DNA from: Tepidiformaceae bacterium
GTDB lineage: Bacteria; Chloroflexota; Dehalococcoidia; Tepidiformales; Tepidiformaceae
NCBI GenBank assembly: GCA_958295975.1
Contig: OY282446.1
Coordinates: 1,155,289-1,219,288 of the forward strand
Direction of reading: 5' to 3'
Length of the DNA: 64,000 nucleotides
Part shown: piece by piece, positions 1-64,000 of the stretch
Layout: each line of letters opens with the position of its first letter
How positions within the stretch are numbered: position 1 is the first letter of the stretch
Position numbers and translations under genes: made by a program
Notes under the pieces: model-generated
The model's database searches: none
What the model was told of the DNA's origin: nothing
The model's input: the letters and a program-made list of their open reading frames with translations, nothing else

Positions 1-938
1 ACGCGCCCGACGATGGGGACGCGCCGCCCGCCCACGAGCGCGTGTCCGCGGTTGCCCAGCGCGCGCTTCCAGCCGTCCGCGTAGCCCACGGGCACGAGCG
101 CGGCGCGGGAGGGGCGCGCGGCGCGCCAGGTGAGGCCGTAGCTGACGCCCTCGCCGGGGGCGAGGTCGAGGACGCGCGCGAGCCGCGCCTTGAGGGCGAG
201 CGCGGGCCGCAGGCCGGGGTCGGGCGTGTTGGCGGGCAGCGCGCCGTAGAGGCCCAGCCCGATGCGCGCGGCGTCATGGCGCAGCTCCGGGCGGCGCAGG
301 GCGGTGGCCGTGTTGGCGGCGTGGATCAGGGGCGCGGGACCGGCCAGCGCGAGCGCTCCGGCGAAGACGGCGGCCTGTGCGGCGGAGAAGGCGTCGTCGG
401 CCTCGTCGGCGTTGGCCATGTGCGTCCAGATGGCCTCCAGGCGCAGGCCCGCGCGTTCGCGCACGCGCGCGGCGAGGGCGGCGGCCTCGCGCGGGGGCAG
501 GCCGAAGCGGTGCATGCCGCTGTCCACCTTCACGTGCACGGGCGCGGGCTCCCCCCCGGCGGCGCGCGCGGCGAGGGCGAGGGCGTCCGCGAGGCGGTCG
601 TCCGTGACGGTGAGGGCGAGGCGGCTGGCCACGGCGGCGGGCGCGTTCTCGGGGAAGGCGTGGCCGAGCACGAGCACGGGGCGCGTGACCCCGGCCCCGC
701 GCAGGGCGACGCCCTCGGCCACGGTGGCGACGGCGAAGCGATCAACGCCGGCGGCCTCGAGGGCGGGGGCGACCAGCGCCGCGCCGTGCCCGTAGGCGTT
801 GGCCTTGACCACGGCCATGATCTGCGTGCCGCCGAGCGCCGCGCGCAGGGCGCGGGCGTTGTGGTCGAGGGCGTCGAGGTCGACCTCGATCCAGGCGTTG
901 CGGGCGGCGGTGGCGGCGGCGAGCGTCTGGCGGGGCAC
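1..938 (-). CDS. alr: Alanine racemase (3' part beyond the window)
   Basis: PLP-dependent racemase that makes D-alanine for peptidoglycan in the cytoplasm. The N-terminal half is clear: a WIEVDLDALDHN start to the barrel, then AVVKANAYGHGA, which holds the lysine that binds PLP, and further on HVKVDSGMHRFG and IGLGLYG. The sequence leaves the left edge at about residue 312, near the region of the second catalytic tyrosine, so the C-terminal domain is not visible. I chose the GTG at 938 because GGAGGAAGG lies just upstream and no ATG is available in frame. The gene is divergent from the lytic transglycosylase with a 59-nt gap, and the two putative -10 hexamers overlap there. Confident family assignment; the gene is simply cut by the window edge. 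Confidence 0.95.
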   Translation of the reverse strand, partial: MPRQTLAAATAARNAWIEVDLDALDHNARALRAALGGTQIMAVVKANAYGHGAALVAPALEAAGVDRFAVATVAEGVALRGAGVTRPVLVLGHAFPENAPAAVASRLALTVTDDRLADALALAARAAGGEPAPVHVKVDSGMHRFGLPPREAAALAARVRERAGLRLEAIWTHMANADEADDAFSAAQAAVFAGALALAGPAPLIHAANTATALRRPELRHDAARIGLGLYGALPANTPDPGLRPALALKARLARVLDLAPGEGVSYGLTWRAARPSRAALVPVGYADGWKRALGNRGHALVGGRRVPIVGR

Positions 939-983
939 GCGCCTTCCTCCGCGCGGGAGGTTTGCCCGCCCGCGCGCCCAGCG

Positions 984-989
984 TAGCAT
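984..989 (+). promoter_or_regulatory. -10-like hexamer TAGCAT before the transglycosylase gene
   Basis: TAGCAT ends 8 nt before the ATG at 998, so a transcript starting at the usual distance would begin almost at the start codon. No Shine-Dalgarno sequence lies between the two. On the other strand TACGCT (985 to 980) could serve alr. No clear -35 element is visible. Confidence 0.4.
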
Positions 990-997
990 CCGCCGCG

Positions 998-3268
998 ATG
1001 GGCGCGAGCGGGGGACGGCTGCGGCGGGCCGCGGGCGCGTTCCTGCTGGCGGCGGCGCTGGCCTCCTGCGGCGGATCCGCGCCCGATGCCCCCGCCTCCC
1101 CGACGGCGTCGCCCGTGGCGACGGCTTCCGCGTCCGCCACGGCCTCCGCCACGGTCGCGTCGCCGTCGCCGTCGCCCGTTCCGACGCCCGAGGCCCCCGT
1201 CGCGCTGGCGGACGCGCACGCGCTGCTGCGGGCGGGCCTCTTCGCGGAGGCGGCGGACGCCTTCGCCTCCGTGGCCGCGGCGGCGCGGGCGGCGGACGAC
1301 GCGGCCCTGCTGTCGGCGGCGCGGCTGGGGGAATCGGCGGCGGCGCGCGAGGCGGGCGAGCGCGAACGCTCGCTGGCGCTGGCGCGGCTGGCGCTGTCGG
1401 CGGCCCCGGCGGGATCGCGCGAGGAGACGCGCGCCGCCTTCGCGCTGGGCGTGCGCCTGAACGAGGCGGGCCTCTTCGCGGAGGCGGCGGACGCGCTCCG
1501 CCCCCACGCCGTGCTCGGCGGCGGCCACGCGCTGGCCCTGCACGTGGCCGCCGAGTTCGCGCGCGCGCTGGCCGGAAGCGGCGACGCGGCTGGCGCGGCG
1601 CGCGCGTGGGACGCGCTGCTGGCCCTGCCCGATCTGGGCGAACCGCTGCGCCTCGCGGTCCTGCGCCAGCGCGCCGATCAGGCCCGCGCGACGGGCGACC
1701 TCGCGGGGCGGCGGCGCTGGCTGGGCGAGCTGGCGGCGCTCACGGGCGGGGCGGCGGTGCGCCACGAGCTGGCGGCGGCGGCCTTCACCCTCGGCGACCT
1801 CGCCCTCTTCGAGGAGCAGCTGCGGGCCATCGTGACGCAATGGCCCGGAAGCGAGGAGGCGTTGCAGGCGATCGCCGACCTGCGCGCCGCGGGCTTCGCC
1901 GTGGACGCGGGCGCGGAGGGCTACGTCCTTTACCGCCATCGCGCCTACGCGGAGGCGCGGGCGGTGCTGGCGGCGGGCCTGACGGAGCCGGGGCTGACGG
2001 CGGCGGAGCGCGCCTTCCGCACCTACTTCCTGGCCGCCGCGTACGACGACGCGGGCTTCGCGGCGGAGTCCGTGCCGCTCTACGACGAGGTGGCGGCGAA
2101 CCCCGCGGCGGGCGTGTTCGCCCACCGCGCGCGCTACTGGGCGGCGCGGGCGCTGGAGAGCGCGGGCGAACACGAGGCGGCGGCGCTGCGCCACGAGGCG
2201 GTGGCGGGCGAGGGCGGCCAATTCTCGGCGGAAAGCGCCTTCCGCGCCGGGTTCGCGCGGCTGCGCGCGGGCGACGCCGCGGGCGCCGTCGCGGTCTGGG
2301 AGGCGCTGGCGGCGGAGAGCGCCCGCGCGCGCTACTGGACGGCCCGCGCGCACGAGGCGCTGGGCCAGACGGCGGCCGCGCGCGCGCGCTACCGGCTGGC
2401 GGCGGTGGAGTCCCCGCGCTCCTTCCACGGCGTCGAGGCGCGGCGCGCGCTGGGCCAGCGCGTGGACCTCGACGGGCGCTACCGGCCCCTGCCGCCCACG
2501 CCCCCCGCCGCCGATGGCGCGCTGGAGGCGTGGCTGGAGACGGTCGCGCCGGGCGGTCCGCCGCCGTCCGCGCCCGCGGAGGCGCTGGAGCTGGCGCTGG
2601 CGGGGCTGCCCGCGCTGGCGGACGAGGCGCTGGCGCTGGCGGCGGCGCGCGCGTCCTCGCCGCGGGAGCTGCTGGAGCTGGCGCTGGCGGCCTCGGAGGC
2701 GGGCCTGCCGGCGCGCGCCTCGGCCATCGCCACGGGCCTGCTGGCGCGCCTCGGCCCGCGCGCGCAGGCGCAGGAGCCGCCGGAGCTCGCGCGGCTGCGC
2801 TATCCGCTGGCCCACGCGGCCCTGCTGGAGCGGCACGGGCGCGCGCGCGGGATCGATCCGCTGCTGCTGGCCGCGCTCATCCACCAGGAGAGCCGCTGGG
2901 ACGCGGGGGCGGTCTCCGTGGCGGGGGCGCTGGGCCTGACGCAGGTGATCCCGCCCACGGCGGCGGCCATCGCGGCGGCGCTGGGGGAGGATGGGTTCGG
3001 GACCGCCGACCTCTTCCGCCCGGCCACGGCCATCCGCTTCGGGGCCTTCTACCTGGGCGCGCAGCTGGAGCGCTTCGGCGTCGCGCATCACGCGCTCGCG
3101 GCCTACAACGGCGGCCCCGAAAACGCGGCCCGCTGGGCGGCGCTGGCCGCCTGGCCGCCCGCCGATTTCGTGGAGGCCGTGGCCTTCGCGGAGACGCGCG
3201 GCTACGTGGAGCTGGTGATGGAGCACTACGCCTGGTACCGCGCCCTCTACGGCGGCGGTGGCGGCTAG
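998..3268 (+). CDS. Soluble lytic murein transglycosylase-like lipoprotein
   Basis: A 756-residue exported protein predicted to cleave the glycan strands of peptidoglycan. The ATG at 998 gives a lipoprotein signal: basic residues, a hydrophobic core and LASC as lipobox. A Ser/Thr/Pro/Ala linker (about residues 30-70) and a long alanine-rich helical-repeat region of TPR/Slt70 type follow. The C-terminal SLT domain (about 600-756) has IHQESRWDAGAVSVAGALGL, whose glutamate is the expected catalytic acid, then LTQV and AYNGGPENA. A TTG 36 nt further upstream would spoil the signal peptide, so I rejected it. The architecture matches Slt70. It stands alone between alr and rpmH, and all three neighbours concern the cell wall or growth near the origin. 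Confidence 0.88.
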   Translation: MGASGGRLRRAAGAFLLAAALASCGGSAPDAPASPTASPVATASASATASATVASPSPSPVPTPEAPVALADAHALLRAGLFAEAADAFASVAAAARAADDAALLSAARLGESAAAREAGERERSLALARLALSAAPAGSREETRAAFALGVRLNEAGLFAEAADALRPHAVLGGGHALALHVAAEFARALAGSGDAAGAARAWDALLALPDLGEPLRLAVLRQRADQARATGDLAGRRRWLGELAALTGGAAVRHELAAAAFTLGDLALFEEQLRAIVTQWPGSEEALQAIADLRAAGFAVDAGAEGYVLYRHRAYAEARAVLAAGLTEPGLTAAERAFRTYFLAAAYDDAGFAAESVPLYDEVAANPAAGVFAHRARYWAARALESAGEHEAAALRHEAVAGEGGQFSAESAFRAGFARLRAGDAAGAVAVWEALAAESARARYWTARAHEALGQTAAARARYRLAAVESPRSFHGVEARRALGQRVDLDGRYRPLPPTPPAADGALEAWLETVAPGGPPPSAPAEALELALAGLPALADEALALAAARASSPRELLELALAASEAGLPARASAIATGLLARLGPRAQAQEPPELARLRYPLAHAALLERHGRARGIDPLLLAALIHQESRWDAGAVSVAGALGLTQVIPPTAAAIAAALGEDGFGTADLFRPATAIRFGAFYLGAQLERFGVAHHALAAYNGGPENAARWAALAAWPPADFVEAVAFAETRGYVELVMEHYAWYRALYGGGGG

Positions 3269-3293
3269 CGCGCGGGCGTCGTAGGCTGCGGGC

Positions 3294-3437
3294 ATGTCGC
3301 CCAAGCGGACCTACCAGCCGCACCGCCGCCCGCGCCTTCGCCGCCACGGCTTCCGCCGTCGCATGGCCTCGCGGAGCGGTCGCGCGGTGCTGAAGGCGCG
3401 GCGGCTGAAGGGCCGGAGGCGGCTGGCGGTCGACTAG
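3294..3437 (+). CDS. rpmH: 50S ribosomal protein L34
   Basis: A 47-residue highly basic protein starting [20 protein letters not shown] and continuing [21 protein letters not shown], which is the L34 signature along its whole length. L34 is a small protein of the large ribosomal subunit. The start ATG is unambiguous. The stop codon touches the GTG of rnpA without a gap, as in many bacteria where rpmH and rnpA are cotranscribed near the origin. Confidence 0.97.
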
Positions 3438-3764
3438 GTGGAGCGGCTGCGGCGGCGGCGCGACTTCGAACGAGTGTTCGCATCGGGAAAGATCGTCCAC
3501 GGGCGTGCCGTGGTGGTGCGTTACCGCATGCGTGGGGAAGACGGGGCGGCGCGCGTGGGCGTGACGGCGGGCAAGCGGCTGGACAAGCGCGCCGTGCGGC
3601 GCAACCGCGCGCGACGGCGGCTGCGCGAGGCCATCCGCCCGCTGGCCCTGGCGGAGGGCTGCGACGCGGTGGCGCTGGCGCGGGCCCCGGCGCTCACGCT
3701 CCCCTTCAAGGCGCTGGCGGCGGACGTGCGCGGAACCTTCGCGCGGGCGCGGCTGCTGGCGTGA
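3438..3764 (+). CDS. rnpA: Ribonuclease P protein component
   Basis: A 108-residue protein subunit of RNase P, which trims the 5' leader of precursor tRNAs together with the catalytic RNA. The RNR motif is present as KRAVRRNRARRRLREAIR, preceded by the usual RLRRRRDFERVFASGK start and RVGVTAGKRLDKRAV. It begins at a GTG immediately after rpmH and ends in a 4-nt overlap with yidD, so the three genes are probably translated in a coupled way. Confidence 0.96.
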   Translation: MERLRRRRDFERVFASGKIVHGRAVVVRYRMRGEDGAARVGVTAGKRLDKRAVRRNRARRRLREAIRPLALAEGCDAVALARAPALTLPFKALAADVRGTFARARLLA

Positions 3765-3976
3765 GGTGGGCGCTGATCGGGGCCGTGCGGCTCTACCGCG
3801 TGACGCTGGCGGGGCTCTTCCCCAACAGCTGCCGCTTCGAGCCGAGCTGCTCGCGCTACGCGGAGGAGGCGCTGCGGCGTCACGGGGCATTCCGCGGCGT
3901 CTGGCTGATGGCGCGGCGTCTGGCGCGCTGCCGCCCGGGCGGCGGCCTCGGCTACGATCCGGTGCCCGAACGGTGA
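3761..3976 (+). CDS. yidD: Membrane protein insertion efficiency factor YidD
   Basis: A 71-residue protein with the full family signature: LYRVTLAGLFPNSCRFEPSC, SRYAEEALRRHG and RLARCRPGGGLGYDPVPER, including the conserved cysteines. YidD proteins sit at the inner membrane face by an amphipathic helix and assist YidC-dependent insertion. The GTG start overlaps the rnpA stop. In many genomes yidC follows directly; here a lipoprotein gene and two parS sites intervene. Confidence 0.96.
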   Translation: MRWALIGAVRLYRVTLAGLFPNSCRFEPSCSRYAEEALRRHGAFRGVWLMARRLARCRPGGGLGYDPVPER

Positions 3977-3996
3977 GCCATCCCGCGGCGGGGGGC

Positions 3997-4012
3997 TGTT
4001 TCACGTGAAACA
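3997..4012. promoter_or_regulatory. parS centromere site 1
   Basis: TGTTTCACGTGAAACA, a perfect 16-bp palindrome identical to the widely conserved ParB binding sequence. It lies 20 nt after the yidD stop and about 3.9 kb before parB. Confidence 0.95.
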
Positions 4013-4032
4013 CTCCGCCCGCTCCCCGAAGC

Positions 4033-4048
4033 TGTTTCACGTGAAACA
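4033..4048. promoter_or_regulatory. parS centromere site 2
   Basis: A second perfect TGTTTCACGTGAAACA, 36 bp from site 1 centre to centre, in the same non-coding gap. The gap (3977-4085) holds no other recognisable signal. Confidence 0.95.
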
Positions 4049-4085
4049 GGCGTCCGGGCTGACCGTAAGGGGAACGTCTGCGAGG

Positions 4086-5264
4086 ATGCGCGCGATGTTC
4101 CGGACGCGAAGCTTCCTGCTGGCCGTCGCGGCGGCGGCTCTCCTCGCCGTCGGCTGCGCGCCGGGGGGCGGGTTCTCCCAGCCCAGCGGCTGGGCCGAGC
4201 CCGTCTTCGAGGGCGCGACCGTCCACCTCTTCCCCGAACGCGACCTGCTGGCGGCGCTGCGCCCCGGCCAGTCCGGCGACACGGTCTGGGACACGGACTG
4301 GGTCTTCCCCGACGACAACATCAGCACCCAGGAGGACATCGACCTCGGTGCCGCCTACGGAGCGCCGCTCGTCACCGCCGACCGCATCATCCTGGCCACC
4401 TTCGAGGGCCAGCTGCTGGCCATCTCGCGCGAGGGCCGCTTCGGCGAGGGCTCCTGGATGCGCGACGACATCAACGGCGCCATCGTCGGCGGGGCCGCGC
4501 TCGCCGGGGACCGCCTCCTCTTCGGCACCACCGAACGGCGCCTCTACGCGCGCGCCCTCGACGGCGGCGGGGCGGTCCCGAACTGGCCGCTGGACGGCCT
4601 GCGCCTCGACGGCGAGATCTGGGCGCGCCCCGCCGTCTCCGGCGGCACGGCCTTCGTGGCCACCATGGACGGCACGATCCACGCCTTCGACGTGGAGAGC
4701 GGCGCGCGGCGCTGGGCGGCGCCCTTCGACGCCGGGGGCGCGATCGCCGAGCTGGCCCTCATCGACGGGAGCAGCGCAGGTTATCAAGAACTTCTGTTCG
4801 TGCCGACGCTCGGCAAGCGCGTGTGGCTCGTCGATCCCGCCAGCGGGCGCGCCCTGCACGAGCCCTACGTGGCCGACCACTGGGTGTGGACGACGCCCGC
4901 GGTGGCGGACGGCGTGGCCTGGTTCGGTGATTTCGCCGGGCGCGTGCACGCGCTCGATCTGGCCAGCGGGCGCGCGCGCTGGGCGACGCCCTACGACACG
5001 GGGTCGAAGGTGAAGGCGCGGCCCGTGCGCATCGGCGAAACGCTTATCGTGGGCGACGAGAAGGGCTACGTGCATTTCCTGGACGCGGCCACGGGCGCGC
5101 TCCGCAACCCCAATCCCTGGACGGACGGCGACGTGGGCAAGTTCCGCGCCGCGTTCGTGGCGCGCGACGGCTTCGCCTGGGCGCTGGGCACGAAGGGGCG
5201 GCTCTACCGCGCCGACCCGGAGACGCTGACGGTGGTCGAAATCGGCCTGCGGGGGCTGCCGTGA
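4086..5264 (+). CDS. PQQ-type beta-propeller lipoprotein
   Basis: About 392 residues. The N-terminus has a lipoprotein signal peptide with VGCAPG as lipobox, so the protein is likely anchored outside the membrane. The rest is repeated propeller-blade sequence of the PQQ/outer-membrane-assembly type: GGAALAGDRLLFGTTERRLY, ATMDGTIHAFDVESGARRW, FGDFAGRVHALDLASGRARW and VGDEKGYVHFLDAATGALR. The start is ATG 4086 or ATG 4095; the latter has GAGG at a better distance. A GTG at 4005 is also in frame but lies inside parS site 1 and would put both parS sites in the coding sequence. The gene overlaps yidC by 4 nt, so an envelope or protein-insertion role is a reasonable guess; the ligand is unknown. 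Confidence 0.8.
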   Translation: MRAMFRTRSFLLAVAAAALLAVGCAPGGGFSQPSGWAEPVFEGATVHLFPERDLLAALRPGQSGDTVWDTDWVFPDDNISTQEDIDLGAAYGAPLVTADRIILATFEGQLLAISREGRFGEGSWMRDDINGAIVGGAALAGDRLLFGTTERRLYARALDGGGAVPNWPLDGLRLDGEIWARPAVSGGTAFVATMDGTIHAFDVESGARRWAAPFDAGGAIAELALIDGSSAGYQELLFVPTLGKRVWLVDPASGRALHEPYVADHWVWTTPAVADGVAWFGDFAGRVHALDLASGRARWATPYDTGSKVKARPVRIGETLIVGDEKGYVHFLDAATGALRNPNPWTDGDVGKFRAAFVARDGFAWALGTKGRLYRADPETLTVVEIGLRGLP

Positions 5265-6127
5265 TCGGCGAGATCATCAACGTCGCCCTCATCGACCCGA
5301 TGACCAACCTGCTGGTCATCCTCAACAACGTGCTCTGGGGCAGCTTCGGGCTGGCGGTCATCGCCTTCACCATCCTCGTGCGCCTGCTCACCTTCCCCCT
5401 CACGCTGCGGCAGCTGAAGCAGACGCGCGCCATGCAGGCGCTGCAGCCCGTCGTGCAGGAGCTGCAGAAGAAGTACACGGACCCCAAGCGGCGGCAGGAA
5501 GAGATGATGAAGGCCTACCGCGAGGCGGGGATCAACCCCCTCGGCTGCCTGGGTCCGCTGGTGCTGCAGATGCCCTTCCTCATCGGCATCTTCTACGCCG
5601 TGCGCCGCACGCTCGCGATCTCGCCCGAGGCGCTCGACGACCTCTCCGGCCACCTCTACTCATGGAGCTACATCCAGAACGCCATCCCCCTCGAGGAGAG
5701 CTTCCTCGGCCTGAACCTGGCCGGCTCCAGCATCCTCATGGTGGCGCTCGTGGGCGTCTCCACGTGGGCGCAGACGAAGACCACGGTGACGGTGGCCACG
5801 GACGATCGCGCGCGCACGCAGCAGCAGATGATGCAGTGGCTGCTGCCCGTCATGTTCATGTTCTTCTCCTTCGGATTTCCCAGCGGGGTGAGCCTCTACT
5901 GGGTGGTCACCTCCTTCGTGGGCGTGATCTTCAACGTGGTCACCTACGGCTTCCCCCTCCTGCGCATTCCGTCGCTGGTGGCGCCCCCCGCGCCACGCCC
6001 GGCGGCGGCCATCACGGCAAATTCGGACGCATCGGGCGGCGATCGCCCCCGGCCAGTCCGCGAATTGAGGACGTCTGCACATGGAACACGCCGAGGCAAG
6101 CGGAAAAACCGTCGACGACGCGCTTAG
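5261..6127 (+). CDS. yidC: Membrane protein insertase YidC/OxaA (short type)
   Basis: A 288-residue membrane insertase of the Oxa1/SpoIIIJ type without the large periplasmic domain of Gram-negative YidC. It has about five membrane segments. Between the first two lies the family loop RQLKQTRAMQALQPVVQELQ with KKYTDPKRRQEEMMKAYREA, followed by GINPLGCLGPLVLQMPFLIG and the late segment MQWLLPVMFMFFSFGFPSGV. The arginine in ILVRLLTFPLT is the usual hydrophilic-groove residue. The C-terminal tail is rich in Arg and Lys, suiting ribosome contact. The GTG start overlaps the upstream lipoprotein stop, and the last 47 nt overlap jag. Confidence 0.95.
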   Translation: MIGEIINVALIDPMTNLLVILNNVLWGSFGLAVIAFTILVRLLTFPLTLRQLKQTRAMQALQPVVQELQKKYTDPKRRQEEMMKAYREAGINPLGCLGPLVLQMPFLIGIFYAVRRTLAISPEALDDLSGHLYSWSYIQNAIPLEESFLGLNLAGSSILMVALVGVSTWAQTKTTVTVATDDRARTQQQMMQWLLPVMFMFFSFGFPSGVSLYWVVTSFVGVIFNVVTYGFPLLRIPSLVAPPAPRPAAAITANSDASGGDRPRPVRELRTSAHGTRRGKRKNRRRRA

Positions 6128-7109
6128 GGCGGCCCTGCGCCAGCTCGGGGCCACCATCGAGGAGGTCGACCTCGTCGTGCTCGACGAGGGCCAGCGCGGC
6201 GGGCTCTTCGGGCGCGGCGCGCGCGATGCGCTGGTGCGCGTCGAGCGCCGCGCCGGGGGCGCGCGCGAGCCCACCCCCGAATCCCCGCCCGACACCTCCA
6301 TCCCCCGCGCGCGGGGCAGCGGCGCCGCCCGCGGTGGCCGCGCCCGTGGCGGACGCCCGCGCGGAGGCGGAGGCGGAGGCGGGGGCGGTGGCCGCTCCGG
6401 GGAGCGCCCGTCGCGTCCCAACCGCTCGGGCGAACGCGCGCCGGAGCTGCGCGAGGAGGACTTCTTCGGGGAGGGCGGCCCGCCCGCGCGCGCGCCTTCC
6501 CCGCGCCGCGCCGGTCCGCCGCCGCGCCGTACCTCCTCCTCCGCCGCGCCGCCGCGCGAGCGCCGCGAACGGCGCGAGTCCGATCGTCCGCGCCGCCGCC
6601 GCGACGAGGAGCCGGTCGAGCCCGACATCAACGCCGAGGAGGTGGAGCTGGCCGCCGAGGTGGTGGACGCCATCCTCCAGATCCTCGACATCGACGCGGG
6701 CATCAGCATCCGCGAGCCGGTGACGGCGGGCGACGGGCTGGGCGGCGCGCGCGCCGTCATCGACATCTCCGGCGACGACCTGGGCATGCTCATCGGGCGG
6801 CGCGGCGAGAGCCTCATGGCCTTCCAGTACGTGGTCAACCTGGTGGTGACGCGGCGGCATCCGGGGCGCGGCGGCGTGACCATCGACGTGGAGGGCTACC
6901 GGCGGCGGCGCGAGGATCAGCTGCTGGCGCTGGCCGAGCGCATGGCCGACCTCGTGCGCGAGCACGGCGACCCCATCACGCTCGAACCCATGCCCCCGGC
7001 CGAGCGCCGCCTCGTCCACCTCGCCCTCGCCGACGACCCCGAGCTGGAGACGAACAGCACGGGCGAGGGCGAGAGCCGCAAGGTCGTGATCAGCCCGCGG
7101 GAGGCGTGA
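6081..7109 (+). CDS. jag: Jag/KhpB RNA-binding protein (Jag-N, KH, R3H)
   Basis: A 342-residue RNA-binding protein. The Jag-N domain (about 1-55) starts MEHAEASGKTVDDALRAAL and ends near GLFGRGARDALV. It is followed by a roughly 130-residue linker rich in Arg, Gly, Ser and Pro, including a long glycine run, which resembles an RGG-type disordered region. The KH domain follows (about 200-265; DLGMLIGRRGESLMAFQYVV), then the R3H domain (about 270-330; LEPMPPAERRLVHLAL). In Firmicutes and other groups Jag is encoded after yidC and affects cell-wall synthesis. The start lies inside the end of yidC, and the stop overlaps the parA start. Confidence 0.93.
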   Translation: MEHAEASGKTVDDALRAALRQLGATIEEVDLVVLDEGQRGGLFGRGARDALVRVERRAGGAREPTPESPPDTSIPRARGSGAARGGRARGGRPRGGGGGGGGGGRSGERPSRPNRSGERAPELREEDFFGEGGPPARAPSPRRAGPPPRRTSSSAAPPRERRERRESDRPRRRRDEEPVEPDINAEEVELAAEVVDAILQILDIDAGISIREPVTAGDGLGGARAVIDISGDDLGMLIGRRGESLMAFQYVVNLVVTRRHPGRGGVTIDVEGYRRRREDQLLALAERMADLVREHGDPITLEPMPPAERRLVHLALADDPELETNSTGEGESRKVVISPREA

Positions 7110-7882
7110 TGGCGCGCGAGACGGTCGCGGTCGTCAACCAGAAGGGCGGCGTGGGCAAGACCACCACGGCGCTCTCGCTGGCAGCGGCGCTGGCCCGCGC
7201 GGGCGAGCGCGTGCTCCTCGTCGACCTCGATCCGCAGGCCAACGCCACCAGCGCCGCGGGCCTGCGCGCCGTGCGCCCCCCCTCCCTCTACGAGGCGCTC
7301 ACGGGCGCGGCCGAGGCCGCCGCCTGCGTGCGCCCCGTGCCCGACGAGGGCTTCGACCTGCTGCCGGCCACGGCCGCGCTGGCGGGCGCGGAGGTGGAGC
7401 TGGCCCCCGTCATCGCCCGCGAACGCCGCCTCGAGGGCGTCTGCGCCCCCCTCGCCGCGGGCTACGACTGGCTCTTCGTCGATTGCCCCCCCTCGCTCGG
7501 CATCCTCACCGTCAACGCCCTCACCGCCGCCAGCGGCGTGGTCGTGCCCGTCCAGTGCGAATACCTGCCGCTGGAGGGGCTGACGCAGCTGATGGGCACG
7601 CTCGACCTCGTGCGCGCCACGCTCAACCCCCGCCTGCGCGTGCTCGGCCTCGCGCTCACCATGCTCGATTCGCGCACGCGCCTGGCGCGCGAGGTGGCCG
7701 CGGACGTCCACCGCCACTTCCCCGACCAGACCTTCGCCACCGTCATCCCCCGCGCCGTGAGCCTGGCCGAGGCCCCCAGCCACGGGCGCACCATCTTCCG
7801 CCACCGCCCCGACAGCCGCGCCGCCAGCGCCTACCGCAGGCTGGCGGAGGAGCTGACCGCCCGCGCGGGAGCGCCCGCGTGA
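7109..7882 (+). CDS. parA: Chromosome partitioning ATPase ParA/Soj
   Basis: A 257-residue deviant Walker ATPase that drives segregation of ParB-parS complexes on the nucleoid. The deviant Walker A motif KGGVGKTT follows AVVNQ, Walker B is LFVDCPPSLGILTVNAL, and LVDLDPQANATSA is present. Either ATG 7109 or GTG 7106 may start it; GGGAGG lies just upstream. The protein has no N-terminal HTH extension, so it is the short chromosomal type. It sits in an operon-like run with jag before and parB after, both overlapping by a few bases. Confidence 0.96.
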   Translation: MARETVAVVNQKGGVGKTTTALSLAAALARAGERVLLVDLDPQANATSAAGLRAVRPPSLYEALTGAAEAAACVRPVPDEGFDLLPATAALAGAEVELAPVIARERRLEGVCAPLAAGYDWLFVDCPPSLGILTVNALTAASGVVVPVQCEYLPLEGLTQLMGTLDLVRATLNPRLRVLGLALTMLDSRTRLAREVAADVHRHFPDQTFATVIPRAVSLAEAPSHGRTIFRHRPDSRAASAYRRLAEELTARAGAPA

Positions 7883-8742
7883 CGGGGCCCGGGCCGGGCC
7901 TCGGGCGCGGGCTGGAGGCGCTGCTGCCGGGCGCGGGCGCGGCGGGCGCTCCCCACGGCCCGCGCGAGGTCGACATCGACCTGATCGCCCCCAACCCCGA
8001 ACAGCCGCGCACCAACTTCCCCCCCGGGGAGCTGCGCGAACTGGCCGCCTCCATCCGCGAGCACGGCGTCATCCAGCCGCTCGTGGCCAGCGTCGCGCCG
8101 GAGGGCGGCTACCGCCTGATCGCGGGCGAACGCCGCCTCCAGGCCGCGCGCCTGGCGGGCCTCGCCGCCGTGCCCGTGGTCGTGCGCGAGGCCGCCGGGG
8201 CGGAGCTGCTGGAGCTGGCCCTCGTCGAAAACATCCAGCGCGCCGACCTCAACCCCGTCGAGGAGGCGCTCGCCTACCGCCGCCTGCTCGACGAGTACGG
8301 CCTCACGCAGGAGGAGGCGGCGCGGCGCGTGGGGCGCAGCCGCGCGGCCGTGGCCAACGCCGTGCGCCTGCTCCAGCTGGAGCCCGAAATCCGGCGCGGG
8401 CTGGTGGCCGGCGAAATCCGCGAGGGGCACGCCCGCGCCCTGCTGGGCCTGCCCGCGGGCCAGCAGCGGCTGGACCTCTGGCGCGAGGCGGCGCGCCGCC
8501 GCCTGAGCGTGCGCGAGACCGAGGCCGCCGTGCGCCGCGCCCTCGCCGAGCGCCCCGACGCCCCCGCACCCTCGCGCCCGGCCACGCCCCTGCGCGAGCT
8601 GGAGGCGGGCCTGCGCCGCGCCCTGGGCACGCGCGTGACGGTGACGGCGGGCCGCGGCGGGGGCGCGCGCATCGCCATCGAGACCTACAGCGCGGAGGAG
8701 CTGGACGCGGTCTCCGAGCGCCTCCTGCGCGCGGCGGAGTAG
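7879..8742 (+). CDS. parB: Chromosome partitioning protein ParB/Spo0J
   Basis: A 287-residue CTP-dependent DNA clamp that loads at parS. The GTG start overlaps the parA stop. After the typical RGLEALLPG start come the ParB/Srx N-terminal domain with LIAPNPEQPR and GYRLIAGERRLQAARLAG (the GERR CTP-binding box), then ALVENIQRADLNPVEEA and the HTH EEAARRVGRSRAAVANAVRL, which reads parS. A short dimerisation domain ends the protein. Its cognate sites are the two parS copies at 3997 and 4033. Confidence 0.96.
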   Translation: MTGPGPGLGRGLEALLPGAGAAGAPHGPREVDIDLIAPNPEQPRTNFPPGELRELAASIREHGVIQPLVASVAPEGGYRLIAGERRLQAARLAGLAAVPVVVREAAGAELLELALVENIQRADLNPVEEALAYRRLLDEYGLTQEEAARRVGRSRAAVANAVRLLQLEPEIRRGLVAGEIREGHARALLGLPAGQQRLDLWREAARRRLSVRETEAAVRRALAERPDAPAPSRPATPLRELEAGLRRALGTRVTVTAGRGGGARIAIETYSAEELDAVSERLLRAAE

Positions 8743-8767
8743 GTCGAACCGTTCCCCTTGCGCGATT

Positions 8768-8797
8768 GTGGTTCTGCGTTGCATACTGCGGAACCAC
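8768..8797. promoter_or_regulatory. Inverted repeat GTGGTTC/GAACCAC in the leader of the next gene
   Basis: Perfect 7-bp arms GTGGTTC and GAACCAC separated by 16 nt that include TGCATACT, a possible -10 region. It ends 15 nt before the start at 8813, with GGAGGG between. It could be an operator or a leader hairpin; nothing in the sequence decides. Confidence 0.45.
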
Positions 8798-8812
8798 GAA
8801 GGAGGGTGAACG

Positions 8813-9100
8813 ATGGAACGCGACGGGAACGGCACGGTGTCGGTGGCCGCCATCCTGCGGACCGAGGAGCTGGCGTCGGAGTTCTTCCACGAAACGGAGT
8901 ACCGGCTCGATATGGACAAGGTGAACGCCTTGCCCAATGTTCTGGAGCCCGACGTTCCGGGACGGGCGCTGACGCCCGAGGCAATCGCGGCCCGCCTGGC
9001 GCAGGATGCGGTCAGCGACAAAGACGACATCGATGCCAACCACTGGCTGGATGGTGCGACCACGGCCCTGTCCCTGATCGTCAAGCTGCGCGAGGGCTAG
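8813..9100 (+). CDS. Small acidic protein of unknown function
   Basis: 95 residues, unrecognised. The composition is acidic, without a signal peptide or membrane segment. The ATG follows GGAGGG at good spacing. It is convergent with the Mrr-like nuclease gene, and the two stop codons share the bases CTAG at 9097-9100. It has its own inverted-repeat leader and follows parB by 70 nt, but I see no sign of a partitioning role. The close tail-to-tail packing may only reflect economy of space. Confidence 0.7.
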   Translation: MERDGNGTVSVAAILRTEELASEFFHETEYRLDMDKVNALPNVLEPDVPGRALTPEAIAARLAQDAVSDKDDIDANHWLDGATTALSLIVKLREG

Positions 9101-9843
9101 GCGGCGTCGCCTTCCTCACCATCCTCCGGCGTGAACAGCGCGTAGGAAATGTGCCTCACTCCCACCTCGTGCTTGGCCAGCTGCTCGCCCAGCAGCCTGC
9201 CGTTCATGAGCGACACGGGCGAGGCGTCGGGACGCTCCGCTTCCTCTTTCGCCCCGGTCGTGAAGTCGCTGGTCGTGATGATGACCCCTTGCTCGTGCGC
9301 GCCCAGGCTGCCCCGCAGCTGCTGGACCACGGGGCGACCCACATTCCCGCGCCAGCGCTTCGCCTGGACGGCCATGCGGACGCGGACCGCCTCCGCAACC
9401 ACGAGGGTACCCCGCACATCCACGCCGCCATCACCGCCGAGGGACGTGATCGTGACTTCGTGAAACCCCATCTGTTCCAGCAGTGTACCCACGAGCCACT
9501 CGAACTCGGCGGGGGAGCCCTCGCGTGCCCGCTTCAGCAGCCGCTGACACATACGCTGGTTGTGCCGCTCGATCTGGGCGGCCATCTCCGGCGTCTGCCG
9601 GATGGGCGCGCCCGCCGCCGTGTTGATCTCGAACACGCCACGCCCGACGCGACGGAAGCGCGAGGCCGCGTCGTTGTTGCGAATGTCGCGGCTGATAGTG
9701 GCGTTCACCGTGGCCTCGGGCGTGCGCCCGCCGCCGTGTTCCGTCCACAGCCCGCTCGTGATCATGCGCTTCGTGAGCTCGCGGTAGTGGAGCGGTTCCC
9801 CAGCCTGACTGAGAATCTGGTACGCCGCCTCGAATGCGTTCAT
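9097..9843 (-). CDS. HARE-HTH plus Mrr-like restriction endonuclease
   Basis: 248 residues with two parts. Residues 1-75 match the HARE-HTH winged helix found in ASXL and restriction proteins: AYQILSQAGEPLHYRELTKR and LWTEHGGGRTPEATVNATIS. Residues 115-235 are a PD-(D/E)XK Mrr-type nuclease: FEWLVGTLLEQMGFHEV, GGDGGVDVRG with the metal-binding aspartate, and MAVQAKRWRGNV with the QAK motif. Mrr proteins cleave DNA carrying modified bases. Upstream in-frame sequence is open, but the ATG at 9843 begins the recognisable domain. No methyltransferase is nearby, which fits a stand-alone modification-dependent enzyme. Specificity cannot be read from sequence. Confidence 0.85.
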   Translation of the reverse strand: MNAFEAAYQILSQAGEPLHYRELTKRMITSGLWTEHGGGRTPEATVNATISRDIRNNDAASRFRRVGRGVFEINTAAGAPIRQTPEMAAQIERHNQRMCQRLLKRAREGSPAEFEWLVGTLLEQMGFHEVTITSLGGDGGVDVRGTLVVAEAVRVRMAVQAKRWRGNVGRPVVQQLRGSLGAHEQGVIITTSDFTTGAKEEAERPDASPVSLMNGRLLGEQLAKHEVGVRHISYALFTPEDGEEGDAA

Positions 9844-9949
9844 GCCGTGCCGTCCCCTTCGCGCGCACGATACGCCCCGCGCGCGCTGACGGCGGGGCCG
9901 CGAGCCTGTAGCATCCGCGCCGCGCGCCGCTTGCGCGCCGGAGGATGCG

Positions 9950-10696
9950 ATGTCCCGGAAAACTCTCAGGCTCGCCGTGCTGGGCGTCGTGGGGGCGCTG
10001 CTCGCCATCGGGGCGGTGGCCGTGGTGGCGCAGTCCATGCGCACGGCCACCGTCGAGGTGGTCGTCTGGCGCGGCGTGGACGACGGCGCGCTGTACGCGA
10101 GCGCGCGCGTGGACGGGGGCGGGTGGCGCACGAGCGACGCGCCCCTGGACCTGTCGCGGCGCAGCGACAGCGGGCGCTTCGACGTGAGCGCGCCCGTCTC
10201 GCTCACGGTGCCGCTGCCGGACGAGGCCGCGCGCGACGACGGGCTCTTCCACGGCACGGGGCGGACGGCCGCCGGCGTCCACTACAACACGCGCGAGGCG
10301 GCGGACGGCACGCTCTCCACCATCCTCGACGTGACCTCGCTGGACGCCGTGGATGAGGCCCACATCACCGAGTTCTACCTGCGCTGCCGCTCCGGGGAGC
10401 TGTCGGTCTTCGTGCTGGGCCACGGCGATGGGCTGGAAGGGTTCACCGGCGCTACGGCGTCCGTTTCCCTCGCGGTGGACGGCGGCGAGGCGATCGTGCA
10501 GACGTGGCTGGTGATCGACGGCCACCGTGTCGCCGTGTCGGCCGCGCCGGGCGTGATCGCGTCCATGCTGGACGGGGCCTCGCGGCTGAGCGTGCGCATC
10601 GAGGCGCCGGACGGCGGCGTGAACGAGTACACCTACGACGTGACGGGCATCTTCGAGACGCCCGCGCAGCTGAACTTCGCCAGCTGCGGCCTCTAG
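9950..10696 (+). CDS. Exported protein with VWR-type domain, copy 1
   Basis: A 248-residue protein with one N-terminal membrane segment or signal (LAVLGVVGALLAIGAVAVVA). After it comes a motif also found in the large protein at 38.7-39.8 kb: TVEVVVWRGVDDGALYASAR, then GGWRTSDAPLDLS, SGRFDVSAPVSLTVPL. I have an impression that similar VWR/WQ ... LY.SAR ... WRT modules are common in Chloroflexota exported proteins, but the function is unknown to me. The C-terminal part has paired beta-strand-like segments and two cysteines. Leader: TGTAGCAT, then CCGGAGG before the ATG. It differs from copy 2 at nine residues by my count. Confidence 0.8.
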   Translation: MSRKTLRLAVLGVVGALLAIGAVAVVAQSMRTATVEVVVWRGVDDGALYASARVDGGGWRTSDAPLDLSRRSDSGRFDVSAPVSLTVPLPDEAARDDGLFHGTGRTAAGVHYNTREAADGTLSTILDVTSLDAVDEAHITEFYLRCRSGELSVFVLGHGDGLEGFTGATASVSLAVDGGEAIVQTWLVIDGHRVAVSAAPGVIASMLDGASRLSVRIEAPDGGVNEYTYDVTGIFETPAQLNFASCGL

Positions 10697-10776
10697 GCGC
10701 GCGTGCGCCCGCCCACATCCGCCCCCGCGGACGCGGGGGCAGGGTGGAGGCGGGCGCACGCGCCCGGAGGGAAGCC

Positions 10777-10829
10777 ATGCGCGTCGCCGTCACGGGAAGC
10801 ACGGGGCTGATCGGGCGGCGCTGGCGCGC
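10777..10829 (+). pseudogene. 5' fragment of the epimerase gene left by the duplication
   Basis: Starts at ATG 10777 with MRVAVTGSTGLIG, identical to the start of the intact gene at 11721, including its GGAGGG ribosome site. It then loses one base in the GGGG run and runs into the duplication junction at 10824-10829. A ribosome starting here would make a useless short fusion. Confidence 0.9.
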
Positions 10830-11774
10830 GCTGACGGCGGGGCCGCGAGCCTGTAGCATCCGCGCCGCGCGCCGCTTGTGCGCCGGAGGATGCGATGTCC
10901 CGGAAAACCATCAGGCTCGCCGTGCTGGGCGTCGTGGGGGCGCTGCTCGCCATCGGAGCGGTGGCCGTGGTGGCGCAGTCCATGCGCACGGCCACCGTCG
11001 AGGTGGTCGTCTGGCGCGGCGTGGACGACGGCGCGCTGTACGCGAGCGCGCGCGTGGACGGGGGCGGGTGGCGCACGAGCGACGCGCCCCTGGACCTGTC
11101 GCAGCGCAGCGACAGCGGGCGCTTCGACGTGAGCGCCCCCGTCTCGCTCACGGTGCCGCTGCCGGACGAGGCCGGGCGCGACGACGGGCTCTTCCACGGC
11201 ACGGGGCGGACGGACGGCGGTGTCCACTACCTCACGCGCGAGGCGGCGGACGGCACGCTCTCCACCATCCTCGACGTGACCTCGCTGGACGCCGTGGACG
11301 AGGCCCACATCACCGAGTTCTACCTGCGCTGCCGCTCCGGGGAGCTGTCGGTCTTCGTGCTGGGCCACGGCGATGGGCTGGAAGGGTTCACCGGCGCTAC
11401 GGCGTCCGTTTCCCTCGCGGTGGACGGCGGCGAGGCGATCGCGCAGACGTGGCTGGTGATCGACGGCCACCGGGCCGCCGTGTCGGCCGCGCCGGGCGTG
11501 ATCGCGTCCATGCTGGACGGGGCCTCGCGGCTGAGCGTGCGCATCGAGGCGCCGGACGGCGGCGTGAACGAGTACACCTACGACGTGACGGGCATCTTCG
11601 AGACGCCCGCGCAGCCGAACTTCGCCAGCTGCGGCCTCTAGGCGCGCGTGCGCCCGCCCACATCCGCCCCCGCGCCCGCGGGGGTAGGGTGGGGCGGCGC
11701 ACTCGCACCGGAGGGAAGCCATGCGCGTCGCCGTCACGGGAAGCACGGGACTGATCGGGGCGGCGCTGGCGCGC
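10824..11774 (+). repeat. Tandem duplication, copy 2
   Basis: The second unit of the 945-bp tandem repeat. It is nearly identical to copy 1, with scattered substitutions and a few small differences in the intergenic part (around 11674-11712). It ends inside the intact epimerase gene, which continues beyond the repeat. Confidence 0.93.
10895..11641 (+). CDS. Exported protein with VWR-type domain, copy 2
   Basis: 248 residues, paralogue of the protein at 9950 and about 96 percent identical. Differences are L6I, R70Q, single A-to-G, A-to-D and N-to-L changes around residues 93-112, two V-to-A changes and L-to-P near the C-terminus. Several are not conservative, yet both frames stay open, so neither copy shows decay. 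Same N-terminal hydrophobic segment and VWR ... LYASAR ... WRT module. The duplication doubles gene dosage and carries the same -10-like TAGCAT and ribosome site. Function unknown. Confidence 0.8.
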   Translation: MSRKTIRLAVLGVVGALLAIGAVAVVAQSMRTATVEVVVWRGVDDGALYASARVDGGGWRTSDAPLDLSQRSDSGRFDVSAPVSLTVPLPDEAGRDDGLFHGTGRTDGGVHYLTREAADGTLSTILDVTSLDAVDEAHITEFYLRCRSGELSVFVLGHGDGLEGFTGATASVSLAVDGGEAIAQTWLVIDGHRAAVSAAPGVIASMLDGASRLSVRIEAPDGGVNEYTYDVTGIFETPAQPNFASCGL

Positions 11775-12611
11775 TCGCTCGAGGCGCGCGGCGACGAGGT
11801 CGCGCGCATCCGCCGCGGGCCCGCCCGCGCGGAAGGCGTGGACTGGGCCCCGCACGAGGGCTGGGCGCGCGCGGACGCCTTCGCGGGCTGCGACGCCGTC
11901 GTCCACCTCGCCGGCGCGTCCGTCGGCGAGGGCCGCTGGACGCCCGCGCGCAAGGCCGTGCTGCGCGAGAGCCGCGTGGACGCCACGCGCCTGCTGGTGG
12001 AGACGCTGGCGGCGCTGGAGCCGAAGCCGCGGCGGCTGGTGGCGGCCTCCGCCGTCGGCGTCTATGGCGACCGCGGCGAGGAGCGCCTGACGGAGGAGTC
12101 GGCGCGCGGCGAGGGCTTCCTCGCGGACCTCACGGCGGACTGGGAGGCGGAGTCGGCGCGCGCGGCGGAGGCGGGCATCCCCACGGCGCTGGCGCGCTTC
12201 GGCGTGGTGCTGGACCGGGATGCGGCGGCCTTCCGGCGCATGGCCCTGCCCTTCCGCCTGGGTGCGGGCGGCAGGCTCGGCGACGGGCGGCAGTGGATGC
12301 CGTGGGTGACGCTCGCGGACGCCGTGTCCGCCGTCGAACACCTGCTGGGGAACGGGACGGCGGGGCCGGTGAACGTGGTCGCGCCCGTGTCCGCGCGCAA
12401 CGCCGAGGTGGCGGGCGCGCTGGGGCGGGCGCTGCGCCGTCCCGCCTTCCTGCCCGCGCCGCGCTTCGCCCTGCGGCTGGCGCTGGGCGAGCTGGCGGAC
12501 TCCCTGCTCTTCGCCAGCCAGCGGGTCGCGCCCGAACGGCTGGCGGCGGACGGCTTCGCCTTCGCGCACCCGGACATCGACGGCGCGCTGGCGGCCGTGC
12601 TGCGCGGGTAA
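11721..12611 (+). CDS. TIGR01777-type NAD(P)-dependent epimerase (SDR39U1-like)
   Basis: 296 residues of the extended SDR superfamily. The Rossmann start MRVAVTGSTGLIGAALARSL carries the glycine-rich nucleotide-binding motif. HLAGASVGEGRWT and ASAVGVYGDRGEE are signatures of this subfamily, and the C-terminal DUF1731 region (RRPAFLPAPRFALRLALGEL) is present. The substrate of these proteins is not established. It is followed after 6 nt by an SRPBCC-domain gene; a fused or adjacent SRPBCC partner is common for this family and supports joint function. The first 54 nt also occur as the truncated copy at 10777. Confidence 0.9.
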   Translation: MRVAVTGSTGLIGAALARSLEARGDEVARIRRGPARAEGVDWAPHEGWARADAFAGCDAVVHLAGASVGEGRWTPARKAVLRESRVDATRLLVETLAALEPKPRRLVAASAVGVYGDRGEERLTEESARGEGFLADLTADWEAESARAAEAGIPTALARFGVVLDRDAAAFRRMALPFRLGAGGRLGDGRQWMPWVTLADAVSAVEHLLGNGTAGPVNVVAPVSARNAEVAGALGRALRRPAFLPAPRFALRLALGELADSLLFASQRVAPERLAADGFAFAHPDIDGALAAVLRG

Positions 12612-12617
12612 CGGGCC

Positions 12618-13088
12618 GTGGCCGTCCACCGGCTGGCCGCGCGGCAGACGGTGCCCGCGCCGATCGAGGAGGCGTGGGCGTTCTTCTCGAACCCGCGCAA
12701 CCTGCCCCTCATCACGCCCCCGTGGCTGGGGCTGGAGCTGACCTCGGCGCCGCCCGCGGAGATGGTCGAGGGGCTGCTCATCACCTACACGGTGCGGCCC
12801 TTCGCGGGGCTGGCCCTGCCCTGGGCCACGGAGATCACGCACGTCGAACAGGGCGTGCGCTTCGTGGACGACCAGCGCCTCGGCCCCTACGCGCTCTGGC
12901 ACCACCAGCACGATTTCCGCGCCGTCGGGGGCGGCACGGAGGTGCGCGACACGGTCCACTACGCGCTGCCCTGCGGGCCGCTGGGGGACGTCGTGGCGCG
13001 GCTGGCGGTGCGTCCGCGCGTGCGCGCCATCTTCGCCTTCCGCCGCGCGGCGCTGGAGGCGCGCTTCGGCACGATGGAGGCTGGTTAA
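12618..13088 (+). CDS. SRPBCC family (START-like) ligand-binding protein
   Basis: 156 residues. The pattern is that of cyclase/dehydrase-type SRPBCC proteins: VPAPIEEAWAFFSNPRNLPL near the N-terminus, then ITPPWLGLEL, YTVRPFAGLALPWATEI, and DTVHYALPCGPLGDVVARL close to the C-terminal helix. These proteins bind hydrophobic ligands in a deep cavity. The GTG at 12618 gives the expected length. Transcription is probably shared with the upstream epimerase. The stop overlaps that of lysA on the other strand by 4 nt. Confidence 0.88.
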   Translation: MAVHRLAARQTVPAPIEEAWAFFSNPRNLPLITPPWLGLELTSAPPAEMVEGLLITYTVRPFAGLALPWATEITHVEQGVRFVDDQRLGPYALWHHQHDFRAVGGGTEVRDTVHYALPCGPLGDVVARLAVRPRVRAIFAFRRAALEARFGTMEAG

Positions 13089-14416
13089 ACCACGTCCCGC
13101 GCGATCAGGTCGGCCACCGTTTCGCGGCGCTGGAGCAGGCGCGATTCGCCGTCGCGCACGGCCACCACGGGCGGGCGCGGGGCCATGTTGTAGACGCTGG
13201 CCATGGCCAGGTTGTAGGCCCCGCTCGCGGGGATGGCCACCAGCTCGCCCGCCTCCAGCCGCGGCACGGCGGCGTCGCGCACGAGGATGTCGCCGCTCTC
13301 GCAGTACTTGCCCGCCAGCGTCACCGTCTCCTCCGCCGTGGCCAGCGGGCGGTCGGCGGAAAGGGCCTCGTAGGCCGAGCCGTACATGGCCGGGCGGATG
13401 TTGTCGGCCATGCCCCCGTCCAGCGAGACGTAGGTGCGCACGCCCGGGATCTCCTTGCGCGCGCCCACCTCGTAGACGGCCACCATGGCGCGCCCGACGA
13501 GCGAGCGCCCGGGCTCGACGTGGAGCGAGGGGCGTTCGAGGCCGTGCGCGTCGAGGGCGGCGTCGAGCGCGCGCGCCAGCCGTTCGGCGTAGTCGGCGAT
13601 GGCGGGCGGATGCTGGTCGCGCGTGTAGGCGAGGGCGAAGCCGCCGCCCGGGCTGAATTCGCGGAAGGCGAAGCCGTGGCGGTCGCGCATCTCCGCGGCG
13701 AAGGCGCAGACCACCTCGCAGGCCGTCTCGTACGGCTCGAGCTCGAAGATGGGCGAGCCCAGGTGGACGTGCAGGCCGCGCGCGTCGAGCCCGTCCGCCG
13801 CCAGCGCCATCGCCACCGCCCGCTCCGCGTCGCCCGTGGCGATGGCGAAGCCGAACTTGGAATCGAGCACGCCCGTCGTCGTCTTGGCGTGCGTGTGCGG
13901 ATCGACGCTGGGCGACAGGCGCAGGAGCACGGGCTGGCGCGCGCCGCGTTCCCGCGCCAGCCGGTCGAGCAGGGCCAGCTCGTGGAAGTTGTCCACCACC
14001 ACGCGGCCCACGGGCTCGCCGTCGAGCGCGGCGGCCAGTTCGGCGGCGCTCTTGTTGTTGCCGTGGAAGGCGAGGCGGTCGGCGGGGAACGCGGCGGCGC
14101 GGGCCACGGCCAGCTCGCCGCCGCTGACCACGTCCATGCCCAGCCCCTCCTCGGCGACGATGGCGGCGAGGGGCAGGCTGAGCCAGGCCTTGGCCGCGTA
14201 GAGCACGGACGCGTCGGGCCAGCGCGCGCCGAATTCGCGGCGGAACTCGCGCGCGGTCCCGCGGAAATCGTCCTCGTCGAACACGTACAGGGGCGTGCCG
14301 TGCGCCGCCGCCAGCGCGCGCAGCTCGCAGCCGCCCACGGCCAGCCGTCCGGCGGGGGAGAGGGACGCCGTGCGGGGCAGCACGTGGCGCACGGGCAGGT
14401 CGTCGGGCAGGTCCAC
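13085..14416 (-). CDS. lysA: Diaminopimelate decarboxylase
   Basis: 443-residue PLP enzyme of fold type III that converts meso-diaminopimelate to lysine. VLYAAKAWLSLPLAAIVAEE contains the PLP lysine. HGNNKSAAEL, HLGSPIFELEPY, EFSPGGGFALAY and HVEPGRSLVG follow, then the catalytic CESGD motif (KYCESGDILV) and ASGAYNLAMASVYNM. The GTG at 14416 lies 6 nt after TATACT without a ribosome site, so the mRNA is probably leaderless. It is divergent from moaC, which has a mirror-image promoter. Confidence 0.95.
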   Translation of the reverse strand: MDLPDDLPVRHVLPRTASLSPAGRLAVGGCELRALAAAHGTPLYVFDEDDFRGTAREFRREFGARWPDASVLYAAKAWLSLPLAAIVAEEGLGMDVVSGGELAVARAAAFPADRLAFHGNNKSAAELAAALDGEPVGRVVVDNFHELALLDRLARERGARQPVLLRLSPSVDPHTHAKTTTGVLDSKFGFAIATGDAERAVAMALAADGLDARGLHVHLGSPIFELEPYETACEVVCAFAAEMRDRHGFAFREFSPGGGFALAYTRDQHPPAIADYAERLARALDAALDAHGLERPSLHVEPGRSLVGRAMVAVYEVGARKEIPGVRTYVSLDGGMADNIRPAMYGSAYEALSADRPLATAEETVTLAGKYCESGDILVRDAAVPRLEAGELVAIPASGAYNLAMASVYNMAPRPPVVAVRDGESRLLQRRETVADLIARDVV

Positions 14417-14468
14417 GCGCGCAGTATAGGGGGCCGCGGGCGCCCGGGCCGCGCCCTATACTGCGCGC
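14417..14468. promoter_or_regulatory. Mirror-image divergent leaderless promoters of lysA and moaC
   Basis: The whole 52-nt gap is bounded by a perfect 15-bp inverted repeat: GCGCGCAGTATAGGG at 14417-14431 and its reverse complement at 14454-14468. Each arm carries TATACT followed by GCGCGC and then directly the start codon (GTG of lysA, ATG of moaC). A start site 7 nt after the hexamer would be the first base of each gene. A palindrome CGGGCGCCCG lies almost at the centre (14437-14446). No -35 element is seen. Confidence 0.7.
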
Positions 14469-14945
14469 ATGGCGGGCGGGCTCTCCCATCTCGACGAGCG
14501 CGGCGCGGCGCGCATGGTCGACGTCTCGGGCAAGGCCGTGACCGCGCGCGAGGCCGTGGCCGAGGGCTTCGTGGCCATGCGCGCGGAGACGCTGGCGCTC
14601 ATCCAGGAGGGCGGCCTGCCCAAGGGCGACGTGCTGGCCGTGGCGCGCGTGGCGGGCATCCAGGCGGCCAAGCGCACGAGCGAGCTGGTGCCCATGTGCC
14701 ACCCCCTGCCCATCGCCGCCGCCGCCGTCGAGCTCGCGCCCGCGGGCGAATCGCGCCTGCGCATCGAGGCGCGCGTGCGCACGGAGGGCCGCACGGGCGT
14801 GGAGATGGAGGCGCTCACGGCCGTCTCCGTGGCCGCCCTCGCCGTCTACGACATGTGCAAGGCGGTGGACCGCGGGATGCGCGTCGAGGGCGTGCGCTTG
14901 CTGGAGAAGCGCGGCGGCGCGAGCGGCGAGTGGCGCGCGGATTAG
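14469..14945 (+). CDS. moaC: Cyclic pyranopterin monophosphate synthase MoaC
   Basis: 158 residues acting in the second step of molybdenum cofactor synthesis. The family sequence is complete: [40 protein letters not shown] with the conserved [24 protein letters not shown] and [13 protein letters not shown]. No other cofactor gene is in the window. The ATG directly follows TATACTGCGCGC, a likely leaderless start. The stop overlaps the capA-like gene on the other strand. Confidence 0.96.
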
Positions 14946-16093
14946 CGCCCCTCCGCGCCAGCCAGCGTGGGAATGCCGCCGACGATGCGGACGGGGATCA
15001 GCTCGTGGCCCTCGACGCCCCCCGCGCCGAGCGCGACGAGCAGGATGGCGGAGTCGTTCGCCGGATCGGGGAAGCCGTCGAACGCGAAGTTGCCGAGGCT
15101 GTAGGCGATGAGCCCGCCGCCGTACTCCTCCACCTCCTGCAGCACGTGCGGATGCGAGCCGACCACGAGGGCCGCGCCCGCGTCGATGGCGGCGCGCGCC
15201 TGCTCGCGCTGCGCGGGGCTGGGCGCCGGTTGCCATTCGAGGCCGAAGTGGAGCATGACCACCACGAGGTCGGCCTCGCGGGCGGCGGCCCCCACCTCCG
15301 CCGTCATCGCCGCCACGTCGAGCCAGGCCACGCCCGGCGCGTCGCCCGTGGCCGCCCACGCGCGTGGATCGAAGCCGCCGCCCTCGACGGGCACGGTCAC
15401 GTAGCCGAGGAAGGCGATCGTCAGCCCGCCGCGCGCGATCGCGGCGGGGGCGTGCGCGGCGGCGCGGTTCGGCCCCGCGCCGACGTACCGGACGCCGCGT
15501 TCGGCCAGCAGCGCGCGCGTCTCCGCGAGCGCCGCCGGTCCGTAGTCGAGGGCGTGGTTGTTGGCGAGCGAGACGAGGTCGATGCCCGCGAGCGCCAGCG
15601 CCTCCGCCGCCACCGGCGGGGCGCGGAAGGCGTAGGCCTTGGGCGCGGGCGCGCCGCCCACGCCGATCGGGCTCTCGATGTTGGCGATGGCGATGTCCGC
15701 CCCGGCGAGGATGTCGCGCACGGCGGCGAAGGCCGCGCCCGCGCCGTCCCGCTCCAGCCGCGCGCCCACGCTCCGCGCCAGCATCACGTCGCCGACGGCG
15801 GCCAGCAGCACGCGCGCGGGCGCGGGCGTTGGCGTGGCGGTGGCGGTGGCGGTGGGCGTGGCGGTGGCGGTGGGTGTGGCGGAGGCGGTGGGCGTGGCGG
15901 AGGCGGTGGGCGTGGCGACGGCGGCGGGCGTGGCGGAGGCGGTGGGCGTGGCGACGGCGGCGGGCGTGGCGGAGGCGGTGGGCGTGGCGGTGGCGGTGGG
16001 CGCGGGATCGGCGGCGGCGCCGCAGGCCATCGCCATGGTGGCGAGCGCGAGGGCCGTCGCGAGGAGCATGGCGGGCGCGCCCGGACCGGCCAT
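14942..16093 (-). CDS. CapA/PgsA-like metallophosphatase-fold lipoprotein
   Basis: About 383 residues. A lipoprotein signal with AMACGA as lipobox is followed by a roughly 70-residue Thr/Pro/Ala spacer, then a PGA_cap domain: [71 protein letters not shown] and [13 protein letters not shown]. Family members act on poly-gamma-glutamate or related surface polymers, but most have no assigned substrate and no capB or capC is nearby. I start at ATG 16093 because TACCTT lies 7 nt upstream; ATG 16069 also gives a signal peptide, and an upstream in-frame start at 16135 lacks one. Confidence 0.82.
15829..16008. repeat. Low-complexity repeat coding the Thr/Pro/Ala spacer
   Basis: Short imperfect tandem repeats in the CapA-like gene, coding units such as [12 protein letters not shown]. 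One 36-bp unit occurs twice in succession (about 15898-15969). Such spacers vary in length by slippage; here they place the globular domain away from the membrane. Confidence 0.75.
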
Positions 16094-16117
16094 CCCGCGC
16101 AAGGTAGCAGAGCCGCT

Positions 16118-16146
16118 TTGACATACTGGCGTCAATGCACGATGCT
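16118..16146 (+). promoter_or_regulatory. Promoter and operator candidate of vapBC
   Basis: A consensus -35 TTGACA (16118-16123), a 17-nt spacer and GATGCT (16141-16146). The ATG of vapB follows 7 nt later, so the transcript may be leaderless. TTGAC (16118-16122) and GTCAA (16131-16135) form an inverted repeat inside the promoter, a fair operator for the ribbon-helix-helix antitoxin. Confidence 0.5.
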
Positions 16147-16153
16147 TTGATGC

Positions 16154-16393
16154 ATGAGGACCACCGTCAGGCTCGACGACGCCCTGCTGGGGGAAGCGAA
16201 GGCCCGCGCCGCGCGCGAGGGCCGCACGCTCACCGCCTTCTTCGAGGACGCCCTGCGCCGCGCCCTCGCCGAGGCCGGCCGCCGCCCCGCGCGCCCGCTC
16301 CCCGCGCTGCCCACCTTCGGCGGCGGCGGGCTCCTGCCCGGCGTCGACCTCGACGACTCCGCCGCCCTGCTCGACCTCATGGAGGGCCGGTGA
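16154..16393 (+). CDS. VapB-type ribbon-helix-helix antitoxin
   Basis: 79 residues. The N-terminal half is a CopG/Arc ribbon-helix-helix DNA-binding domain: MRTTVRLDDALLGEAKARAA followed by REGRTLTAFFEDALRRALAE. The C-terminal tail, with Pro/Gly and an acidic stretch (GVDLDDSAALLDLMEGR), would wrap the toxin. The stop overlaps the GTG of the PIN toxin by 3 nt, the usual arrangement of type II toxin-antitoxin operons, and the antitoxin typically represses its own promoter. Confidence 0.9.
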   Translation: MRTTVRLDDALLGEAKARAAREGRTLTAFFEDALRRALAEAGRRPARPLPALPTFGGGGLLPGVDLDDSAALLDLMEGR

Positions 16394-16821
16394 TCCTCAC
16401 CGACGTGAACGTCCTCGTCTACGCGCACCGCGAGGACGCGGACCGTCACGCCGAGTACGCCGCCTGGCTCGCCGAACGGGCGCGCGCGGCGGACGCCTTC
16501 GGCGTGAGCGACCACGTGCTCAGCGGCTTCATCCGCATCGTCACGCACCCGCGCGCCTTCGCGCGGCCCAGCCCGCTGGCCGCGGCGCTGGCCTTCGCCG
16601 GGGCCGTGCGGAGCTTCCCCAACGCCGTGCCGGTCGCGCCCGGGGAGCGCCACTGGGGCATCTTCGCGCGGCTCTGCGAGGGCGCGAACGCGCGCGGCAA
16701 CCTCGTGCCCGACGCCTGGCTGGCGGCGCTGGCCATCGAGTGCGGCGCGGAGTGGATCACGACGGACCGCGACTACGCCCGCTTCCCCGGCCTGCGCTGG
16801 CGCCACCCGCTGGCGGCGTGA
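16390..16821 (+). CDS. VapC-type PIN-domain toxin
   Basis: 143 residues. The acidic PIN residues are visible: the first aspartate in TDVNVLVYAHREDA, a glutamate in the AWLAERA region, and the C-terminal pair in LVPDAWLAALAIECGAEWIT with TDRDYARFPGL. PIN toxins are Mg-dependent ribonucleases that cut tRNA or rRNA. The subfamily resembles those annotated as TA-system VapC with the motif NLVPDAxLAALA. The GTG start has GGAGGG upstream inside vapB. Nothing suggests inactivation. Confidence 0.92.
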   Translation: MILTDVNVLVYAHREDADRHAEYAAWLAERARAADAFGVSDHVLSGFIRIVTHPRAFARPSPLAAALAFAGAVRSFPNAVPVAPGERHWGIFARLCEGANARGNLVPDAWLAALAIECGAEWITTDRDYARFPGLRWRHPLAA

Positions 16822-16840
16822 CGGCGGCCTCCTTCATGTA

Positions 16841-16892
16841 TTGAGCGGGGCGCTCCACGCTTTCGCGTGTCACAGATGAGCGCCCCGCTCAA
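16841..16892. terminator. Long nested inverted repeat between convergent genes
   Basis: Perfect 15-bp arms TTGAGCGGGGCGCTC and GAGCGCCCCGCTCAA. Inside the loop sits a second perfect hairpin, CACGC-TTTC-GCGTG (16856-16869). It lies between the stop codons of vapC and the YccF-like gene, so a bidirectional terminator is the simplest reading. The arms start with TTGA and end with TCAA, giving short A/T ends rather than a long U tract. Confidence 0.7.
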
Positions 16893-16907
16893 CAACGCAG
16901 CGGCGGA

Positions 16908-17627
16908 CTACCGCCGGAGCGTCTGCACCTTCCCCGTTTGTCCGAACATCCAGAAGCCGAGCGGCAGCAGGATGATCGTGATGCTCGCGAGCCATGCCGT
17001 GTAGAGCCAGAGCGCCGTGCCCCACCAGCCGATCACGACGTACCACAGGGTTCGGACGTACCAGCGGTGCTGTGGACGGTCGTCGCGCGCCACCATCGTG
17101 ATCCCCGCTTCACTCATGGTGACCTGGAGCTTCTGAGACGACTTCAGCGTCACAATCTGGGGAATGCGGTTGATGAGCCAGATGGCGGCGGGGATGCCAA
17201 TGATCGTCCACTGGAGCAGAACCGCCAGCGTGACCGTCAGGAAGGACAGCCACCAGCCGATGAAAAGGAACCACACCACCCGGATGACGATGTTGGTCTC
17301 ACCCGAATCCGCCACCATGATCACGGGCGCGGCGGTCTGGACATTGACGTTGACGGACGGCGGCGGCGGAACGTTCACCGTCTGCTGAACGTTCACGTTC
17401 GGGGAGCCTTGCCCGGCGGTCTGCGTGACCCCCGCGTCCACATTGACGCCAGCATCAACGTTCAGGCTCTGCCCCGACGGAGGGACGGCCTCAGCCGTCG
17501 GCGAATTCGCGGAGGCTTCTTCAGTGGTGGCGGACGCGGGCGCTTCCGTGCCCATCCCGTCCGGCGGCGCGCTCTCATCCGCCGCCTCCTGGCCCGCAGG
17601 CGCGCGTTCCTGATCACTCACCGGCAT
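16908..17627 (-). CDS. YccF-domain membrane protein with disordered N-terminus
   Basis: About 239 residues. The first 110 are polar and Pro/Ala/Val/Asn rich, with repeated NVDAGV and NVNVQ motifs. Two YccF-like membrane modules follow: VVWFLFIGWWLSFLTVTLAV with TIIGIPAAIW, and WYVVIGWWGTALWLYTAWLA with TIILLPLGFWMF. The GWW and IIGIP signatures are those of YccF/DUF307. Function of the family is unknown. The ATG at 17627 has GGGAGGGAG upstream; an in-frame start 30 nt earlier is less well placed. GC content is a little lower than that of the neighbours. Confidence 0.78.
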   Translation of the reverse strand: MPVSDQERAPAGQEAADESAPPDGMGTEAPASATTEEASANSPTAEAVPPSGQSLNVDAGVNVDAGVTQTAGQGSPNVNVQQTVNVPPPPSVNVNVQTAAPVIMVADSGETNIVIRVVWFLFIGWWLSFLTVTLAVLLQWTIIGIPAAIWLINRIPQIVTLKSSQKLQVTMSEAGITMVARDDRPQHRWYVRTLWYVVIGWWGTALWLYTAWLASITIILLPLGFWMFGQTGKVQTLRR

Positions 17628-17703
17628 TCTCCCTCCCCAGTCAGTGGCGAGACGCAAGATACACGGTTTTGGAGTACCCGCAAACTGAGTAGACGCTGGC
17701 GGC

Positions 17704-17952
17704 GTGAGTTCGCCCTATGATCCCCGCTACCCACCCCTGCGGCGGAGGCTGCGGGAGGCGCGGCTGAGCGCTGGCCTGACGCAGGTGGAGGCCGGGCGCG
17801 CGCTGGGGACGACGCAGCAGTACGTCAACCGTTGCGAGGCGGGCGACCGGCGCGTGGACGTGCTCGAGCTGATCGATTTCGCGCGCCTCTACGGGACGCC
17901 CGTCGCGTGGCTCATCGAACCGGCGGAGCGGGACGGCCCCGCGCCCGCGTGA
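17704..17952 (+). CDS. XRE-family helix-turn-helix protein
   Basis: 82 residues that are nearly all an HTH_3 domain: LRRRLREARLSAGLTQVEAG, RALGTTQQYVNRCEAGDRRV and DVLELIDFARLYGTPVAWLI. The recognition helix is in TTQQYVNRCE. The GTG at 17704 has no strong ribosome site. The next gene, DUF2442, begins 50 nt after its stop. Such short XRE proteins regulate small operons, often toxin-antitoxin or phage genes; partner and target are not evident. Confidence 0.85.
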   Translation: MSSPYDPRYPPLRRRLREARLSAGLTQVEAGRALGTTQQYVNRCEAGDRRVDVLELIDFARLYGTPVAWLIEPAERDGPAPA

Positions 17953-18002
17953 TCCCCTGGGACGATTTCGCGCTAGGCTACGGGGGCGGCGGAGGTGCTG
18001 GC

Positions 18003-18269
18003 ATGACCACTGCGGTGCGTGAGGCGCGCGCGCGGACCGTCTGGTGCGACGACGAGTCGCTGTGGGTGGCGCTCGCCGACGGGCGCCGTCTGGCCGTGCC
18101 CCTCGCCTTCTTTCCGAGGCTGCTGGGCGCTTCCCCGGCGGAACGCGAGCGCTGGCAGCTGAGCGGCGAGGGACGCGCCATCCACTGGGACGCGCTCGAC
18201 GAGGACGTCAGCGTGGCGGGCCTGCTCGCGGGGGCGGGCGACCGGAGGGCGGCGGGCCAGGGGCGCTGA
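18003..18269 (+). CDS. DUF2442 family protein
   Basis: 88 residues matching DUF2442: VWCDDESLWVALADGRRLAV, PLAFFPRLLGASPAERERWQ and GRAIHWDALDEDVSVAGLL. These small proteins frequently neighbour toxin-like or XRE genes and may be antitoxins, but the role is not established. The ATG at 18003 has GGAGGT at 6 nt; the GTG at 17949 that overlaps the XRE stop is possible but adds a poor N-terminus. The stop overlaps the start of the glycosyltransferase gene (TGATG), which may be only positional coupling. Confidence 0.82.
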   Translation: MTTAVREARARTVWCDDESLWVALADGRRLAVPLAFFPRLLGASPAERERWQLSGEGRAIHWDALDEDVSVAGLLAGAGDRRAAGQGR

Positions 18270-19486
18270 TGCGGATCGCGCAGGTGTGCTACCACACGAG
18301 CCCGCTGGCCCCGCTCGGCGGACGCCAGGCGGGCGGCATGAACGTCTACGTGCGCGAACTCTCGCGCGAGCTGGCGCGGCAGGGCCACGAGGTCGACGTG
18401 TTCACGCGCCGCGAGGACGCGGACGCGCCGGAAACGGAGATGCTCGCGCCCGGCCTGCGGCTGGTGCGGCTGGCGGCGGGCCCGCCCGCGCCGCTGGACA
18501 AGGAAGCGGCGGCGCCTTTCATCCCCGAATTCGCGGCGGCCATGGGGCGCTTCGCGGCGGCGGGCGCGCGCCCCGACGTGGTGCACGGCCACTACTGGCA
18601 GGGGGCGGCGGCGGGCGAGGCCTTCGCGCGGGCCGCCGGAGCGCCCCACGTGGTCATGTTCCACACGCTGGGCGAGGTGAAGAACCGCGCGCGCGTCTCC
18701 GAGCGGGAGCCGCTGGCGCGCATCCGGCGGGAGCGCGAGCTGGCGGCCTCGGCGGACGCCATCCTCACCGCCAGCGCGCACGAGCACGTCCTGCTGGAGC
18801 GCTACTACGGGGCCGACCGCGCGCGCATGGCCAGCATCCCCTGCGGCGTGGACACGGAGCGCTTCCGCCCGCACGACCGCGAGGCCTGCCGCCGCGCCCT
18901 CGGCATCGAGGGGGAGCGCCCGGCGCTGCTCTGGGTGGGCCGTCTGGAGAAGCTGAAGGGGGTGGACATCCTCATTGACGCGCTGGCGCAGCTGCGGGAG
19001 GCGGACCCCCTGCTGCTGGCGGTGGGCGGCGACGGGGGCGCGGGGGCGCTGCGCGCGGAGCTGGAGGAGCGCGCGCGCGCGGCGGGCCTCGCCGCCAACG
19101 TGCGCTTCGCGGGCGCGGTCGCGCACGAGGAGCTGCCCGTCTGGTACGCCGCCGCCGACGTGTGCGTGGCCCCCAGCTACTACGAGAGCTTCGGGCTGGC
19201 GGCGGTGGAGGCCATGGCCTGCGGCACGCCCGTGGTGGCCTCGCGCGTGGGCGGGCTGATCGAGACCGTGACGGACGGCGTGAACGGCTACCTCATCCCC
19301 TGGCGCTGCCCCGAGCCCTTCGCGGAGAAGCTGGAGGTGCTCATCCGCAACCCCGAGCTGCGCGCCAACTTCGCGCGCGCGGCCCGCCGCTCCGCCGCGC
19401 GCTTCCGCTGGGACGGCATCGCGCGGCGCGTGGCCGCCCTCTACGACGGCGTGGTCGCCGCGCGCGCCGCCGGAGCGGTCGCGTGA
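18269..19486 (+). CDS. GT4 family glycosyltransferase (MshA/BshA-like)
   Basis: 405 residues with the GT-B fold. The N-terminal domain opens MRIAQVCYHTSPLAPLGG and has RQAGGMNVYVRELSRELARQ, the pattern of MshA and sucrose-phosphate-type GT4 enzymes, then VVHGHYWQG. The C-terminal domain has WVGRLEKLKGVDILIDALAQ and PSYYESFGLAAVEAMACGTP with the EX7E motif that contacts the sugar nucleotide. The next gene, overlapping by 4 nt, is a LmbE-type deacetylase. The same two activities start mycothiol and bacillithiol synthesis, so such a role is attractive, but no MshC or BshC ligase is here and other glycoconjugates are possible. Confidence 0.88.
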   Translation: MRIAQVCYHTSPLAPLGGRQAGGMNVYVRELSRELARQGHEVDVFTRREDADAPETEMLAPGLRLVRLAAGPPAPLDKEAAAPFIPEFAAAMGRFAAAGARPDVVHGHYWQGAAAGEAFARAAGAPHVVMFHTLGEVKNRARVSEREPLARIRRERELAASADAILTASAHEHVLLERYYGADRARMASIPCGVDTERFRPHDREACRRALGIEGERPALLWVGRLEKLKGVDILIDALAQLREADPLLLAVGGDGGAGALRAELEERARAAGLAANVRFAGAVAHEELPVWYAAADVCVAPSYYESFGLAAVEAMACGTPVVASRVGGLIETVTDGVNGYLIPWRCPEPFAEKLEVLIRNPELRANFARAARRSAARFRWDGIARRVAALYDGVVAARAAGAVA

Positions 19487-20247
19487 GGCGCCCGCGCTGG
19501 CTCGGCGGCAAGGCCCCCGCGCCGGAGCTCCCGCCGCTGGACACGCCCGCCCGCGCGATGGTGGTGATGGCCCACCCCGACGACGCCGAATTCGTCTGCG
19601 GGGGCACGGTGGCGAAGTGGTGCGCGGAAGGCTGCGAGGTGACCTACGTGGTCGTCACCGGCGGCGACAAGGGCACGCACGACGAGTCCATGCACCCGGA
19701 GAAGCTGGCCGCCATCCGCGAGGAAGAGCAGCGGGCCGCCTGCCGCGCGCTGGGCGTGAAGGAGTGCGTGCTCCTCGGCCATCCCGACGGCCACACGGTG
19801 GACGAGGAGGAGCTGCGCGGGCTGATCGTGCGCCTCATCCGCATCCACCGCCCGGAGGTCATCATCACCTGGGACGCCTTCCGCCGTGGCTTCAACCACC
19901 GCGACCACCGCAACGTGGGCGTCCTCACGGCGGACGCCGTCTACCCGCTCGTGCGCGACCGTCTGGCCTATCCGCGCGACGAGGAGGACGGGCTGGCCTC
20001 GCATCAGGTGAACGAGATCCTGCTGGCGGGCAGCGACGATCCGGACTACGCGGTGGACGTGACGGAGCACTGGGAGCGGCGGCTGGAGGCGGTGCTCTGT
20101 CACGCCAGCCAGATCGGGGGCCGCACGCGCGCGGATTTCCTGCGGATGCGGGACGAGCAGATCGCGCGGCAGGGCCACGCGCGGCTGGAGGAGCGCTTCC
20201 GGCGCTGGTCGATCCGCCGCCCGCCGCCCCCGCGCGCCCCGCGTTGA
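19483..20247 (+). CDS. PIG-L/LmbE family zinc deacetylase (MshB/BshB-like)
   Basis: 254 residues. Zinc ligands are in VVMAHPDDAEFVCGGTVAKW (HPDD) and in FRRGFNHRDHRNVGVLTADA (the downstream histidines). VVTGGDKGTHDESMHPEKLA and REEEQRAACRALGVKECVLL with GHPDG complete the signature of N-acetylglucosaminyl deacetylases. The GTG start overlaps the glycosyltransferase stop, so the two products very likely act one after the other on the same N-acetylglucosaminyl substrate. A hairpin follows 5 nt after the stop. Confidence 0.9.
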   Translation: MRRPRWLGGKAPAPELPPLDTPARAMVVMAHPDDAEFVCGGTVAKWCAEGCEVTYVVVTGGDKGTHDESMHPEKLAAIREEEQRAACRALGVKECVLLGHPDGHTVDEEELRGLIVRLIRIHRPEVIITWDAFRRGFNHRDHRNVGVLTADAVYPLVRDRLAYPRDEEDGLASHQVNEILLAGSDDPDYAVDVTEHWERRLEAVLCHASQIGGRTRADFLRMRDEQIARQGHARLEERFRRWSIRRPPPPRAPR

Positions 20248-20251
20248 CAAC

Positions 20252-20283
20252 CCCGCCCGCGAGCCCGATCATGGTCGGGCGGG
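20252..20283 (+). terminator. Hairpin after the LmbE-type gene
   Basis: Arms CCCGCCCG (20252-20259) and CGGGCGGG (20276-20283), with an inner CCCGA/TCGGG pairing. A weak T-rich stretch follows about 15 nt later. Position just after an operon end supports a terminator; it lacks a classical U tract. Confidence 0.45.
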
Positions 20284-20362
20284 CGGCGAGTGCTTCCGAC
20301 CTTCTTTTGCGGTGGCCAGGCGACTCGCCCGCCGTCCGACCTCTTCCCCTGCTGGTGCGTCC

Positions 20363-21130
20363 ATGTACCTGCTCTATGCGGATGAATCCGGCTCGCCCAG
20401 TTCGCGCCATTTCGTGCTGGGCGGGATCGCCGTCCACGAGCAGGATGCCTACCCCCTGGCGCGGGCGGTGGATGCGCTCTTCGCGCAGTTGCCCGCCGCC
20501 TGTCGGTTCGAAGAGCTCCACGCGCAGCAGATCCGGCAGGGATCGGGGCGTTGGCAGGGCATTGCGAAGGCGCGGCGGGAACGGTTGGTCGACGACATCG
20601 CGCGCCTGCTGCTTGCGGGGCAGCCCGGGGCGCGGCGTCATCCCGCGCTGTTCGCGGTCGGTCTGCACAAGCGTTCCTTCCCGCGCCAGAATCCGTACGA
20701 ACGCGCCTACGAGGAGTTCTTCGCGCGCTGCAACGGGATGCTCGGCAGGCTCGCCTCGCGGGGCGACCGCCATCGCTGCGTCGTGATCGCCGACCAGAGC
20801 CGCTTCAAGCTCGAATCCGCCATCCAGACGGCGATGCTCGGCTGGCGCGAGCGCGGAGCGTCCACGGGCGCGGCCATCGGCCCGCTCTCCGCCTACGCCG
20901 AGGTGCCGCTCTTCGTCGACAGCAAGGCCAGCAGGCTGGTCCAGCTCGCCGACTTCGTCGCGCACTGGGTCTATCGCGCGTACGAGGCGGGCGACGATTC
21001 CGTGCTCACGCGCCTGGCGGGCGGGTTCGATCAGGAGGAAGGCGTGCTCCACGGGCTGGTCCATCTGGTGCGCGACCATCGCGCCTGCGATTGCCTCGCC
21101 TGCGGGTCGCGGCGTCCGGCGCGGGAGTGA
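20363..21130 (+). CDS. DUF3800 domain protein
   Basis: 255 residues. MYLLYADESGSPSSRHFVLG carries the YxDESG motif at the start of DUF3800, and VVIADQSRFK and LFVDSKASRLVQLADFVAHW are the other conserved acidic segments. The pattern D-E-S ... D ... D-S/QLAD looks like an RNase H-fold active site. The family is often found on mobile elements or beside defence genes. It ends with a cysteine pair (CDCLAC). An in-frame start 51 nt upstream is less plausible because the motif normally begins the protein. It is convergent with purM, 7 nt apart. Confidence 0.85.
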   Translation: MYLLYADESGSPSSRHFVLGGIAVHEQDAYPLARAVDALFAQLPAACRFEELHAQQIRQGSGRWQGIAKARRERLVDDIARLLLAGQPGARRHPALFAVGLHKRSFPRQNPYERAYEEFFARCNGMLGRLASRGDRHRCVVIADQSRFKLESAIQTAMLGWRERGASTGAAIGPLSAYAEVPLFVDSKASRLVQLADFVAHWVYRAYEAGDDSVLTRLAGGFDQEEGVLHGLVHLVRDHRACDCLACGSRRPARE

Positions 21131-21137
21131 CGCCCGC

Positions 21138-22259
21138 TCAGCCGAGCGGCTCGAAGCGCTTGCCGGCGCTGCGGAGGCGCACGTTCCCGGCGTCGATGCG
21201 GACCTCGCCGCGATGCTCCGCCGTCACGCTCCCCAGCCGCCAGCATTCGATGCCGTGCTCCGCGCCGATGGCCAGCGCGCGTTCCGCCTCCGCCTCGGGC
21301 ACGACCGCGCAGAAGCCCGCGCCCATGTTGAACACACGGTACAGCTCCTCGTCGGGGATGCCGCCCAGCTCGCGGATGAGGGCGAACACGGCGGGCTCGG
21401 GCGGAAGCTCCTCGATCCTGATGCCCACCGTCGCGGGCAGACGCGCGAGGTTGAGGAAGCCGTCGCTCGTGATGTGCGCGAAAGCGTGCACGTCGAACGC
21501 CGCGCGCAGGGCCAGCGCCAGGTCGACGTAGATGGCCGTCGCCGCCAGCAGCTCCTCGCCGAGCGTGTGCCCGAACTCCGGCACGTAGCGGTTGGGGCCC
21601 CAGCTCTCGCGCTCGAACACGCGCCGCGCCAGCGTGAGGCCGTTGCTGTGAATGCCGGTGGAGGCGTAGCCGATGATCGCGTCGCCGGGCTTGACCCGTT
21701 CCCCCGTGATCACCGCGTCGAGCGGGACCATGCCCACGCAGGTGCCCACCAGGTCGAACGCCTCCGCGCCGCCCGCCAGCATCTCCGCGACCTGCGCGGT
21801 TTCGCCACCGGGGATGGAGATGCCCGCCTGCCGTGCGCCCTCGACCAGCCCCTTCGCCAGCTCGAGCAGCTGGTCGCCGTCCGTGGACTTGACGGCCACG
21901 TAGTCGACCATCGCCACCGGCTCCGCGCCCACGCAGAGGATGTCATTGGCGTTCATGGCCACGCAGTCGATGCCGACCGTGTCGTACTTCCCCAGCGCCT
22001 CGGCCACGAGCAGCTTGGTGCCCACGCCGTCGGTGGCGATGGCGAGGCCGAGGTTCCCGCCGAGGTCGAGCACGGCGGCGTAGGGCTCGGCCACGCCGGG
22101 GAATTCCAGCGGCTGGCCGCGGCGCGCGAAGGCATGCGTGGAGCGGAAGAGGTCGATGGCGCGCCCGAACGAGCGCATCTCCTCGGAGGAGGCGACTCCG
22201 GCGCTCCGGTAGGAGAGCCCCGGTTCGCGGGTGGCTGCCGAATGCGGAGCCTGCGCCAT
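21138..22259 (-). CDS. purM: Phosphoribosylformylglycinamidine cyclo-ligase
   Basis: 373 residues, the AIR synthetase of purine synthesis, which closes the imidazole ring of FGAM using ATP. Diagnostic segments: ATDGVGTKLLVAEALGKYDT, GIDCVAMNANDILCVGAEPV, KGLVEGARQAGISIPGGETA, IGYASTGIHSNGLTLARRVF, AHITSDGFLNLARLP and VFNMGAGFCAVVP. Start ATG 22259 has GAGGGGG just upstream. It stands alone, divergent from the first amt gene, with about 137 nt between the two starts. Confidence 0.95.
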   Translation of the reverse strand: MAQAPHSAATREPGLSYRSAGVASSEEMRSFGRAIDLFRSTHAFARRGQPLEFPGVAEPYAAVLDLGGNLGLAIATDGVGTKLLVAEALGKYDTVGIDCVAMNANDILCVGAEPVAMVDYVAVKSTDGDQLLELAKGLVEGARQAGISIPGGETAQVAEMLAGGAEAFDLVGTCVGMVPLDAVITGERVKPGDAIIGYASTGIHSNGLTLARRVFERESWGPNRYVPEFGHTLGEELLAATAIYVDLALALRAAFDVHAFAHITSDGFLNLARLPATVGIRIEELPPEPAVFALIRELGGIPDEELYRVFNMGAGFCAVVPEAEAERALAIGAEHGIECWRLGSVTAEHRGEVRIDAGNVRLRSAGKRFEPLG

Positions 22260-22395
22260 ACCCCCTCGCGCGGTGGGCCGCTGGAGCCGCCCGCCGCGCG
22301 CAGTGTACGCGCCTGCGCGGCCATGTGCGCGGCGGGGGGGCTGCGCGCGCGCGGGATGGCGCGTAGGATGCGGGCGAATCCTCGATTGCGGGGGG

Positions 22396-23967
22396 ATGTC
22401 CGTGTCCGACTTCCAGATCGACACCGGCAACACGGCCTGGATGCTGGCCGCCGCCGGGCTGGTGCTGTTCATGACGCCGGGGCTGGCCTTCTTCTACGGC
22501 GGCCTCACGCGCGACAAGAACGTCGTCGGCACCATCATGCACTCGTTCATCACCATCGGCGTGGTGGCCGTGCTCTGGGTGGTGATCGGCTACTCCCTCG
22601 CCTTCGGCGAGGACCAGGGGCTGGGCCTCATCGGCAACCTCGACCACGTGGGCCTGCGGGGCGTGGGCGTGACCGAAGGCGACAACGGCGTGCCCGAGCT
22701 GCTCTTCATGGCCTTCCAGATGATGTTCGCCATCATCACGCCCGCACTCATCACGGGCGCCTTCGCGGAGCGCGCCAAGTTTGGCCCCTTCCTGCTCTTC
22801 ATCGCCCTCTGGTCGGTCATCGTCTACGCGCCCGTGGCGCACTGGGTGTTCGGCGAGAACGGCTGGCTCAACACCTTCTCGGGCGAGGGCGTGCCCCCCG
22901 ACATCGGCATCAACGGGCTCGACTTCGCGGGCGGGCTGGCCATCCACATCAACGCGGGCGTGGCCGCCCTGGCCGCGGTGCTCGTGTTCGGGCGGCGCCG
23001 GGGCTACGGCGTCGATCCCATGGAGCCGCACGACATCACCATGGTGGTGCTGGGCGGGGCCATGCTCTGGTTCGGCTGGTTCGGCTTCAACGCGGGCAGC
23101 GCCCTCGCCGCCAGCGGGCAGGCCGTCTACGCCTTCGTGGCCACCGCCGTGGCGGCGGGCGCGGGGGCGCTCACCTGGACGCTGGTGAGCTGGTGGTTCG
23201 GCGGCAGGCCGCGCGGCGCCCCCGAGGGCGCGTCGCCGGGCGAACGCCTGCTGGGCCGGATCGTGCGCCGCGGCGGCAAGCCGAGCGTGGTGGGCGGCGT
23301 CTCGGGCGCGGTCGCGGGGCTGGTGGCGATCACGCCCGCCTCCGGCTACGTGCAGCCCATGGAGGCCATCGCCGTGGGCGCGGGCGCGGGCCTCATCTGC
23401 TACTTCGCGGTGCTGCTGCGCCAGCGCGTCCGCTTCGACGATTCCCTCGACGTCGTCGCCGTGCACGGCGTGGGCGGCCTCTGGGGCGCCATCGCCACGG
23501 GCATCTTCGCCTCCACCGTGGTGGGCGCGCCCGAGTTCCGCGAGGGCCTCATCCACGGCGAATGGCGGCTGCTCTGGGACCAGACGGTCGGCATCGTGGC
23601 CGTCTGCGCCTGGTCCTTCACCCTCACCTTCGCCATCCTCAAGGGGCTGGACTGGATCTTCGGCGTGCGCGTCTCCCGGGACGAGGAGGAGACGGGGCTG
23701 GATCTGAGCCAGCACGGCGAGCGCGCCTACGCCCACGACGAGGGCGGGGTCGTCTTCCCCGGCGGCATCGTGGCCCCCGTCCAGGGGACCGTCTCCCCCG
23801 TGGCCGGTTCGTCGGCGCCGCCGGTCGCCACCGCGCCCACGCTTCAGCCGCCGCCGGTGCAGCCGCCCACGCTGCAGCGGCCCACGCTCCAGCCGCCGCC
23901 GCTTCAGCCGCCGACCATTCCGCCGCCGCAGGGCGGGCAGCAGGAGAAGCATGATGAAGAAGATTGA
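22396..23967 (+). CDS. amt: Ammonium transporter (Amt/MEP/Rh), first copy
   Basis: 523 residues, about 11 membrane segments. NTAWMLAAAGLVLFMTPGLA, AIITPALITGAFAERAKFGP, GINGLDFAGGLAIHINAGVA and VVAVHGVGGLWGAIATG are family signatures, and the two histidines in AIHINAG and AVHGVGG are the twin-His conduction pair. The C-terminal segment contains GLDLSQHGERAY, seen in regulated Amt proteins, followed by an unusual Pro/Gln/Leu-rich tail of about 60 residues. TAGGAT precedes the gene. It overlaps glnK by 17 nt, consistent with PII gating of the channel. Confidence 0.95.
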   Translation: MSVSDFQIDTGNTAWMLAAAGLVLFMTPGLAFFYGGLTRDKNVVGTIMHSFITIGVVAVLWVVIGYSLAFGEDQGLGLIGNLDHVGLRGVGVTEGDNGVPELLFMAFQMMFAIITPALITGAFAERAKFGPFLLFIALWSVIVYAPVAHWVFGENGWLNTFSGEGVPPDIGINGLDFAGGLAIHINAGVAALAAVLVFGRRRGYGVDPMEPHDITMVVLGGAMLWFGWFGFNAGSALAASGQAVYAFVATAVAAGAGALTWTLVSWWFGGRPRGAPEGASPGERLLGRIVRRGGKPSVVGGVSGAVAGLVAITPASGYVQPMEAIAVGAGAGLICYFAVLLRQRVRFDDSLDVVAVHGVGGLWGAIATGIFASTVVGAPEFREGLIHGEWRLLWDQTVGIVAVCAWSFTLTFAILKGLDWIFGVRVSRDEEETGLDLSQHGERAYAHDEGGVVFPGGIVAPVQGTVSPVAGSSAPPVATAPTLQPPPVQPPTLQRPTLQPPPLQPPTIPPPQGGQQEKHDEED

Positions 23968-24295
23968 GGCGATCATCCGTCCCGAGCGTCTGAGCCACGT
24001 GCGCGCGGCGCTGGACGAGCTGGGCCTGCGCGGCCTGAACGTGGTCCCCGTGAGCGGCAGCGGCGCCCAGCGCGGCGTGGTCCACCAGGGGCGCGGCGGG
24101 GAGGAGGTCGTGGTCGACATCCTCCCCCGCCTCAAGGTCGAGCTGGTCGTCACCGACAGCGCCACCGAGCTGGTGGTGCGCGCCATCGCCGCCAGCGGCT
24201 TCACGGGAGAGGTGGGCGACGGGCGCGTGTTCGTGCTGCCCGTGGGGGATGCCGTCCGCATCCGCACGGGGGAGCGCGGCGACGTGGCCCTCTGA
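23951..24295 (+). CDS. glnK: PII nitrogen regulatory protein without T-loop tyrosine
   Basis: 114-residue PII protein that senses ATP/ADP, 2-oxoglutarate and usually glutamine status and gates Amt. KIEAIIRPERLSHVRAALDE, the B-loop region TDSATELVVRAIAASGFTGE with VGDGRVFVLPV, and the C-loop RIRTGERGDVAL are typical. The T-loop GSGAQRGVVHQGRGGEEVVV keeps acidic and glycine residues, but the uridylylated or adenylylated tyrosine is replaced; the whole protein has no tyrosine. It sits between two amt genes, inside the same transcript. Start ATG 23951 or the adjacent ATG 23954. Confidence 0.94.
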   Translation: MMKKIEAIIRPERLSHVRAALDELGLRGLNVVPVSGSGAQRGVVHQGRGGEEVVVDILPRLKVELVVTDSATELVVRAIAASGFTGEVGDGRVFVLPVGDAVRIRTGERGDVAL

Positions 24296-24370
24296 AGCCC
24301 CGCCGCGGTCATCCGCGGGCGCGCGATCGCCGCCGCGGCCCGCCCGCCCTGAGCCGCGCGGGGGGAGCGC

Positions 24371-25948
24371 GTGTCCGAGCTCGATAGCGGCAACACCGCC
24401 TGGATGCTGTTCGCCACCGCGCTGGTGTTCTTCATGACGCCCGGGGTGGCGCTCTACTACGGCGGCATGACGCGCGGCAAGAACGTCGCCGGCACCATGA
24501 TGCAGATGTTCATGGCCATGGCCGTGGTGGCCGTGCTCTGGGTGACGGTGGGCTACACGCTGGCCTTCGGACGCGACGTGGGGCTGGGGCTGCTCGGCGG
24601 GTTCGACCACTTCGCCCTGCGCGACGTGGCCGTCGGCGTCGACCGCTTCGCCATCCACGGCCCCGAACAACTGGAGGCCGACCAGCTGCTGGCCCACGGC
24701 GTGCCCGATCTGCTCTTCATGGTCTTCTACATGGCCTACGCCATCATCACGCCCGTCCTCATCACGGGAACCTTCGCCGAACGGGCGAAATTCGGCCCCT
24801 TCCTGCTCTTCGTCGCCCTCTGGTCGCTCATCGTCTTCGCCCCCGTGCTGCACTGGGTGTTCGGCGTGAACGGCTGGCTCAACGTCTTCTCCGGGCCGGG
24901 CGTGCACGCGCACACGGGCATCAACGGGCTCGATTTCGCGGGCGGGCTGGCGGTGCACGTGAACGCGGGCTTCGCGGCCCTGGCGGCGGTGCTCGTCTTC
25001 GGACGGCGGCGGGGCTACGGGGTGACGCCCATGGAGCCGCACAGCACGGTCAAGATCTTCCTCGGCTCCTCCATGATGTGGTTCTGCTGCTTCGGCTTCA
25101 TCGCCGGCAGCGCCGTGGCCTCCGACGAGCAGGCGATCTACGCCTTCGTCAGCGCCATCGTGGCGGCGGGGGCGGGTTCGCTCTCCTGGATGCTGGCCAG
25201 CTGGTGGCACGGGGGGAAGCCGCGCGCGACGGCGGCGGACGCGCCGCCCTGGCGCCGCGCGTGGGGGCGGCTGTGGCGGAGCGGGGGACATCCCAGCGCC
25301 ATCGGCGCCTCCTCGGGCGTGACCGCGGGGCTGGTGGCGGTCACGCCCGCCTCCGGCTACGTGCAGCCCATGGAGGCCATCGCCATCGGGCTGGCCGCGG
25401 GCGCCATCTGCTACTTCGCCGTGCGCCTGCGCCCCCGCACGGGGCTCGACGATTCGCTGGACGTGATCGCCGTGCACGGCGTGGCCGGCGTCTGCGGGGC
25501 CATCGCCACGGGCCTCTTCGCCACCTCCGCCGTGGGCGCGCCGGAGTTCCGCGAGGGGCTCATCGCGGGCGAGTGGCGGCTGCTCTGGGACCAGACCGTC
25601 GGCGTGCTGGTGGTGGGCGGCTACTCCTTCACGGCCACCTTCCTCATCCTCAAGGGGCTGGACCTGGCCTTCGGGGTGCGCCTTTCGGCGGAGGACGAGG
25701 AGATGGGGCTGGACCTGAGCCAGCACGGCGAGCGCGCCTACGTGCGCCGCGAGGAGGACCACGCGGATCCCGGCTCCCTCTTCCCCGGCGGCATCCTGGT
25801 GCAGCCGGTGGCGCCGCTCATCCCGTCGGTGCCGACGCTGCCGCCGCGCCCCTCCGCGCCCCGCTCCGCCGCTCCGCCGCGCCAGCCGCCCCCCATTCCG
25901 CCGCCCCCCATTCCGCCGCCGCAGGGGGAGGGCGAAGGCGGGCCGTAA
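24371..25948 (+). CDS. amt: Ammonium transporter (Amt/MEP/Rh), second copy
   Basis: 525 residues, paralogue of the transporter at 22396. Twin histidines are in GLAVHVNAGFAALAAV and VIAVHGVAGVCGAIATG. Compared with copy 1 it has an insertion of about 20 residues after FALRDVAVGVDRF, and cysteines in MMWFCCFGFIAGS. It ends in a similar GLDLSQHGERAY segment followed by a Pro-rich tail. GTG start; GGGGGGAGCGC precedes it. The arrangement amt-glnK-amt-glnA is a compact nitrogen assimilation cluster. Confidence 0.94.
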   Translation: MSELDSGNTAWMLFATALVFFMTPGVALYYGGMTRGKNVAGTMMQMFMAMAVVAVLWVTVGYTLAFGRDVGLGLLGGFDHFALRDVAVGVDRFAIHGPEQLEADQLLAHGVPDLLFMVFYMAYAIITPVLITGTFAERAKFGPFLLFVALWSLIVFAPVLHWVFGVNGWLNVFSGPGVHAHTGINGLDFAGGLAVHVNAGFAALAAVLVFGRRRGYGVTPMEPHSTVKIFLGSSMMWFCCFGFIAGSAVASDEQAIYAFVSAIVAAGAGSLSWMLASWWHGGKPRATAADAPPWRRAWGRLWRSGGHPSAIGASSGVTAGLVAVTPASGYVQPMEAIAIGLAAGAICYFAVRLRPRTGLDDSLDVIAVHGVAGVCGAIATGLFATSAVGAPEFREGLIAGEWRLLWDQTVGVLVVGGYSFTATFLILKGLDLAFGVRLSAEDEEMGLDLSQHGERAYVRREEDHADPGSLFPGGILVQPVAPLIPSVPTLPPRPSAPRSAAPPRQPPPIPPPPIPPPQGEGEGGP

Positions 25949-26069
25949 CACGAATTTCACGGCGGGGGCGCGGCGGGCGTTGCCCCTTCGCCGCCCCGCT
26001 GGCGATGATAGGATGCATACGCGGCGCGCCGTCCCCGGCGCGCGCCCACCTGCGGAGAGGGAGCGAGGC

Positions 26070-27491
26070 ATGACCCCCGAAGACGTTCAGCGCATGATCG
26101 ATGAGAACGACGTCGTCGTGATCGACGTGAAGTTCACGGACCTGCTCGGCGCCTGGCAGCACTTCTCGGTGACGACGAGCGAGTGGAGCGAGGACGTGTA
26201 CCACGAGGGGCTGGGCTTCGACGGCTCCAGCATCAGCGGCTTCCAGAGCATCGAGCGTTCGGACATGATCCTCATCCCCGACCCGAACACGGCGGTGATG
26301 GACCCCTTCATGAAGCACCCCACGCTCAGCATCATGGCCGAGGTCAACGACCCGCTCACGGGTGAGGGCTACCCCAAGGACGCGCGCTCCGTGGCCCGCC
26401 GCGCCGAGCAGTACCTCAAGGTCACGGGCGTGGCCGACGAGTCGTTCTGGGGCCCGGAGCCCGAGTTCTTCGTGCTCGACAGCGTGCGCTACGACTCCGG
26501 GCGCGACTCCTCCTACTACTACATCGACTCCGCGGAAGCGGCCTGGAACACGGGCAGGGGCGACCCCGGCGAGCCCAACCTGGGCTACAAGACGGAGCAC
26601 AAGGAAGGCTACTTCCCCGTGCCCCCGCGCGACACGCTGCAGGACCTGCGCACGGAGATGGTGCTGGAGATGCAGAAGGTCGGCATCGAGGTGGAAATTC
26701 ACCACCACGAGGTGGCCACCGCCGGCCAGTCCGAGATCGACATGCGCTTCAGTCCGCTCGTGAAGATGGCCGACAACGTGCAGTGGTACAAGCACGTGGT
26801 GCGCAACGTGGCGCGCCGCGCGGGCAAGGCCGCCACCTTCATGCCCAAGCCCGTGTTCGAGGACAACGGCAACGGCATGCACGTCCACCAGTCGCTCTGG
26901 AAGGACGGGACCAACCTGTTCTTCGACGCCGACGGCTACGGCCTGATCTCGGAGATGGCGCGCTACTACATCGGCGGGCTGATCCGGCACGGGCCCGCGC
27001 TCATGGCCTTCTGCGCGCCCACCACCAACTCCTACAAGCGCCTCGTGCCCGGTTACGAGGCCCCCAACGTGCTCGTCTACAGCGCGCGCAACCGCAGCGC
27101 GGGCGTGCGCATCCCCATGCTCTCGAAGAGCCCGCGCTCCAAGCGCATCGAATTCCGCTCCCCCGACCCCACCTGCAACCCCTACCTCGCCTTCGCCGCC
27201 CTGCTCATGGCCGGGCTGGACGGCATCGCCAACCGCATCGACCCGGGCGCCCCGGTGGACAACGTCGACCTCTTCGAGATCGACCCCCGCGAACACGGCT
27301 ACCCCGTCATCCCCGGCTCGCTCGAGGAGGTGCTGGACGCGCTGGAGCAGGACAACGAGTTCCTGCTGCGGGGCGGGGTGTTCGACGAGGACCTGATCCG
27401 CACCTGGATCGACTACAAGCGCGTGCACGAGGTGGCCGAGGTGGGCATCCGCCCGCATCCGCACGAGTTCGCGCTCTACTTCGACGCCTAG
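26070..27491 (+). CDS. glnA: Type I glutamine synthetase
   Basis: 473 residues, length of GSI. Metal and substrate motifs are complete: GLGFDGSSISGFQSIERSDM, WGPEPEFFVLDSVRY, EIHHHEVATAGQSEIDMRFS, VFEDNGNGMHVHQSLWKDG, SYKRLVPGYEAPNVLVYSAR and RIEFRSPDPTCNPYLAFAAL. At the position of the adenylylated tyrosine of E. coli (KNLYDLP) it reads DNVDLFEIDP, so that tyrosine is missing. A possible promoter TTGCCC-18 nt-GATGAT lies at 25980-26009. Gene order points to coregulation with amt-glnK, with direct or feedback control rather than adenylylation. Confidence 0.96.
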   Translation: MTPEDVQRMIDENDVVVIDVKFTDLLGAWQHFSVTTSEWSEDVYHEGLGFDGSSISGFQSIERSDMILIPDPNTAVMDPFMKHPTLSIMAEVNDPLTGEGYPKDARSVARRAEQYLKVTGVADESFWGPEPEFFVLDSVRYDSGRDSSYYYIDSAEAAWNTGRGDPGEPNLGYKTEHKEGYFPVPPRDTLQDLRTEMVLEMQKVGIEVEIHHHEVATAGQSEIDMRFSPLVKMADNVQWYKHVVRNVARRAGKAATFMPKPVFEDNGNGMHVHQSLWKDGTNLFFDADGYGLISEMARYYIGGLIRHGPALMAFCAPTTNSYKRLVPGYEAPNVLVYSARNRSAGVRIPMLSKSPRSKRIEFRSPDPTCNPYLAFAALLMAGLDGIANRIDPGAPVDNVDLFEIDPREHGYPVIPGSLEEVLDALEQDNEFLLRGGVFDEDLIRTWIDYKRVHEVAEVGIRPHPHEFALYFDA

Positions 27492-27501
27492 GGGGCGGCG
27501 G

Positions 27502-28140
27502 ATGGGGGCGGCGGCCGATCGCTTCGCCATGACGCTGGGGCGCGCGCTCTACTCGATGCGCGCCATCCGCCGCTTCCGCCCCGACCCGCTGGCGCGGGCC
27601 GACCTGCGCGATATCCTCGACGCCGCCCGTCAGGCCCCCAACGGCGGCAACGCCCAGCCTTGGCGCTTCCTGCTGGTGACGGACGCCGCGAAGCGCGCTC
27701 GCCTGGGCGAGCTCTACCGCGAGGCGTGGTGGGCCAAGCGCCGCGACGAGGGCGTCGCCGGGCCGCAGGACATCCCGCCGGGCAAGAGCGTGCGCCGCTC
27801 GGCCATGCGCCTGGCGGACGAGATCGGGAGCGCCCCCGCCATCGTGCTCGTGTGCGCCACGGCGCGCGGCGCGGGCGCCGCCCAGTCCGTCATCCCCGCC
27901 GTGCAGAACCTCCTGCTGGCGGCGCGCGCCCTCGGCATCGGCGGCACCATCACCACCCTCCACGCCGTGGTGGACGAGCGCGTCCGCGCCCTCTTCGGCA
28001 TCCCCGACGAAGCGCAGGTGGTCTACTGCGTGCCGCTCGGCTACCCGCGCGGGCGCTTCGGGCCGCTCGCCCGCAAGCCCCTCGCCGAGGTGGCCGCCCT
28101 CGACGCCTGGGACGCAACGCCCGACTGGCTCGCCACCTGA
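27502..28140 (+). CDS. Nitroreductase family FMN protein
   Basis: 212 residues. Nitroreductase-fold signatures are SMRAIRRFRPDPLARADLRD (FMN-binding arginines), ARQAPNGGNAQPWRFLLVTD, IPAVQNLLLAARALGIGGTI and YCVPLGYPRGRFGPLARKPL. These flavoproteins reduce nitro, quinone or other electrophiles with NAD(P)H; the substrate cannot be predicted. It starts 10 nt after glnA and may be cotranscribed. A paralogue of similar length is at 39882-40559. Confidence 0.88.
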   Translation: MGAAADRFAMTLGRALYSMRAIRRFRPDPLARADLRDILDAARQAPNGGNAQPWRFLLVTDAAKRARLGELYREAWWAKRRDEGVAGPQDIPPGKSVRRSAMRLADEIGSAPAIVLVCATARGAGAAQSVIPAVQNLLLAARALGIGGTITTLHAVVDERVRALFGIPDEAQVVYCVPLGYPRGRFGPLARKPLAEVAALDAWDATPDWLAT

Positions 28141-28149
28141 TCCCGCCCG

Positions 28150-29052
28150 TCACTGCGCGAAGGCGTCGTCCAGCAGCAGGTCGCCCAGCCGACGCACGTA
28201 GCGCCCGCCCTCGCGGTCGACGTCCCAGCCGCGCGCCTCGAGCCGCGCGCGCAGGGGGCGCGTGCCCGCCGTGAGCGGCAGCTCGGCGGCGTGCGCGCCG
28301 TGCGTGCCCGCGTGGTGGGCGGCGCGCTCCACCATCCAGGCGTCCAGCCCGCGCCCCTCGTAGCCCGGGGCCAGCGCGGGCTCGCGGATGGCGGCGCGCC
28401 CGTCGCGCCCCACGCGCGCGTGGATGGCGCCCGCCACGCGCTCCCCGTCGGCGGCCACGAACCAGCCCGGACGCGGCCCCTGCGTGAAGGGCCACGGGTC
28501 CTCGCCCGTGAGCGCCGCGATGGCCTCCGCGTCGCCGCGCCGCTGCTCGCGCACGGTCAGCAGGGGCAGGCGGCGCTCGACCGTGAGCACGGCCAGCGTC
28601 CCCTCGCGGAAGGGTTCGCGCGCGCGCCCCACGGGCAGGTAGCCGAGCGCCGCGAAGTAGCCCGCCAGCCGCGGTTCGTCGGGGATGCGCGCGCGCACGA
28701 GCCGCAGGCCGCCGTCCTGCGCCCGCGCCTCCACGGCGCGCACGAGCGCGCGGCCCGCGCCCGCTCGCGCGGAGGCCAGCAGGTCGAAGCCGCCGATGCC
28801 CTCCTCCGCCTCGCGCCGCCGCACGCATCCGGCGAGGCCGCCGTCGCGCTCGGCCAGCAGAAACGCCTCGCCCGTCTGCAGGCGCAGGGCCAGCCCCGCG
28901 GCGTCGGGCGGCGCCGCCTCCGGGTAGCAGGCGTCGGAGGCGGCGAAGGCCTCCGCCAGCAGCGCGGCCATGGCGGGCGCGTCGTCGCCGCCCGCCGCGC
29001 GCACGGCGAAGCGCCTCGCGTCCGGTCTGGCGGGCGTTGTTGCGAGTGGCAT
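28150..29052 (-). CDS. Tandem GNAT-domain acetyltransferase
   Basis: 300 residues with two GNAT-like halves. The first (about 1-160) contains FLLAERDGGLAGCVRRREAE and AGAGRALVRAVEARAQDGGL, the acetyl-CoA loop, then YFAALGYLPVGRAREPF. The second (about 165-295) has WFVAADGERVAGAIHARVGR, ALAPGYEGRGLDAWMVERAA and ARLEARGWDVDREGGRYVRR. Substrate unknown. It is convergent with the nitroreductase gene (9 nt apart) and divergent from the thiolase. Confidence 0.85.
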   Translation of the reverse strand: MPLATTPARPDARRFAVRAAGGDDAPAMAALLAEAFAASDACYPEAAPPDAAGLALRLQTGEAFLLAERDGGLAGCVRRREAEEGIGGFDLLASARAGAGRALVRAVEARAQDGGLRLVRARIPDEPRLAGYFAALGYLPVGRAREPFREGTLAVLTVERRLPLLTVREQRRGDAEAIAALTGEDPWPFTQGPRPGWFVAADGERVAGAIHARVGRDGRAAIREPALAPGYEGRGLDAWMVERAAHHAGTHGAHAAELPLTAGTRPLRARLEARGWDVDREGGRYVRRLGDLLLDDAFAQ

Positions 29053-29162
29053 GGCGTCGCCCGCGATTGTACGGGCTCGCCCCGCGCGGCGGCGGGCGAG
29101 GGTCTACAATGGCGGCGCACACCCCGGCGGCCCCCGCGCCGCCCGCGAAGGAAGGTTCCGCC

Positions 29163-30338
29163 ATGGAAGACGTCGTCCTCGCCAGTGGCGTTCGCACCGC
29201 CATCGGCACGTTCAACGGCTCGCTCGCCAACACGCCCGCCTCCGCGATCGGCTCCACCGTCATCGGCGAGTCCGTCGCCCGCGCCGGACTCGAGCCCGGC
29301 GACGTCGACCAGGTGGTCATGGGCATCGTCGGCCAGGTGGCCGAGGACGCCTACCTCTCCCGCGTCTCCGCCATCCGCGCGGGGCTGCCCGTCGAAGTCC
29401 CCGCCGTCAACGTCAACCGCCTCTGCGGCAGCGGCCTCGAGGCCATCAACACCGCCGCCCGCTACGTGGAAACGGGCGACGCCGAGGTGGTCGTCGCGGG
29501 CGGCGCCGAGAACATGACGCGCCTGCCCTTCTACCTGCGCAAGGCTCGCTCCGGCTACCGCCTCGGCCACGACGAGATCGAGGATGGCATCATCAAGCTC
29601 CTCAGCGACCCCTTCGAGGACCACCACATGGGCATCACCGCCGAGAAGCTGGCCGAGGAGTACGAGATCACCCGCGCCGCCCAGGACGAGTTCGCCGCCG
29701 AAAGCCAGCGCCGCGCCCTCCACGCCATCGAGGAAGGCCGCTTCAGGGAGCAGATCGTCCCCGTCACCGTGCGCGAACGGCGCGAGGAGCGCGTCTTCGA
29801 CACCGACGAGTTCCCCCGCGCCAGCACCGCCGACCAGCTGGCCAAACTGCGCCCCGCCTTCAAGAAGGACGGCATGGTCACGCCCGGCAACGCCAGCGGC
29901 ATCAACGACGGCGCCGCCGCCACCGTGGTCATGAGCGCCGCCAAAGCGGACGCGCTGGGCGTGAAGCCGCGCCTGCGCCTCGTGGCCCGCGCCGAGGCCG
30001 GCGTCGACCCCTCCATCATGGGCAGCGGCCCCATCCCCGCGGTCCACAAGGCGCTGGAGAAGGCGGACATGTCGCTCGACCAGATGGACGTGATCGAGCT
30101 GAACGAGGCCTTCGCCAGCGTGGCCTGCGCCTGTTCCAACGAGCTCTCGCTGGACCCGGCGAAGACGAACCCGAACGGGGGCGCCATCGCCCTCGGCCAT
30201 CCCGTGGGCGCGACGGGCGCGATCCTGACCGTGAAGCTGATGCATGAGCTGGAGCGCACGGGCGGCCGCTACGGCCTCGTGAGCCTCTGCATCGGCGGCG
30301 GCCAGGGCATCGCCACCATCTTCGAGCGCCTGGACTAG
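29163..30338 (+). CDS. Acetyl-CoA acetyltransferase (thiolase)
   Basis: 391 residues. The nucleophilic cysteine is in NVNRLCGSGLEAINTAARYV, followed by GGAENMTRLPF. The C-terminal His and Cys are in NGGAIALGHPVGATGAILTV and SLCIGGGQGIATIFERLD, and VIELNEAFASVACA is conserved. Either acetoacetyl-CoA synthesis or beta-oxidation is possible; no partner gene is adjacent. ATG 29163 has AAGGAAGG upstream, and TACAAT (29105-29110) suggests a leadered transcript. A strong hairpin follows the stop. Confidence 0.93.
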   Translation: MEDVVLASGVRTAIGTFNGSLANTPASAIGSTVIGESVARAGLEPGDVDQVVMGIVGQVAEDAYLSRVSAIRAGLPVEVPAVNVNRLCGSGLEAINTAARYVETGDAEVVVAGGAENMTRLPFYLRKARSGYRLGHDEIEDGIIKLLSDPFEDHHMGITAEKLAEEYEITRAAQDEFAAESQRRALHAIEEGRFREQIVPVTVRERREERVFDTDEFPRASTADQLAKLRPAFKKDGMVTPGNASGINDGAAATVVMSAAKADALGVKPRLRLVARAEAGVDPSIMGSGPIPAVHKALEKADMSLDQMDVIELNEAFASVACACSNELSLDPAKTNPNGGAIALGHPVGATGAILTVKLMHELERTGGRYGLVSLCIGGGQGIATIFERLD

Positions 30339-30351
30339 CCCGCGCCCGCGT

Positions 30352-30376
30352 CCGCGCCCCCACCACGGGGGCGCGG
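30352..30376 (+). terminator. GC-rich hairpin after the thiolase gene
   Basis: Perfect 10-bp arms CCGCGCCCCC and GGGGGCGCGG with loop ACCAC, 13 nt after the thiolase stop. No U tract follows, only a G run, so termination efficiency is uncertain. Confidence 0.6.
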
Positions 30377-30400
30377 GGCGGGGGGGAAGAGGAAGCCCGA

Positions 30401-30535
30401 TTGACCTACCGCATCCTATCGACTGAGGATCGTGATGCTCTGGTGCTGGGCGAGACATGCGAGCGGATACGCTTCTGTGTCCGTTCGAGCTTCCGCTCGT
30501 GGAATGAATGCGTTGAATGGGAGCGGTCATACTGA
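30401..30535 (+). CDS. Possible 44-residue protein
   Basis: An open frame from TTG 30401 to TGA 30533-30535, with AGAGGAAG six bases upstream. The product would read TYRILSTEDRDALVLGETCE near its start and has three cysteines; I do not recognise it. It ends directly beside the stop of the gene on the other strand. Base composition is that of the AT-richer patch, not of the thiolase. It could equally be the end of a decayed gene. Confidence 0.35.
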   Translation: MTYRILSTEDRDALVLGETCERIRFCVRSSFRSWNECVEWERSY

Positions 30536-31267
30536 CTAGAGGACGAGCTGGAAAAATCGGCTTCCCCAACGCCTTTCGAGATCATGCAAGCGCTTGTCGA
30601 TGATGGGAGCATAGTCGGGTGTGGGAAAGATGATGAACGCACGCTGGCTTGTTGCAAGGATTCTCGGAATTCTGTAGATTTTTTTGGTGATAGATTTCCA
30701 CTGATTCATCTGATTAACACGTCCTTTTTGGTCGCGAGCGCAGTGCTGATAGATTACGACCGTCTGCTGGTGGTTTAGAAATTCATGAATCTCATTCGGA
30801 TAGGTATACTTTGGAGAATCTTTCCGTCCCATTGGCATGGATCGGGGTGCGATGCCGGTGTCAGGATCAAGAAAGATGATTTTCTTTCCCGTGGTATGTT
30901 TAATCGCATAATCCATCCATTTTTTACGCGATTCACCGCCTTTTGTAGTGCTTGCTTCATGGAAAGCAGTATTTCCGAGGATGCCACTCTGCTCGACGGA
31001 TTTCAGACTCCTTCTGCCGCTGCGGACGATCTCCGCAAGGCAGTCGTAGAGTTTGGGATCAAGGCTACGGAATTGGTCCTGTTTGTTGAGATAGCCGATG
31101 TTATTCCCATAGCTTTGAGGAGTGCGCTGGATAGTCTCTTCGTCCGGCACGTACCACACGACGCCCAGCGACAGGCGCGGCTCCTCTTCCGGGTAGATAC
31201 CCGTGAGCGCACGCAGGAGGCCGTATTTGCCGAAATCCCCGATGTCGCCGACGAACCGGTTCTGCAT
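30536..31267 (-). CDS. Uncharacterised protein with GDIGDFGKYGLLR start
   Basis: About 243 residues of a family I have seen only as uncharacterised. It starts MQNRFVGDIGDFGKYGLLRA. The other strong segment is KKIIFLDPDTGIAPRS followed by SPKYTYPNEIHEFLNHQQTV and VIYQHCARD. The D-P-D-T-G with nearby Y and QH looks like an enzymatic core, possibly a nuclease or methyltransferase-type fold, but I cannot name it. The start overlaps the stop of the upstream lipoprotein gene (TGATG), so the two are probably coupled. The region is visibly AT-richer than its surroundings (many AAA, ATT and TTT codons), a sign of recent acquisition. Confidence 0.75.
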   Translation of the reverse strand: MQNRFVGDIGDFGKYGLLRALTGIYPEEEPRLSLGVVWYVPDEETIQRTPQSYGNNIGYLNKQDQFRSLDPKLYDCLAEIVRSGRRSLKSVEQSGILGNTAFHEASTTKGGESRKKWMDYAIKHTTGKKIIFLDPDTGIAPRSMPMGRKDSPKYTYPNEIHEFLNHQQTVVIYQHCARDQKGRVNQMNQWKSITKKIYRIPRILATSQRAFIIFPTPDYAPIIDKRLHDLERRWGSRFFQLVL

Positions 31268-31860
31268 CAGTTTAGTGGGTAGCAAGTCAGCTGGGGGAGT
31301 GCGTCAGTAATACCTCGAACATCCTTGAACTCCAACGTGTACCATTCTTCTCTGTAGTTCTGCACTTGAATAAGGAGATGAGTTGACGTAGCCAGCAGCT
31401 GTGCAAAAATATAATCACCGGAGAGTACACCGATCTCAATGCTGCGCCACTGCCTCTGTGCGGGTGTGTCCTGACGATCACGGCGATAGCGAACTTGCAA
31501 TAATTCGCCACTAAATCCGATATAAGTCCCAAAATTGAGACCGACGAAGAAAGAATCAGAAGAGTCACATCCCATGATGATAGCGGGGTGATCTGCATCG
31601 ATATCCGGCTCAAATCCCTGAATGGTGTCAGCTGGAAGGTAAATTGTCGATGAATCCTGTCCCGAGAATAGATCGGTACTCTCGCTGAATTCCCAAGCTG
31701 GAACCGTTTCGGTCGGGGCCACAGTGCTTGTCGGGACGACCGTAGGGCTGGTAGTGACGGTCTCGGTCGTCATGGGCGGGGTTTCGCTGGAGCAGGCGAT
31801 CATCCACACGGCAGCCACCGCGATGAGGGTTGCGATGATCAGATGTTTGACGCTGGGCAT
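31267..31860 (-). CDS. Lipoprotein of unknown function
   Basis: 197 residues. MPSVKHLIIATLIAVAAVWM leads to the lipobox MIACSS, then a Thr/Pro/Val spacer (about 25-60) and a globular C-terminal part with three cysteines: GCDSSDSFFVGLNFGTYIGF and SGDYIFAQLLATSTHLLIQV. Unrecognised. The last 120 residues share the AT-rich composition of the next gene, while the signal region is GC-richer, so this may be a composite of native and acquired sequence. The upstream in-frame start at 31917 would precede the signal peptide and is unlikely. Confidence 0.75.
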   Translation of the reverse strand: MPSVKHLIIATLIAVAAVWMIACSSETPPMTTETVTTSPTVVPTSTVAPTETVPAWEFSESTDLFSGQDSSTIYLPADTIQGFEPDIDADHPAIIMGCDSSDSFFVGLNFGTYIGFSGELLQVRYRRDRQDTPAQRQWRSIEIGVLSGDYIFAQLLATSTHLLIQVQNYREEWYTLEFKDVRGITDALPQLTCYPLN

Positions 31861-31985
31861 GGTCCCTGTCTCGGCCACCGCCGCCAACCCGCCATCCCGG
31901 TCGCGCTCGTCCGCCATGCGCCGACTATAGCGCCAGCGCCACCGCAGACAAGCGCGGGCGGCTGTAGACTGCGGAGGGAGCCGTG

Positions 31986-32300
31986 ATGCCGCTTGACGAT
32001 GCCGCCGCCGAACGCGCCGCCGAAGCGGTGATCGCGCCCGCCATCCTCAAGGCGCAGCCCGCCTGTCCGCGGCATCGCGCCCCGTGCGCGCGCTGCGAGG
32101 GCTCGTCGCCGTCGCCCCGCGCGCGGATGCTCGCCGAACGCGGGGCGAGCGTGTGCGCCTGCGAGGCCGAGGCCTGCACGTGCGGCGTCGCGGCCTTCCT
32201 CGTCGCCGGGGGCGCGACCGCGCTGGCCGCCATCGCGCTCACGCTCGCGGTCCAGGATGCGTTCGCGCGCGCCGCCCGGGATTCCCTCGCCGGCGCCTAG
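31986..32300 (+). CDS. Small cysteine-rich membrane protein
   Basis: 104 residues (105 if the GTG at 31983 is used). The N-terminal part has cysteine clusters, PACPRHRAPCARCEGSS and CACEAEACTCG, then a hydrophobic helix (about 70-92). The cysteine spacing could bind zinc or an iron-sulphur centre, but there is no standard motif. TAGACT and GGAGGGAG precede the start. Function unknown; the stop overlaps the next gene on the other strand by 4 nt. Confidence 0.65.
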   Translation: MPLDDAAAERAAEAVIAPAILKAQPACPRHRAPCARCEGSSPSPRARMLAERGASVCACEAEACTCGVAAFLVAGGATALAAIALTLAVQDAFARAARDSLAGA

Positions 32301-32755
32301 CGGTCGCGGTGCTTCAGAAACTCGGCGACCGGCGCGAGGAACAGGATATTCGCACCGGCGATGCTCACCCAGGCGCCCACTCCGGCGCTGGCGGTATACC
32401 CCTCTTCATCGTAGGGAGAGAGGGTCTCCGTCCCCAGAACGGCGATGGAAGCGGCGAGGCCAAACATGGCCACCGCGAAAACGAGGGCGCGGTGGTATCT
32501 GGCGGCGTAGATCGCCGCGATCACCAGCGCCGCGATGGCGAACCCGCAAACCACCGCGCCGCCCTCAATGCGATACCAGGAGTCGGTGCCGATCAGATCC
32601 TGGAGGAAGGACTGGGAACCCTCGATGACACCACCCTGATGGGGATCATCGTGGGGGTGGGGATATGCGGTGACCCTGAGGGCGGGCAGCGCGACGCCGA
32701 CGATCAGCATGATCGCGCCAGCGATGGCCGGGACAGTGAACGGCAGCCTGCCCAT
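32297..32755 (-). CDS. Small multi-pass membrane protein
   Basis: 152 residues with four hydrophobic segments: about 5-28 (VPAIAGAIMLIVGVALPALR), 65-85 (GGAVVCGFAIAALVIAAIYA), 88-106 and 120-142. The loop after the first segment is rich in His and Pro (YPHPHDDPHQ). No family recognised. It stands alone between oppositely oriented genes. Start ATG at 32755. Confidence 0.7.
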   Translation of the reverse strand: MGRLPFTVPAIAGAIMLIVGVALPALRVTAYPHPHDDPHQGGVIEGSQSFLQDLIGTDSWYRIEGGAVVCGFAIAALVIAAIYAARYHRALVFAVAMFGLAASIAVLGTETLSPYDEEGYTASAGVGAWVSIAGANILFLAPVAEFLKHRDR

Positions 32756-32791
32756 GCCGCAGTGTAGCGCGCCGCCCGGCGCGGGCGTCCG

Positions 32792-32926
32792 CTAGAAGAA
32801 GAACAGCTTCATGGCGGCCAGCGTCAGGGCCGCGATGCCGATGCTGGCGCTGACGATGACGCCCCCGACGATCAGGAGCGCGCGCCTCAGCTCGGCCCTC
32901 AGGATGCCGCGCGTCGCCAGCTCCAC
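32792..32926 (-). CDS. 44-residue single-pass membrane protein
   Basis: GTG 32926 to TAG 32792. The product begins ELATRGILRAELRRALLIVG after the start residue and continues as one hydrophobic segment ending KLFFF. GGGGGAGGGG at the end of the zinc-ribbon gene provides a ribosome site, and the start lies 4 nt after that gene's stop, so translation is likely coupled. A charged N-terminal helix followed by one membrane span is typical of small regulatory membrane proteins. Confidence 0.5.
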   Translation of the reverse strand: MELATRGILRAELRRALLIVGGVIVSASIGIAALTLAAMKLFFF

Positions 32927-32930
32927 GGCC

Positions 32931-33233
32931 CTACCCCTCCCCCGGCGGCAGGTCGCGGGAGGCGCGGTCGTAGCGGCGCGCGTGGCGGCCCACGTCGGGC
33001 GCGGGGCCCATGGCCGCGTCCACCTCCGCCCCCCAGGTGGCCTCCGCCTCCGCCAGCCGCGTGGCGAAGCCCAGGTGGTGGGCGAAGCCGCTCATCACGC
33101 GCGCCATGCGGTGCCCCGCCGCGTCGGGGGCGGCGGGACAGGGGGGCGGCTCGAGGTCGGGCGCGGCGCGCCGCTGCCGGAACACCTCCGCGCGCGCCCC
33201 GCAGGCCTCGCAGGCGAACTCGTAGAGCGGCAC
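32931..33233 (-). CDS. FmdB-type zinc ribbon protein
   Basis: 100 residues. MPLYEFACEACGARAEVFRQ is the FmdB signature with the first CxxC knuckle. The second knuckle is reduced: PPPCPAAPDAAGHR has only one cysteine, with a histidine nearby that might replace the missing ligand. The C-terminal part (HHLGFATRLAEAEATWGAEV) resembles longer members of the group. Function of FmdB-like proteins is poorly known. It lies just downstream of trxB on the same strand. Confidence 0.82.
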   Translation of the reverse strand: MPLYEFACEACGARAEVFRQRRAAPDLEPPPCPAAPDAAGHRMARVMSGFAHHLGFATRLAEAEATWGAEVDAAMGPAPDVGRHARRYDRASRDLPPGEG

Positions 33234-33248
33234 CGCCGTCGCCGCGCC

Positions 33249-34199
33249 TCAGCCTTCGCCGATGCCCGCCGCGGCGAGCCAGGCCTCCGCCGAGAGGGCG
33301 GCGGTGGCGCCGTCGCCGCAGGCGCTCACCAGCTGGCGGGCGGCGTCCATGCGCAGGTCGCCCGCCACGAAGAGGCCGGGCATTTCCGTGCGCATGCGCA
33401 GGTCCACGCGCGCGTGGCCGCCCTCGTCCAGCTCCACCAGCCCCTTCAGCAGGTGGCTGTTGGGCGTCTGGCCGATGAAGATGAAGACGGCGGCGGCGGG
33501 CAGGGTGAAGGCCTCGCCCGTGGCCGTATCGCGCAGCTCCGCGCGCTCCACCGTCTCCCCGCCCGCGATGCGTTCGACCACGGCGTTGCGCCGGATCGCG
33601 ATCCGCGGGTTGGCGAAGGCGCGCTCCTGCAGGAGGGCGCTGGCGCGGAACGTCTCGCGGCGGTGCACGAGCGTCACGCGGCTGGCGTAGCGGGTGCAGA
33701 AGAGGGCCTCGTCGAAGGCCGCGTCGCCGCCGCCCACCACCACCATCTCCTCGTCGCGGAAGAAGGCCGCGTCGCAGGTGGCGCAGTAGCTCACGCCGCG
33801 GCCCGTGAACTCGGCCTCGCCGGGCACCCCCAGCTTGTCGTAGGCGGCCCCGGCGGTGGCGATGACGGCGTGGGCGCGCACGACCCCCTCGTCCGTCTCC
33901 ACGCGGAAGGCGCCGTCGGGCAGGCGCCTGATGGCGCGCGCCTCCTCGTAGCGCAGCTCCGCGCCGAAGCGCTCGGCCTGGCGCACGAGGGCGATGACGA
34001 AGTCGGTCCCGTTCACGCCCTCGGGGAAGCCCGGGTAGTTCTCCACCAGCCCCGTGGTGGCGATCTGGCCGCCCGTCACGAGGCGCTCGAAAACGATCGT
34101 GCGGCGGCGGGCGCGCGCGCCGTAGATGGCCGCCGTCAGCCCCGCGCCGCCGCCGCCGACGACGGCGATGTCGCAGACGCCGTCCGCCGCCGCGCCCAC
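33249..34199 (-). CDS. trxB: Thioredoxin reductase
   Basis: 316-residue FAD/NADPH disulphide reductase. FAD motif DIAVVGGGGAGLTAAIYGAR, the redox pair in GVSYCATCDAAFFRDEEMVV, the NADPH Rossmann motif VVGGGDAAFDEALF, HRRETFRAS, and GLFVAGDLRMDAARQLVSAC at the FAD C-terminal site. GTG start at 34199. It lies 10 nt downstream of the thioredoxin gene, forming a trxA-trxB operon. Confidence 0.94.
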   Translation of the reverse strand: MGAAADGVCDIAVVGGGGAGLTAAIYGARARRRTIVFERLVTGGQIATTGLVENYPGFPEGVNGTDFVIALVRQAERFGAELRYEEARAIRRLPDGAFRVETDEGVVRAHAVIATAGAAYDKLGVPGEAEFTGRGVSYCATCDAAFFRDEEMVVVGGGDAAFDEALFCTRYASRVTLVHRRETFRASALLQERAFANPRIAIRRNAVVERIAGGETVERAELRDTATGEAFTLPAAAVFIFIGQTPNSHLLKGLVELDEGGHARVDLRMRTEMPGLFVAGDLRMDAARQLVSACGDGATAALSAEAWLAAAGIGEG

Positions 34200-34209
34200 G
34201 GGGCGCGCC

Positions 34210-34536
34210 CTAGACGAGCGCCTCGTCGAGGCGCTTGCGCAGGTCGCTCTTGGGGCGGAAGCCCACGATCGTGCCCTTCAGCTCGCCGCCCTTGAAGATG
34301 AGCAGGGAGGGGATGCTGCGGATGCCGTACTGCGTGGGGATGGCGGCGTTCTCGTCCGTGTTCATCTTGTAGAAGCCGACGCGCCCGGCGTACTCCTCGC
34401 CCAGCTCCTCCACGATCGGCGTCACCATGCGGCAGGGGCCGCACCAGGGCGCCCAGAAATCCACCAGCACGGGCAGCTCGTTGTTCATCACGTCCGCCTC
34501 GAAGGTCGCGTCCGTCACGTCCGGGAGATCCGCCAT
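34210..34536 (-). CDS. trxA: Thioredoxin
   Basis: 108 residues. VLVDFWAPWCGPCRMVTPIV carries the WCGPC active site, and YGIRSIPSLLIFKGGELKGT the cis-proline loop. Start ATG 34536 has GGAAGG 9 nt upstream; an ATG at 34545 is also in frame but leaves no room for the ribosome site. Upstream of trxB, its reductase, and divergent from the HNH gene. Confidence 0.95.
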   Translation of the reverse strand: MADLPDVTDATFEADVMNNELPVLVDFWAPWCGPCRMVTPIVEELGEEYAGRVGFYKMNTDENAAIPTQYGIRSIPSLLIFKGGELKGTIVGFRPKSDLRKRLDEALV

Positions 34537-34704
34537 CGGGGTCATCCTTCCTTCGCCGGCCCGCGCCGGCACGCTGATTCCGCGGGGTCCGCGGGCTGGC
34601 GAACCCGCGAGCGAGACGGCCCGCCCGCGGGATGCGCCCTTCAAGCCTACCACCTGCGCGCGCGCGTTGCCCCCGTTTGCTACCATCCCGCCGGGGATTC
34701 CGCC

Positions 34705-35223
34705 ATGAACGGCACACTCGCCCTCGTGCTCAACCAGAACTACGAGCCCCTGAACGTGTGCAACGTGCGGCGCGCGCTCGTGCTCGTGCTGCGCGGCAAG
34801 GCCGAGGTGGTGGAAACGGCGCGGGGCGCCATCCGCACGGCCAACCGCCACTTCGCCCTGCCCTCCGTCATCCGCATGGTCTACTACGTGCGCCGCCCGC
34901 GCCCGCGCCCGCGCCTCTCGCGCCGCGAGATATTCGCGCGCGACGGCTGGGCCTGCGCCTACTGCGGACGCTCCGCGCGCGAGCTCACGCTCGACCACGT
35001 GCTCCCGCGCCACCGTGGCGGCGCGCACAGCTGGGAGAACCTCGTGAGCGCCTGCAAGCCCTGCAACCACCGCAAGGCGGGGCGCACGCCCAGGGAGGCG
35101 CGCATGAGCCTGCTCACGGCCCCGCGCGAGCCGCGCGTCTCCGTCTACCACGGCTTCGTGCACCACGCGCGCCGCGAGCGCGCCTGGGGCAAGTTTATCC
35201 CCGGCGCGGAGGCCGCGGGCTAG
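34705..35223 (+). CDS. HNH endonuclease
   Basis: 172 residues. VLNQNYEPLNVCNVRRALVL and RGKAEVVE are the N-terminal part typical of this chromosomal HNH family. The nuclease core is IFARDGWACAYCGRSARELT, LDHVLPRHRGGAHSWENLVS and ACKPCNHRKAGRTPREA, with two CxxC zinc knuckles. The family is widespread and not tied to restriction systems; its substrate is not established. TACCAT and GGGGA precede the ATG. The R-M genes begin 50 nt downstream but differ in composition. Confidence 0.9.
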   Translation: MNGTLALVLNQNYEPLNVCNVRRALVLVLRGKAEVVETARGAIRTANRHFALPSVIRMVYYVRRPRPRPRLSRREIFARDGWACAYCGRSARELTLDHVLPRHRGGAHSWENLVSACKPCNHRKAGRTPREARMSLLTAPREPRVSVYHGFVHHARRERAWGKFIPGAEAAG

Positions 35224-35273
35224 CGGTTCCTTGTTTGACTCCATGATCGGAGGGCGGCAAGATAGCGCACGAT

Positions 35274-36323
35274 ATGGACAATCGTTCGGGTTCGCACGAT
35301 GCATTCGTCCGGGGCTCCCTTGCGCTTGCGTCTCGCGGAGACGTTGGGGAGGACGCTCCGGGCGGGATGAATGCCGATCCCCGTGTCATCACCGAAGCCC
35401 TTGCCATCCGGCAGCGAAATCTGGGTTGGCGCACCGACCGGCGCATCCCCGACTGGGTCAATCCGGAATACGTTGGGTTGGACCAGTTCTTCACGCGCCC
35501 CGAGATCGCGCGCGAGTGCTACCGCTCGCTCCTGTACTGGATGGAGCACGACGGGGCGAACGAGGCCAACTATCGGTTCATCGAACCCGCCGCCGGGATG
35601 GGCGCTTTCTATGACCTGCTGCCCTTCGGTCGCCGCACTGGCGTGGACATCATGCCGTTCCGCGACGAGTACCACCGGATGGACTTCCTCGCCTGGCACC
35701 CACAGCAGGACGGCTATCGTCAGGCCGTGGTGGGCAACCCGCCCTTCGGCTACCGCGCCTGGCTGGCGTTGGCATTCGTCAACCACGCCGCCACGTTCGC
35801 GGACTACGTGGGGCTCATCCTGCCGATGGCCTTCCAGAGCGATGGGAAGGGAAGCCCCAAGCACAGGGTCGAAGGCCTGCGGCTGGTTCACACGGAGCAC
35901 CTGCCGCAGGCCTCTTTCGTCGATGTGCTGGGGAATCCCAGGAAGATCAACGCCCTGTGGCAGGTTTGGCAGCGCGGCGTCAACAACGCGAAGAACGCCG
36001 CAACCTGCGATCAGTGGCTGGATCTGTTCACGGTCGATAATCGCAAGGAGCGCCTCTGTGGCCAGGAGCGAATGGGCGATGCAGACTATTTTCTGCAGCG
36101 TACATTTTACCAGGATCCGCCGTCGCTGGTCAGGAATTTTTCGGAGGTCCGCTATGTTTGTGGGTACGGCATGGTTATCAAAAAAGACAGAGAAGAAGTA
36201 CTCGACGTCCTGCAAAGGGCAGACTGGAAAAAATACAGCAACCTTGCCGCTCATAATTGCAGGCATATCAGTATGTATCATATTCGAAAAGTCCTTACCG
36301 ATGCCGGGTTTATCGATGCCTGA
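35274..36323 (+). CDS. Type II DNA N6-adenine methyltransferase
   Basis: 349 residues. SAM motif I is in RFIEPAAGMGAFYDLLPFGR, and the catalytic motif is AVVGNPPFGYRAWLALAF. The order motif I then NPPF and a long C-terminal region (about 230-349, probable target recognition) fit an amino-methyltransferase of gamma-like order. A later ATG at 35367 could also start it. The last 8 nt overlap the putative nuclease gene, giving a compact M-R operon. Base composition falls sharply in the last 250 nt, which suggests acquisition. Confidence 0.85.
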   Translation: MDNRSGSHDAFVRGSLALASRGDVGEDAPGGMNADPRVITEALAIRQRNLGWRTDRRIPDWVNPEYVGLDQFFTRPEIARECYRSLLYWMEHDGANEANYRFIEPAAGMGAFYDLLPFGRRTGVDIMPFRDEYHRMDFLAWHPQQDGYRQAVVGNPPFGYRAWLALAFVNHAATFADYVGLILPMAFQSDGKGSPKHRVEGLRLVHTEHLPQASFVDVLGNPRKINALWQVWQRGVNNAKNAATCDQWLDLFTVDNRKERLCGQERMGDADYFLQRTFYQDPPSLVRNFSEVRYVCGYGMVIKKDREEVLDVLQRADWKKYSNLAAHNCRHISMYHIRKVLTDAGFIDA

Positions 36324-36843
36324 TGCGTATGACATACTGCTCGATGTCCTTGAAGGCTATACTGACGATGATAAGTGGGTCGGTGCACCCTTTGAGAACA
36401 TCAAGCGGATCTCCAACACCCTCGTGGGGTCTGTTGGACAGGATTTTGTCGAGAATCTGTGTATTGAGATGGGGTTCGCCATCGAATTCCCCACGGGCGC
36501 TCGCGGAAAGCGGTCGCCGACTTCGCCGTGGGACATTAGGATCGAGGGCGTTTCGTTCGAAGTCAAGACGGCAACCGAGGACGTCCACCGGAACTTCCAG
36601 TTCAACCATGTTCGATATCACCGGGAGTATCAGGCGCTGCTGTGCGTTGGCGTCGGGCCGGACACGATCCTGTTTGGGGCATGGTCGAAGGCGGAAGTGG
36701 CGACGGGCGCCGCCGGGCATCTGGTCACGATGGACAAGGGCTCGTCCGCGACGTTCAAGCTCACGAAGCGCATCGTGCAGTTGCACCCGATCGCGGAATT
36801 CGAGCAGCGTATCCTCGATCTGGTGGCCGAACTCGCTCCATAG
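36316..36843 (+). CDS. Putative type II restriction endonuclease
   Basis: 175 residues. SPWDIRIEGVSFEVKTATED has the arrangement of a PD-(D/E)XK active site (D ... E-V-K), preceded by VENLCIEMGFAIEFP. No homologous enzyme comes to mind by name. The assignment relies on that motif plus overlap with the adenine methyltransferase upstream. AT-rich N-terminal third like the end of the methyltransferase. Recognition site cannot be deduced. Confidence 0.75.
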   Translation: MPDAYDILLDVLEGYTDDDKWVGAPFENIKRISNTLVGSVGQDFVENLCIEMGFAIEFPTGARGKRSPTSPWDIRIEGVSFEVKTATEDVHRNFQFNHVRYHREYQALLCVGVGPDTILFGAWSKAEVATGAAGHLVTMDKGSSATFKLTKRIVQLHPIAEFEQRILDLVAELAP

Positions 36844-36898
36844 GGCGGAGGCGCGTCAGGGCTGGCGCGCGCGCGCCCCGCGCGCGAGAATCGCGCCG

Positions 36899-37399
36899 AT
36901 GCCCGAACTCTCCCGCGAGGCGATCATGCGCGAGGCCCTGCGCGTGGCCCGCTCCCAGTTCGGCGGCACCCTCGCCACCATCCACGCCGACGACGGCACC
37001 CCCTACCCCGCCTTCGTCCTCTTCCACCTCACCGAGGCGGGCGAGGTCATCTACGGCAGCGTCTCCGAATCGCAGCACACGCGCGACACCGTGGCCACCC
37101 CCGAAGTCGCCTTCCTCATCGACAACCGCGACGTGCTGGGCCGCGACTGGCCCGCCTTCGACCGCGTCACCGTGGAGGGCCGCGCCGAACGCATCGACCC
37201 CGCCGACGCGCGCTACGAGGACTACTACCGCAGGCTCACGACGGAGCCCTGGACGCCCGCGGGCACGCGCTCGCGGCGGGCCAAGAACTGGCTCTCCGCC
37301 TACTTCACCAGCATCGGCGACCTCTACCGCATCGCGCCGCGGCGCATCACCGTGCTGCTGGGCCTGGGCCCGGAGCGCCACACCGTCGACTTCGCCTGA
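36899..37399 (+). CDS. PNPOx-like (HugZ-type) split-barrel flavoprotein
   Basis: 166 residues. SQFGGTLATIHADDGTPYPA, SESQHTRDTVATPEVAFLID, RVTVEGRAERIDP and KNWLSAYFTSIGDLYRIAPR follow the pattern of pyridoxamine 5'-phosphate oxidase-related FMN-binding proteins, including the heme-utilisation HugZ group. Without the rest of the pathway, substrate and cofactor (FMN, F420 or heme) are open. Start ATG at 36899. GC content is back to the genome norm, marking the end of the R-M insert. Confidence 0.82.
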   Translation: MPELSREAIMREALRVARSQFGGTLATIHADDGTPYPAFVLFHLTEAGEVIYGSVSESQHTRDTVATPEVAFLIDNRDVLGRDWPAFDRVTVEGRAERIDPADARYEDYYRRLTTEPWTPAGTRSRRAKNWLSAYFTSIGDLYRIAPRRITVLLGLGPERHTVDFA

Positions 37400-37414
37400 G
37401 CGGCGGGCTTGGCG

Positions 37415-38974
37415 TCAGTCGAGCGCGACGAAGCCGATGGTCTCGGCCCAGCGCCCCTCCCCCACGACCTCGCCGTCGAGCAGCACGGCGCAGAGGTGAC
37501 GGGCGCCGCAGCTGATGCTGGCGCGCCCAGTCGCGGTCTCGGGCGCGTAAGCTGACGGGACGAACTCCGCATCGGCAGGGAGCGGAGTGAACTCGCCGCT
37601 GAGATTGAACACTCCCCAGGGCTCGCCCTGATAGCCGAGGGCGACGCTGAAGGCGGTCTCGTCCGTATTCCAGGCCAGCAGTACTTCCGGCGGGCCGACG
37701 GCATGGATGAACGTGTTCCAGAAATGCCGCAGATCCCGAAGGTGGTCGTCGAAACGCGGTTCGCTGCTGTCGACACGCAGGATCTCCTCGCCCGACGGAA
37801 GGGCGAACAGCGCCAGCGTGACGTCGATCGGCGGGGCGGTTCTGAACGAAACGATGACGTTCCCGCCGCTGGGCGAGACATGGATACCCAAGTCGTCCCT
37901 TTCTTCGGCGAGCAACAGTCGGGACTGCCCGTCGGGCGTGACGTAGCGGACCGTCCCGCCAACGCGGACGACGAAGCCGCCACGTGCGGGCCACACCGCG
38001 GGCTCCTCGTCGCGGTAGCGGTAGTCGAAAGCTCGCCAGCTGCGCCCCGTCCCCTCGTCGTACACCATGACGCGCCGGATCGGGAGAAAGCGCTCGCTGC
38101 CGTCGTCCGCGTCCACCACGAGCTCGTACCCGCCATCGTCGGACCAGGCCAGGAACGGTCCCGCCAGATCCGGGGGCGGGGGCGGATCCGGAGGGCTGGG
38201 GGAGGGCCGGGGCGAGTCGAGAAGCCTGGTCTCGCGCAGCGCCAGCGGTTCGGCGAGTTCGATGACGCCGACGGCCTCGACCACGCCGTTCTTCCATACG
38301 GGGCGGCCCTCGTAGACGAGACTGCAGGACTGCGCCGAGCCGCTGCCGCACCCCCGCGCGAGCAGGCGCGTCGCGTTCATTCGCAACCGGTACCAGGCAG
38401 CCGGGGTGGGCCGCTCCGTTTCCCCCGATGCGATGTCGAGGATGGCGGGGCTCCCCTCCACGAGCGTATCTCCCGCGTCCTCCTCCCACAGCGGGATCGC
38501 GCTGATGGGGATGTCAAGGATGGCGAAGTACGTCGTGGATGCGGTCACTGCGCCCTCCTCAGGTGCGCGTTCGGCCCGAGCCGCGCAGTCGCTGTACGCC
38601 TCCTCATACCAGGCGTACCGGCCAAGGTCGGCCCACCAGCCCAGCCACTGCCAACCGGGCCCGTAAGTATCGTTGCGAAGCGCGATGGACTTATCCTTCG
38701 GGGCCACCACCGTCCGCACGGACCGCTCGCTCTCCGTCTCGATCACGTCAAACCCACTCCAGGTAGCCCATGCCCATCTGCATACTTCTCCGCGGGGCAG
38801 AATGGCGTAGCGGAAGTCGGGTGAGAGGTTGCCCGCGTTGGGTGGGAGCAGGTGGAGTGCGCCGTCCAGCGTGAAGATGCCGGTCCGGCTTTCCCCCGTT
38901 GGCGCATTGCCGACGATGGCGAGCCTGTCGCTGGCGGCGTTCCAGCCCGCCAGCGAGAAGTCCCGTGGATGCAT
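37415..38974 (-). pseudogene. C-terminal part of a frameshifted exported propeller-like protein
   Basis: The 3' portion of a gene whose 5' portion lies at 38975-39842 in another frame. It begins at the break with SLAGWNAASDRLAIVGN, which continues the propeller pattern, and contains LLPPNAGNLSPDFRYAI, GGYELVVDADDGSERFL, WPARGGFVVRVGGTVRYVTP and HVSPSGGNVIVSF, i.e. WD40/TolB-like strands. The last 80 residues include two cysteines. An ATG at 38974 could start an independent 519-residue product, but it lacks a signal peptide. The total length 37415-39842 is 3n+1, which fits one extra base. Confidence 0.75.
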
Positions 38975-39842
38975 CCGGCAGCAGCGCGGCCAGCTCCGTC
39001 TGGCCATCGACGCGCAGCAGCGCCTCGCCCGTAGGCGTGTCCAGGACGGTGAGCGCGCCATCCTCCTCCATGACCGCCACCTTCGCGCCGTCGGGCGAGA
39101 CCTCGACCTCACGAATGCCCTCGCCCTCGTACAGCACCGCCCCGCTCCACCCGTCCAGCCAGACGCGGCGCACCTGCCGTTCGTCCCAGACGATGAGGCG
39201 CTCGCCCGCCGTCAGCACGCCGCCCGGCCAGCCGGACTGGTGCTCGAAGGCATGCCAGTATCTGTCCGTGGTGGTGTCGAGCACATACACGTCCCGCGCC
39301 CGCCCCCAGCCCCCGGCGTCCGTCCATATCTCGCCCGATTCGGCGGTGAAGACGGCCAGCGGCCCCGCGACGCTCACCGATGGCCGCGTCGGGAACGAGA
39401 ACTCCACGGTCACGGCGTCCGCGCGCTCGTAGCGCTCGTAGGCGCGCATGGCCAGCGGCTCGTTCACCGTGCGCCAGCGCCCGCCTTCGGGGCGCACGCT
39501 CAGGTAGAGCCGCGCGGGGTCGGCCACGGAGCGCCAGACGACGGCCTCGACCGTGGCCTCCTCTCCACCCGCCAACGGCACCGTGAGAGCCACCGCCCCG
39601 CTGCGCCGGAAGCGCCCCGACGCGCTCGTGGCGGACAGGTCCAGCGCCGCCGCGTCGCGCCGCCACAGCCCGTCCATCTCGCGCGCGCCCACGTACAGCT
39701 CGCCGTCGCCGTCGAGCGCGCGCCACACCGTCACCTCCACCGTCGCGCCGACTTGGGGCGTGCTGGCCGTGGCCGCGCCGAGCGCGATCACGCCCGCCAG
39801 CGCCGCCGCGAACCCCGCCGCCATCGTCCAGCCCCGCGTCAT
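38748..39842 (-). pseudogene. N-terminal part of the frameshifted exported protein, with two VWR-type domains
   Basis: ATG 39842 gives a signal peptide or anchor (MAAGFAAALAGVIALGAATA). Two VWR-type modules follow: TVEVTVWRALDGDGELYVGA with SGRFRRSGAVALTVPL (about 33-90), and TVEAVVWRSVADPARLYLSV with GGRWRTVNEPLAM (about 95-150). A propeller region then reads VSPDGAKVAVMEEDGALTVL. Near residue 290 (38975-38960) the sense frame ends and an Arg/His-rich nonsense tail runs to a stop at 38748. The next frame picks up the propeller, so one base is inserted in the gene or in the assembly. Confidence 0.78.
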
Positions 39843-39881
39843 GCGCGCAGTGTAACGGCGCGATGGCCCCCTGCGTCGCCC

Positions 39882-40559
39882 TCACGCCCGCCAGCGCGCG
39901 CCCCAGCCCTCGTCCGGCTGCGACTCCGCGAAGGGCCAGCGCTCGCCGAAACGCTCGCGGTACACCACCGCCTTCACCGGCTTGCGCCGCACGGGGCCGG
40001 GGCGGTCCAGCGGCCAGCCCACCGGGATCAGGCAGTACAGATCGTTCGTGTCGGGGATGGCCAGCAGCTCGCGCAGCTCGTCCCCGCCGCGCATGGGCAG
40101 GTTGAAGACGCTCGCGCCCAGCCCCAGCGCGCGCGCCGCCAGCAGCAGGTTCTGCACCGCCGGGAAGGTGCTGCCGCCCGGCGTCGAATGCCGCCCCTTC
40201 AGCCCCAGCACGGCGATCACGGCGGGCGCCTCGTGCAGGTGCGCGACGAGGTGCGCGACGCTCCGCAGCGTCAGCCGTTGCGGGCGCGGCAGGGCGTCGA
40301 TGCGCTCCGGATGGGCCGCCAGCTCCGGCTGGTAGCGCCGCCAGCCCTCCTCCGCCCAGCCCTGCAGGCGCGCCTTCGCCGCCGCCTCCGTCACCACCAC
40401 GAAGCGCCAGTCCTGCGCGTTCTGGCCGGAGGGCGCGCGGATGGCCGCGTCGAACAGCTGGAACAGCGTCTCCTCGGGGATGGGGTCGGGGCGGAAGCGG
40501 CGCAGCGCGCGCATCGAATAGATGGTGGCGAACAGCCCCGGGTCGCCGCCGTCGCCCAC
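39882..40559 (-). CDS. Nitroreductase family FMN protein
   Basis: 225 residues. SMRALRRFRPDPIPEETLFQ, RAPSGQNAQDWRFVVVTEAA, FPAVQNLLLAARALGLGASV and YCLIPVGWPLDRPGPVRRKP are the FMN-binding and dimer segments of the nitroreductase fold. It resembles the protein at 27502 but has an insertion (ERIDALPRPQRLTLRSVAHL). Substrate unknown. The gene upstream on the same strand codes a small secreted protein 7 nt away. Confidence 0.87.
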   Translation of the reverse strand: MGDGGDPGLFATIYSMRALRRFRPDPIPEETLFQLFDAAIRAPSGQNAQDWRFVVVTEAAAKARLQGWAEEGWRRYQPELAAHPERIDALPRPQRLTLRSVAHLVAHLHEAPAVIAVLGLKGRHSTPGGSTFPAVQNLLLAARALGLGASVFNLPMRGGDELRELLAIPDTNDLYCLIPVGWPLDRPGPVRRKPVKAVVYRERFGERWPFAESQPDEGWGARWRA

Positions 40560-40566
40560 GGGCGGG

Positions 40567-40923
40567 CTATTCGCCGCCGAGGCCGAGGGCGGCCAGCCCC
40601 ACGCCCAGCGCCGTCAACGCGATCAGCAGCGCCACGGCGATCACGATCCAGGAGCCGTCGTTCCGCTCCTCCGGCGTTGCGAACTGTTGCGGCTCGTCCG
40701 TCTCCTGCGCGTTCGGCGCGACGGGCGCGGGCGGGGCCGTCTCCGAGGCCAGGCCGGGAGCGGCGTTGCCCGCCGCCGGGGCGTGCGCGGCCAGCGTGGG
40801 GGCGGCCCCCGCCAGCGCGAGCGCCGCCGTCAGCAGGAACAGGCCCGCGAGGGGCGGGATGCGCGTCCGGATGCGTCCATGCACGACGCGCCCGAAGGTA
40901 CGGAGCGGGCGGGGCAACGTCAA
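40567..40923 (-). CDS. Small membrane protein with signal and C-terminal anchor
   Basis: 118 residues: a basic start, a first hydrophobic segment (PLAGLFLLTAALALAGAAPT), a Pro/Ala/Glu-rich central part, and a C-terminal membrane helix (IVIAVALLIALTALGVGLAA). No family recognised. Lies between a hypothetical gene upstream (4-nt overlap) and a nitroreductase gene downstream, so it belongs to a three-gene run. Confidence 0.65.
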   Translation of the reverse strand: MTLPRPLRTFGRVVHGRIRTRIPPLAGLFLLTAALALAGAAPTLAAHAPAAGNAAPGLASETAPPAPVAPNAQETDEPQQFATPEERNDGSWIVIAVALLIALTALGVGLAALGLGGE

Positions 40924-41717
40924 ACCGCCCGCCGCGAGCGGCCCCCGCGGGGGGCATAGCGCTCGCTGAATTCGCGCTCGCTGGGGCGCGCGCCGCGTCG
41001 CCGCTCGCTCACGGCCAGCTCCATGCGCGAGAGCTGCGCCAGCCCCTTGCGCGTGTCGCTGGCCACGCGCGCCTTATCCTGCCGCTTCAGGCGCTGGCGG
41101 AAGAGCCAGTAGACGAACGCCTCCCACTCGCCGAGGGTGGCCGTCTCGCGCAGGGCCGCGCCCGTCTGCTCGTAGTAGGCCGCGCGCAGCTCGTCGCGGC
41201 CCGCCCCGTAGACGCGCCGGAACATGGCGTCCTGGGCGCTCGGGCCGTCGCCCCAGGGGCTGGCGCGGTTCTCCTTGTGGATCTCCTCCTCCACGCCCAG
41301 CTGCAGCGCCTGCTCCACCAGCACGCCGTAGACGTAGTTGAGGTGGGCGCTGTACTTGGCCGCGCCCAGGCGGGCGGCGAACTCCTCGTCCGCGAGGTCG
41401 AGCGGCCAGCGCCCGCCGAAGAGGAGCGCCTCCACCTCGTGCGTGGGGGCCAGCCCGGGGGCCTCGTCGAGCAGGCGCTCGGCCAGCAGCAGCCAGTCGA
41501 AGGCCTCGCCCGCGATGAGGTAGGCGTAGGTGCGTCCGTCGCGCGTTTCGGAGGGCGCGCGCCAGCGCCCGACGGCGTCGAGCAGGGCCTCGAACCAGTG
41601 CGCGCCGCCGCGCACCTCCTCGCGGAAGCGGGCGATCACGTCGTCGCGGGCCAAGCCCCCGTCGGCGCCGTCGCCCGCTGTCGGGATCTCCGTCTCGACG
41701 CTCTCGGTCGCGGACAT
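40920..41717 (-). CDS. Helical protein of unknown function
   Basis: 265 residues, predicted mostly helical, without signal or membrane segment. Conserved-looking parts: WFEALLDAVGRWRAPSETRD, YLIAGEAFDWLLLAERLLDE, AKYSAHLNYVYGVLVEQALQ and WEAFVYWLFRQRLKRQDKAR, with a basic Arg/Ser-rich C-terminus. I do not recognise the family. It is the first gene of a run with the small membrane protein and nitroreductase. Confidence 0.7.
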   Translation of the reverse strand: MSATESVETEIPTAGDGADGGLARDDVIARFREEVRGGAHWFEALLDAVGRWRAPSETRDGRTYAYLIAGEAFDWLLLAERLLDEAPGLAPTHEVEALLFGGRWPLDLADEEFAARLGAAKYSAHLNYVYGVLVEQALQLGVEEEIHKENRASPWGDGPSAQDAMFRRVYGAGRDELRAAYYEQTGAALRETATLGEWEAFVYWLFRQRLKRQDKARVASDTRKGLAQLSRMELAVSERRRGARPSEREFSERYAPRGGRSRRAV

Positions 41718-41759
41718 ACTCGCCCATGATAACAGACGTCCGCGCCCCCGGAAGCGCGC

Positions 41760-42572
41760 CTATGCCGGAGTGGGCATGGCGGCGTGGTCCATGCGCTGGC
41801 CGCCCGCGCGCACGAGCGTCTCGTTCCCGACCGTCCACGTTCCGGTCTCGAGCACGAACAGGGGCCGCCCGTGGCGCAGCGCGCGTCGTCCAGCGTCCAG
41901 CGTGCCGCCCCGCTCGCCCGCCTCGATCAGGGACATCGCTTGGGAAAGGAGCACGATCGTCTCGTTCCGCTGCATCGCCTGCCAGGCCCGCCAGCCCGCC
42001 GAGGGCCGGAACTCCGAGAGCACGAGGAGCCGCCCGTCCGCGACCGCCGGCGCCAGCCCTTTCAGCGTCCAGCGCTCCCAGCCCTCGGCGAGGACGCCGA
42101 TGGCGGCGCCGCCGGCGTCGAGCGCGGCCCGCGTCGCCTCGCGGTCGACGCCGCGCGCCATCCCCGTGACGAGCACCGTGCCATCCCCGGCGGCCTGCTC
42201 TCCGACTTCGGTGGCCACGCGCAGCCCCTGCGGGCTCGCGTTCCGCGAACCGCAGAGTCCGACGGCCCACCGCCGGAGCAGGCTGGCGTCCCCCCAATGC
42301 CACAGGATCGGCGGAGACGCCTTGTGCGCGCGCAACGCATAGGGGTAGTCGGGCGACTTGAAGGTCAGCGGCGCGAAGGGCAGGGCGCCGTCGGGCGACG
42401 GGGGCAGGGCGCGCGCGCTCAGCTCGCGCAGTTCCGCCAGCGGGAGCGTGTCGTGCAGCTCGCGCCAGTCGCGCGCGGTGCGGGGCAAGGCGTCCGGAAG
42501 CGTCTCCGGCAGGCCCGCGTCGTAGGGCGTGCGCGGCGGCTCGCTGAAGGAAAGCTGCTGCCTCGTGCTCAT
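41760..42572 (-). CDS. DprA-like Rossmann-fold protein
   Basis: 270 residues. The region 85-260 has the DprA/Smf order: YPYALRAHKASPPILWHWGD, VGLCGSRNASPQGLRVATEV, VLVTGMARGVDREATRAALD, AIGVLAEGWE, LLVLSEFRPSAGWRAWQAMQ and RNETIVLLSQAMSLIEAGER with GGT, then GRPLFVLETG. Compared with housekeeping DprA it lacks the N-terminal SAM-like part and the C-terminal winged helix. DprA proteins bind single-stranded DNA and load RecA. The gene follows the phosphoribosyltransferase gene by 8 nt. A competence role or a defence role are both possible. Confidence 0.82.
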   Translation of the reverse strand: MSTRQQLSFSEPPRTPYDAGLPETLPDALPRTARDWRELHDTLPLAELRELSARALPPSPDGALPFAPLTFKSPDYPYALRAHKASPPILWHWGDASLLRRWAVGLCGSRNASPQGLRVATEVGEQAAGDGTVLVTGMARGVDREATRAALDAGGAAIGVLAEGWERWTLKGLAPAVADGRLLVLSEFRPSAGWRAWQAMQRNETIVLLSQAMSLIEAGERGGTLDAGRRALRHGRPLFVLETGTWTVGNETLVRAGGQRMDHAAMPTPA

Positions 42573-42580
42573 GGCGTACC

Positions 42581-43399
42581 TCACGCTCGGTGATGATGAT
42601 TCAGGCTCTTCGTCACGGGCAGCGCAAGGATACGCTCCGCGCCGAGCGCTCGACACTGGCGAGTGAGATCGCGAATCGTCCCACCCGAGCCGTAGAGGTC
42701 GTCGACGATGAGCACACTGCCGTAAAGGGAATCGGCTCGCACAATAATACTGTTCCTCCTACGCTCGCACAGTTCCTCGAATTGCAAACCAGATTCAGAA
42801 GCATCCTTTTGGCTCGAAATCTCACGGATATTTTCCGTCGTAACAACAGGAATATTCATCCAATATCCCAGAGTATAAACCATCCATGCTATAAATCCAA
42901 CACTGGAAGGAGGAGAAGCGATGTAGCTAATGCTACTCATCTCACTGTGTGCTTGTAGCATATCGTACATATTATTCGCCAGAGCGAGAGCTGCATTACG
43001 TTCGGGAATCTCTTGTTTGGCAAGATTCCTGAGCTGACCGATCTTCGTCGCGTTGGCCGGCGGGCTGCCGGACCTTGGATCCATATGCCAGTCCAGCGCG
43101 AGGCAGATATCGGGACACTCTTCGCTATCGTCCGTGTGGACGATGTGAAGAGCGTTCATCACGGTACGCACCCGTTTCTCATGGGTCATGTCCAGCCCCC
43201 TGATCGAAGCGTAGCGCTGTTCTCCCTCGATGAACCCGATTTCGACTTCGGTGTCGAACGCATGGCTGAACGCTTGCGCGAACCGCCAAGCCAGTTCAGG
43301 CCTGTACGGAGCCTCACTTCGGAACGCGACGTGAATCCCATCCGCCTCCGGGCGAATCTCGATACCCTGCGGCCTGATGACATACGGTTTCTCACGCAT
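42581..43399 (-). CDS. Phosphoribosyltransferase-like protein paired with the DprA-like gene
   Basis: 272 residues. The PRPP-binding motif is SVLIVDDLYGSGGTIRDLTR near the C-terminus, followed by CRALGAERILALPVTKSL, as in ComF-like type I PRTases. Upstream core strands are SYIASPPSSVGFIAWMVYTL and NIPVVTTENIREISSQKDAS. The first 130 residues (AYRPELAWRFAQAF-type helices and a conserved IVHTDDSEECPDICLALDWH) are not a known domain to me. No zinc finger, unlike ComFC. The 3' half is AT-rich compared with its neighbours. TACATT lies 9 nt before the ATG. The partner downstream is DprA-like. Confidence 0.78.
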   Translation of the reverse strand: MREKPYVIRPQGIEIRPEADGIHVAFRSEAPYRPELAWRFAQAFSHAFDTEVEIGFIEGEQRYASIRGLDMTHEKRVRTVMNALHIVHTDDSEECPDICLALDWHMDPRSGSPPANATKIGQLRNLAKQEIPERNAALALANNMYDMLQAHSEMSSISYIASPPSSVGFIAWMVYTLGYWMNIPVVTTENIREISSQKDASESGLQFEELCERRRNSIIVRADSLYGSVLIVDDLYGSGGTIRDLTRQCRALGAERILALPVTKSLNHHHRA

Positions 43400-43450
43400 C
43401 GCGAAACGAATGTACGCCTTCGCCGCGCCATGCGCCAGCGTCCGCGCTGC

Positions 43451-43456
43451 TATGCT
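43451..43456 (+). promoter_or_regulatory. -10-like hexamer TATGCT of holB
   Basis: TATGCT ends 6 nt before the ATG at 43463, with no ribosome site between them. The spacing equals that of lysA and moaC, so a leaderless transcript is likely. Confidence 0.5.
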
Positions 43457-43462
43457 GCCCCG

Positions 43463-44497
43463 ATGGACGCCATCATCGGGCACGAGGGGGCGCGGCGGGC
43501 GCTGCGCGGCCTCGCCGCCATGGACGAGCCGCCCCATGCGCTCCTGCTCGCCGGTCCTGCGCGCACGGGCCGCACGCTGCTCGCGCTCGAACTGGCCTGC
43601 CTGCTCAACTGCGAGCGCGAGACGCTCGACGAGCGGCCCTGCGGCGAGTGCCGCGCCTGCCGCCTCATCGGCGAGCGCGCCCACCCCGACGTGCTCCACC
43701 TGGCGCCGGGCGACGCCTTCTGCCGCGGCGGCGGCGGCCATCAGCCCCACCCGGGGTCGCGCGACATCCGCATCTGCCAGGTGCGCGGCCTCATCGAGTC
43801 CGTCTCGCGCTACCCCTTCGAGGGGCGCTGCCGCGTGATCGTCATCGAGCCCGCCGAGCGCATGGGGCTGGAGGCGGCGAACACGCTGCTGAAGACGCTG
43901 GAGGAGCCGCCGCCCGCCACCGTGCTCGCGCTCGTCAGCGCCGCCCCCGAGGCGCTGCTGGAAACCATCCGCAGCCGTTGCCGCCTGCTGCCCGTTCCGC
44001 TCGTGCCCGACGAGACCATCGCGGCGGGGCTGCGCGCGCGGGGCTTCCCCGCGGAGGTGGCCGAGCGCGCCGCCGTCGAGAGCCGCCGCCGCCCCGCCGA
44101 GGCCCTCGCCTTCGCCGAGCAGCCCGACCTCATGGACGACCGCGGCCGCCTGCTGGAACGCTGTGCCGTGATCGCGTCGGGGAGCGCCGCCGGGCGCATG
44201 GCCTACGCGGGCGACCTCGCCGAGCGCTGGCGGCGCGACCGCGAGCCCGTGCTGGCCGAGATCGACTGCTGGGAGACGTTCTGGGAGGCGCGCCTGCGCG
44301 AGGACGCCGAAGCCCCCGGCGAACGCGCGCGCGAGGCCCTCGCCGCCCTGCGCGCCGTGGCCGCGGCGCGCCGCGATCTGGAGGCGCAGGTGGTGGCGCG
44401 CCTGGCCATCGAGCTCATGCTCCTGCGCTTCCCCGTTACACTGGCCGCGGCGGAGGGCCATGACCCCGCCGCCGACGGGAGCGAGCCCGCGCCATGA
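43463..44497 (+). CDS. holB: DNA polymerase III delta' subunit-like clamp loader protein
   Basis: 344 residues. MDAIIGHEGARRALRGLAAM starts an AAA+ fold; the P-loop region reads ALLLAGPARTGRTLLALELA, and CGECRACRLIGERAHPD is the zinc module of delta'/gamma subunits. IRICQVRGLIESVSRYPFEG, RVIVIEPAERMGLEAANTLL, KTLEEPPPATVLALVSAAPE and TIRSRCRLLPVPL (the SRC arginine finger) follow. The P-loop GPARTGRT departs from GxxGxGKT: lysine is replaced by arginine, typical of subunits that do not hydrolyse ATP. It overlaps the PSP1 gene by 4 nt, as in other bacteria where holB and the PSP1 (RicT) gene are neighbours. Confidence 0.92.
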   Translation: MDAIIGHEGARRALRGLAAMDEPPHALLLAGPARTGRTLLALELACLLNCERETLDERPCGECRACRLIGERAHPDVLHLAPGDAFCRGGGGHQPHPGSRDIRICQVRGLIESVSRYPFEGRCRVIVIEPAERMGLEAANTLLKTLEEPPPATVLALVSAAPEALLETIRSRCRLLPVPLVPDETIAAGLRARGFPAEVAERAAVESRRRPAEALAFAEQPDLMDDRGRLLERCAVIASGSAAGRMAYAGDLAERWRRDREPVLAEIDCWETFWEARLREDAEAPGERAREALAALRAVAAARRDLEAQVVARLAIELMLLRFPVTLAAAEGHDPAADGSEPAP

Positions 44498-45687
44498 CCG
44501 ATCCGCGCCAGAACGTGGCCGGCCTGCGCTTCGGCGCCGCCGGGCCGATCGAGTACTTCCACGCCGCCGGCATGAGGCTGGAGGTGGGCGAATCCGTCGT
44601 CGTGCAGACCAGCCGCGGCCCCGAACTGGCGCGCGTCGTCATCGCCCCCGACCAGGTGGTCGTGAACGAGCTGGGCGAGGAGCGCCTGCGCCCCATCCTG
44701 CGGCTCGCCGCCGAGGAGGACCTGCGCCGCGCGGACGAGCTGGCCGACCGCGCCCGCGAACTGCTGCCGGAGGCGCGCGCGCTGGCGGAGGAGACGGGGC
44801 TGGAGGGCCGCGTCGAGCGCGCCGAGTTCACGCTCGACGGCGGGCGCCTCACCTTCCTCGCGGGCGGCGAGGGCGGCGCCGGGGAGCGCGAATTCACGCG
44901 CCGCGCGGGACGCCGCTGGGGCGCGCGCGCCGCCGTGCGCCGCGTGGGCGCGCGCGAACGCGCCCGCCTCGCGGGCGGCTACGGCATCTGCGGGCGCGAA
45001 CTCTGCTGCTCCAGCTGGCTCACCGCCTTCCCCGCCGTCTCCATCCGCCTGGCCAAGGACCAGGAACTCCCGCTCAACCCCGAGAAGATCAGCGGCCTCT
45101 GCGGGCGCCTCCTCTGCTGCCTCTCCTACGAGGACGAGGGCTACCGGGAGATGCGGCGCTCACTGCCCCGCCTCGGCCAGCGCTGCAGCACGCCCACGGG
45201 CGAGGGCAAGGTCGTCGCCCTCAACGTCCTGCGCCGCCGCGTCACCCTCAACGTCGACGGCCAGCGCGTCGAGGTGGGCGAGCGCGATCTGGGGCTGGTC
45301 GTGCGCTGGGATCCCTCCAGCCGCGGGGCCGCGCCGCCGCCCGCCATCACCCGCGAGGAGGCCCTCGCGCAGGGGCTGATCGAGGCGGACGAGCCCGCAG
45401 CCGAGGCCGTCGCCGCCATGCCCGAGGCCGCGCCCATCTCGCTCGGCGGCGAGGGCGGGCGCGCGCGCTCCCCGCGGCGTCGCGGACGCCCTCGCGCCGG
45501 TAGCGGTGAAGGCTCTGCGAATGCGCCCACGGGCCGCGTCCGCCGCCGCCCGCCGGGGGACCGCCCCGCTGGCGGCGACGGCGGGCCGAAGGCGGCTGGC
45601 GATGGCGCGAAGGCGGAGGGCCAGCCTCGCCGTCGCAGGCGTCGCCGCCGTCGCGGACGGGGCGGCGGCGCGGGCGATTCGGCGTAG
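44494..45687 (+). CDS. PSP1 domain protein (RicT-like)
   Basis: 397 residues. The N-terminal 280 contain the PSP1 pattern: VQTSRGPELARVVIAPDQVV, GRVERAEFTLDGGRLTFLAG, CGRELCCSSWLTAFPAVSIR, KDQELPLNPEKISGLCGRLL and CCLSYEDEGYREM, with the cysteine pairs that may bind an iron-sulphur cluster. In Bacillus the homologue RicT helps RNA maturation and competence. The last 100 residues are a low-complexity Gly/Pro/Arg tail ending in a long arginine run. That tail is copied twice further downstream (49139 and 49839). Confidence 0.92.
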   Translation: MTDPRQNVAGLRFGAAGPIEYFHAAGMRLEVGESVVVQTSRGPELARVVIAPDQVVVNELGEERLRPILRLAAEEDLRRADELADRARELLPEARALAEETGLEGRVERAEFTLDGGRLTFLAGGEGGAGEREFTRRAGRRWGARAAVRRVGARERARLAGGYGICGRELCCSSWLTAFPAVSIRLAKDQELPLNPEKISGLCGRLLCCLSYEDEGYREMRRSLPRLGQRCSTPTGEGKVVALNVLRRRVTLNVDGQRVEVGERDLGLVVRWDPSSRGAAPPPAITREEALAQGLIEADEPAAEAVAAMPEAAPISLGGEGGRARSPRRRGRPRAGSGEGSANAPTGRVRRRPPGDRPAGGDGGPKAAGDGAKAEGQPRRRRRRRRRGRGGGAGDSA

Positions 45688-45774
45688 CCCCTCCGGCGCG
45701 CTACGCCACCGCCCTGGCGACCGTCTCCGTGAGCCAGGCGTTCAGGCTCATGCCCGCCGCCCGCGCCGCGTCCG
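45551..45774 (+). repeat. psp1-tail repeat, copy A (in place)
   Basis: The last 137 nt of the PSP1 gene plus the following 87 nt, which include the end of a hicB-like gene on the other strand. The same stretch recurs nearly base for base at 49839-50074 with a 12-nt insertion, and part of it at 49139-49251. Confidence 0.9.
45701..45774 (-). pseudogene. 3' remnant of a hicB antitoxin gene
   Basis: Codes DAARAAGMSLNAWLTETVAR and AVA before the stop at 45701, identical to the C-terminus of the hicB copy at 50001. Homology stops at 45774, where unrelated sequence leading to the LuxR-RCC1 gene begins. Only about 24 codons remain. Confidence 0.85.
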
Positions 45775-45833
45775 GCACACTGGCACCGGTCGGGGGATGA
45801 AAATCCGCCCGCCGTCCCCCTAGCATGGGGCGC

Positions 45834-48800
45834 ATGGAGCGCAGAGGGCGCGGCAGGCCCCGCCATCCCGGCATCCTCACGCCCGCCGAACGGCGCGTGC
45901 TCGCCGAACTCCGCCAGGGCGGCACCAACGCCGAGATCGCCACGCGCCTGGGCATCGGCGCGGAGACGGTCAAGAGCCACCTCTCGACCATGCTCTCGAA
46001 GCTGGGCCTCTCGGACCGCCAGCAGCTGGCGGCCTGGCGCGAGCCTCCGCGCGAGCGGCGGCGTCCGTGGCGCTGGCTGTTCGCGCCGCTGGCCATGCCC
46101 CTGAAGGTGGCGGGCGGCATCGCGGGCGGGACGGCGGTCGTGGCCGCCATCGTCGTCGCCGTCGTGCTGACGCTCCCCCGCGACCCCGAGCCGGAGCTGC
46201 CCCCCATCGCGCCGACCGCCACTGCGACGGTTACGCCGACCGCCACCGCGCCGCCCACGCCCACCGCGACGCTCGCGCCCACGCCCGTGGACCTGGCTGA
46301 TGCCGTGGCCGTGAGCCTGGGCGTCGCGCATACCTGCGCCATCGGCGAGTCCGGCGAGGCGGTCTGCTGGGGGAACAACGAGTACGGCGAGACGGACGCG
46401 CCCGCCGGAACCTTCCGTTCCATCAGCGCGGGCGGCGCGCACACCTGCGCCATCGGCGAATCCGGCGAGGCGGTCTGCTGGGGGAACAACGACGCGGGGC
46501 AGACGGACGCGCCCGCCGGAACCTTCCGTTCCATCAGCGCGGGCGTCGCGCATACCTGCGCCATCGGCGAGTCCGGCGAGGTGCAGTGCTGGGGGAACAA
46601 CGACGCGGGGCAGACGGACGCGCCCGCCGGAACCTTCCGCTCCGTCAGCGCGGGCCTTGGCTATGCCTGCGCCATCGGCGAGTCCGGTGAAGCCGTTTGT
46701 TGGGGCGAAGACATCGCCTACCGGTTGGCGGTGGAGCGCTGCGGGATGTCGGGGCTGAACACGCGGGAATGTATCGACGGGCAGCGCGAGGAATTCATGC
46801 CCACCGGAGCGTTCCGCGGCGTGAGCGCGGGCCCGTTTCACACCTGCGCCATCGGCGAGTCCGGCGAGATGCAGTGCTGGGGATCGAACGAGTACGGCCA
46901 GACGGACGCGCCCGCCGGAACCTTTCGTTCCCTCAGCGCGGGCCGGTTTCACATCTGCGCCATCCGCGAGTCCGGCGAGATCGTCTGCTGGGGAAGGAAC
47001 GCCTACGGCCTGCGGGACGCACCGGCCGGCGCCTTCCGCTCCGTCAGCGCGGGCGTGCTCCACACCTGCGCGGTGCGGGAATCGGGCGGGATCGCGTGCT
47101 GGGGGGACGCTGATGCAGTCGCCGAGGCGCCGCCGGACCTGCGCCCGGCCAAGACGCCCGCGCCCGTGGCCACGGCGCCGCCACGCGCGACCGCTACGCC
47201 CGTGGCGACGCCGGAGCCGGACGGCCCCATCGCCCTCAGCGCTGGCGGCGGCCAGACCTGCGCCATCCACGAATCGGGCGAGATCAGCTGTTGGGGAAGC
47301 CGGGCAAGCCGGGCCTTTGCCGGCCTGGGTCCGCCGCCGGGGGAGTACCGCTGGGTGAGTGTGCGCGAACGAGAAGCCTGCGCGATCCGCCAGTCGGGAC
47401 AATTGGTCTGCTGGGGGGTCGACTTCTGGCGCTATGGAGAGGAGCCGTCGGCCGCCTACCGCTCGCTGGGCTGGATCGGGCAGAATGCCGTCTGCGCCCT
47501 GCGCGAAACCGGCGAATTGGACTGCTGGAGCATTTTGACTGGCCCCTTTGTGCCGGGCTGGAACTACCGGCCGCCGTACCGTTCGCTCGTCGGCCTTGGT
47601 ACATCCCTGTGCGGCCTGCGGGAGACCGGGGCGGTGGACTGCTGGGGAGCCGGCCTCCCTTCTGCCCAGCGGGACGCGCCCCCCGGCGTCTGGCGCTCCC
47701 TGAGCGTTGGCGGCGCGTACGGCTGCGGTCTGCGCGAGACGGGCGAGGTGCAGTGCTGGGGATCGAACGAGTACGGCGGGACGGACTCGCCCTCCGGAAC
47801 CTTCCGCGCCGTGAGCGCGGGCGCACTGCATGCCTGCGCCCTGCGGGAATCGGGCGAACTCGCCTGTTGGGGAGCGGACGGGTACGGCCAGACGGATGCG
47901 CCAGCGGGAACCTTCCGCTCCGTGACCGCTGGCCTCTTCCACACCTGCGCGCAGCGCGAATCCGGGGAACTCGCCTGCTGGGGGCTGAACGACGAGGGGC
48001 AGGCGGACGCGCCCGCCGGAAGGTTCCGCCCCATGATCGCGATGGGATACTCCCACACCTGCGCGGTGCGCGAATCGGGCGAGATCGCGTGTTGGGGGAG
48101 CGCCGATGAGGCAGCCGTCCCCGATCCTCCGCCGATGCCCCTGCGGGCCATCGCCGTGACCACGGGCGATTCGTTTAGCTGCGCGCTGCGTGAATCGGGC
48201 GAGGCGCTTTGCTGGGGTGGGGATGCGGAGGTGCGGGCAACCGGGATCCACGAGCCGCCGGATGGGGAGTTCCGCGCGATCGGCGCCATCCAGTCCGGTG
48301 TCTGCGCCATCCGCGCATCGGGCGAGATCGCCTGCTGGGGCAGGACGGGCCCCTGGGATTTCTATGAGATGAAGCCCTTGCCGGGGGGTGAACCGCCGTC
48401 GGGGCGCTATCGTTCGCTGAGCGCTGGCACGAGCCACTTCTGTGCGATTCGTGAATCGGGAGAGCTCACCTGTTGGGGGAACTATGAGGAGGGCCAGACG
48501 GATGCGCCGACTGGCCGCTTCCGCACCGTGAGCGCGGGAGCCCGGCACGCCTGCGCCATTCGCGAATCCGGTCGCGCATCCGGCGAGCTGGCCTGCTGGG
48601 GGTGGAACGAGTACGGCCAGGCGAATGCACCGGCAGGCGTTTTTCGCGACGTCGGTGCGGGCTACTACCACACCTGCGCCATCCGTGAATCCGGCGAGGC
48701 GGTGTGCTGGGGCTGGGACAGCGACGGCCGGCTGGATGTGCCTGTCGCCGAAATCTACGAGATGGTCTGCGAGCCTCAGGAGGTCGGGCAGCGCTGCGAG

Positions 48801-49070
48801 TGGACCAGGACGGGCGACGACCCGGATGGATACCGCTTCCGTGCGGTGGCCGCGGGCCACCGCACGACATGCGGGATCCTCGAATCGGGAGCGGTGCTCT
48901 GCTGGGGGGACGAATCGGGAGCGGCTGACGACCTGGCGGGGTTCCGCTTCCGCTCGCTGAGCGCCAGCCTCGAAAACCACTTCTGCGGCATCACGGAACT
49001 GGGCCGGGTGCGCTGCTGGGGAGGCGGCAACTACGGCAAGACGGACGTCCCGGAGGAGCCCCGCCCCTAG
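45834..49070 (+). CDS. Membrane LuxR-type HTH protein with 22 extracellular RCC1-like repeats
   Basis: 1078 residues. The cytoplasmic N-terminus is a LuxR/GerE DNA-binding domain (LTPAERRVLAELRQGGTNAE, IATRLGIGAETVKSHLSTML). One membrane helix follows (GGTAVVAAIVVAVVLTL), then a Thr/Pro/Ala spacer. The rest is 22 repeats of about 38 residues with consensus HTCAI.ESGE..CWG.N..G, then DAPAGTFRS.SAG, each with two cysteines. A second Thr/Pro spacer separates repeats 1-7 from 8-22; seven blades make one RCC1 propeller. I prefer ATG 45834, 7 nt after TAGCAT; the ATG at 45825 overlaps that hexamer. A one-component receptor that binds DNA inside and a ligand outside is the simplest reading. Confidence 0.85.
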   Translation: MERRGRGRPRHPGILTPAERRVLAELRQGGTNAEIATRLGIGAETVKSHLSTMLSKLGLSDRQQLAAWREPPRERRRPWRWLFAPLAMPLKVAGGIAGGTAVVAAIVVAVVLTLPRDPEPELPPIAPTATATVTPTATAPPTPTATLAPTPVDLADAVAVSLGVAHTCAIGESGEAVCWGNNEYGETDAPAGTFRSISAGGAHTCAIGESGEAVCWGNNDAGQTDAPAGTFRSISAGVAHTCAIGESGEVQCWGNNDAGQTDAPAGTFRSVSAGLGYACAIGESGEAVCWGEDIAYRLAVERCGMSGLNTRECIDGQREEFMPTGAFRGVSAGPFHTCAIGESGEMQCWGSNEYGQTDAPAGTFRSLSAGRFHICAIRESGEIVCWGRNAYGLRDAPAGAFRSVSAGVLHTCAVRESGGIACWGDADAVAEAPPDLRPAKTPAPVATAPPRATATPVATPEPDGPIALSAGGGQTCAIHESGEISCWGSRASRAFAGLGPPPGEYRWVSVREREACAIRQSGQLVCWGVDFWRYGEEPSAAYRSLGWIGQNAVCALRETGELDCWSILTGPFVPGWNYRPPYRSLVGLGTSLCGLRETGAVDCWGAGLPSAQRDAPPGVWRSLSVGGAYGCGLRETGEVQCWGSNEYGGTDSPSGTFRAVSAGALHACALRESGELACWGADGYGQTDAPAGTFRSVTAGLFHTCAQRESGELACWGLNDEGQADAPAGRFRPMIAMGYSHTCAVRESGEIACWGSADEAAVPDPPPMPLRAIAVTTGDSFSCALRESGEALCWGGDAEVRATGIHEPPDGEFRAIGAIQSGVCAIRASGEIACWGRTGPWDFYEMKPLPGGEPPSGRYRSLSAGTSHFCAIRESGELTCWGNYEEGQTDAPTGRFRTVSAGARHACAIRESGRASGELACWGWNEYGQANAPAGVFRDVGAGYYHTCAIRESGEAVCWGWDSDGRLDVPVAEIYEMVCEPQEVGQRCEWTRTGDDPDGYRFRAVAAGHRTTCGILESGAVLCWGDESGAADDLAGFRFRSLSASLENHFCGITELGRVRCWGGGNYGKTDVPEEPRP

Positions 49071-49139
49071 GGCCCGCCGCCGGATGAGGCGCTCCACCTC
49101 GTTGCGGCGGCGGTAGCGCTTGCGGTCGTACTGCCAGGG
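49071..49139 (-). mobile_element. Relic of an IS5-type transposase gene
   Basis: Directly after the LuxR-RCC1 stop, the minus strand reads PWQYDRKRYRRRNEVERLIR followed by RR. This matches the C-terminal YDxxxYRxRNxVERxFxxLK segment of IS5/IS4-family transposases. Only about 22 codons remain, without ends or other motifs. It joins directly to psp1-tail copy B at 49139. Confidence 0.6.
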
Positions 49140-49251
49140 GCGGCGACGGCGGGCCGAAGGCGGCTGGCGATGGCGCGAAGGCGGAGGGCCAGCCGCGCCG
49201 TCGCAGGCGTCGTCGCCGTCGCGGACGAGGCGGTGGCGGCGCGGGCGATTC
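49139..49251 (+). repeat. psp1-tail repeat, copy B
   Basis: A 113-nt piece of the arginine-rich psp1 tail, detached from its gene. It begins at GGCGGCGACGGCGGG and ends at GCGGGCGATTC, bordered by the transposase relic on the left and the FxLYD gene on the right. Confidence 0.85.
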
Positions 49252-49254
49252 CGG

Positions 49255-49569
49255 TTAGTCGTCCTCGTCGTCGTCCGGGGCTTCTTCGACGTCCCAGCGC
49301 ACGTTCGTGAGATCGCACGAGCCCTTCGAGCCATCGGGCGCGTCGAGGAATTCGACCTTGAAGTTCCTGATCGTGCCCGGCGCGACGTCGAAGAGGAAGT
49401 CGTCCCCCACCGCGAGGAGCAGGCCCTCGGGGTCGCGGAACACACCCTCGATAACCACGCGCGAAAGCTTCTGGTCCGAATTGTTGCGGACCTGGCCGAA
49501 GGCCCTGGGCCTGTCGTCCTTCGGCGTCAGGTAACGCCAGCCGTCCAGCAGTTCGATTGCATCCATCAT
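49255..49569 (-). CDS. FxLYD-domain-like small protein
   Basis: 104 residues with an acidic C-terminus (EEAPDDDEDD). Core: FGQVRNNSDQKLSRVVIEGV, FRDPEGLLLAVGDDFLFDVA, PGTIRNFKVEFLD, as in the FxLYD family of beta-sandwich proteins. Unlike most family members it has no signal peptide. AAGGAG precedes ATG 49569 or the adjacent 49566. A short piece with the same DVAPGTI sequence sits just upstream of the hicB copy at 50330, indicating that a second copy of this gene was lost there. Confidence 0.75.
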   Translation of the reverse strand: MMDAIELLDGWRYLTPKDDRPRAFGQVRNNSDQKLSRVVIEGVFRDPEGLLLAVGDDFLFDVAPGTIRNFKVEFLDAPDGSKGSCDLTNVRWDVEEAPDDDEDD

Positions 49570-49651
49570 GTGCTCCTTTGCATCCGTCATGCCGTCACCG
49601 TAGGGGCGGCGCGGGTGTGCGGGCAAGGCGTCTTAACCTCCGTCTTAACCC

Positions 49652-49838
49652 TCAGCCGCGCGCATCAGCCGCCAGCTCGCGCAGGTGCGAGACCACCAGT
49701 TCCGGCGCTTCCATGGGGATGAAATGGCTGCGCTCCGGCAGGAACACATCCTCGGCGTTGGCCAGCTCGTCCGCCAGCCCGGGCCAGGTGGGCGAGGCCG
49801 ACATGCTCCAGTGCTCCCGCGAATCCGGCGGCGCGGCG
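49652..49838 (-). pseudogene. 3' fragment of the alpha/beta hydrolase gene
   Basis: The last 62 codons of a hydrolase nearly identical to the end of the intact gene at 50569: SPTWPGLADELANAEDVFLP and ERSHFIPMEAPELVVSHLRE. It is joined at 49839 to psp1-tail copy C. No start codon or active-site region is left. The stretch 49570-49651 holds only short intergenic sequence similar to that after the intact gene. Confidence 0.9.
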
Positions 49839-50074
49839 CGCCGGGGGACCGCCCCCCTGGCGGCGACGGCGGGCCGAAGGCGGCTGGCGATGGCGCGAAG
49901 GCGGAGGGCCAGCCGCGCCGTCGCAGGTGTCGCCGCCGTCGCGGACGGGGCGGACGGGGCGGCGGCGGCGCGGGCGATTCGGCGTAGCCGCTCCGGCGCG
50001 CTACGCCACCGCCCTGGCAACCGTCTCCGTGAGCCAGGCGTTCAGGCTCATGCCCGCCGCCCGCGCCGCGTCCG
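49839..50074 (+). repeat. psp1-tail repeat, copy C
   Basis: A second full copy of the segment in place at 45551-45774, including the hicB end. Here the hicB frame continues past the repeat. The left edge abuts the hydrolase fragment and marks the junction of a tandem duplication. Confidence 0.9.
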
Positions 50075-50330
50075 CCGCCGCCCGATGGAGCTCCGGCGAC
50101 ATGCGCAGCGGCACGTTCCCCGAGAAGGGCTTGTCGGGGGAGCGGCCCCGCTCCCCGCAGAAGGCGAGGTAGCTGTCGACGGAGGCCGCGAACTACCGCT
50201 TCAGATCGTGGACGGATTCCCCCTCGAAGGTGATCATATCGCGCGTGCCCGCGACCTCCCCGTGAAAGAGGTCAGCCTCGTCGTCGAAGGCGACGGTCGC
50301 GCGGTAGCCGCGGTATTCCTGTGCATCCAT
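50001..50330 (-). pseudogene. HicB-type antitoxin gene with an internal amber codon
   Basis: 110 codons in one frame. Residues 1-45 are a HicB domain: EYRGYRATVAFDDEADLFHG and EVAGTRDMITFEGESVHDLK, then R. Codon 46 (50193-50195) is TAG where family members usually have an acidic or polar residue before F. After it the frame resumes with FAASVDSYLAFCGERGRSPD, KPFSGNVPLRMSPELHRAAA and DAARAAGMSLNAWLTETVAR. A single base change (for example GAG to TAG) would explain it. No HicA toxin is next to it. Read-through or a sequencing error cannot be excluded. Confidence 0.85.
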
Positions 50331-50388
50331 GAAATCGGTCTCGAGAATCGTGCCCGGTGCGACATCGGGTCTCTCCTCTCCTGTTGGG

Positions 50389-50493
50389 CTATCCGCTGAC
50401 GATGAATCCCAGCGCCTGAATCGCGATGAAGGCGGCGATGGACAGAGCCACGAGCGTGGCAACCACGATCAGCGTGTTCCGCACGACGCGCAC
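50389..50493 (-). CDS. 34-residue single-pass membrane protein
   Basis: GTG 50493 to TAG 50389, with AGAGG upstream. The product RVVRNTLIVVATLVALSIAA then FIAIQALGFIVSG is one hydrophobic helix with an Arg-rich N-terminus. Unrecognised. It lies between the hicB relic and the hydrolase gene, in the gap left by rearrangement, so it may be a true small gene or chance. Confidence 0.4.
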   Translation of the reverse strand: MRVVRNTLIVVATLVALSIAAFIAIQALGFIVSG

Positions 50494-50568
50494 GGCTAAA
50501 CCTCTTCAACGGGGAGGCTGTCTTTCCGTAGCGTAGGTGCGATGCGGTGTGCGGGCAAACGGCGGCGC

Positions 50569-51429
50569 TCAGCCGCGCGCGGCGGCGGCCAGCTCGCGCA
50601 GGTGCGATGCCACCAGTTCCGGTGCCTCCATGGGGAGGAAATGGCTGCGCTCCGGCAGGAACACGTCCTCGGCGTTGGCCAGCTCGTCCGCCAGCCCGGG
50701 CCAGGTGGGCGAGGCCGACATGCTCCAGGGCTCCCGCGAATCCGGCGGCGCGGCGCGCAGCACGCGCACGGGCAGACGCAGCTCGCGCAGCAGCGGCCAC
50801 GGGTTCCAGGCGCGGTTGCCCAGGTAGACGGCGGCCTCGACGGCGGGCGGGCAGGCCAGCTCGTAGCCGTCGCCGTCGGGCGCGGGCAGCAGGCCGTGCT
50901 CGCAGTAGTCGCGCAGCACGCGCGGATGCCAGCGGCGGAAGGGGTCGCGCCCCGCGAAGCGCGCCTCCATCTCCGCGGGCGAGGCCCAGCGGTTGCGCCG
51001 CCGCGCCGCGAAGTGCTCGGCCTCGAAGGATGGCTGACGCCCGTAGCGGTCGGGCGCGAAGAGCACGGGGTCGATGAGCAGGAGGGCGCGGAAGGCCCCC
51101 GGGCGCAGGGCCGCGGCGGCGGCGATGCAGGCCCCGCCCATGGAGTGGCCCGCGCCGATGGCCCCGCGCAGCCCCAGCGCGTCCGCCAGCGCCGCCAGGT
51201 CCTCCGCCGCGTCGCTCCAGGCGTAGGGCGGGGGCGGTTTGGCGCTGCGCCCGTGGCCGCGCAGGTCCACGGCCAGCGTGCGCTCGTCCAGCGCCTCGGC
51301 CACGGCGTCCCAGCAGCGCGCGTGGAAGCCGGTGGCGTGGGCCAGCAGCACGGACGGCTCGCGCCCGCCGCGCTCGACGCAGGCCAGTTCCACGCCGTTC
51401 GCGCGCAGGCGCCGCTCGACGGGCTCCAT
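50569..51429 (-). CDS. Alpha/beta hydrolase
   Basis: 286 residues. ERRLRANGVELACVERGGRE, LLAHATGFHARCWDAVAEAL, AVDLRGHGRSAKPPPPYAW, the nucleophile elbow IGAGHSMGGACIAAAAALRP and the histidine in ERSHFLPMEAPELVASHLRE give a complete catalytic set (Ser in GHSMGG, late Asp, final His). Substrate unknown. The start is ATG 51429; a further ATG 18 nt upstream is also possible. Its 3' end is duplicated as the fragment at 49652. Confidence 0.88.
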   Translation of the reverse strand: MEPVERRLRANGVELACVERGGREPSVLLAHATGFHARCWDAVAEALDERTLAVDLRGHGRSAKPPPPYAWSDAAEDLAALADALGLRGAIGAGHSMGGACIAAAAALRPGAFRALLLIDPVLFAPDRYGRQPSFEAEHFAARRRNRWASPAEMEARFAGRDPFRRWHPRVLRDYCEHGLLPAPDGDGYELACPPAVEAAVYLGNRAWNPWPLLRELRLPVRVLRAAPPDSREPWSMSASPTWPGLADELANAEDVFLPERSHFLPMEAPELVASHLRELAAAARG

Positions 51430-51508
51430 GCCGCGAGTATGGCGCATCGCGCCGCGCCGATCGCGCCAGCGAGCGCTGCGATCTCCGCGAACCTCCGTTC
51501 TATAGTGC

Positions 51509-51528
51509 GCTCCCCCACTTCGGGGAGC
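51509..51528 (+). promoter_or_regulatory. Leader hairpin after TATAGT, before the HTH gene
   Basis: GCTCCCC (51509-51515) pairs with GGGGAGC (51522-51528), loop CACTTC, 3 nt after the hexamer TATAGT (51501-51506). GAGGAGAG follows and then GTG 51542. A hairpin at the very 5' end of the mRNA may protect it or shield the ribosome site. Confidence 0.4.
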
Positions 51529-51541
51529 GAGGAGAGCGCCC

Positions 51542-51838
51542 GTGGAGGAGCCGCCGCGCAAGCCGCGCATCGACGCCCTGCCGGAGCACACGCGCTACCG
51601 CGACAAGGGGTGCGACCTCTATCCGTCGTGCCTGCGCTGCCGCCTGCCGCGCTGCCGCTACGACGACCCCGGCGGGGCGCGCGCCATGCTGCGCGAGGGG
51701 CGGGACGCCGCCATCCTGCGCCTCGCGCGCGAACAGTCGCTGGGCGCGGACGAGCTGGCGCGGCGCTTCGGCCTTTCGCGCCGCACCATCTTCCGCGTGC
51801 TGCGCGCGGGCCGGACGGCGGAGGGCGCGGGGAGCTAG
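51542..51838 (+). CDS. Small HTH protein with a cysteine cluster
   Basis: 98 residues. The first half has RYRDKGCDLYPSCLRCRLPR followed by CRYDDPGG, four cysteines that could bind zinc or an iron-sulphur cluster. The second half is an HTH of resolvase or sigma-region-4 type: REQSLGADELARRFGLSRRT then IFRVLRAGR. Possibly a redox- or metal-sensing regulator, or a regulator of replication-region genes; the target is unknown. The GTG start has GAGGAGAG upstream. Confidence 0.75.
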   Translation: MEEPPRKPRIDALPEHTRYRDKGCDLYPSCLRCRLPRCRYDDPGGARAMLREGRDAAILRLAREQSLGADELARRFGLSRRTIFRVLRAGRTAEGAGS

Positions 51839-52233
51839 AAGACGAGCGGGCGCGCGGACGGCGCTCCGAGCCAGCGTTCGAGGTCGGCGCGCGCGAAGCC
51901 GCGGATGGCGTCGAGGTCCGCGGGCGCGCAGGCGTGGGGAACGCCACGGCGCGCGTCGGGCATGGCCGTCAGCTCCGCGCGGAAGACGAGCGCCAGCCCC
52001 CGCCCCGCCGCCAGCGCGTCCAGCAGCCGCAGCTCCGCCGCCCGCGCCTCGCCGCACCACTCGTCCACCAGCGCGGACGCCGTCTCCCACGGTTCGCCGC
52101 CGGGCGCCAGCGGCGTCCAGGGCAGCCAGCGCCCGCCCGCGCCGGGGTCGTCGGGCACCTCCGCCGCGAAGGCGACCACGCGGCCCGCGTGCACGGGCAC
52201 GGCGTGCACCGTGACGAGCGGCGCGTTCGTCAC
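51835..52233 (-). CDS. Uncharacterised protein, weakly Nudix-like
   Basis: 132 residues. TVHAVPVHAGRVVAFAAEVP, RWLPWTPLAPGGEPWETASA and LVDEWCGEARAAELRLLDAL recall the outline of a Nudix domain (strand, P-x-x-L-x-x-G-E, helix), but the GX5EX7REUXEEXGU box is not complete. GTG 52233 overlaps the M16 peptidase stop. Convergent with the HTH gene. Called by frame and coupling, not by family. Confidence 0.65.
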   Translation of the reverse strand: MTNAPLVTVHAVPVHAGRVVAFAAEVPDDPGAGGRWLPWTPLAPGGEPWETASALVDEWCGEARAAELRLLDALAAGRGLALVFRAELTAMPDARRGVPHACAPADLDAIRGFARADLERWLGAPSARPLVF

Positions 52234-53528
52234 CGCAGGAGGCCGTCGAAGGGGGCGGGGCCGTCGAAGGGGCCGACCGCCGCCAGCATGGCCGCCTCGG
52301 GACGCGGCAGCTCCGCGGCCAGGCGGCGCAGGTCGTCGAGCGTGACGGCCTCGATGCGCGCCGTCACCTCGTCCACGCCCAGCACCTCGTCGAGCAGCAG
52401 CTCCTGCCCGCCGATCCAGGCGGAGACGGCGCGCGTGTCCTCCATGCGCAGCTGCAGGCGGCCCGCCGTCAGCCGCCTGCCCCGCGCCAGCTCCCCGTCC
52501 GTGGCGTCGCGGGGGAAGCGCGCGATGGCCTCGAGGGCGGCCTCCAGCGTGAGCCGCGCGCGCGCCGGGTCGCAGGCCGCGTAGACCGTGAACGAGCCCG
52601 CGTCGCGGTACTCGCTCACCCACGAATGCACGTCGTAGACGAGCGCGCGCTCCTCGCGCAGTTCGAGGAAGAGGCGGCTGGACATGCCCTCCGCCAGCAG
52701 GGCGCTGAGCAGGGCCGCGGCGTACTGGTCCGGGTGCCCGGCGGGCGGCGCGGGCCAGCTCAGGCAGAGGTGGGCCTGCTCCGTGTCCTTGGCGCGCACG
52801 GCCACGCGGGGGTGGTCGCCACGCGCGCGCGCGGGCGCGCCGCCGTCGGGATGGCCCGCGGGCAGGTCGCCCAGCCAGCGCGCGGCGGCCTCGGCCACGG
52901 CCTCGTGGGCGACGTTGCCGGCCACGGCCAGCGCCATGTTGGCGGGCGCGTAGCGGTCGCGGAAGTAGCGCGCCACGGCCTCGCGCGGCAGGCGGCGCGC
53001 CGTCTCCGCCGTGCCCCCGATGTTGCGCCCCAGCGGCTGGCCCGGCCAGAGCGTCTCGTCGGCGAGGATGGCGGCCAGCTCGCCCGGGCTGTCCTCCACG
53101 CCCGCCAGCTCCTCGAGGATGACGGCGCGCTCCTTCTCCAGCTCGCCCCCGTCCAGCACGGGGGCGCTCACCATGTCGGCGAGGATGTCGATGGCCTCGC
53201 CCGCCGCCCAGTCCGGCGTCTTCGCGTAGAAGACCGTGAGCTCGCGGTCGGTGACGGCGTTGTGCAGGCCGCCGGTGGACTCGATGGCCTCCGAGATGGC
53301 GCGCGCCGTGGGCCTGCGCGAGGCCCCCTTGAAGAGCATGTGCTCGAGGAAATGGGAAAGGCCCGCCTCGGCGTCCGCCTCGTGGCGGCTGCCCGCGCCC
53401 ACGTAGACGCTGACCGTGGCCGAGCGCGTCTGCGGCATGGCGCTCGTGACCACGCGCAGGCCGTTGGGCAGCACCGTGCGCGCGAAGGCGGACGCGCTTC
53501 CCCCATCCACGGGCGGCGGCTCAGCCAT
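52230..53528 (-). CDS. M16 family zinc peptidase
   Basis: 432 residues. The inverted zinc motif is in [20 protein letters not shown] (HxxEH), with the third ligand glutamate further on in the [20 protein letters not shown] region. [20 protein letters not shown] and the second M16 half ([20 protein letters not shown] and [20 protein letters not shown]) complete the pattern. One polypeptide of about 430 residues is typical of the mitochondrial-processing-peptidase-like bacterial proteins. It overlaps ruvB by 8 nt upstream. Confidence 0.92.
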
Positions 53529-54600
53529 CGGCGGCCAGCGCTTCGGGCGGCGTGCGCGTGGGCGCGGCCTCGCGCCAGAGGTCGCCCTGCGCGCCGGGCG
53601 GCGGCTCCAGCCCCAGGTGGCGCCAGGCGGCGGGCGTGGCCACGCGACCGCGCGGCGTGCGCCGCAGCAGCCCGCACGTGAGCAGGAACGGCTCGTACAC
53701 GTCGACCACCGTGTCGGGCTCCTCGCTGATGGCGGCGGCGATCGTCTCCAGCCCCGCGGGGCCGCCCCCGAACTGCCCCACGAGGGAGCGCAGCAGGCGG
53801 CGGTCGATCTCGTCCAGCCCCAGCGCGTCCACCTCCAGCAGGTCGATGGCGGCGCGCGTGGCCGCGAGCGTGGCGGGGCCGCCCGCGCGCACCTCGGCGT
53901 AGTCGCGCACGCGCCGCAGGATGCGGTTGGCCACGCGCGGCGTGCCCCGCGAGCGGCGCGCGATCTCCACCGCCGCCTCCGCCGCCAGCTCCACGCCCAG
54001 CAGCGTCGCCGAGCGCCGCACGATCGCCGTGAGCGCCTCCTCCTCGTAGAAATCGAGCCGGTAGATCGAGCCGAAGCGGTCGCGCAGGGGCGCGCTGATC
54101 ATGGCGTAGCGCGTAGTCGCCCCGATGAGCGTGAAGGGCGGCAGGGCGAGGCGGATGGAGCGCGCCCCCGGCCCCTTGCCGATGACCAGGTCGATGGCGA
54201 AATCCTCCATCGCCGGATAGAGGATCTCCTCCACCGCGCGCGACAGGCGGTGCACCTCGTCGACGAACAGCACCTCCCCTTCCTTGAGGTTGGTGAGGAT
54301 GGCGGCGAGGTCGCCCGGACGCTCCACGGCGGGGCCGCTGGTGGTGCGGATGGGGGCCTCCAGCTCGGCCGCGAGGATGTGCGCCAGCGTCGTCTTGCCC
54401 AGCCCCGGCGGCCCGTAGAAGAGGTGGTGGTCGAGCGGCTCGCCGCGCGCCGCCGCCGCCTCGATGGCGATGCCCAGCACGTCCTTGATGCGCTCCTGGC
54501 CGGGGAAATCGGCCAGCCGCCGCGGGCGCAGCGTGCGCTCCGCCGGGCGCTCCCCGCCATCGGGGGCCTCGCCCTCATCCGCGTGTTCCCCGCTCGTCAT
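53521..54600 (-). CDS. ruvB: Holliday junction branch migration ATPase RuvB
   Basis: 359 residues. The AAA+ core is clear: [40 protein letters not shown] (Walker A), [20 protein letters not shown] (Walker B), [20 protein letters not shown] (sensor 1 and arginine finger) and [20 protein letters not shown], then the C-terminal winged helix. It drives branch migration with RuvA, whose gene is not in the window. Start ATG 54600. Confidence 0.96.
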
Positions 54601-54622
54601 GCCCGCAGTCTACCGCGCGCGC

Positions 54623-56809
54623 TCAGTCCAGCAGCAGGATGGCGGGGCGCGTCAGGTGCACCCAGTAGACGCGGTAGGGGAAGAGCCCGCCGAAGCCGTT
54701 GAACTGGCGCGGCGCGTCCGGCAGCCACGAGCGCCAGGCGCCGGTCGCGTTGTCGTAGCTGAGCACCTGGTCGTAGGCGCCGCGCACGCTGGCGAGGGCC
54801 TCGGCCACGGGGCGCGCCGCTCCCGTGTAGACGAAGGGGTTCCAGCCCGCCGTCATCTCGATCTGGCGGGGCGGCGACCGCGGCGGCGCGAGCGAGCCGT
54901 AGACGCCGCCCTCGCTCCGCACCCAGAACACGTCGTAGCGGCTCAGCCCCTCCAGCGTGCGCGCGTAGGCGGGGGCCTCGCGGCGGAAGTGGCGGATGGC
55001 GCCGTCGCCCGCCGCCGCGTCCCAGACGGCGATGGCGGACCACTCCCCGGGCAGGCCCTCGGCGGCCCGCGGCAGGGGCGCGTCGGCCCTGAGGTAGGCG
55101 GCCAGGCTCCAGCCCTCGCCCAGCTGCTGCGCCACCACCGGCCCCGGCGGCGGCGAGCGCCCGTCCAGCGCGTGCCCCTCGCGCAGCAGCGACTCGTTGG
55201 GTTCGCCCCAGGCGAAGGGCGCGGCGGGGGCCCCGCCCAGGGACAGCTCGACGCGCCGCCCGCCCGCCCCGCAGCCCGCGATCTCGCCGTCGGCGGCCAC
55301 GCGCACGGCGTAGACGGCGCCGCCCCCGGCCACGCCCTCGGTCTCGCCCGCGCCGCAGTCCACGCCCTCCACGCGGGCCAGCACGGGCGTGCCCGGCGGC
55401 GGATCGATCCAGTCGCGCAGCGCGCTCCCGCGCACGGTCATGGGCACGCGCGCGAGCGCGGCGGCGATGTCGATGACGCCCGCGCCCGCCCAGTTGCCGC
55501 CGTGGGGGGCGGGCCGCGGGGGGGAGGCCGATTCCCGCGCGATGGCCAGGTACTCCTCCAGCTCCAGCCCCGGATTGCGCGCCATCATGAGCGCGAAGAG
55601 GCCGGAGACGAAGGGCGCCGCCAGGCTCGTGCCCGGGGGCTGCCGCCCGATGGTGGTGGGCAGGCCCAGATCGGAGCGGATGGTGCTGACGATGCCCACG
55701 CCCGGCGCGGCCAGGTCCACGCCCGGGCCCCAGCCCGCGCCGCGCATCCAGGCGTTGCCCATGGCGGCGTCGCTGGCGCCCACGCCGACCACGTTGGGGT
55801 ACTGCGCGTAGGCGGCGGGATAGCCCACGCCGCGCTCGCCGTAGTTGCCCGCCGCGGCCACGATCACGATGCCCTCGCGCAGGGCCGCCTCGATGGCCGC
55901 GCGCACCACGGGCAGGTCGTCGGCGGGGTTGCCCGGCTCGCTCGCCAGGCTGAGGTTGATCACGTCCGCGCCCATGCGGCGGGCGTAGTCGATGGCGCGC
56001 GCCACGTTCGGCAGGTTGCCCGTGGGGCTCCCGCGCGGGCCGCAGTCCAGCGTCTTCAGGGTCATGATGCGCACGTTCCAGGCCACGCCCGTGACGCCCG
56101 CGCCGTTGTTCCCGCGCGCGCCGATGATGCCCGCCACGGAAGTGCCGTGCGAGCCCGCGTCGATGCGGTCGCCGTGGTCGTCCCGCACGTCCCCCACGGG
56201 GTCGCCCGTGCGGTAGCCGCAGCTGCGGAAGCGCTCGCGCGTGAGGTCGATGAAGCGGCAGCCGTGGCGGTCGTCGATGCAGCCGTTGCCGTCGTCGTCC
56301 ACGCCGTTCGCCGTGAGGTCGCCCTCGTTCACCCACAGGTTGTCGCGCAGGTCCTCGTGCTCCGGGTCGATGCCCGTGTCGATCACGGCCACCACGATCT
56401 CGCCCGCGTCCGTCATCACGTCCCAGCCCGCGGGCGCGCCGATCGATTCGAGGTAGGCCGCCTGGCGGCTCGCGTAGAAGGCGTCGTCGGGGATGGCCGC
56501 GGCGCGCACGGGGGCCGCCGCGTGGGCGCTGAGGATGCCGGGCCTCCCCCGCAGCCAGGCGGCGTGGGCCTCCGGCGTCACGCCCGACGGCACCGGCAGC
56601 TGGCGGTAGCCCAGCGCCTCCAGCGAGCGCTCCCCGGCGGCGTCCGCCCCGGGCGCGGCCAGCCCCGTCCACACGCGCGCGGAGACCCAGTGGTCGGGCA
56701 GGGAGGCCCCGTCGTCCGCGACGGCCCCGCCGGATCGCGCGGCGGCGAACCCCGTCAGCGCCAGCAGCACGGCCAGCGGCGCGAGCGCGCGAACCCCTCG
56801 CCCCCCCAT
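54623..56809 (-). CDS. Secreted subtilisin-like serine peptidase
   Basis: 728 residues after the start at 56809, which gives a signal peptide (ALAPLAVLLALTGFAAARSG). The S8 triad is visible: aspartate in IVVAVIDTGIDPEHEDLRDN, histidine in DAGSHGTSVAGIIGARGNNG, serine in PPGTSLAAPFVSGLFALMMA; the oxyanion asparagine is in VAAAGNYGERG. After the catalytic domain (about 130-470) come an assembly of beta-rich sequence and a C-terminal piece: MTAGWNPFVYTGAARPVAEA, YDNATGAWRSWLPDAP and LFPYRVYWVHLTRPAILLL. That last segment resembles a GWN-type module I associate with Chloroflexota surface proteins. Confidence 0.9.
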   Translation of the reverse strand: MGGRGVRALAPLAVLLALTGFAAARSGGAVADDGASLPDHWVSARVWTGLAAPGADAAGERSLEALGYRQLPVPSGVTPEAHAAWLRGRPGILSAHAAAPVRAAAIPDDAFYASRQAAYLESIGAPAGWDVMTDAGEIVVAVIDTGIDPEHEDLRDNLWVNEGDLTANGVDDDGNGCIDDRHGCRFIDLTRERFRSCGYRTGDPVGDVRDDHGDRIDAGSHGTSVAGIIGARGNNGAGVTGVAWNVRIMTLKTLDCGPRGSPTGNLPNVARAIDYARRMGADVINLSLASEPGNPADDLPVVRAAIEAALREGIVIVAAAGNYGERGVGYPAAYAQYPNVVGVGASDAAMGNAWMRGAGWGPGVDLAAPGVGIVSTIRSDLGLPTTIGRQPPGTSLAAPFVSGLFALMMARNPGLELEEYLAIARESASPPRPAPHGGNWAGAGVIDIAAALARVPMTVRGSALRDWIDPPPGTPVLARVEGVDCGAGETEGVAGGGAVYAVRVAADGEIAGCGAGGRRVELSLGGAPAAPFAWGEPNESLLREGHALDGRSPPPGPVVAQQLGEGWSLAAYLRADAPLPRAAEGLPGEWSAIAVWDAAAGDGAIRHFRREAPAYARTLEGLSRYDVFWVRSEGGVYGSLAPPRSPPRQIEMTAGWNPFVYTGAARPVAEALASVRGAYDQVLSYDNATGAWRSWLPDAPRQFNGFGGLFPYRVYWVHLTRPAILLLD

Positions 56810-56959
56810 CGCGCTCCGCTCAGGCTCCGGACCGCGGCGTGGGCATGACGGGGCTCCTCCGTGGCGCACGGACGCCGCGCATTCCCCGCATGATAGCAGC
56901 GAACGGCGCTGCGCCGGGCGCGCAACGCCGCGCCGCGCGGATGGCTAAGGTGAGGGCGC

Positions 56960-57718
56960 ATGGCACGCCCCAGGCCCAAGCCGCGCGCCGCCCCCATGGA
57001 CCTCGCCTTCGGCGTGCAGGCCTGCGCCGTGGCCCTGCGCGAGGGGCTGGCCAGGCGGCTCCTCCATCTGGAGGGCGGCGGCAACCCGCGCGTGCTGGCC
57101 CTCGCGGAGGAGGCGCGCGCGCTGGGGCTGCCCGTGGAGGCGGTGGACGCCGCGCGCCTCGACGAGCTCTGCGGCGGCGGCGTCCACCAGGGCGTGCTCG
57201 CGCGGCTGCGGCGGCTGCCCGCCGTCTCCATCCCGCGCGTGGCCCCCGTCCCCTCCCTCGCGCTCGTGCTCGACGGCGTCACCGACCCCCAGAACACGGG
57301 CGCCTGCCTGCGCGTGGCCGTGGCCGCGGGCGCGACCGTCGTCGCGCTGCCGCCGCGCAGGGGCGCGACGCTCACCCCTGGCGCGCACCGCGCCAGCGCC
57401 GGGCTCAGCCTCGTCGCCCCCGTGGCCGCGCCCCTCAACCTCGCCCGCGCCGTCGCGCAGCTGAAGGAGGCGGGCTACTGGATCGTGACCGCCGCGCCGG
57501 GCGCGGGCGCGACGGACGCGACCGCCTTCGACTGGCCCGACCGCACGGCGCTCGTGCTGGGCGGCGAGGAGCGCGGCGTGAGCCGCCTGCTGCGCGAGGC
57601 CGGCGACTTCCGCGTGGCCCTGCCCATGGACGCGCGCGCCGAATCGCTCAACGTGGCCGTGGCCTGCGGAGCGCTCGCCTACCTCTGGCGCGCCCGCTGG
57701 CCCGCCCCGCCCCCTTGA
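56960..57718 (+). CDS. TrmH/RlmB-type 23S rRNA 2'-O-methyltransferase
   Basis: 252 residues. SPOUT-family segments are LVLDGVTDPQNTGACLRVAV (motif 1), ALVLGGEERGVSRLLREAGD (motif 2) and VALPMDARAESLNVAVACGA (motif 3), which together form the SAM knot. The N-terminal substrate-binding part is short: LAFGVQACAVALREGLARRL and LEEARALGLPVEAVDA-type sequence. Closest in outline to RlmB (Gm2251 methylation). Divergent from the subtilase gene. Confidence 0.9.
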   Translation: MARPRPKPRAAPMDLAFGVQACAVALREGLARRLLHLEGGGNPRVLALAEEARALGLPVEAVDAARLDELCGGGVHQGVLARLRRLPAVSIPRVAPVPSLALVLDGVTDPQNTGACLRVAVAAGATVVALPPRRGATLTPGAHRASAGLSLVAPVAAPLNLARAVAQLKEAGYWIVTAAPGAGATDATAFDWPDRTALVLGGEERGVSRLLREAGDFRVALPMDARAESLNVAVACGALAYLWRARWPAPPP

Positions 57719-57745
57719 AGGTAGCGCCAGCCAGCTTGATCTCAC

Positions 57746-60079
57746 CTAGAACGTGATGCGCCGCAGCTGCTCGCCGCTGAACGCGTAGCCGTAGCCCGCG
57801 CGCGCGGCGAAGGCCGTGAGGCCGCGCAGGTCCTCGTGCCGGTACTGGCGGCGGAAGGCCCCGTCGCGCCCCAGCACCACGATGCGGTCGGCGCTCGCGT
57901 CGAGGAAGGCCAGCTCGCCCGCGGGACCGTCCGTCCAGGGGCGCGCCGCCGCTCGCAGGGGCCGGTCGATGCCCGCCTGCGAGAGCTCCAGCGTCAACTC
58001 CCCGCTGAAGCGCCGCGCCGCGCCGTCGCCCGCCACCGTGAAGATGTCGTCGCCGTCCACCGTCAGGCGGCGCGCGTCCGCCAGCTCCGGGGCCCGCAGC
58101 GCGACCGTCGGGGCCGCGCCGAAGCCGTCCGCCGTGGCGGCGAAGCGGTGCACCGCGGCGGCGGGCGCGTCGAGCACGTAGAGCGCGCCGTCCGCGAAGC
58201 GCAGGTCGGTGACGGCGAGGCCCTCGGGGCGCGCGAAGGCCAGCCGCTCCAGCGTCTCCGCCGTTCGCGCCCAGAGCGCGCCGTTCGCGTCCGCGATCAG
58301 CAGGGCGGGGCCGCCGGGCCGCGAATCGCCCGCGAAGGCGATGGCCGCAGGCGCGCCCGCGCCGTCCTCGCCCGCGGCGAAGACCACCTCCTTCGCGCCC
58401 GTGGCGAGGGACACGGCGATGACGCGCCGCGCGGCCTCGTCGAGCAGCCACACGTGCGTGTCCCCCGCCGCCAGCCGCGCCACGGCGATGGGGGCCTCGC
58501 CGAAGCCGCGCAGGTCGGCGATGGTCTCGATGGCGGCGGGCGCGACCACGGCATCCAGCTCGGCGAGGCCGCGTTCGACGCGCGGCAGGAGGGGCGCGAT
58601 GGCCGCGCCGCCGCCCTCCAGCGCCTCCGCCTCCAGCAGCAGGACGCGCGCCCGCGTGAGCGCCTCGCGGCGCGCGCCCGCGTCGTCCAGGGCCGAGGCC
58701 GCGGCGATCGCCGCCTGCGCCTCGTCGAGCAGCGTGGCGAGGGCCGCGGCCCCGGCGGCGTCGCGCTCGAGCGCGCGGGGCGCGACGATCCAGACGGCGA
58801 TGCCCGCCAGCAGCGCCAGCCCCGCCAGCACGACCAGCCAGGAGGGGAGGGCGAAGGCGCGCCGCCCGGAGCCCGTGAGCGTTCCGCCCCCGCGCCAGGG
58901 GCCGCCGCCCATGGCCTCGCGCACGTGCACGAGGGGCGCGCCTCCCGCCCCCGGCGGCGCGGGGCCGGGAGGCGCGGGCGGCCGCCAGCCGTTGGCCGCC
59001 GCCAGCTGCCCGCGCCGTCCCGCCGCCAGCTCGCTCACGGGGGCCGTGCCCGTGCGGTGTGATTCCGGCGCGGGGGGCTGGCGCGATGGCGCGAGGGCGG
59101 GGAAGAAGGCGTCGCCGTTGCCGCCCGCCGCGTTCGCCTCGGGAAAATCGGGGAACTCGGGAACGGAGAGACGCGCTTCCGCCGCGCCGATGCCCGCGTC
59201 CTGCGGGGGCGCGGCCTCCACGCGCGAGCGCGCGTCCAGCGCCTGTAGCCGCCGTCGCGCCAGCTCGACCGACGCGCTCCCCGCGCCGGGATCCACGAAC
59301 AGGCTCGACTGGAAGCCGTCGGGCGAATCCGCCGCCGCCCCGCCCGCGCCGATGACGGGCCCGTCCGCCGCCGCCGCGTCGAACGCCTCCGGCGCTGATT
59401 CGGGCGCGGGCGTCGCCGGTTCGTCCCCCGCGGGCAGGGCCACGAGCAGCACGGCGGCGTCGCGCAGGTGGGTCAGGCGGCGGTAGAGGTCGGGCAGGAT
59501 TTCGGGCAGCGGGAGCGTGAGGATGGCCCCCAGCACCCCCTCCGGCAGGGTCTCGCCCACGTTCGTCGTTGCCAGCAGCAGGCGGTCGCCCGGCGCCACC
59601 GGCAGGGAGACGAGCCGCGGCGGCGCTGGTCCGGCCCCGTCCATGGGCGCGGCCCCCTCCCCTTCCGGCTCGTGGCTGGCGATGGTCGCGCCGGAGGCGT
59701 GCAGCACGCGCGCGGGGCCGCGCAGGGCGAGCACGGCGCGGTCGCCGCGCAGGGCCAGGCAGCTCAGGCCCAGCTCCGCGCGGTGCTGGGGGATGCTCCG
59801 CCCGTTCCATTCCCGCAGCGAACGCTGGGCGTCTTCGAAGAGGCGCAGGAGCGCGCCCGTGAGGCTCAGGTCGAGCGTCTTCCAGCCGCGCTCCGCGCTC
59901 GACACGAGGTGCCCCGCGAGGTCGTTACCCGCGGGCGTCGCGCCCTCCGCCAGCAGGAAGAGGTCGCCGCGATCCGCCCCCGCCGCGCCGCGCCCCTCCA
60001 CCACGCCCACGGAGGCGCCGCGCTCCACGGGCTCGCGGTTGACGATGGCGAACTGGGCGGTCTGGAGGGGGGTGCGCAG
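57746..60079 (-). CDS. PP2C-like/TM/beta-propeller protein with probable CTG start
   Basis: 777 residues. The N-terminal 230 have a degenerate PP2C/SpoIIE outline: QTAQFAIVNREPVERGASVG, GDLFLLAEGATPAGNDLAGH, LGLSCLALRGDRAVLALRGP and PGDRLLLATTNVGETLPEGV. The metal-binding aspartates (DGMG) are mostly absent. A Pro/Ala spacer (230-390) leads to one membrane helix (ALPSWLVVLAGLALLAGIAV) and a C-terminal propeller: ADLRGFGEAPIAVARLAAGD, LRFADGALYVLDAPAAAVHR and ELAFLDASADRIVVLGRDGA. No ATG, GTG or TTG fits; the codon 6 nt after a perfect AGGAGG is CTG 60079. Confidence 0.75.
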   Translation of the reverse strand: MRTPLQTAQFAIVNREPVERGASVGVVEGRGAAGADRGDLFLLAEGATPAGNDLAGHLVSSAERGWKTLDLSLTGALLRLFEDAQRSLREWNGRSIPQHRAELGLSCLALRGDRAVLALRGPARVLHASGATIASHEPEGEGAAPMDGAGPAPPRLVSLPVAPGDRLLLATTNVGETLPEGVLGAILTLPLPEILPDLYRRLTHLRDAAVLLVALPAGDEPATPAPESAPEAFDAAAADGPVIGAGGAAADSPDGFQSSLFVDPGAGSASVELARRRLQALDARSRVEAAPPQDAGIGAAEARLSVPEFPDFPEANAAGGNGDAFFPALAPSRQPPAPESHRTGTAPVSELAAGRRGQLAAANGWRPPAPPGPAPPGAGGAPLVHVREAMGGGPWRGGGTLTGSGRRAFALPSWLVVLAGLALLAGIAVWIVAPRALERDAAGAAALATLLDEAQAAIAAASALDDAGARREALTRARVLLLEAEALEGGGAAIAPLLPRVERGLAELDAVVAPAAIETIADLRGFGEAPIAVARLAAGDTHVWLLDEAARRVIAVSLATGAKEVVFAAGEDGAGAPAAIAFAGDSRPGGPALLIADANGALWARTAETLERLAFARPEGLAVTDLRFADGALYVLDAPAAAVHRFAATADGFGAAPTVALRAPELADARRLTVDGDDIFTVAGDGAARRFSGELTLELSQAGIDRPLRAAARPWTDGPAGELAFLDASADRIVVLGRDGAFRRQYRHEDLRGLTAFAARAGYGYAFSGEQLRRITF

Positions 60080-60153
60080 GGGACGCCTCCTGCCCGCGGC
60101 GCGGGTTGCGCGCGAGGATACAGGCCCGCCGCCCGCCCGTACATAACCCCGCG

Positions 60154-61101
60154 CTAGCCTTCGCGCGCGAGCGCCCCCAGCAGCTCGACCGTGCGCGCCT
60201 CGGCGGCGGGGTCGCCCTCCAGCCGCAGCACCCCCGCCAGCATCTCGCTCACCCCGAACGACGGCAGGGCGCGGATGCGCTCCGCCACCGTCTCCTCGTT
60301 CCCGCGGATGACGAGCGCGTCCGACATGGCGCGCGAGAAGGTTCCGTCCGCCGCCTCGGGGAAGCCCGCGTCCACCCACATGGCCGAGTAGTAGGGCGCG
60401 CGCGGGTAGAAGCCGAGCTGCTCCCGCGAGGCCTCCCACACGGCCTCCGCGTCCTCGCTGACGGACACGGGCACGTGCGACACGAGCGCGGGGCGGGGCC
60501 GTCCGGCGGCGCGCGCGCCCTCCTCCAGGGCGGGCACGGCCACGCGCCGCAGGTAGGGCGGGGGGCTCACCCAGGAGATGGCCCCGTCGGCGATCTCGCC
60601 GCACAGGCGGAAGGCGTTGGCGCGCAGGGCCGAGGCCATCACCTTCACGTCCACGGGGGCCTGCAGCCGCGCCTCGGCGTGCAGCCGCTCGCCGTGGAAC
60701 TCGACCGCGCCCCCCTTGAGCACGGCGTTGAGGATGGTGAGGTACTCGCGCAGGTGCTGCAGGGGGCGCACGAACTCGAAGCGGTAGGTGTTCTCCACCG
60801 CGGGCTTGTGGCTCGGCCCCACGCCCAGCTTCAGCCGCCCGGGCGCGAGTTGATCGACCACCACCGCCCCCTGCACCACCGCCAGCGGATGGCGCGGAAA
60901 GGTGGGGATGATGGAGGTGCCGAAGCCGATGCGCTCCGTCTCCCCGGCGGCGGCGGCGTACACCGCCAGGGGGTCCGGCGAGGGCCCGCCGCTGACCATC
61001 CAGGCCGTCTCCAGCCCGGCCCGCTCGGCCGCGATCACGCCGTCGATGAGCGCGCCCGCGTCGCGCGCCTGGATGTGCATGCCGATGGTCAGGTGCTCCA
61101 C
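60154..61101 (-). CDS. LLM-class flavin/F420-dependent oxidoreductase
   Basis: 315 residues of the luciferase-like monooxygenase superfamily. HLTIGMHIQARDAGALIDGV, ERAGLETAWMVSGGPSPDPL, GFGTSIIPTFPRHPLAVVQG and LAPGRLKLGVGPSHKPAVEN are typical of the F420-dependent group; APVDVKVMASALRANAFRLC and GEIADGAISWVSPPPYLRRV follow. The pterin-like F420 cofactor is inferred from subfamily, not seen. GTG 61101 has GGAGGG at 6 nt. Substrate unknown. Confidence 0.88.
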   Translation of the reverse strand: MEHLTIGMHIQARDAGALIDGVIAAERAGLETAWMVSGGPSPDPLAVYAAAAGETERIGFGTSIIPTFPRHPLAVVQGAVVVDQLAPGRLKLGVGPSHKPAVENTYRFEFVRPLQHLREYLTILNAVLKGGAVEFHGERLHAEARLQAPVDVKVMASALRANAFRLCGEIADGAISWVSPPPYLRRVAVPALEEGARAAGRPRPALVSHVPVSVSEDAEAVWEASREQLGFYPRAPYYSAMWVDAGFPEAADGTFSRAMSDALVIRGNEETVAERIRALPSFGVSEMLAGVLRLEGDPAAEARTVELLGALAREG

Positions 61102-61234
61102 GGTTCGCCCTCCGCGCGCCGTCCCCGCGGTCCCTCGCGCACGCCGAGGGTAGCACGCCGCGCCTGCCATCTCCCCCTTCGCGCTCGCCCTCCGGCGCGG
61201 GAAGGTTCGCCCATCCCACGGAGGAGGATGCGAC

Positions 61235-61375
61235 ATGCGAACGCACCTGCGGAACCACGGAAGGGCGCTGCGCGTGCTGCTGCGCGCGGCGGCGGGGCTG
61301 GCCCTGCACGGCCTGCTGCGCCCGCGCACGGCCTGCGCCATCGAGACGGCCACGGGACGGGTGGCGCGCGCGTGA
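61235..61375 (+). CDS. Small basic protein (46 residues)
   Basis: ATG 61235 follows GGAGGAGG at 7 nt. The product RTHLRNHGRALRVLLRAAAG then LALHGLLRPRTACA is arginine-rich with an amphipathic helix. The stop overlaps the GTG of the next frame by 4 nt, which supports translation of both. Unrecognised; function unknown. Confidence 0.5.
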   Translation: MRTHLRNHGRALRVLLRAAAGLALHGLLRPRTACAIETATGRVARA

Positions 61376-61605
61376 GCGGCGGCGGCGAGCTCGTCCCCGT
61401 CCCCGTCGGGCGCGTCCTCGGCAACGCCCTCACCGTGCTCGCCCTCGTCCTGCTGCTCTCCCTCGCCGGGCTCATCGCCCTCGGCGCGGTGGGCGGCGAC
61501 GCGGGCGTGCGCGGCACCCTCACCCACATCGCGGAGACGGTGCTGGGCGTGTTCGTGGGCCTGGCCGCGGGCCGCCTCACCGGCGCGGGCCGCGCCCAGG
61601 CCTGA
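61372..61605 (+). CDS. Small two-span membrane protein
   Basis: 77 residues. Two hydrophobic segments: GNALTVLALVLLLSLAGLIA then LGAVGG, and HIAETVLGVFVGLAAGRLTG. GTG start overlapping the previous small gene. The outline resembles small membrane proteins often seen upstream of holin-like or transporter genes, but I cannot assign it. Base composition is like its neighbours. Confidence 0.6.
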   Translation: MSGGGELVPVPVGRVLGNALTVLALVLLLSLAGLIALGAVGGDAGVRGTLTHIAETVLGVFVGLAAGRLTGAGRAQA

Positions 61606-61705
61606 CGCCCCGCGCCCGCTCCGGCGCGTTCCCCCGTGCGTCCGGGGAGCGCGCCGGAGCGCCCGCGCGGGTAGGCTGTCCCCCACGGACACGGGGAGGG
61701 ACGCC

Positions 61706-62350
61706 ATGGAGAAGCTGGTCGACGGAACCTTCGGGCTGGTGCGCGCGGGCCCCGCGGGCTTCGGCAACAACATCTACGTCGTCATCGACGAAGCCTCCGG
61801 GGACGCCGCCTTCATCGACGCCCCCGACGAGGTCGAAAAGAGCGTGGCCGCCGCCGAATTCGCCGGCGTCGCCCCCTCCGCCATCCTGCTCACCCACTCC
61901 CACGCCGACCACACCGCCAGCATCGCCGCGCTGAAGGAGCGCTACGGCTGCCGCGTGTATGCCGATCCGGCCGAGCCCTGGATCCCCGAGGGCGCGTTGG
62001 ACGAGCCCGTGGCCGACGGCGACACCGTGCGCGTGGGCGGGCTCTCCTTCGCCGTCATCGCCATCCCCGGGCACACGCCCGCCAGCACCGCCTTCCTCCA
62101 CGGCGGGCACCTCTTCGCGGGCGACACGCTCTTCCCCGGCGGCCCCGGACACTCGCGCTCCAACGAGGCCCTGCAGCAGGAGATCGCCTCCATCGTCACG
62201 CGCCTGCACGCGCTGCCCGACGGGACGGTGGTCTGGCCCGGCCACGGCGAGCGCACGACCATCGGCGAGAGCAAGGCGGAGTACGCCGTCTTCGCCGCGC
62301 GCGACCACGCCCCCGACCTCCACGGCGACGTGCTCTGGCTCGAAAGCTGA
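61706..62350 (+). CDS. MBL-fold metallo-hydrolase (glyoxalase II-like)
   Basis: 214 residues. The metal site is in SAILLTHSHADHTASIAALK (HxHxDH), with further ligands in AVIAIPGHTPASTAFLHGGH, LFAGDTLFPGGPGHS and VVWPGHGERTTIGES. The layout is that of hydroxyacylglutathione hydrolase-like and persulphide dioxygenase-like proteins, without enough to choose. It may hydrolyse thioesters or act on a low-molecular-weight thiol. TAGGCT and GGGGAGGGA lie upstream. Confidence 0.9.
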   Translation: MEKLVDGTFGLVRAGPAGFGNNIYVVIDEASGDAAFIDAPDEVEKSVAAAEFAGVAPSAILLTHSHADHTASIAALKERYGCRVYADPAEPWIPEGALDEPVADGDTVRVGGLSFAVIAIPGHTPASTAFLHGGHLFAGDTLFPGGPGHSRSNEALQQEIASIVTRLHALPDGTVVWPGHGERTTIGESKAEYAVFAARDHAPDLHGDVLWLES

Positions 62351-62406
62351 CGCCGCCACGCGGCCCGCGCGCGGGCTGGCATACTGGCACGGCGGGGGGA
62401 CGCCTC

Positions 62407-63081
62407 ATGGGGAACGACGGCCAGCGCGATACGCTTCCCGAACCGTGGCGGCGGCGCCTCTACCTGCCCGCCTACCGGATTTCCGCCGCCGCCAGGTACG
62501 CCGAACTCTCCCGACAGACCGTCTCCCGCTGGCACCACGGGTCCGGCGCGGGCGCGGCGGGGATGCCGGAGCGGAAGGCGCGGGAGGCGCTCTCCTACCT
62601 GCAGCTCATCGAGGTGGCGGTGGTGGCGGCCTTCCGCCGCAAGGGCGTGTCGTTGCAGGCCGTGCGCGTGGCGCGGGAGTACGCCGCGCAGCAGTTCGAG
62701 CGCGAGTTCCCCTTCGCCGAGATGGAGTTCGCGCGCGCGGGCCGGGAACTGCTGCTGGAAGTGCGGGACATCCTGCCGGAGGGCGAGCGGGGCGCGATCG
62801 TCGCCAGCCAGTGGGGCCAGCGCGCGTGGGAAGAGTTCCTGCCCGAATTCGATTACGGGGAGGATGGTCTGGCCACGCGCTGGTTCGTGCGCGGCAAGGA
62901 CTGCCCGGTCCTGATCGACCCGCGCCTCTCCTTCGGCGCGCCCACGGTGCGGGGCGTGCCCACCTGGGCCATCAGGGGGCGCAGGGACGCGGGCGAGACA
63001 ATCGACGAAATCGTCGACGAATTCGACCTCGCGCCCGACGAGGTGCGCGCGGCCCTCGCCTTTGAGGACGCCGCCGCGTGA
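62407..63081 (+). CDS. DUF433-type antitoxin
   Basis: 224 residues. N-terminal HTH-like helices: RISAAARYAELSRQTVSRWH. The central part (LQLIEVAVVAAFRRKGVSLQ then AVRVAREYAAQQFEREFPFA) is a MerR-like segment. The C-terminal DUF433 domain has VLIDPRLSFGAPTVRGVPTW, AIRGRRDAGETIDEIVDEFD and LAPDEVRAALAFED. DUF433 proteins are antitoxin partners of PIN-like toxins, here the gene at 63078. It overlaps that gene by 4 nt. Confidence 0.85.
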   Translation: MGNDGQRDTLPEPWRRRLYLPAYRISAAARYAELSRQTVSRWHHGSGAGAAGMPERKAREALSYLQLIEVAVVAAFRRKGVSLQAVRVAREYAAQQFEREFPFAEMEFARAGRELLLEVRDILPEGERGAIVASQWGQRAWEEFLPEFDYGEDGLATRWFVRGKDCPVLIDPRLSFGAPTVRGVPTWAIRGRRDAGETIDEIVDEFDLAPDEVRAALAFEDAAA

Positions 63082-63461
63082 TCCTGTTCCTCGACCGCAG
63101 CATGGGGCAGGGAATCGGCTGCGCGCTGAAGTGCCTCAAGAGGTTTCCCGCCACAGTCGAGCTCCACGACGATCACTTCAAACAGGACACCAACGACGAT
63201 GTGTGGCTCGCCGAAGTTGGTCGGCGTGGCTGGATCGCAATGGGACGGGACTACCGCCACCACCTCGTGGACGTGGAGCGGGACGCCATCCGCGCGCATC
63301 GCGTGGGCGTGTTCTATCTCTGGGGCGCGAACGCCTCGCAGTGGGAGCAGCTGCGCGTCCTGGCGAAGGCGTGGGACCGCATCGAGGACGCTTGCCGCGG
63401 CCCCGCGCCCTTCATCTACCGCATCGGCAAGGACGGGCGGCTCGAGGCCGTCGCCGTCTGA
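63078..63461 (+). CDS. PIN-like toxin (VapC45/DUF5615-type)
   Basis: 127 residues. LFLDRSMGQGIGCALKCLKR, HDDHFKQDTNDDVWLAEVGR and RGWIAMGRDYRH contain the acidic residues (D5, D32-33, D40-41, D58) expected of a Mut7-C/VapC45-like PIN fold. GTG 63078 overlaps the DUF433 gene. A type II toxin-antitoxin module is the usual reading. Convergent with folE. Confidence 0.85.
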   Translation: MILFLDRSMGQGIGCALKCLKRFPATVELHDDHFKQDTNDDVWLAEVGRRGWIAMGRDYRHHLVDVERDAIRAHRVGVFYLWGANASQWEQLRVLAKAWDRIEDACRGPAPFIYRIGKDGRLEAVAV

Positions 63462-63467
63462 CGCGCG

Positions 63468-64000
63468 CTAGGCGCCGCGCGCGGAGCCGTGCACCAGCGC
63501 CAGGAACTCCGCCCGCGTCACGCTCGAGCGCTTGAACTGGCCGCGCATGGCGCTCGTCACCATGCGGCTGCCCGGCTTGCGCACGCCGCGCATGGTCATG
63601 CACAGGTGCTCCGCCTCCACCACCACCGCCACGCCGTCCGCCGCCAGCGCGTCCATGACCGTCTCCGCCACCTGGCTGGTGAGCCGCTCCTGCAGCTGCG
63701 GGCGGCGCGCGTAGGCCTCCACCACGCGCGCCAGCTTGCTGATGCCCACCACGCGCCCCTCCGGCAGGTAGCCCACGTGCGCCTCCCCGTGGAAGGGCAG
63801 CAGGTGGTGCTCGCACATGCTGTAGAAGGGGATGTTGCGCAGGATCACCATCTCGTCGTGCGCGACCTCGAAGCCCACGCGCAGGTACTCGGCGGGGTCG
63901 AGGTCGAGCCCCTCGAAGATCTCGGCGTACATGCCGGCGATGCGCCGCGGCGTCTCCAGCAGCCCCTCGCGCGCGGGGTCGTCGCCCACCGCCTCCAGCA
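63468..64000 (-). CDS. folE: GTP cyclohydrolase I (5' part beyond the window)
   Basis: At least 177 residues, running off the right edge at the N-terminus. Catalytic segments are all present: [40 protein letters not shown] (zinc Cys and His), [40 protein letters not shown], and [20 protein letters not shown] with the second zinc cysteine. It converts GTP to dihydroneopterin triphosphate, the first step of folate synthesis. No other folate gene is seen. Confidence 0.96.

What the first reader, a model, noticed from the sequence alone, without database searches (positions are those of the whole stretch)
41760..43399. Candidate new system: phosphoribosyltransferase-like plus DprA-like gene pair
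Two coupled genes, 8 nt apart, code a ComF-like PRTase with a novel N-terminal domain and a shortened DprA-like protein without winged helix. Both families handle DNA uptake in competence, yet neither is the usual full-length form. The PRTase gene is AT-rich and lies between native genes. This could be a nucleotide- or DNA-sensing defence module, or a divergent competence unit.
Basis: inference. Interest (0 to 1): 0.65.

Follow-up and report, generated by a model that had tools for sequence, protein, structure and literature searches.

The report
Helicase-less PRTase–DprA toxin–antitoxin pair
Two coupled bacterial genes encode a probable self-poisoning enzyme and its DNA-binding keeper, a stripped-down relative of known phage-defence pairs, and in a related genus the enzyme appears to be swapped together with only the first quarter to third of its keeper, which points to where the two proteins recognise each other.

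Summary
A 272-aa phosphoribosyltransferase (PRTase) gene and a 270-aa DprA-like gene without winged helix lie 8 nt apart at 41760-43399 (minus strand). They are not this genome's competence genes: a full-length DprA with winged helix and a normal ComF lie elsewhere.

It is not a new kind of system. The pair belongs to the known PRTase + DprA toxin-antitoxin/anti-phage class (ShosTA, PsyrTA, RqlHI). The DprA-like protein matches PsyrA at 8e-51. The PRTase domain is closest to the PRTase tail of PsyrT, but the RecQ helicase is missing and an ~88-aa domain without a Pfam match takes its place.

A class-wide search found 15 further such PRTases, 16 with the window. All 16 sit directly upstream of a DprA-like gene at coupling distance; none of four ComF controls does.

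In the window species the pair is a bare ~1.7-kb insertion; seven of eight congeners have the empty site, and the eighth is unresolved.

In a related genus the PRTase varies together with the first ~64 codons of its DprA partner, but not with the rest (r = 0.92 versus 0.06). This suggests where the partners recognise each other.

Defence function is inferred by homology. The pairs are not enriched near other defence genes.

The parts
42581..43399 (-). PRTase gene (T), 272 aa; putative toxin/effector
   Evidence: invariant G121, K128, D233, D234, K264 across 16 homologues
43136..43399 (-). N-terminal domain of T (residues 1-88), no Pfam match, predicted beta-beta-alpha-beta-beta-alpha at low confidence; takes the place of the RecQ helicase of PsyrT
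42605..43135 (-). PsyrT/ComF-type PRTase domain of T (residues 89-265)
   Evidence: hhalign with Chloroflexota RecQ-PRTase E 6.5e-26, RqlH 1.4e-18, ComF 1.1e-16, ShosT 5e-10
42677..42715 (-). PRPP-binding loop VLIVDDLYGSGGT (T residues 229-241)
41760..42572 (-). DprA-like gene (A), 270 aa; putative antitoxin/sensor, no winged helix
   Evidence: PADLOC PsyrA 8.3e-51, ShosA 1.2e-31; Pfam PF02481 only plus SLOG cluster
42369..42572 (-). N-terminal extension of A (residues 1-68) before the Rossmann core
   Evidence: alignment; the Pfam match starts at residue 69
41742..43441 (.). approximate extent of the ~1.7-kb insertion that carries exactly the pair; flanking genes are 87-135 nt apart in 7 congeners

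Best explanation
The pair is a mobile two-gene toxin-antitoxin-type immunity module of the PRTase + DprA class (ShosTA/PsyrTA/RqlHI), in a helicase-less form. Shown: gene layout, coupling, co-occurrence, intact PRPP loop, species-specific gain, and linked variation of T with the start of A in a related genus. Inferred: A (SLOG/DprA Rossmann protein) binds T and holds it inactive or undoes its damage; A also senses abnormal or single-stranded DNA such as phage replication intermediates; on infection T is freed and uses PRPP to upset purine-nucleotide pools or modify nucleotides, which causes DNA damage and stops the infected cell. Partner specificity probably lies in the N-terminal quarter to third of A, because this part varies with T across allele types while the C-terminal part does not.
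For: A matches PsyrA (8e-51) and ShosA (1e-31), and T matches the PRTase end of PsyrT. Profile comparison puts T closest to the RecQ-PRTase of PsyrT in the same phylum, and those RecQ-PRTase genes also have a DprA gene next to them. 16 of 16 short-PRTase loci have A directly downstream with ORF spacing -11 to +11 nt. T and A evolve together (Mantel r 0.69, p 2e-4). Other PRTase-DprA pairs lie on phages and plasmids beside Kiwa, BREX and type I R-M genes. Empty site in 7 of 8 congeners. In one related genus, T and the first 64 codons of A change type together at a fixed site with ~83-92% identical near flanks, while the rest of A stays 88-93% identical for three of the four type II genomes; T versus A_N r 0.92 (p 0.003), T versus A_C r 0.06 (p 0.30). 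Literature: DprA+PRTase protects E. coli from T7 and lambda (PMC9122126); the RqlH PRTase domain is genotoxic, its PRPP-site mutants are not, and RqlI binds it (PMC4670107); ShosT is reported as PRTase and pyrophosphatase that disturbs purine pools, ShosA as DNA-binding (review PMC12593503).
Against: No defence or toxicity was measured. PADLOC hits among neighbours are no more frequent than in random control regions. Expressed alone, the RqlH PRTase domain was not toxic; other parts of RqlH were needed (PMC4670107), so a helicase-less T may need its new N-terminal domain for toxicity or may act otherwise. PsyrTA gave no phage protection in one native-host study (PMC12409345). T in this family is fast evolving and only 18-24% identical between the window and the other pairs. 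The linked variation may reflect a single exchange event.
Confidence: 0.62

Rival explanations
1. A purely selfish addiction (toxin-antitoxin) cassette without an anti-phage role, kept by post-segregational killing and moving between species.
For: Bare two-gene insertion with no other cargo; no defence-gene enrichment around the pairs; patchy spread, 16 of 393 class genomes with a true family member.
Against: Addiction alone does not predict a fixed chromosomal site across a genus with exchanged alleles; relatives have measured anti-phage activity (PMC9122126).
Confidence: 0.18
2. A housekeeping DNA-repair or nucleotide-salvage pair: the PRTase recycles bases and the DprA-like protein guides recombination.
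For: Both parent families (ComF and DprA) handle DNA and nucleotides; the A core keeps conserved DprA-type residues.
Against: Absent from most relatives; T is fast evolving and exchanged as alleles; the genome keeps its own DprA and ComF.
Confidence: 0.1
3. A divergent natural-transformation unit.
For: ComF and DprA kinship of the two proteins.
Against: Canonical ComF and DprA exist elsewhere in the genome; no competence genes next to the pair; no winged helix in A; species-specific insertion.
Confidence: 0.05

Closest known systems
PsyrTA / RqlHI (RecQ-PRTase + DprA-like antitoxin)
   Same: PRTase domain of the same subfamily (hhalign 6.5e-26 and 1.4e-18), A matches PsyrA at 8e-51, same gene order T then A, coupled genes
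   Different: No RecQ helicase; a new ~88-aa N-terminal domain in its place; A is shorter than the RqlI homologue (270 versus 462 aa)
ShosTA (DprA + PRTase of P2-like and Pf phages)
   Same: PRTase + DprA two-gene layout without helicase; A matches ShosA at 1.2e-31
   Different: The Pf-phage ShosT carries a HAD domain and zinc ribbons; its PRTase part is more distant (5e-10); PADLOC reports no ShosT match for this T
Type III-A retron PRTase effectors
   Same: PRTase as putative effector with a DNA-binding partner (PADLOC 0.028, weak)
   Different: Borderline match only; the partner found here is DprA-like, and no reverse transcriptase gene was noticed near the window pair (retrons were not specifically searched)
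ComF (competence PRTase)
   Same: Same PRTase superfamily, QK and DD loop motifs, hhalign 1.1e-16
   Different: No N-terminal zinc ribbon; always paired with a DprA-like gene; the genome's own ComF is a separate gene

Membership tests
PRTase + DprA (ShosTA/PsyrTA-class) toxin-antitoxin pair | PRTase gene and DprA-like gene adjacent, same strand, coupled | tested here: met
   Window, 15 further short-PRTase relatives and the Chloroflexota RecQ-PRTase loci
PRTase + DprA (ShosTA/PsyrTA-class) toxin-antitoxin pair | Intact PRPP-binding loop in T | tested here: met
   VLIVDDLYGSGGT, D233 and D234 invariant in 16
PRTase + DprA (ShosTA/PsyrTA-class) toxin-antitoxin pair | T toxic alone, A neutralises | not testable with these tools
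   needs expression experiment
PRTase + DprA (ShosTA/PsyrTA-class) toxin-antitoxin pair | Anti-phage activity | not testable with these tools
   needs phage challenge
PsyrTA proper | RecQ-family helicase fused N-terminally to the PRTase | tested here: not met
   T is 272 aa; no helicase domain
PsyrTA proper | PsyrA-type DprA-like partner | tested here: met
   PADLOC PsyrA 8.3e-51
ShosTA proper | ShosT-type PRTase | tested here: not met
   no ShosT model among PADLOC hits at E<=1; PRTase closer to PsyrT than ShosT
Canonical competence DprA | C-terminal winged helix (DprA_WH) | tested here: not met
   only PF02481 and a SLOG model match; own full-length DprA does have DprA_WH
Canonical ComF | N-terminal four-cysteine zinc ribbon and no DprA neighbour | tested here: not met
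   N-term of T lacks it; own ComF has it; DprA neighbour in 16/16 versus 0/4

The most novel reading that the evidence does not exclude
A helicase-independent lineage of PRTase-DprA immunity in which a new small N-terminal domain replaces RecQ as the regulatory part, and in which the toxin and the N-terminal quarter to third of its DprA-like keeper form one exchangeable specificity cassette placed onto a constant keeper core, so that the toxin changes while the DNA-sensing core stays.
Probability: 0.4. Interest if true: 0.62.

Novelty: new variant of a known kind. Interest (0 to 1): 0.5.

Why it matters
How a DprA-like protein restrains a PRTase toxin, and what it senses, is still largely open (PMC9122126, PMC4670107). 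A natural form without the helicase cuts the system to its minimum, and the linked variation at the 'SGYAKGVD' motif of A gives a ready-made map of the partner-recognition region that can be tested by making chimaeras in a laboratory host. PADLOC gives only a weak PsyrT match for this T, so surveys relying on the helicase-bearing or ShosT forms may undercount such pairs.

Tried and rejected
Defence-island association: 78 neighbours of the pairs against 75 random proteins from relatives; PADLOC hits were not more frequent near the pairs, so the claim was dropped. Competence unit: rejected after finding separate full-length DprA and ComF. Fold of T: AlphaFold with one and with three sequences gave mean pLDDT 41 and 53; Foldseek gave PRTases as most of the top matches but nothing under E 0.001; the fold of the N-terminal domain is left open. 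Relatives in viral contigs, phage and plasmid records for T: none found. Target-site duplication: only a CGTCCGCGC-like match seen by eye near both ends, too short in this GC-rich DNA to claim. Promoter and terminator scan: none found. Family search with the ShosA model was useless since it matches nearly every DprA.

Full report
Check of the observation. The PRTase gene (T) covers 42581-43399 on the minus strand (272 aa) and the DprA-like gene (A) 41760-42572 (270 aa), with 8 nt between stop and ATG. A matches Pfam DNA_processg_A over residues 69-244 and has no DprA winged-helix match. T has an intact PRPP loop (VLIVDDLYGSGGT) but scores below the Pfam gathering value; it and its 15 homologues all match Pribosyltran. 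T is AT-rich (GC3 0.61) and A has genome-like composition (GC3 0.93); in the 15 other pairs the two genes are close in composition, so in the window T and A may have separate recent histories (inference).

Not the competence genes. The genome holds a second, full-length DprA (403 aa, with DprA_WH) and a normal ComF with zinc-ribbon cysteines at other places.

What family it is. PADLOC models name A as PsyrA (8.3e-51) or ShosA (1.2e-31) and T as the C-terminal PRTase part of PsyrT (1.3e-5). Profile comparison of the 16-member T family ranks the RecQ-PRTase of Chloroflexota first (E 6.5e-26, columns 89-260), then RqlH (1.4e-18), ComF (1.1e-16), ShosT (5e-10). So T is a PsyrT-type PRTase without the RecQ helicase; residues 1-88 match nothing in Pfam. 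PsyrTA, RqlHI and ShosTA are known toxin-antitoxin/anti-phage pairs: DprA+PRTase protects against T7 and lambda (PMC9122126); the RqlH PRTase domain is genotoxic, needs its PRPP site and is bound by the DprA-like RqlI (PMC4670107); ShosT is reported to disturb purine pools (review PMC12593503).

Co-occurrence. A first search of 400 genomes of the phylum gave four relatives of T besides the window; all four have a DprA-like gene next door, three of them with a RecQ-PRTase and one short like the window. A profile search of 393 genomes of the class splits cleanly: 16 loci at E <= 3e-16 and ComF-like matches at E >= 4.6e-10. All 16 have a DprA-like gene directly downstream on the same strand with ORF spacing -11 to +11 nt (start codons chosen by me); none of four ComF-like loci tested does, and no DprA-like gene occurs among 237 proteins of control regions. 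T and A distances correlate (Mantel r 0.69, p 2e-4), with T evolving faster (window versus G546: A 50%, T 22% identity). Pairs with RecQ, HAD or bare PRTases also occur on plasmids and phages, some beside BREX pglX, type I R-M or Kiwa genes.

Mobility. In the eight other genomes of the genus the two flanking genes are conserved. In seven they are 87-135 nt apart; in the window genome the gap is 1749 nt. In the eighth (G580) both contigs end at this spot, so it cannot be judged. Alignment shows that flanking intergenic sequence resumes on both sides of the pair. The pair is thus a ~1.7-kb insertion without further cargo; the mechanism is unknown.

Between type I (G218, G455, G487) and type II (G515, G564, G388, G579) T is only 27-30% identical, and DNA identity falls to ~45% from ~90 nt upstream of T to codon ~64 of A, then returns to 80-100% in G388, G515 and G579. 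The C-terminal part of A is 88-93% identical between G218/G455 and those three; G564 and G487 have more divergent C-terminal parts (0.61-0.72). Over all 21 genome pairs T identity correlates with the N-terminal part of A (r 0.92, p 0.003) and not with the C-terminal part (r 0.06, p 0.30). Recombination is the simplest reading of so sharp a step; the number of independent events is unknown and may be one. The inference is that the N-terminal quarter to third of A is the part that must match T.

Negative results. PADLOC hits near the pairs (one Hhe/PDC-S37-like helicase by G487, one mads2, and the R-M pair in this window) are not more frequent than in random regions. Structure prediction stayed at low confidence, with Foldseek giving mostly PRTases.

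Mechanism (inferred). A binds T and keeps it off or repairs its damage, and senses abnormal DNA through its DprA/SLOG core; phage replication disturbs A, and T then consumes PRPP or alters nucleotides, damaging DNA and stopping the cell. Steps shown are the pairing, the intact catalytic motif, the gain by insertion and the linked variation; toxicity, sensing and defence are taken from the relatives and were not tested. A caution is that the RqlH PRTase domain alone was not toxic (PMC4670107) and that PsyrTA showed no protection in one native-host test (PMC12409345).

Verdict. Real, co-evolving, mobile two-gene module; a new variant (helicase-less, new N-terminal domain) of a known kind.

Noticed in passing
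window 35274-36843 (+): Type II restriction-modification pair (MTase_II 7.5e-53, REase_II 1.4e-11) in an AT-rich stretch, about 4.9 kb from the PRTase-DprA insertion.
   Followed up: partly
L009, L070-L072, L074-L076 (genus g22): PRTase gene and first ~64 codons of the DprA-like gene occur as two allele types at one fixed site, with the rest of the DprA gene near-identical in most genomes.
   Followed up: yes
L108 and L109 (G580 contigs C55 and C81): Both contigs end in the same intergenic spot where the window species carries its insertion; perhaps another insertion there.
   Followed up: no
window 37415-39112 (-) and 45825-49070 (+): Proteins with RCC1-like repeats on both sides of the pair; the second begins with a LuxR-type helix-turn-helix by sequence.
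   Followed up: no
L071 14010-18578 (-): 1522-aa protein matching PDC-S37/Hhe (5e-279), a candidate defence helicase, 3 kb from the G487 pair.
   Followed up: no
L043 2252-3939, L044 2285-3933, L045 2300-3951: DprA-like gene followed by a PRTase-like gene of a divergent type on a Gordonia phage and on actinobacterial plasmids, reverse gene order; a possible further branch.
   Followed up: no
window 41760-43399: Strong composition mismatch between the two coupled genes (GC3 0.61 versus 0.93), not seen in the 15 other pairs.
   Followed up: partly
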